A DNA stretch of 64,000 nucleotides from Antedon bifida (lineage: Eukaryota; Echinodermata; Crinoidea; Comatulida; Antedonidae), in assembly GCA_963402885.1 (NCBI GenBank), contig OY727095.1:35097001-35161000 (forward strand). Reading direction: 5' to 3'. Shown here piece by piece: positions 1 through 64,000 of this stretch. The position numbers were made by a program, and so were the translations under genes. Every line of letters begins with the position of its first letter. Within the stretch, counting starts at the first letter, position 1. Below the pieces are notes generated by a model. That model saw only the letters and a program-made list of their open reading frames with translations, made no database searches and was not told the origin of the DNA.

Positions 1-138
1 TTAGGAAAGACCATTCCTTCATATCTTAACCGGACAATGTCCAAAATCTAGTGACCTTTGACGAATCATTTTGTATAGATATCAATTGAGGTAGTTTGAA
101 TGGTCCATACTTAAGTTGCTCTTTTCTTTTTTTCTTAG

Positions 139-42764
<42,626 letters not shown>

Positions 42765-43115
42765 ACCTTACTTACGATGATCATCATGTGGAAATCATGC
42801 AAAAATTTATAATGTACTTGATTTAAATACATTTTTTTATAATCATACGCGAAACAATTGTGAGTAAATGTCAAAAAAAAGTTCTGTAGACTAAGGTATA
42901 TACTTATTATTTTAGGATTAGGAATAGTTATCATATATATTTATATGTAGAGCGTATTTCAGACAATCTTAAGTTGATCTGTTAAAATGTTAAATGTTTG
43001 ATAAATTTGTATGGACACCCTTTATTTTTACAGAAGTTTTCAGTGTCAGTTGTTTGTCCTTCTGGTCTTCCAATAGATTTTCTTTGCAAATAAAGATATT
43101 TGTATTCCATTTAAT
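42765..43115 (+). other. Ferlin 3' UTR (approximate end)
   Basis: AT-rich sequence after the TAA codon, up to about 20 bases past the AATAAA at 43089-43094. The exact cleavage site cannot be read; a later AATAAA-like stretch near 43227 is an alternative. Confidence 0.6.
43089..43094 (+). terminator. Poly(A) signal AATAAA of ferlin
   Basis: Canonical hexamer 325 bases after the stop codon, followed by T- and GT-containing sequence. It is the first well-placed AATAAA downstream of the last exon. Confidence 0.6.
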
Positions 43116-43299
43116 TGTTATATGAAATGTTGGACCGAATTAAATGAATGATATTTTTTAAAGATACAGCATAATAATCTCTTTTATAAAAAGAATGAAT
43201 TTCTAGTGAATTTCTGCTCACAAATAATAATAAATATATATACTGCTATTCATGTATCTTCCATTCTTGTGTATAGGGGTTTTATTTTAGCAGAAAAAA

Positions 43300-43660
43300 A
43301 CATTTTTTTTTTTTTAAATTGACCAAATTTCGACCACTTTATTTTTTGACAAAACTGGTTACTATGATAACGCAATATATGCACATATATGGCAATATTA
43401 TTGCATAAAATATAATTTTAAAAAGTCGATATTTTGGCCACTTTTTCGAAAAAATCTCTGTACAGGGAAATTTTCGAAAAATTGTCAAATTTCGACCCTT
43501 TTATTTTTGCCCTAACTAGTTACTATGGCTCTATAATATGTCTATAACACAATATATGCGCATATATGGCTCTATTATCTCATAATTATTGAATTTTAAA
43601 ATTTTGGTAATTTTTCGAAAAAAGGCCAATTTTCGACCTTTTTATTTCTCGATAAAACTG
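43300..43660. repeat. Diverged edge of the 195-bp satellite
   Basis: Fragments such as aatttcgaccactttatt, aaaactggttactatg and ggccactttttcgaaaa resemble the main array but carry many changes, with catatatgg stretches in place of the catgcgcag block. Typical of an un-homogenised array border. Confidence 0.7.
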
Positions 43661-46600
43661 GTTACTATAGCACAATTGACATGCGCAGAACCCATTATTC
43701 GACTCTGCGCATGTTTATAATGCTATAGTAACCATTTATGTCAAAAAATAAAAGGGTCGAAAATTGGCCATTTTTCGAAAATTTTCCTTACTATAGTACA
43801 GGGATTTTTTCCAAAAACGGCCAATTTTCGACCTTTTTATTTTCGATAAAACTGGTTACTATAGCACAATTGACATGCGCAGAACCCATTATTCGACTCT
43901 GAGCATGTTTATTATGCTATAGTAACCAGTTATATCAAAAAATAAAAGGGTCGAAAATTGGCCATTTTTCGAAAATTTTCCTGTACTATAGTACAGGGAT
44001 TTTTTCCAAAAAAGGCCAATTTTCGACCTTTTTATTTCTCGTTAAAACTGGTTACTATAGCACAATTGACATGCGCAGAACCCATTATTCGACTCTGCGC
44101 ATGTTTATAATGCTATAATAACCATTTATGTCAAAAAATAAAAGGGTCGAAAATTGTCCATTTTTCGAAAATTTTCCTTACTATAGTACAGGGATTTTTT
44201 CCAAAAATGGCCAATTTTCGACCTTTTTATTTTCGATAAAACTGGTTACTATAGCACAATTGACATGCGCAAAACCCATTATTCGACTCTGCGCATGTTT
44301 ATTATGCTATAGTAACCAGTTATATCAAAAAATAAAAGGGTCGAAAATTGGCAATTTTTCGAAAATTTTCCTGTACTATAGTACAGGGATTTTTTCCAAA
44401 AATGGCCAATTTTCGACCTTTTTATTTCTCGTTAAAACTGGTTACTATAGCACAATTGACATGCGCAGAACCCATTATTCGACTCTGCGCTTGTTTATTA
44501 TGCTATAGTAACCATTTATGTCAAAAAATAAAAGGGTCGAAAATTGGCCATTTTTCGAAAATTTTCCTTACTATAGTACAGGGATTTTTTCCAAAAATGG
44601 CCAATTTTCGACCTTTTTATTTTTGATAAAACTGGTTACTATAGCACAATTGACATGCGCAGAACCCATTATTCGACTTTGCGCATGTTTATTATGCTAT
44701 AGTAACCAGTTATGTCAAAAAATAAAAGGGTCGAAAATTGGCCATTTTTCGAAAATTTTCCTATACTATAGTACAGAGATTTTTTCCAAAAATGGCCAAT
44801 TTTCGACCTTTTTATTTTTCGATAAAACTGGTTACTATAGCACAATTGACATGCGCAGAACCGATTATTCGACTCTGCGCATGTTTATTATGCTATAGTA
44901 ACCATTTATGTCAAAAAATAAAAGGGTCGAAAATTGGCCATTTTTCGAAAATTTTCCTTACTATAGTACAGGGATTTTTTCAAAAAATGGCCAATTTTCG
45001 ACCTTTTTATTTTTCGATAAAACTGGTTACTATAGCACAATTGACATGCGCAGAACCCATTATTCGACTCTGCGCTTGTTTATTATGCTATAGTAACCAT
45101 TTATGTCATAAAATAAAAGGGTCGAAAATTGGCCATTTTTGGAAAAAATCCCTGTACTATAATAGTACAGGGATTTTTTCCAAAAATGGCCAATTTTCGA
45201 CCTTTTTATTTTTCGATAAAACTGGTTACTATAGCACAATTGACATGCGCAGAACCCATTATTCGACTCTGCGCATGTTTATTATGCTATAGTAACCATT
45301 TATGTCAAAAAATAAAAGGGTCGGAAATTGGCCATTTTTCGAAAATTTTCCTGTACTATAGTACAGAGATTTTTTCCGAAAATGGCCAATTTTCGACCTT
45401 TTTATTTTTCGATAAAACTGGTTACTATAGCACAATTGACATGCGCAGAACCGATTATTCGACTCTGCGCATGTTTATTATGCTATAGTAACCATTTATG
45501 TCAAAAAATAAAAGGGTCGAAAATTGGCCATTTTTCGAAAATTTTCCTATACTATAGTACAGAGATTTTTTCCAAAAATGGCCAATTTTCGACCTTTTTA
45601 TTTTCGATAAAACTGGTTACTATAGCACAATTGACATGCGCAGAACCGATTATTCGACTCTGCGCATGTTTATTATGCTATAGTAACCATTTATGTCAAA
45701 AAATAAAAGGGTCGAAAATTGGCCATTTTTCGAAAATTTTCCTTACTATAGTACAGGGATTTTTTCCAAAAATGGCCAATTTTCGACCTTTTTATTTTTC
45801 GATAAAACTGGTTACTATAGCACAATTGACATGCGCAGAACCCATTATTCGACTCTGCGCTTGTTTATTATGCTATAGTAACCATTTATGTCATAAAATA
45901 AAAGGGTCAAAAATTGGCCATTTTTCGAAAATTTTCCTTACTATAGTACAGGGATTTTTTCCAAAAATGGCCAATTTTCGACCTTTTTATTTTTCGATAA
46001 AACTGGTTACTATAGCACAATTGACATGCGCAGAACCCATTATTCGACTCTGCGCATGTTTATTATGCTATAGTAACCATTTATGTCAAAAAATAAAAGG
46101 GTCGAAAATTAGTCATTTTTCGAAAATTTTCCTTACTATAGTACAGGGATTTTTTCAAAAAATGGCCAATTTTCGACCTTTTTATTTTTCGATAAAACTG
46201 GTTACTATAGCACAATTGACATGCGCAGAACCCATTATTCGACTCTGCGCTTGTTTATTATGCTATAGTAACCATTTATGTCATAAAATAAAAGGGTCGA
46301 AAATTGGCCATTTTTCGAAAATTTTCCTTACTATAGTACAGGGATTTTTTCCAAAAATGGCCAATTTTCGACCTTTTTATTTTTCGATAAAACTGGTTAC
46401 TATAGCACAATTGACATGCGCAGAACCCATTATTCGACTCTGCGCATGTTTATTATGCTATAGTAACCATTTATGTCAAAAAATAAAAGGGTCGAAAATT
46501 AGTCATTTTTCGAAAATTTTCCTTACTATAGTACAGGGATTTTTTCCAAAAAATGGCCAATTTTCGACCTTTTTATTTTTCAATAAAACTGGTTACTATA

Positions 46601-46818
46601 GCACAATTGACATGCGCAGAACCCATTATTCGACTCTGCGCATGTTTATTATGCTATAGTAACCATTTATGTCAAAAAATAAAAGGGTCGAAAATTGGCC
46701 ATTTTTCGAAAATTTTCCTTACTATAGTACAGGGATTTTTTCCAAAAATGGCCAATTTTCGACCTTTTTATTTTTCGATAAAACTGGTTACTATAGCACA
46801 ATTGACATGCGCAGAACC
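43620..46818. repeat. ~195-bp satellite array, about 17 units, double palindrome
   Basis: The motif atgcgcagaaccc (one unit reads aaaaccc) recurs at 43681, 43875, 44071, 44265, 44461, 44655, 44851, 45046, 45245, 45441, 45636, 45831, 46026, 46221, 46416, 46612 and 46806. Each unit has one inverted repeat around ctatagtaca with arms ggtcgaaaattggcca, and a second with arms ggttactatagca and catgcgcag. The last unit is cut at 46818. Because 195 is a multiple of three, long stop-free frames (up to 443 codons) arise, but they mirror the repeat and are not genes. Confidence 0.95.
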
Positions 46819-47553
46819 CTGTTGTGAAAGACTGGCACGATACAATATAATTCTATTTGATAGAGGAGGTTTTTAGTTGTAATGGTATAAATTGTTTTAA
46901 AGAATCTCCGTTTTAGGTTCTTAAATTGTAGTACAGTACACAATAGTTATATTATTATAAAATGGAATATACACAATAAACACTTGTTCTCTCTTGTGGT
47001 TCAATATATTTATACACTATTCATATTGCTAGATTACATTTTTTATATTTGATACAAAGGTATCATTCGTAGGCTAGAATATAATTCACATAATAGGCTA
47101 TAGTCTATTTCAACCTACTTTCCATAGTTCTACGTTAAATATTTACTTATACGTCTGGTGCCTACGGCAGTCCCGTCATTCCTACTTGTTTAACACAGAC
47201 CATTCCCGCCTGTGGCCTAGAATTTCTTTAACATTTCTAGTTCATTTGTTGGCCTAGGGCTGTGTGTAATACTCCATATATAACGGGGTTATGTAGGCCT
47301 AACCCAAATTCTATTTGTGTTGCATGTTCTATTTCAATGTTCTAAAGAATTAGAATTTTCTTACTTCAAGTACAGTAAAATATTTTTTTAATTTTCCTGT
47401 AATATAATACAATAACAGTGATAATTTAAATACAAGTTTAAACAACATTAACGAATATTCTGTAATTAATAGTTATTTTGATTAATTCGTATACAAAATA
47501 TACAAGGAACTTAATAACAATGCAAAATGTAATTAATACACGCGGTTTAATCC

Positions 47554-47717
47554 TTAAGCTCTGTCTACACTATCAAACTTCATGTGACAACAAAATGTGA
47601 TGTGCCCATATGAACATGATAATGTCATATCACTACCATATTTGGGTACATCACTACCATATTTGGGTACATCACACTTTTTTGTCAAACTAGTTTGATA
47701 GTGTAGACAGAGCTTTA
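47554..47717 (-). mobile_element. Foldback MITE family 1, copy 7
   Basis: Ends ttaagctctgtctacactat and tagtgtagacagagcttta; reverse orientation; two tandem accatatttgggtacatcac blocks. Stands in intergenic DNA after the satellite. Confidence 0.92.
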
Positions 47718-48662
47718 GAATGTATTTTTTCAAAATACTTGTTTTTTTCAATTTTACAATATAATATAAATTCTTTAGGCCTTTAAAACAATTATTGTTA
47801 TGTATATCGCGTATTTACTAGTTTGTATCATCGACTCTGTGCTAAAAAACTTTGTTACTTAAACCATGGAGCTCTATGCTTAAACATAATTTCTGCAGTA
47901 ATAACATACTATACATGTTTCAGCAGATGTAATATAAAACACAGGTGTTAGCGATCCAAAGATTGCCATCAATTCAGGTAGCAGGACTGCTGTTTCAATG
48001 TTGCAGTGTTGTTTCACCGACTTGCCTTACATTTTACTGTCAACACCGCAGACACCCGTTGCTATCACCCAGCGGTAAAAATTCATACAAAACAAATACC
48101 ATGCCATAACCTAGACCTACATTACATTTGAAATAACACACGGTATAAAATTGTAGGCCGGTATCAGTAGTTACGGTACCCCACCTGTTACCGGTGAAGG
48201 TGCGGAAGTTTGTCTCACTGTCTTTTACACATCAGGGCTCAGTTTGTACCAGCATGTAGACTTTTAATTAATAACTCCTATTACGTTTGAATTATTATTT
48301 TGATATGAATATTTAATTGAAATAACGAATGTAACAACTGAACTGGTCGATAATCAAATTATAATAATATTACTATTAATGACAATAATTTAGCGCTGTT
48401 TCGGCCAGTAGTAAAGTTTAAGTCTGGGACGTTCACCACCAAGATACGATATTTAGGCAAGTACTGCACTTCTATACTAACTGTATGAAATTTGTATTTA
48501 AGAAGAATAGAACGAAATAGTTGGTCTTTCATATGGGCCTGAACTTTCAAACAAAATGATATATGTTTATGTATTTACGGTTCATTGGGAAAGGTATACA
48601 AGAGCGCAATATTTCAGTCACAACGCCCCGATGACCAACGTAAAACGATTTACTTAACATGA

Positions 48663-48681
48663 GGGTGGGGGGGGGGGGGGG
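48663..48681 (+). repeat. Guanine homopolymer run
   Basis: gggt followed by an unbroken run of about 15 G, then tg. Potential G-quadruplex and a likely length-variable site; the exact count may be a sequencing artefact. Confidence 0.8.
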
Positions 48682-49144
48682 TGTTTGAATATTGGAATTG
48701 ACAAAAATTAGGAGCACGTTATTATATCAGTAACATTCAGTGTTAAACTACACTTAGCCTGAACATATCATAAGGGATTTGATCATGTCAGTACAATTAG
48801 CAATTGAAAGCAAAATGTCTCCAGCAGCTACAAACTTCTTAAGTGGCTGTCGCTACACTCAAGATGGAAGTAATAAGGAGTCCCCCAGTCAATCAAAGCA
48901 ATAACGCAAACCGTTAACCCCTACCATATACGTTGCCAATTGCGTAAACTGTTAATTTACGGAATGTTGACGAATCCCTTCGGTATGTATGCAACCCTGT
49001 GAAATATCTTGATGTTTCGATGCGGATTCAATGTTGGGCTGCGATAACGTCATGATCAATTTCAGTCCTGGGTATAACATGGTCACGTGAGCTTTCAATG
49101 TGTACAGTTTTATAGTTATTGCTCATCCTCTTGTACCCTTTGCA

Positions 49145-49460
49145 GAAGGGGAAGGGGGTACTGATTTAGGAAAGGGATGATCTAGAAAAGGAGTTGATCG
49201 AGGGAATAGGTTGATCTAGGAAGGGGGTGGGGATTTGGCTGATTGAGGAAAGGGATAATCCAGAGAACGGGCTGATCTTGGGAAAACGTTGACCAAGAAA
49301 ATGAGTTGATCGAGGGAATATGTTGATCCAGAGAAGAAGGGGGTGGGGGAGAAGAAGCTGATTTAGGAAAGGGGATGATCCAGAGAACGGGCTAATCTTG
49401 GGAAAAGGTTGACTCAGAAAAGGAGTTGATCGAGGGAATAGGTTGATCTAGGAAGGGGTT
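49145..49460. repeat. Degenerate purine-rich repeat
   Basis: Diverged short units of the type ggttgatc-gaggaat or -taggaagggg recur about every 18-25 bases, with larger repeats such as gatccagagaacgggct at 49258 and 49377. Strong G/A strand bias. Confidence 0.75.
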
Positions 49461-50207
49461 AAACAAGATTGAAGACATGACCTCTCGCATCGAGTTGTTG
49501 TTGATACGTTGATATAGTAATTTCACAGGGTCTTACAAAAGGCAATCAAATAGTACAATACAATGTCTATGTAGAAAAGACCTTTGATTTTATTCACTTT
49601 TCACCTCGATAGATTTACATTTTAAACATTTGTCAATTATTAATATGTTTAAAAAGAATTTAATTTATGATACAACGTATACTTTTATTCTGATCCGTCC
49701 AATTCGCCGACGAAGGGTTATCTCACAATCACGACGACTTAGGCTTACAATATAGGAACAAAACCTAAAGAAAATTATTTTAAATACTGTCAAACCTTTA
49801 ACCATTTAGAGTAGCCGATTGGAATTAATTACAAGATTGTGGGTAAACACTTTGCTGCTTTCGACAGGTACTTTCAACTCTGTTGATTGAAACTTATCTT
49901 GGGGATACGAGACGATAAATCTATTAAAATGATTACGTCTAAGACTTGTTTCACAAGCTGTTTTTAATTATGTTGTGGATATCGAGTAATTTATAATTAA
50001 AAGGCTAATGGCAGATATGTTTGACTTGTTGATTTAAAGTATGACAGGGTGAAGAGTTTATACTTAAGAGTCTTCTTCTGGGGAAAACACGCGATCAAAT
50101 GGGGACACAGAACATAGAAACTTGGCGAAGTGCACAGTTTCGTTTAGACGTTCAGTTAATTTCGGATGGTATACGACTTAGTTCTGAGAGCAAGAGCGTA
50201 TGCGGAT

Positions 50208-50467
50208 CGTTACTAGCCTAGCCCTGTGGAGTAGCCCCGACTCAGATGACTAGCCAAATCGTTACTAGCCTAGCCCAGTGGAGTAGCCCCGACTCAGATG
50301 ACTAGCCAAATCGTTACTAGCCTAGCCCTGTGGAGTAGCCCCGACTCAGATGACTAGCCAAATCGTTACTAGCCTAGCCCTGTGGAGTAGCCCCGACTCA
50401 GATGACTAGCCAAATCGTTACTAGCCTAGCCCAGTGGAGTAGCCCCGACTCAGATGACTAGCCAAAT
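50208..50467. repeat. 52-bp tandem repeat, 5 units
   Basis: Unit begins cgttactagcctagccc and ends gatgactagccaaat; five head-to-tail copies fill 260 bp exactly. Copies differ only at one site (ccctgtgg or cccagtgg). GC-richer than its surroundings. Confidence 0.95.
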
Positions 50468-51000
50468 AATCATGTGCTGCTAAAATTAGATATTAGATAT
50501 AATTAGAAATAAATACACTGATGACAATCATTATATATACTGCCCACACAATCATTAAATGGTGGAAGTATTTCCTTCTGTTTGTTAAAAATAAATTATT
50601 AATACAAGGTTTTTATAAATCATGCTTTCATGTTCCGTTTATTAACTTCCACCCATGATACGGTATAAGTTTAGAATCAAACATTACACAACAAACAAGT
50701 ATTTAATGTAAAAACGCAAGCAGCAAACCCGACTCCTTATGGTACGGGCTAAATAATGGACTGAACTTTTTTAAGTTCTAAATTCAATCATGTACTAATT
50801 CTCTAACATTTTGACACATAAGTTAGGCACTTGTTGTTTAAAGTAAACCCACGCATTACACTTAACTCCACGCACAGGGAAAGCGTGTCACAACGCGTGC
50901 CAGACAGAATTTGTGTCTAATTAACGTCGCAATAAATACTTTGTCAATATTATTTAAAGATGCGGATAACCGCATATCTTACGTGCTGCACTTAAACTGG

Positions 51001-51120
51001 GACGACGGCGGCAGCATACCGACGATATTCAAGTCATTTGACGACCGCCGAGGCATACCGACGATAACTCAAGTCATTTGACGACCGCCGCGGCATACCG
51101 ACGATAACTCAAGTCATTTG
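51001..51120. repeat. ~41-bp GC-rich tandem repeat, 3 units
   Basis: ggcataccgacgataactca (gatattca in the first unit) followed by agtcatttgacgaccgccg, three times. The third unit loses the GC-rich end. Confidence 0.9.
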
Positions 51121-51462
51121 CCATCTCTCAAACATAAACAAACGATGGGTTTATTACCTAAAACATATTTACAAGAGAATATCATTTCTCTGAACCTTTC
51201 TGACCTAACCTAGTTTTTAAACCTTCATACGTCGGAAAAGTAAAGGATGGATGGAAAGGGGTATTGCATGTAATTATCTGGAATAACATGTGTTGCATTC
51301 TTTGATAATTTGACATTAAATTTAAAATCTATTCGTTGTGTCGAACGATTGACACGTGTTAAACGTGACGGAAACCAACACAAATAAAAATGTACTTTTT
51401 ATTATGTTTTTGTTACTATTTGTCAAGGTTTTAGAGTGGTACATCGACTGCATTGTAGTCAT

Positions 51463-54400
51463 GACAGCACATGGCTTATGCGTCCATTATTCAACTAGAT
51501 GCGGTCCTTATTCTTCTTATAAAGACAGCACATGGCTTATGCGTCCTTATTCAACTAGATGCGGTCCTTATTCTTCTTATAAAGACAGCACATGGCTTAT
51601 GCGTCCATTATTCAACTACATGCGGTCCTTATTCTTCTTATAAAGACAGCACATGGCTTATGCGTCCTTATTCAACTAGATGCGGTCCTTATTCTTCTTA
51701 TAAAGACAGCACATGGCTTATGCGTCCTTATTCAACTAGATGCGGTCCTTATTCTTCTTATAAAGACAGCACATGGCTTATGCGTCCATTATTCAACTAG
51801 ATGCGGTCCTTATTCTTCTTATAAAGACAGCACATGGCTTATGCGTCCATTATTCAACTAGATGCGGTCCTTATTCTTCTTATAAAGACAGCACATGGCT
51901 TATGCGTCCATTATTCAACTAGATGCGGTCCTTATTCTTCTTATAAAGACAGCACATGGCTTATGCGTCCTTATTCAACTAGATGCGGTCCTTATTCTTC
52001 TTATAAAGACAGCACATGGCTTATGCGTCCTTATTCAACTAGATGCGGTCCTTATTCTTCTTATAAAGACAGCACATGGCTTATGCGTCCATTATTCAAC
52101 TAGATGCGGTCCTTATTCTTCTTATAAAGACAGCACATGGCTTATGCGTCCTTATTCAACTAGATGCGGTCCTTATTCTTCTTATAAAGACAGCACATGG
52201 CTTATGCGTCCATTATTCAACTAGATGCGGTCCTTATTCTTCTTATAAAGACAGCACATGGCTTATGCGTCCTTATTCAACTAGATGCGGTCCTTATTCT
52301 TCTTATAAAGACAGCACATGGCTTATGCGTCCATTATACAACTAGATGCGGTCCTTATTCTTCTTATAAAGACAGCACATGGCTTATGCGTCCTTATTCA
52401 ACTAGATGCGGTCCTTATTCTTCTTATAAAGACAGCACATGGCTTATGCGTCCATTATTCAACTAGATGCGGTCCTTATTCTTCTTATAAAGACAGCACA
52501 TGGCTTATGCGTCCTTATTCAACTAGATGCGGTCCTTATTCTTCTTATAAAGACAGCACATGGCTTATGCGTCCATTATTCAACTAGATGCGGTCCTTAT
52601 TCTTCTTATAAAGACAGCACATGGCTTATGCGTCCATTATTCAACTAGATGCGGTCCTTATTCTTCTTATAAAGACAGCACATGGCTTATGCGTCCTTAT
52701 TCAACTAGATGCGGTCCTTATTCTTCTTATAAAGACAGCACATGGCTTATGCGTCCTTATTCAACTAGATGCGGTCCTTATTCTTCTTATAAAGACAGCA
52801 CATGGCTTATGCGTCCATTATTCAACTAGATGCGGTCCTTATTCTTCTTATAAAGACAGCACATGGCTTATGCGTCCTTATTCAACTAGATGCGGTCCTT
52901 ATTCTTCTTATAAAGACAGCACATGGCTTATGCGTCCTTATTCAACTAGATGCGGTCCTTATTCTTCTTATAAAGACAGCACATGGCTTATGCGTCCATT
53001 ATTCAACTAGATGCGGTCCTTATTCTTCTTATAAAGACAGCACATGGCTTATGCGTCCTTATTCAACTAGATGCGGTCCTTATTCTTCTTATAAAGACAG
53101 CACATGGCTTATGCGTCCTTATTCAACTAGATGCGGTCCTTATTCTTCTTATAAAGACAGCACATGGCTTATGCGTCCTTATTCAACTAGATGCGGTCCT
53201 TATTCTTCTTATAAAGACAGCACATGGCTTATGCGTCCATTATTCAACTAGATGCGGTCCTTATTCTTCTTATAAAGACAGCACATGGCTTATGCGTCCA
53301 TTATTCAACTAGATGCGGTCCTTATTCTTCTTATAAAGACAGCACATGGCTTATGCGTCCATTATTCAACTAGATGCGGTCCTTATTCTTCTTATAAAGA
53401 CAGCACATGGCTTATGCGTCCTTATTCAACTAGATGCGGTCCTTATTCTTCTTATAAAGACAGCACATGGCTTATGCGTCCTTATTCAACTAGATGCGGT
53501 CCTTATTCTTCTTATAAAGACAGCACATGGCTTATGCGTCCATTATTCAACTAGATGCGGTCCTTATTCTTCTTATAAAGACAGCACATGGCTTATGCGT
53601 CCTTATTCAACTAGATGCGGTCCTTATTCTTCTTATAAAGACAGCACATGGCTTATGCGTCCATTATTCAACTAGATGCGGTCCTTATTCTTCTTATAAA
53701 GACAGCACATGGCTTATGCGTCCTTATTCAACTAGATGCGGTCCTTATTCTTCTTATAAAGACAGCACATGGCTTATGCGTCCATTATACAACTAGATGC
53801 GGTCCTTATTCTTCTTATAAAGACAGCACATGGCTTATGCGTCCTTATTCAACTAGATGCGGTCCTTATTCTTCTTATAAAGACAGCACATGGCTTATGC
53901 GTCCATTATTCAACTAGATGCGGTCCTTATTCTTCTTATAAAGACAGCACATGGCTTATGCGTCCTTATTCAACTAGATGCGGTCCTTATTCTTCTTATA
54001 AAGACAGCACATGGCTTATGCGTCCATTATTCAACTAGATGCGGTCCTTATTCTTCTTATAAAGACAGCACATGGCTTATGCGTCCATTATTCAACTAGA
54101 TGCGGTCCTTATTCTTCTTATAAAGACAGCACATGGCTTATGCGTCCTTATTCAACTAGATGCGGTCCTTATTCTTCTTATAAAGACAGCACATGGCTTA
54201 TGCGTCCTTATTCAACTAGATGCGGTCCTTATTCTTCTTATAAAGACAGCACATGGCTTATGCGTCCATTATTCAACTAGATGCGGTCCTTATTCTTCTT
54301 ATAAAGACAGCACATGGCTTATGCGTCCTTATTCAACTAGATGCGGTCCTTATTCTTCTTATAAAGACAGCACATGGCTTATGCGTCCTTATTCAACTAG

Positions 54401-54790
54401 ATGCGGTCCTTATTCTTCTTATAAAGACAGCACATGGCTTATGCGTCCATTATTCAACTAGATGCGGTCCTTATTCTTCTTATAAAGACAGCACATGGCT
54501 TATGCGTCCTTATTCAACTAGATGCGGTCCTTATTCTTCTTATAAAGACAGCACATGGCTTATGCGTCCTTATTCAACTAGATGCGGTCCTTATTCTTCT
54601 TATAAAGACAGCACATGGCTTATGCGTCCATTATTCAACTAGATGCGGTCCTTATTCTTCTTATAAAGACAGCACATGGCTTATGCGTCCTTATTCAACT
54701 AGATGCGGTCCTTATTCTTCTTATAAAGACAGCACATGGCTTATGCGTCCTTATTCAACTAGATGTGGTCCTTATTCTTCTTATAAAGAT
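51463..54790. repeat. 60/61-bp tandem array, about 55 units, with internal block duplication
   Basis: Unit gacagcacatggcttatgcg, then tccttattcaactagatgcg (or tccattattc, one base longer), then gtccttattcttcttataaa. I count 30 short (60 bp) and 25 long (61 bp) units, 3325 bp, matching the span. Apart from the extra A, units are almost identical, with rare variants at the third unit (actacatg), at two units with attatac, and at the last (atgtgg). The order of short and long units repeats with a 1451-bp (24-unit) offset. Overlapping open frames follow the repeat and are not genes. Confidence 0.97.
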
Positions 54791-55017
54791 TCAATAATGA
54801 ATTAATTCATTTTTTTCTTTTTTTTTCATTTGTTTAATCAATTATATATTTCAAGCAACAAATATGATGTTCTATATTTTTTTACCTTACCATGTTTTTT
54901 ACTCTTTTTATATTTCTTTAAATCTGTATTTTTTAGGAAGGTTTTAATTGAATTGTAACGAGAAGCCGAGCTCACATTTTATATTATACTGTATTATGTG
55001 ACAATAAAGTGTATATT

Positions 55018-55229
55018 TACATGCGGCACTTATTCGACTACACGCGGCATTTATTCGACTACACGCGGCACTTATTCGACTACATGCGGAACTTATTCGA
55101 CTACATGCGGCACTTATTCGACTACATGCGGCACTTATTCGACTACACGCGGCATTTATTCGACTATGCGGCACTTATTCAACTATGCGGCACTTATTCG
55201 ACTGATGATGCGGCACTCATTCGACTAAA
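55018..55229. repeat. 21-bp tandem repeat, about 10 units
   Basis: gcgg recurs at 55023, 55044, 55065, 55086, 55107, 55128, 55149 (21 bp apart), then 55168, 55187 and 55210. Unit is close to gcggcacttattcgactaca. Sequence resembles part of the neighbouring 60-bp unit (ttattcaactagatgcggtc). Confidence 0.95.
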
Positions 55230-56377
55230 AAAATTGTATTGTGCACTTAATTATATACTTAAGATATTCATAAACTATGGTAAATCGTTATATTTACAAT
55301 TAATGTCGACATTATACCTATGTCTAAAGAAAAAGGGGCTTAAAAGGTTATAAACTTGTATTGTCTGTAAAACTACAATTAGATTGTAGATGTCTGAACT
55401 TATATTGAACTTAAAGAACAACCAACGATGAATAATAAGAAATATTTTTTTTTCATGTCATTCAACACGGTCTTGTTTTACGTCAACGGAAACAACTTAA
55501 TGAGATATGAATTAATGTAATTTATACAATTTCATAGGATTTTGGCAAGGTCGATTCACCTACCAGGAGCGACTCAACACATTACGGTACGGTATGTTTA
55601 TATGAATCTTGTTACGACTCATGTTGCCGCCAAATAAACATGATGTTGAGTCACATCATACATTAATATTATTATGTATTTTGTTTGCGATACATATATA
55701 ATGGACCCTGCTGATGTGTCGTCCTTCGAGTGACCCGAAACAACTGATCAAATATCCGACATCAGACGATTTCACTCCGAGTGTTGAACTTCTCTACCCT
55801 TGGCCTAAAAAAAGTTTAGTAATTACAATTGTCTATACGAATACTCCCCTGCTACTAAAAAAAAAAAAAGCTGGTTGCAAAATTGAGAACACCAAAATGT
55901 TCTTTCGATAACTGGGATTTAATTGATGTGGTCTCTCTGCAGTACTAGCACACGTCAATAAATATTGATGTATTTTGTAAAAGCGAGGCTAAATTACAAC
56001 CACGTCAATTTTAATGAATCTCTTGTGATGTCACTGGTGATGATGCGTTAGATTTTATAACTTTTTACAAAATCTTTTAATTTTTTGGGTTTCTTCCATC
56101 TTTATTCATCAATTTATACATACCCTGATTTTATAACTGGTTATGATTTTTTAAAACCCCAAAAATGAACTAATTATTAAAAAACAAATAATGAATGTTT
56201 CGTATTCGTTGAAAAATTCTGCCTCAATCAACTAACAAACATTATACGGTATACTATAAGTTATTATGTTAGTATGCCTATTACACGCCTAGTGCTTTAC
56301 ATAGATTATTATTTAATAGGACCAAATCAAAAGTTGTTATAACCATAACTATTGCCCTGGTCCTCACGTATTGTGTG

Positions 56378-56534
56378 TAAAGCTCTGTCTCACTATTTTA
56401 TGTGAAAAAATGTGATGTGCCCATATATGGACATGATGATGTCATACAACTACCATATTTAGTCGTATCACTACCACATTTGGGCACATCACACCATTTT
56501 TGTCAAACTAGTTTGATAGTGTAGACAGAGCATA
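56378..56534 (-). mobile_element. Foldback MITE family 1, copy 8
   Basis: Left end shortened (taaagctctgtctcactatt), right end intact (tagtgtagacagagcata); reverse orientation. Confidence 0.88.
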
Positions 56535-57317
56535 ATAGGGGTAAACAGATGGACGGCCAGTGTAGGCTACTCCTATAAAATGTACTTCCCTATTTTGGCG
56601 TTACAATGAATGTACTCGAACATTTAAAATATAAATTGTAGAACTGTCAAACTAAACATTAATATTACAGTAGGCCCACCTACATGTTTTTGACATTAAT
56701 GTATCATGAATATAGCTGTTAGTCGGAAGTCGAAGTAGCCGAGATGACGGCGGTTCAGTTACTTCAATGATGCGATAATATTAAGTTCGTGTTGGCGACA
56801 TTTGATTTCAACTGAAACATGACAATGACACTTGTGACAAGTTTTCTTTTTTAAAGTGAAGAGTATATCCACGATTCAGGGCAATTCAAAACTTACGCGC
56901 CAAAAACAGATGCTCTGAAGATATTAAATTAGGTCTACAAATATCAGTAAAATATGAGCAGCGCCACCAACTTGTTAGGCAGTTATACGCGCGTGTGTGG
57001 AAATTGGAGTGGGAGCAAAAAAAAAACTCTTAAAATTATACTTAAGTTAAGTTTACTTTAATAATACTTGATGTTGTTGTGTATCAGTTTGTTACAATGA
57101 TGGTTGAACGTGACCAACGAATTGCCAAGTTCTTAATTATTGAGTACGTACTGAGTGACTCAGTGACAATATAACAAGTTATATTACATTAGTTTATGAA
57201 ACTTATTTATAGATGAACTTTAACTTTAGAAAAACTGTTCTTTATGTTTATAGAATAGCTTTAAAACATGGAAAACAAACATAGTCCATTAGAGAACATG
57301 TTACACGAACAAGACAT

Positions 57318-57360
57318 AATGTTACGTAGCGCCGAAATAATGTTACGTAGCGCCGAAATG
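57318..57360. repeat. 20-bp direct duplication
   Basis: aatgttacgtagcgccgaaa occurs twice in succession. Small and of no clear function. Confidence 0.7.
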
Positions 57361-57924
57361 TGTCCACTTGAGTGGCATGATTGCTTCTACTACATTGCAC
57401 CGGTTACATACACAAATGGCATTGGTAATAAGTTCAACTGGTTAAGTATGACTTACATTTCATCTTCACGGTATCGACAATATATAGGCCTAGAAAACCG
57501 AGTACAGTTGAGTACTTAACATTTGGAGTATGAACAGGAAAAAATATATAATTATAGCAAAAATGTATTGACGTGGGATATATTAATTATTTTATCATTA
57601 TACTAATATACATACCAACGCAGTGGACATTCAGTGGAATGGACAGCTACCGCTACATGCCATCGGTCAACTCGGGTTCGAAATGTCAGCATTTCACCTA
57701 ACCTACCTACAATAATTGAAATAAATTATCAATATCAATATTGACTATTAATATATTTCTATCGTGGCGTGTCATAGTTAATCATCATAAATTAGTTAGG
57801 GTTAGGAAAGTGGAACCAGTCACGTTAGTTTATTTATAAAATCACATACGAATGTTATGAAGCTTTTCAAACAGAAAAATATTGTCGAGCTGATTAGCCA
57901 TATGCACCTAATACATTTCAACAA

Positions 57925-58425
57925 CAGTAGAACCTATATTAGGGGACACTTCGACAGGACCAGAACGAAGGGTCCCTTTAATAATAGGAATGTCCAAAGA
58001 GTCATGGGTTGCCGATCGTTCGTTTCAATGGAAAGTGTCCCATTAATAGGAGTGTCCAAAGAGGGTTGCCGATCGTTCGTTTCAATGGAAAGTGTCCCTT
58101 TAATAGGAGTGTCCAAAGAGTATGGGTTGCCGATCGTTCGTTTCAATGGAAAGTGTCCCATTAATAGGAGTGTCCAAAGAGGGTTGCCGATCGTTCGTTT
58201 CAATGGAAAGTGTCCCTTTAATAGGAATGTCCAAAGAGGGTTGCCGATCGTTCGTTTCAATGGAAAGTGTCCCTTTAATAGGAGTGTCCAAAGAGTATGG
58301 GTTGCCGATCGTTCGTTTCAATGGAAAGCGTCGCTTTAATAGGAATGTCCAAAGAGGGTTGCCGATCGTTCGTTTCAATGGAAAGTTTCGCTTTAATAGG
58401 AGTGTCCAAAGGAGGGGATCTACTG
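57925..58425. mobile_element. Foldback-ended element containing a 57-61-bp tandem array (7 units)
   Basis: Left end cagtagaacctatattaggg, right end ggaggggatctactg; the outer cagtag/ctactg bases are inverse. Inside, gccgatcgttcgtttcaatg recurs seven times from about 58011 to 58363, spaced 57-61 bp, with gtccctttaataggagtgtc between. The ends look like a small DNA transposon whose inner part expanded as a minisatellite; the transposon reading is inference. Confidence 0.65.
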
Positions 58426-58455
58426 TATTTAAAAAAAAATAAATTAACTTTAATA

Positions 58456-58599
58456 TGATGAAACGCGTCATCATCATGTCAAACTCGTTTCACTATAGAG
58501 CAGCAGAGATGAGTGACAGGGTATCATTGATGAAACGCGTCATCATCATGTCAAACTCGTTTTACTATACAGCAGCAGAGATGAGTGACAGGGTATCAT
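58456..58599. repeat. 72-bp tandem duplication
   Basis: tgatgaaacgcgtcatcatc starts at 58456 and 58528; both copies continue with agcagagatgagtgacaggg and end atcattg. Two to three differences between copies. Confidence 0.92.
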
Positions 58600-60419
58600 T
58601 GCGGTACATTACGTGTGTCAAACGTCAGGTCAGCTTGTTTCTGTCGGTCAATTTGTCAATCAAATTGGCCTATACCCCGGGTGGTGTTGTCAGGCATGTG
58701 GGGACGTTGCGACGAATTCTACGAAGCAGAATTGACATATATATACCCCCACGTATAATTTGTGAATGTTTTCAATGTTAATTTCAATATATTCCATGGG
58801 TCTTCTAACTTTACCTCTAAACTCACATGTTTCTGAAATGTAACGTAGCTCTTCCTCTTATATGACTGTTCTTATATCTCCAGGGCTAATCGTCACAATC
58901 TATAAAATAAATAAAACATTTCGTTTAGAATGAATTATTAATATAAATCTAGGACAATTTCGTTAATCCGGTAACAATCAGTTATTTTTTATTTCAACCA
59001 TTTTAAAATTATCTGTAAAATAAGGAGTGGGGGATTTGTTTTGTTACTAAACACAAAAAGAAGTCTATACTCCGAAACCGACCATAAAATCACGACGTTT
59101 TCTGATATCATTTTTATTTATTATACTTGCTGAACTTGCCAATTCCCGAAATGATACGTAATTGATATATACAACCTTTTGGCATTTATTTCACACATTA
59201 TAATTAATATTTGTCAATATCGTGCCACTAATTGTGCCACTAATACTAAAGGTATCGCCGAGTTCACCGGTTGAAAAGGTCGAGTATATTAGCAGCGGTC
59301 AAGTTAGCCATTGGCGACAAGTTTCATACCAAAGCGCTTTAGAAGATACCAACAAAATATATTGTAATGAAAATATTGGCGCCGAGTAAGAATCAGGCGA
59401 TATATTGTGGCGACACATAACAGCATATTTGGAGTAGGATGCCCAAAACCATTACAAGAATTTTATTAGGATGATACAAATTAAACAGTTTTTGAAATTT
59501 ACAATGCCAGTGGCAATAATTTGTATCTAATTCAATCTGTTACCAATCAGCAAATCCTTCTGGCCAAGAGACACAAACTAAACAACAACTAGGCCCTATC
59601 TTCAATATTAACATTTCTTAAATTTTCGTTATTAAAGGACGCCAAATGCTAAAATGCATGGATGGCCAAAAAAACCCCCCCAAAAACAGAATCCTCTATA
59701 TACAGTGTATAAGTATGAAGGTACAGTTCCTACATGAGGTCTGTATGAAAGGTTCCCTCAGGCTAGCAGATCTATTTGCGGAATTGAGGCCACCGTAAGT
59801 ATGTCCTTGACCAGACTATGTGTGCAATAAAGACACTAATTCAATAAGCGATTGAAATTAGATAATAATTAAAATGCAAAGTCAGTTTATACGTAAGGTG
59901 TGAAGTATTTCTTGAATCTAGTCCTCTGTTTTCCTGTCTATAAACAGTATCCATTTAAAATATATTTTCCAACGGGTTGTTACGACACGAGTATAGAAAC
60001 ATGTATATGCCAATTATACATACATTAATTAAACAATGCCATAACAGCAGCTGTCCAAGAAAGTTAACAAAATAATCTAAATACGTATTGCGCTTGTGAA
60101 TTTCTTCCATTCTTCTGCTCAATAACAAAATAAGAATCATTCGCGGCCATAATTAGTATTCTTGTAAAATACCTTCACGATGGAACAGTATTAAACAATC
60201 AAGCGAAGAATTGCTTGGTTGAAGTCACGTGATTGACTACATCCAAACGCGCGATCCCGATTGGATAAAAGTTATTATGCGCGTCACCAACCTTATAGCT
60301 GGGTTGCTTTTTATTGTCTGGTTCTATTATGATCGCGATTCATCTTTTTTTAATAATTAACTCACAGAAAACATGTGTTATATATATTTTGCGACCTACT
60401 TCTCATGCTCTATAGTTTA

Positions 60420-60733
60420 TTTTATAGAAATTTAATAAATCTATAAAATAGCTCAGTGATTGACATTAAATAAATAAAAGTCATCACGTCATCACTATTC
60501 GGCGCATCGCTTTGAACTATTCCTGTAACTGGAAGTAAAGTTGAAGTTTCAAGCACAGTTTGGGTTGTGTTTGCAGAGTTCAGTTGCTCTGTCGCCAAAA
60601 GGAAATATCGATGATGGATGTAAAGGTACGGGGTACTGTTAGCAATTCGGATTAATAACGCTGCCTTGGGGAACAGATGTCTTCCGCTCGACATCAGTTG
60701 GTACAAGTTGAACATCGTGGTTGTCTGCTGCAG
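60420..60733 (-). CDS. Weak candidate terminal exon of an unknown minus-strand gene
   Basis: Read on the minus strand, a good acceptor (tttgtccacctgcag) precedes sequence of less AT-rich, coding-like composition, and an AATAAA lies near 60417-60422. One frame gives DNHDVQLVPTDVERKTSVPQ and a stop after a further GSVINPNC; another gives an open 118-codon frame with MFNLYQLMSSGRHLFPK. I recognise neither and see no upstream exon, so the frame, and whether it is coding, are open. Confidence 0.2.
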
Positions 60734-60904
60734 GTGGACAAAGTTGAAGCAAGCGATGGGTAGATAAATTAATGTCAAAGGTTACGAACACTTGCTGGTG
60801 ACGTCATCGGTATCACGTATTATTCACACATCTATTATTTCCACATTTGTACTGATATAACATAGTAGTTCTTATATAAACTATATTAAATTGATTGGAT
60901 AAAA

Positions 60905-61060
60905 CAATATTCATAATAATGTTAAAGATGGTAATGCTATACTTAATGTATACATACCAATACTTAAAGATGGTACTGCTGTATTTAATATATACACAGT
61001 ACGGTACCAATACTTAAAGATGCTAATGCTGTACATAATATATACATACCAATACGTTAA
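60905..61060. repeat. Imperfect 42-50-bp repeat, 3 units
   Basis: ttaaagatggtaatgct-like starts at 60922, 60964 and 61014, each followed by a tatacataccaatac-like end. AT-rich and irregular. Confidence 0.75.
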
Positions 61061-63117
61061 ATGACATAACCTACATAACGAATGTTTAATAAGTTAAGCC
61101 TTTGAACGTGGAGTTTGCTTAATGTACACTGTCTTTTTGGCAATGTACAGGAAGCAATAGTAAATGATTTTTGACATGTTTTTCAGATAAAACCTGACGA
61201 GGCGTTACAACCTTTCAAATATATAAAAAACATTCGCACATTTTGAACATCATCCGTCCGGCGAAAAGCGTTTCATATATGGGTCATTAAATCACAGACG
61301 GAAATAAGTCGTCTTCAATTAACATTTTCATACGTAATTAATAGTTTTCGTGCAAGTATGCATTGGTGGTAACGCGTCGTCAACACGTGAGAAACGCGAC
61401 CTAGCTACAGCGTAACACGATGTATTTTCGCCGAGTCAGCGATTTTTACGAAGGCCTACCTATTTCTTTAGTACAACAATATGAAATAAAATCGTTAATC
61501 GGCGTGGGTTCGGTTCGCTATTAAGATTAGTCACCTGTATAATCTAACGAAATCAAAACGTCGACACTGAACTTTTTTAGACTAGACAATCAACGTCATC
61601 GAAACAACACACGCAAAAAAAACCAACAAAAAACAAATTGAGAGCAATGTAAATTGAATCATGTAAATCTGGATAGATTGCGACTAGAAGTTACTCTTAT
61701 TTTGTCATCATTTGGTGTTACTTTAAACCACGGCGCCTATCAGGTTTACACAGCAACGATTTGTTACGAATTTGGTTATATTTACACAAGAAAAGGGGGA
61801 TTTCATATAGGTTAAAATTTGTGACATTTAATGCGGAATATATTTAATAATAACATGTTTAATTTGGAATTTTTTTATAATAAGTAGATCTCTATTAAAA
61901 AGGCGGGTTATTAGGGGAATTACGGTAGGCCCTCAAAGGTAACCAACATAAAGCGGAAATATGATTAACAAATACGGTAGAATTCATTCTTTGTGATTGT
62001 TTGGCGAATTCATCTGAACGTACACTAGTTTATTCAACCAAACATTCAACATTCATTGAAATGATTAGTCTTTATTTGAACTCCTTTTTATTGATCTTTG
62101 ACCGTTTCTACTTTTGTTCTTTTTTCTTAGCGTTGTTAAATAATTCGATCAACATAAAACCAATAGGTAATAATGAATGGCTGAAAAAACCACAATTAAT
62201 CTGTTTAATTTAAATTACAAACGGTTGTGTACACCATATGTTGTCTGTAGTTCAATTGAAGCAAATGAAACACCATGAAATAGAGTTGACACAGGATAAA
62301 CGATGGCATAGAAATCTCAGCAGGCATCAGACCCACAGTTCACGCTTGCCTCTCTCATCGTCCCTCCTGACACAGATATGATGAACTGCGTAGCCTAGAG
62401 ACGGTTTTGTCCAACAAAACAACTCAGAGAACTTGGAAGCGAACAATTTCGACACGTTCCTATCATGTTTCAAGTATGACCCGGTCATTCTGTATTAAGA
62501 AATACTCTATAAATGTTTGTGAACGTCTAAATATAATAATAAAGATTGAACAAAACTATTCTATGTTACCTGTCGGTAAAAGGTCGCCAGTAAATTCTGC
62601 AAAGTAGGCTTAAAACAAGTTTGTCCCTGTATCCATTAGCATTCCTTCATTATATCGCCACAATCTGGCCACAATACTACTACAATTTATAATTTATTCC
62701 ACCATAAAATAAATTCTGTAATAATTTTAATATTTAATATTTAAACGATTTGTACAATTTTCAGGTTTAGAGCAATTATACGGTACACTAAGCATACGAG
62801 ATGTTGAGAGTTACAAAGTTGTGGAAAATGTGCACAAATCAAGATTTTATTATTAATGCAGTAACTAAAAGTGTGTCAAATTTTTTTCAATTAATTTTAG
62901 TTCTTTTTACACTGTAATGTTCAGAAATAATTGGTGGCGCTACATCACACATCAGATGGAGGAGGAACCCCAGAAGAGAATTCGGGTGTTGTAGTAATAG
63001 TATGCCTTTGTTTACGGAACATTGTTTTAGCTGTAGGGTTTTAGTCAAAGAACAAAGTAAAGCACAAAACTATAAGTATAATACTAATTTCGCAGCAACT
63101 GTATACGCCGCTTTACG

Positions 63118-63230
63118 TACGCGCGCAATTACTCTTTGATACGGACGTGACGCCACTTCGATACTTCACGCGTGCGGCTTCTGTATGGTACACACGTGCG
63201 TCCGTATCAAGGAGTAATTGCGCGCGCACA
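63118..63230. repeat. Imperfect inverted repeat, GC-rich
   Basis: gcgcgcaattactctttgat at about 63121 and its near inverse tatcaaggagtaattgcgcg at about 63205, with acggacgtg/cacgtgcgtccg next to the loop. A second copy of tatacgccgctttacgtacg-like sequence (63102 and 63243) flanks it. Confidence 0.75.
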
Positions 63231-64000
63231 CAGCAACTCCTTTATACGCCGCTTTTACACACTTTACGTACGCACGCAGCCTATTCCCTATATAATGCCA
63301 GTTCGATATTTCGATCCTGTTCCTTACATGCGTCATAAGCGTAACGTGTGGTGAACTATGGACCCCTCAGACCTACTTACCTAATTTTGAATCGGAGAAA
63401 AGAAATCAAATTAGGACATGTTTTGCGAATTTGTTACGACCTGGCGCCTCTCCGGTAAATAACATTTTTATTGGCTAAAATTAAATTCTAAAATGGTTAA
63501 CAAGTTTCCTTAAATCTGTACAGTTTCATGTTTAAATTGATAAATTGAAGTTGTTTCATGTTCGTTCATTTTTAAGTCGGACTTAAGCTTGCATGAACAT
63601 ACATTTAGCTTGATATGATTCAATCATGAGTACGGCACGGTAACCATTTGCGTTTTTAGGCCTAAACTTTAAATATAAACCATCGGCCAGAATTATTAGT
63701 AAAAAGATTTCGTATAATAAAAACGCACTGATGCGAAATTCGAAACTATCATTCTAACAATTAAAAGAAAAGCAATTCTTCTACAATGTCACCATACAAT
63801 AAATGTTACAAACTGACTGATATGTACTGTAGTCATAATTGTTGTACAGTAACTCCGTATTTACTGATCGAATGATGTTTTAAGGCAAAAAGTAATTGCG
63901 TTACACAGCAAAAAATGGTACACATCATCTTCTGTAACGGAAAGAAAAGATTGAAACGGCGTAACGGATTGTACCCAAGGGAAAGACGTGAAGTCGTAGA

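Follow-up and report, generated by a model that had tools for sequence, protein, structure and literature searches.

A 24-unit block duplication in a 60/61-bp minisatellite array of the crinoid Antedon bifida

The array and its genomic setting

The window, that is, the whole stretch of 64,000 nucleotides of Antedon bifida DNA that was analyzed, corresponds to positions 35097001–35161000 of contig C8, which comprises 35,441,846 bases. A minisatellite of 55 non-coding units occupies window positions 51463–54789 on the plus strand, as do all parts of it described below. The last 10 kb of the contig end in (TTAGGG)n, which begins at about contig position 35,439,825 and thus places the end of the array about 288 kb from the telomere.

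Splitting of the array at the repeated start of the unit yielded 25 long units (61 bp) and 29 short units (60 bp), closed by one more unit of the short type. This last unit was scored as 62 bp because the splitting script took in the two bases GA that trail it. The result agreed with the initial annotation, in which a two-letter 60/61-bp array with letters differing by one A had been described.

Length aside, 4 of the 55 units carry a single-base variant, of which there are three. Five unit types were thus distinguished: short (29 units), long (22), long with ATTATAC (2), long with ACTACATG (1) and short with GATGTGG (1). The variant ACTACATG is private to unit 3 (51584–51644), located just outside the duplicated block, and GATGTGG is private to the last unit, unit 55 (54728–54789). 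The order of the units is LSLSSLLLSSLSLSLSLSLLSSLSSLSSSLLLSSLSLSLSLSLLSSLSSLSSLS, followed by the last short-type unit.

With 55 head-to-tail copies of a 60/61-bp unit, within the range of about 7–100 bp that characterizes minisatellites, and with five unit types forming an order map, the array is an MVR-type (variant-repeat) minisatellite, ordinary for one situated close to the end of a chromosome. A frame scan within the array revealed no plus-strand reading frame open across the units beyond 152 codons, since the mixture of 60- and 61-bp units closes the frames. A protein-coding repeat was considered and rejected, as frames are shut where the unit length changes; no product of the array was detected.

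The array is confined to a single place. A pattern search of the genome with a 48-base piece of the unit, allowing up to three mismatches, returned 54 matches, all of them inside the array. The left flank had one genome match at E ≤ 0.001, namely itself. The 37 genome matches of the right flank comprised itself, 27 matches to a 21-bp array and 9 to the A+T-rich stretch preceding it. This A+T-rich stretch (about 54856–55018) ends just before the 21-bp array, resembles nine other places in the genome at 73–81% and, as judged by eye, has an end reminiscent of a retroelement 3′ tail.

Duplication of a 24-unit block

Self-comparison and unit-by-unit typing of the array recovered a repeated block at a single offset of 24 units. 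Units 4–28 equal units 28–52 letter for letter (25 in a row), and no matching run longer than 8 was present at the other unit offsets listed. The offset amounts to 1451 bp, equal to 11 long and 13 short units. At the base level, identity at this offset extends over 1559 bp, with a mismatch at either side, while the next longest exact repeat in the array at another offset measures 558 bp. The initial annotation had given the same unit order and the same unit arithmetic; both were reproduced, and the order proved exact in the letters of the units as well.

The first copy of the block (units 4–27, 1451 bp) lies at 51645–53095 and the second (units 28–51, 1451 bp) at 53096–54546, with the match running on into unit 52. 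The full identical stretches of 1559 bp extend over 51620–53178 and 53071–54629, respectively, and overlap by 108 bp, in which the junction is located.

The rare ATTATAC variant is carried by unit 15 (52310–52370) and by unit 39 (53761–53821), 1451 bp apart. The earlier claim that it occurs exactly twice holds inside the array; the string CCATTATAC, present there at 52331 and 53782, was also found once far outside, at 2230. The occurrence of the rare unit at matching places of both copies adds to the case for a duplication. Variants confined to one unit (units 3 and 55) fall outside both blocks.

In chance tests, none of 20,000 shuffles of the string of long (L) and short (S) units contained a 24-unit block repeated without overlap, the maximum being 22. 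Markov strings were trained on the observed string with its duplication left in, and such a block appeared in 0, 3 and 2 of 20,000 strings of order 1, 2 and 3, respectively. Under a looser test, in which self-overlapping runs of short period counted as well, none of 20,000 shuffles attained a run of 25; the Markov strings did so 15, 55 and 42 times in 20,000 for orders 1, 2 and 3, respectively. Two-letter strings hold little information, and a length of 24 is sometimes reached by the second- and third-order Markov strings, which counts against the duplication.

On the whole, a single tandem duplication of 24 units is the best reading of the array and a well-supported one, and copying of this type is a common mode of enlargement in minisatellites. 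It also provides a sign of past multi-unit gain, as expected of hypervariable minisatellites (VNTRs). With one block removed, no significant older block was detected in the remaining 31-letter order: the longest run was 9 (P = 0.18), the 6-unit offset gave P = 0.09, and the best offset up to 15 gave P = 0.40.

The one-base difference in unit length thus acts as a natural bar code, by which a 1.45-kb duplication is exposed among near-identical units. The array could serve as a marker in the source species.

Alternative explanations and mechanism

The two copies are identical across 1559 bp, and near-identical repeats are a common source of assembly errors. The 24-unit block might therefore have been entered twice, or two alleles of unequal length might have been merged. 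Such an artefact is considered unlikely: at 3.3 kb in all, the array would be shorter than a usual long read, the contig continues to its (TTAGGG)n end, and the pattern search of the genome turned up no further copy elsewhere.

A very unlikely explanation is that the block represents a higher-order repeat, or that a series of smaller duplications built it up. The repeated LSS groups at the end of the array (a run of 8 at offset 3) indicate that multi-unit steps of smaller size have taken place. A higher-order satellite would repeat its block many times at a constant period, whereas only two copies exist here, and units 1–3 and 53–55 break the 24-unit period. Against successive smaller steps stands the limit of 558 bp on exact repeats at any other offset. 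In addition, none of 1,350 simulated arrays evolving by gains and losses of up to 6 units (9 settings with 150 arrays each) reached a 24-unit block, the maximum being 23. This simulation is only a rough model of the alternation of letters, because neighboring letters switched at a rate of 0.28–0.49 in the simulated arrays, compared with 0.69 in the real one.

It is hardly credible that selection maintains the array for a putative function, as a regulatory or protein-binding repeat whose dose was altered by the duplication: a core is common to arrays at 18 other places, but this array has no coding frame, and units, spacings and flanks vary among the core-sharing arrays.

The single-step duplication is retained, and its mechanism is what we infer from the copied order and the junction. 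An array of about 31 units would have grown to 55 in one step, with a stretch of 24 units (1451 bp) copied in tandem. Sister chromatids, or a strand under repair, would have been misaligned by 24 units, and the misalignment would have been followed by a crossover or by copy-type (SDSA) repair. The copied order is exact and the junction sits inside 108 bp of perfect homology, so that the event most likely involved either two sister chromatids or a single molecule.

Judging from the exact 24-letter order, the event most likely took place within one allele, because another allele would rarely carry an identical order and exchange between alleles would usually mix two orders. Crossover and SDSA-type repair leave the same product and cannot be told apart in one genome, which holds one product. 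Taken as a whole, we regard it as highly probable that this is a locus-specific, non-coding minisatellite with a unit derived from an older core, enlarged from about 31 to 55 units by one 24-unit tandem copy through sister or strand misalignment.

The initial annotation had interpreted the array as the result of a recent large unequal exchange or block duplication. The single 24-unit block duplication stands, while "unequal exchange" is too definite, being one among several mechanisms with the same product. The term "recent" is too definite as well. It is plausible in view of copies without differences over 2 × 1451 bp; the limit that this sets on age is weak, since few differences would be expected anyway when 51 of the 55 units belong to just two types.

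Arrays have been represented as strings of variant units (MVR maps) in human and mouse work. The human minisatellites MSY1, INS and MS32 are likewise composed of tandem units of tens of base pairs, with few variant types and an order readable as a string; the Antedon array differs from them in that its letters differ by one base in length and in that one genome was read. Some alleles of MSY1 and INS are described as carrying block duplications (PMC2674676). For MSY1, conversion-type repair is favored and SDSA has been proposed, and the reported length changes amount to 1–3 units (PMC2599865); a step of 24 units would be large by comparison, which counts against the proposed single step.

The human subtelomeric D1S80 resembles the present array in its position near a chromosome end, in its variant repeats and in the changes reported close to the center of its array (PMC3356730). 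Three reported D1S80 mutants are one-unit duplications, in contrast to the 24-unit gain seen here (PMC3356730). The same source conveys the view that neither slippage nor unequal crossover is the chief mechanism at human minisatellites. In the available text of PMC3504011, from the literature on minisatellites and echinoderm tandem repeats, the word crinoid does not occur. The array belongs to the known MVR-map kind and breaks no new ground by itself.

Core-sharing arrays and other features

The family of arrays sharing a core with the 60-bp unit is more curious than the array itself. About 230 bp downstream of the array, the tandem-repeat listing contained a 21-bp array of 10.1 copies (55018–55227, plus strand), and alignment revealed a core common to both units. 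The alignment score of the 60-bp unit was 20 against the 21-bp unit (maximum 16.5 in 5,000 shuffles) and 16.5 against a dispersed 17-bp motif, approximately CTTATTCRACTGCGGCA (maximum 14.0 in 5,000 shuffles). The 60-bp unit thus carries the CTTATTCRAC...TGCGG core of the family, at a score reached by none of 5,000 shuffles.

The core GCACTTATTCRACTR had 67 exact matches in the genome and its reversed pattern none. Grouped by eye, these matches fell into 19 places, the window among them, on 9 contigs. The exact core is absent from the 60-bp units and present in the adjoining 21-bp array. Twenty relatives were examined, namely the 18 other core places and two places obtained from the right-flank matches.

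In 17 of these 20, the tandem-repeat finder detected an array with the tag TTATTC(A/G)A in its unit. The remaining three were L038, with an array of 17-bp units near the core, L037, with 2.2 copies, and L027, which lacks one. The prevailing distance between cores was 17 bp in 15 of the 20 relatives (by a single gap in L037). It was 34, 21, 65 and 51 bp in L026, L031, L034 and L036, respectively, and L027 has a single core.

With the cores masked, the flanks of the 20 relatives and the window gave 51 cross matches at 1e-5. Judged by position, 47 of them were attributed to a single dispersed palindromic element, which left one match of 382 bp at 66% (L031/L034) and three of 44–57 bp. A common mobile carrier of the core arrays was sought in these flanks and not found; they share only the palindromic element and these four matches.

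Unit comparison suggests a likely order of events. The dispersed 17-bp motif would have given rise to a local 21-bp form, four bases longer; two 21-bp units, one of them with about 18 inserted bases, would have formed the 60-bp unit; one added A would have produced the long 61-bp form; and the block duplication would have come last. The ties of the 60-bp and 21-bp arrays to the dispersed 17-bp core family would thus reflect nested steps of array growth.

A bolder proposal, to which we attach little credence, is that GCACTTATTCRACTR marks a minisatellite family, spread across the crinoid genome, that repeatedly arises at unrelated sites, with a protein or a break-and-repair activity acting on the core to seed and enlarge arrays. 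If so, the 24-unit jump would be one product of a core-targeted activity.

Minisatellite families sharing a core are known from the Jeffreys core. The likeness lies in arrays at many places, with different units and a short common core (here GCACTTATTCRACTR); the difference is that the human core is G-rich, whereas that of Antedon is A+T-rich. One core-family array, at about 1130–2040 of L013 (the place of L031), is seemingly intronic, and the stretches flanking it are, as judged by eye, presumably P4-ATPase exons.

The palindromic element consists of at least two 21-bp units (approximately ACTACCATATTTGGGCATATC) and was located in the window at 750–797, 7584–7631, 13729–13777, 14435–14477, 42000–42047, 47629–47675 and 56449–56496, as well as in L026, L027, L029, L035 and L040. 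A genome search recovered 282 exact copies of its 42-base dimer and none of the reversed pattern. The CCATATTTGG of its unit fits the CArG box, CC(A/T)6GG, of SRF/MADS factors. This box pattern occurs 31 times in the window; across 20 random sequences of first order it averaged 6.7 occurrences and never exceeded 13. Of the 31 occurrences, 12 lie inside a 195-bp array.

Tandem arrays make up 26 stretches of the window (merged by hand), covering 9,375 of 64,000 bases. The 195-bp array (43611–46819) comprises about 16 copies, has a longest exact repeat of 247 bp and contains open frames of 184 and 443 codons, which may be open solely because its period is a multiple of three. A 57-bp array (57982–58416), whose period is also a multiple of three, overlaps a 160-codon open frame. 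On the minus strand, an uninterrupted frame of 645 codons (28566–30503) encodes an RVT_1 reverse transcriptase domain (E = 2.5e-26) and perhaps derives from a LINE-type element.

The mitochondrial contig, whose traits point to a crinoid, measures 15,844 bp; published lengths for crinoid mitochondrial genomes include 15,792, 15,878 and 15,887 bp. Its COX1 is best translated under the echinoderm and flatworm code, in which AAA gives N and AGA/AGG give S at residues that we take to be conserved. The frames, as we read them, place nad4L between nad4 and nad5; a 2006 paper is said, by its title, to describe a unique nad4L rearrangement within crinoids. The composition of the COX1 strand is 26.4% A, 46.7% T, 11.4% C and 15.4% G, close to the values stated in the available text for the crinoid Florometra (26.9 A, 44.9 T, 12 C and 16.1 G).
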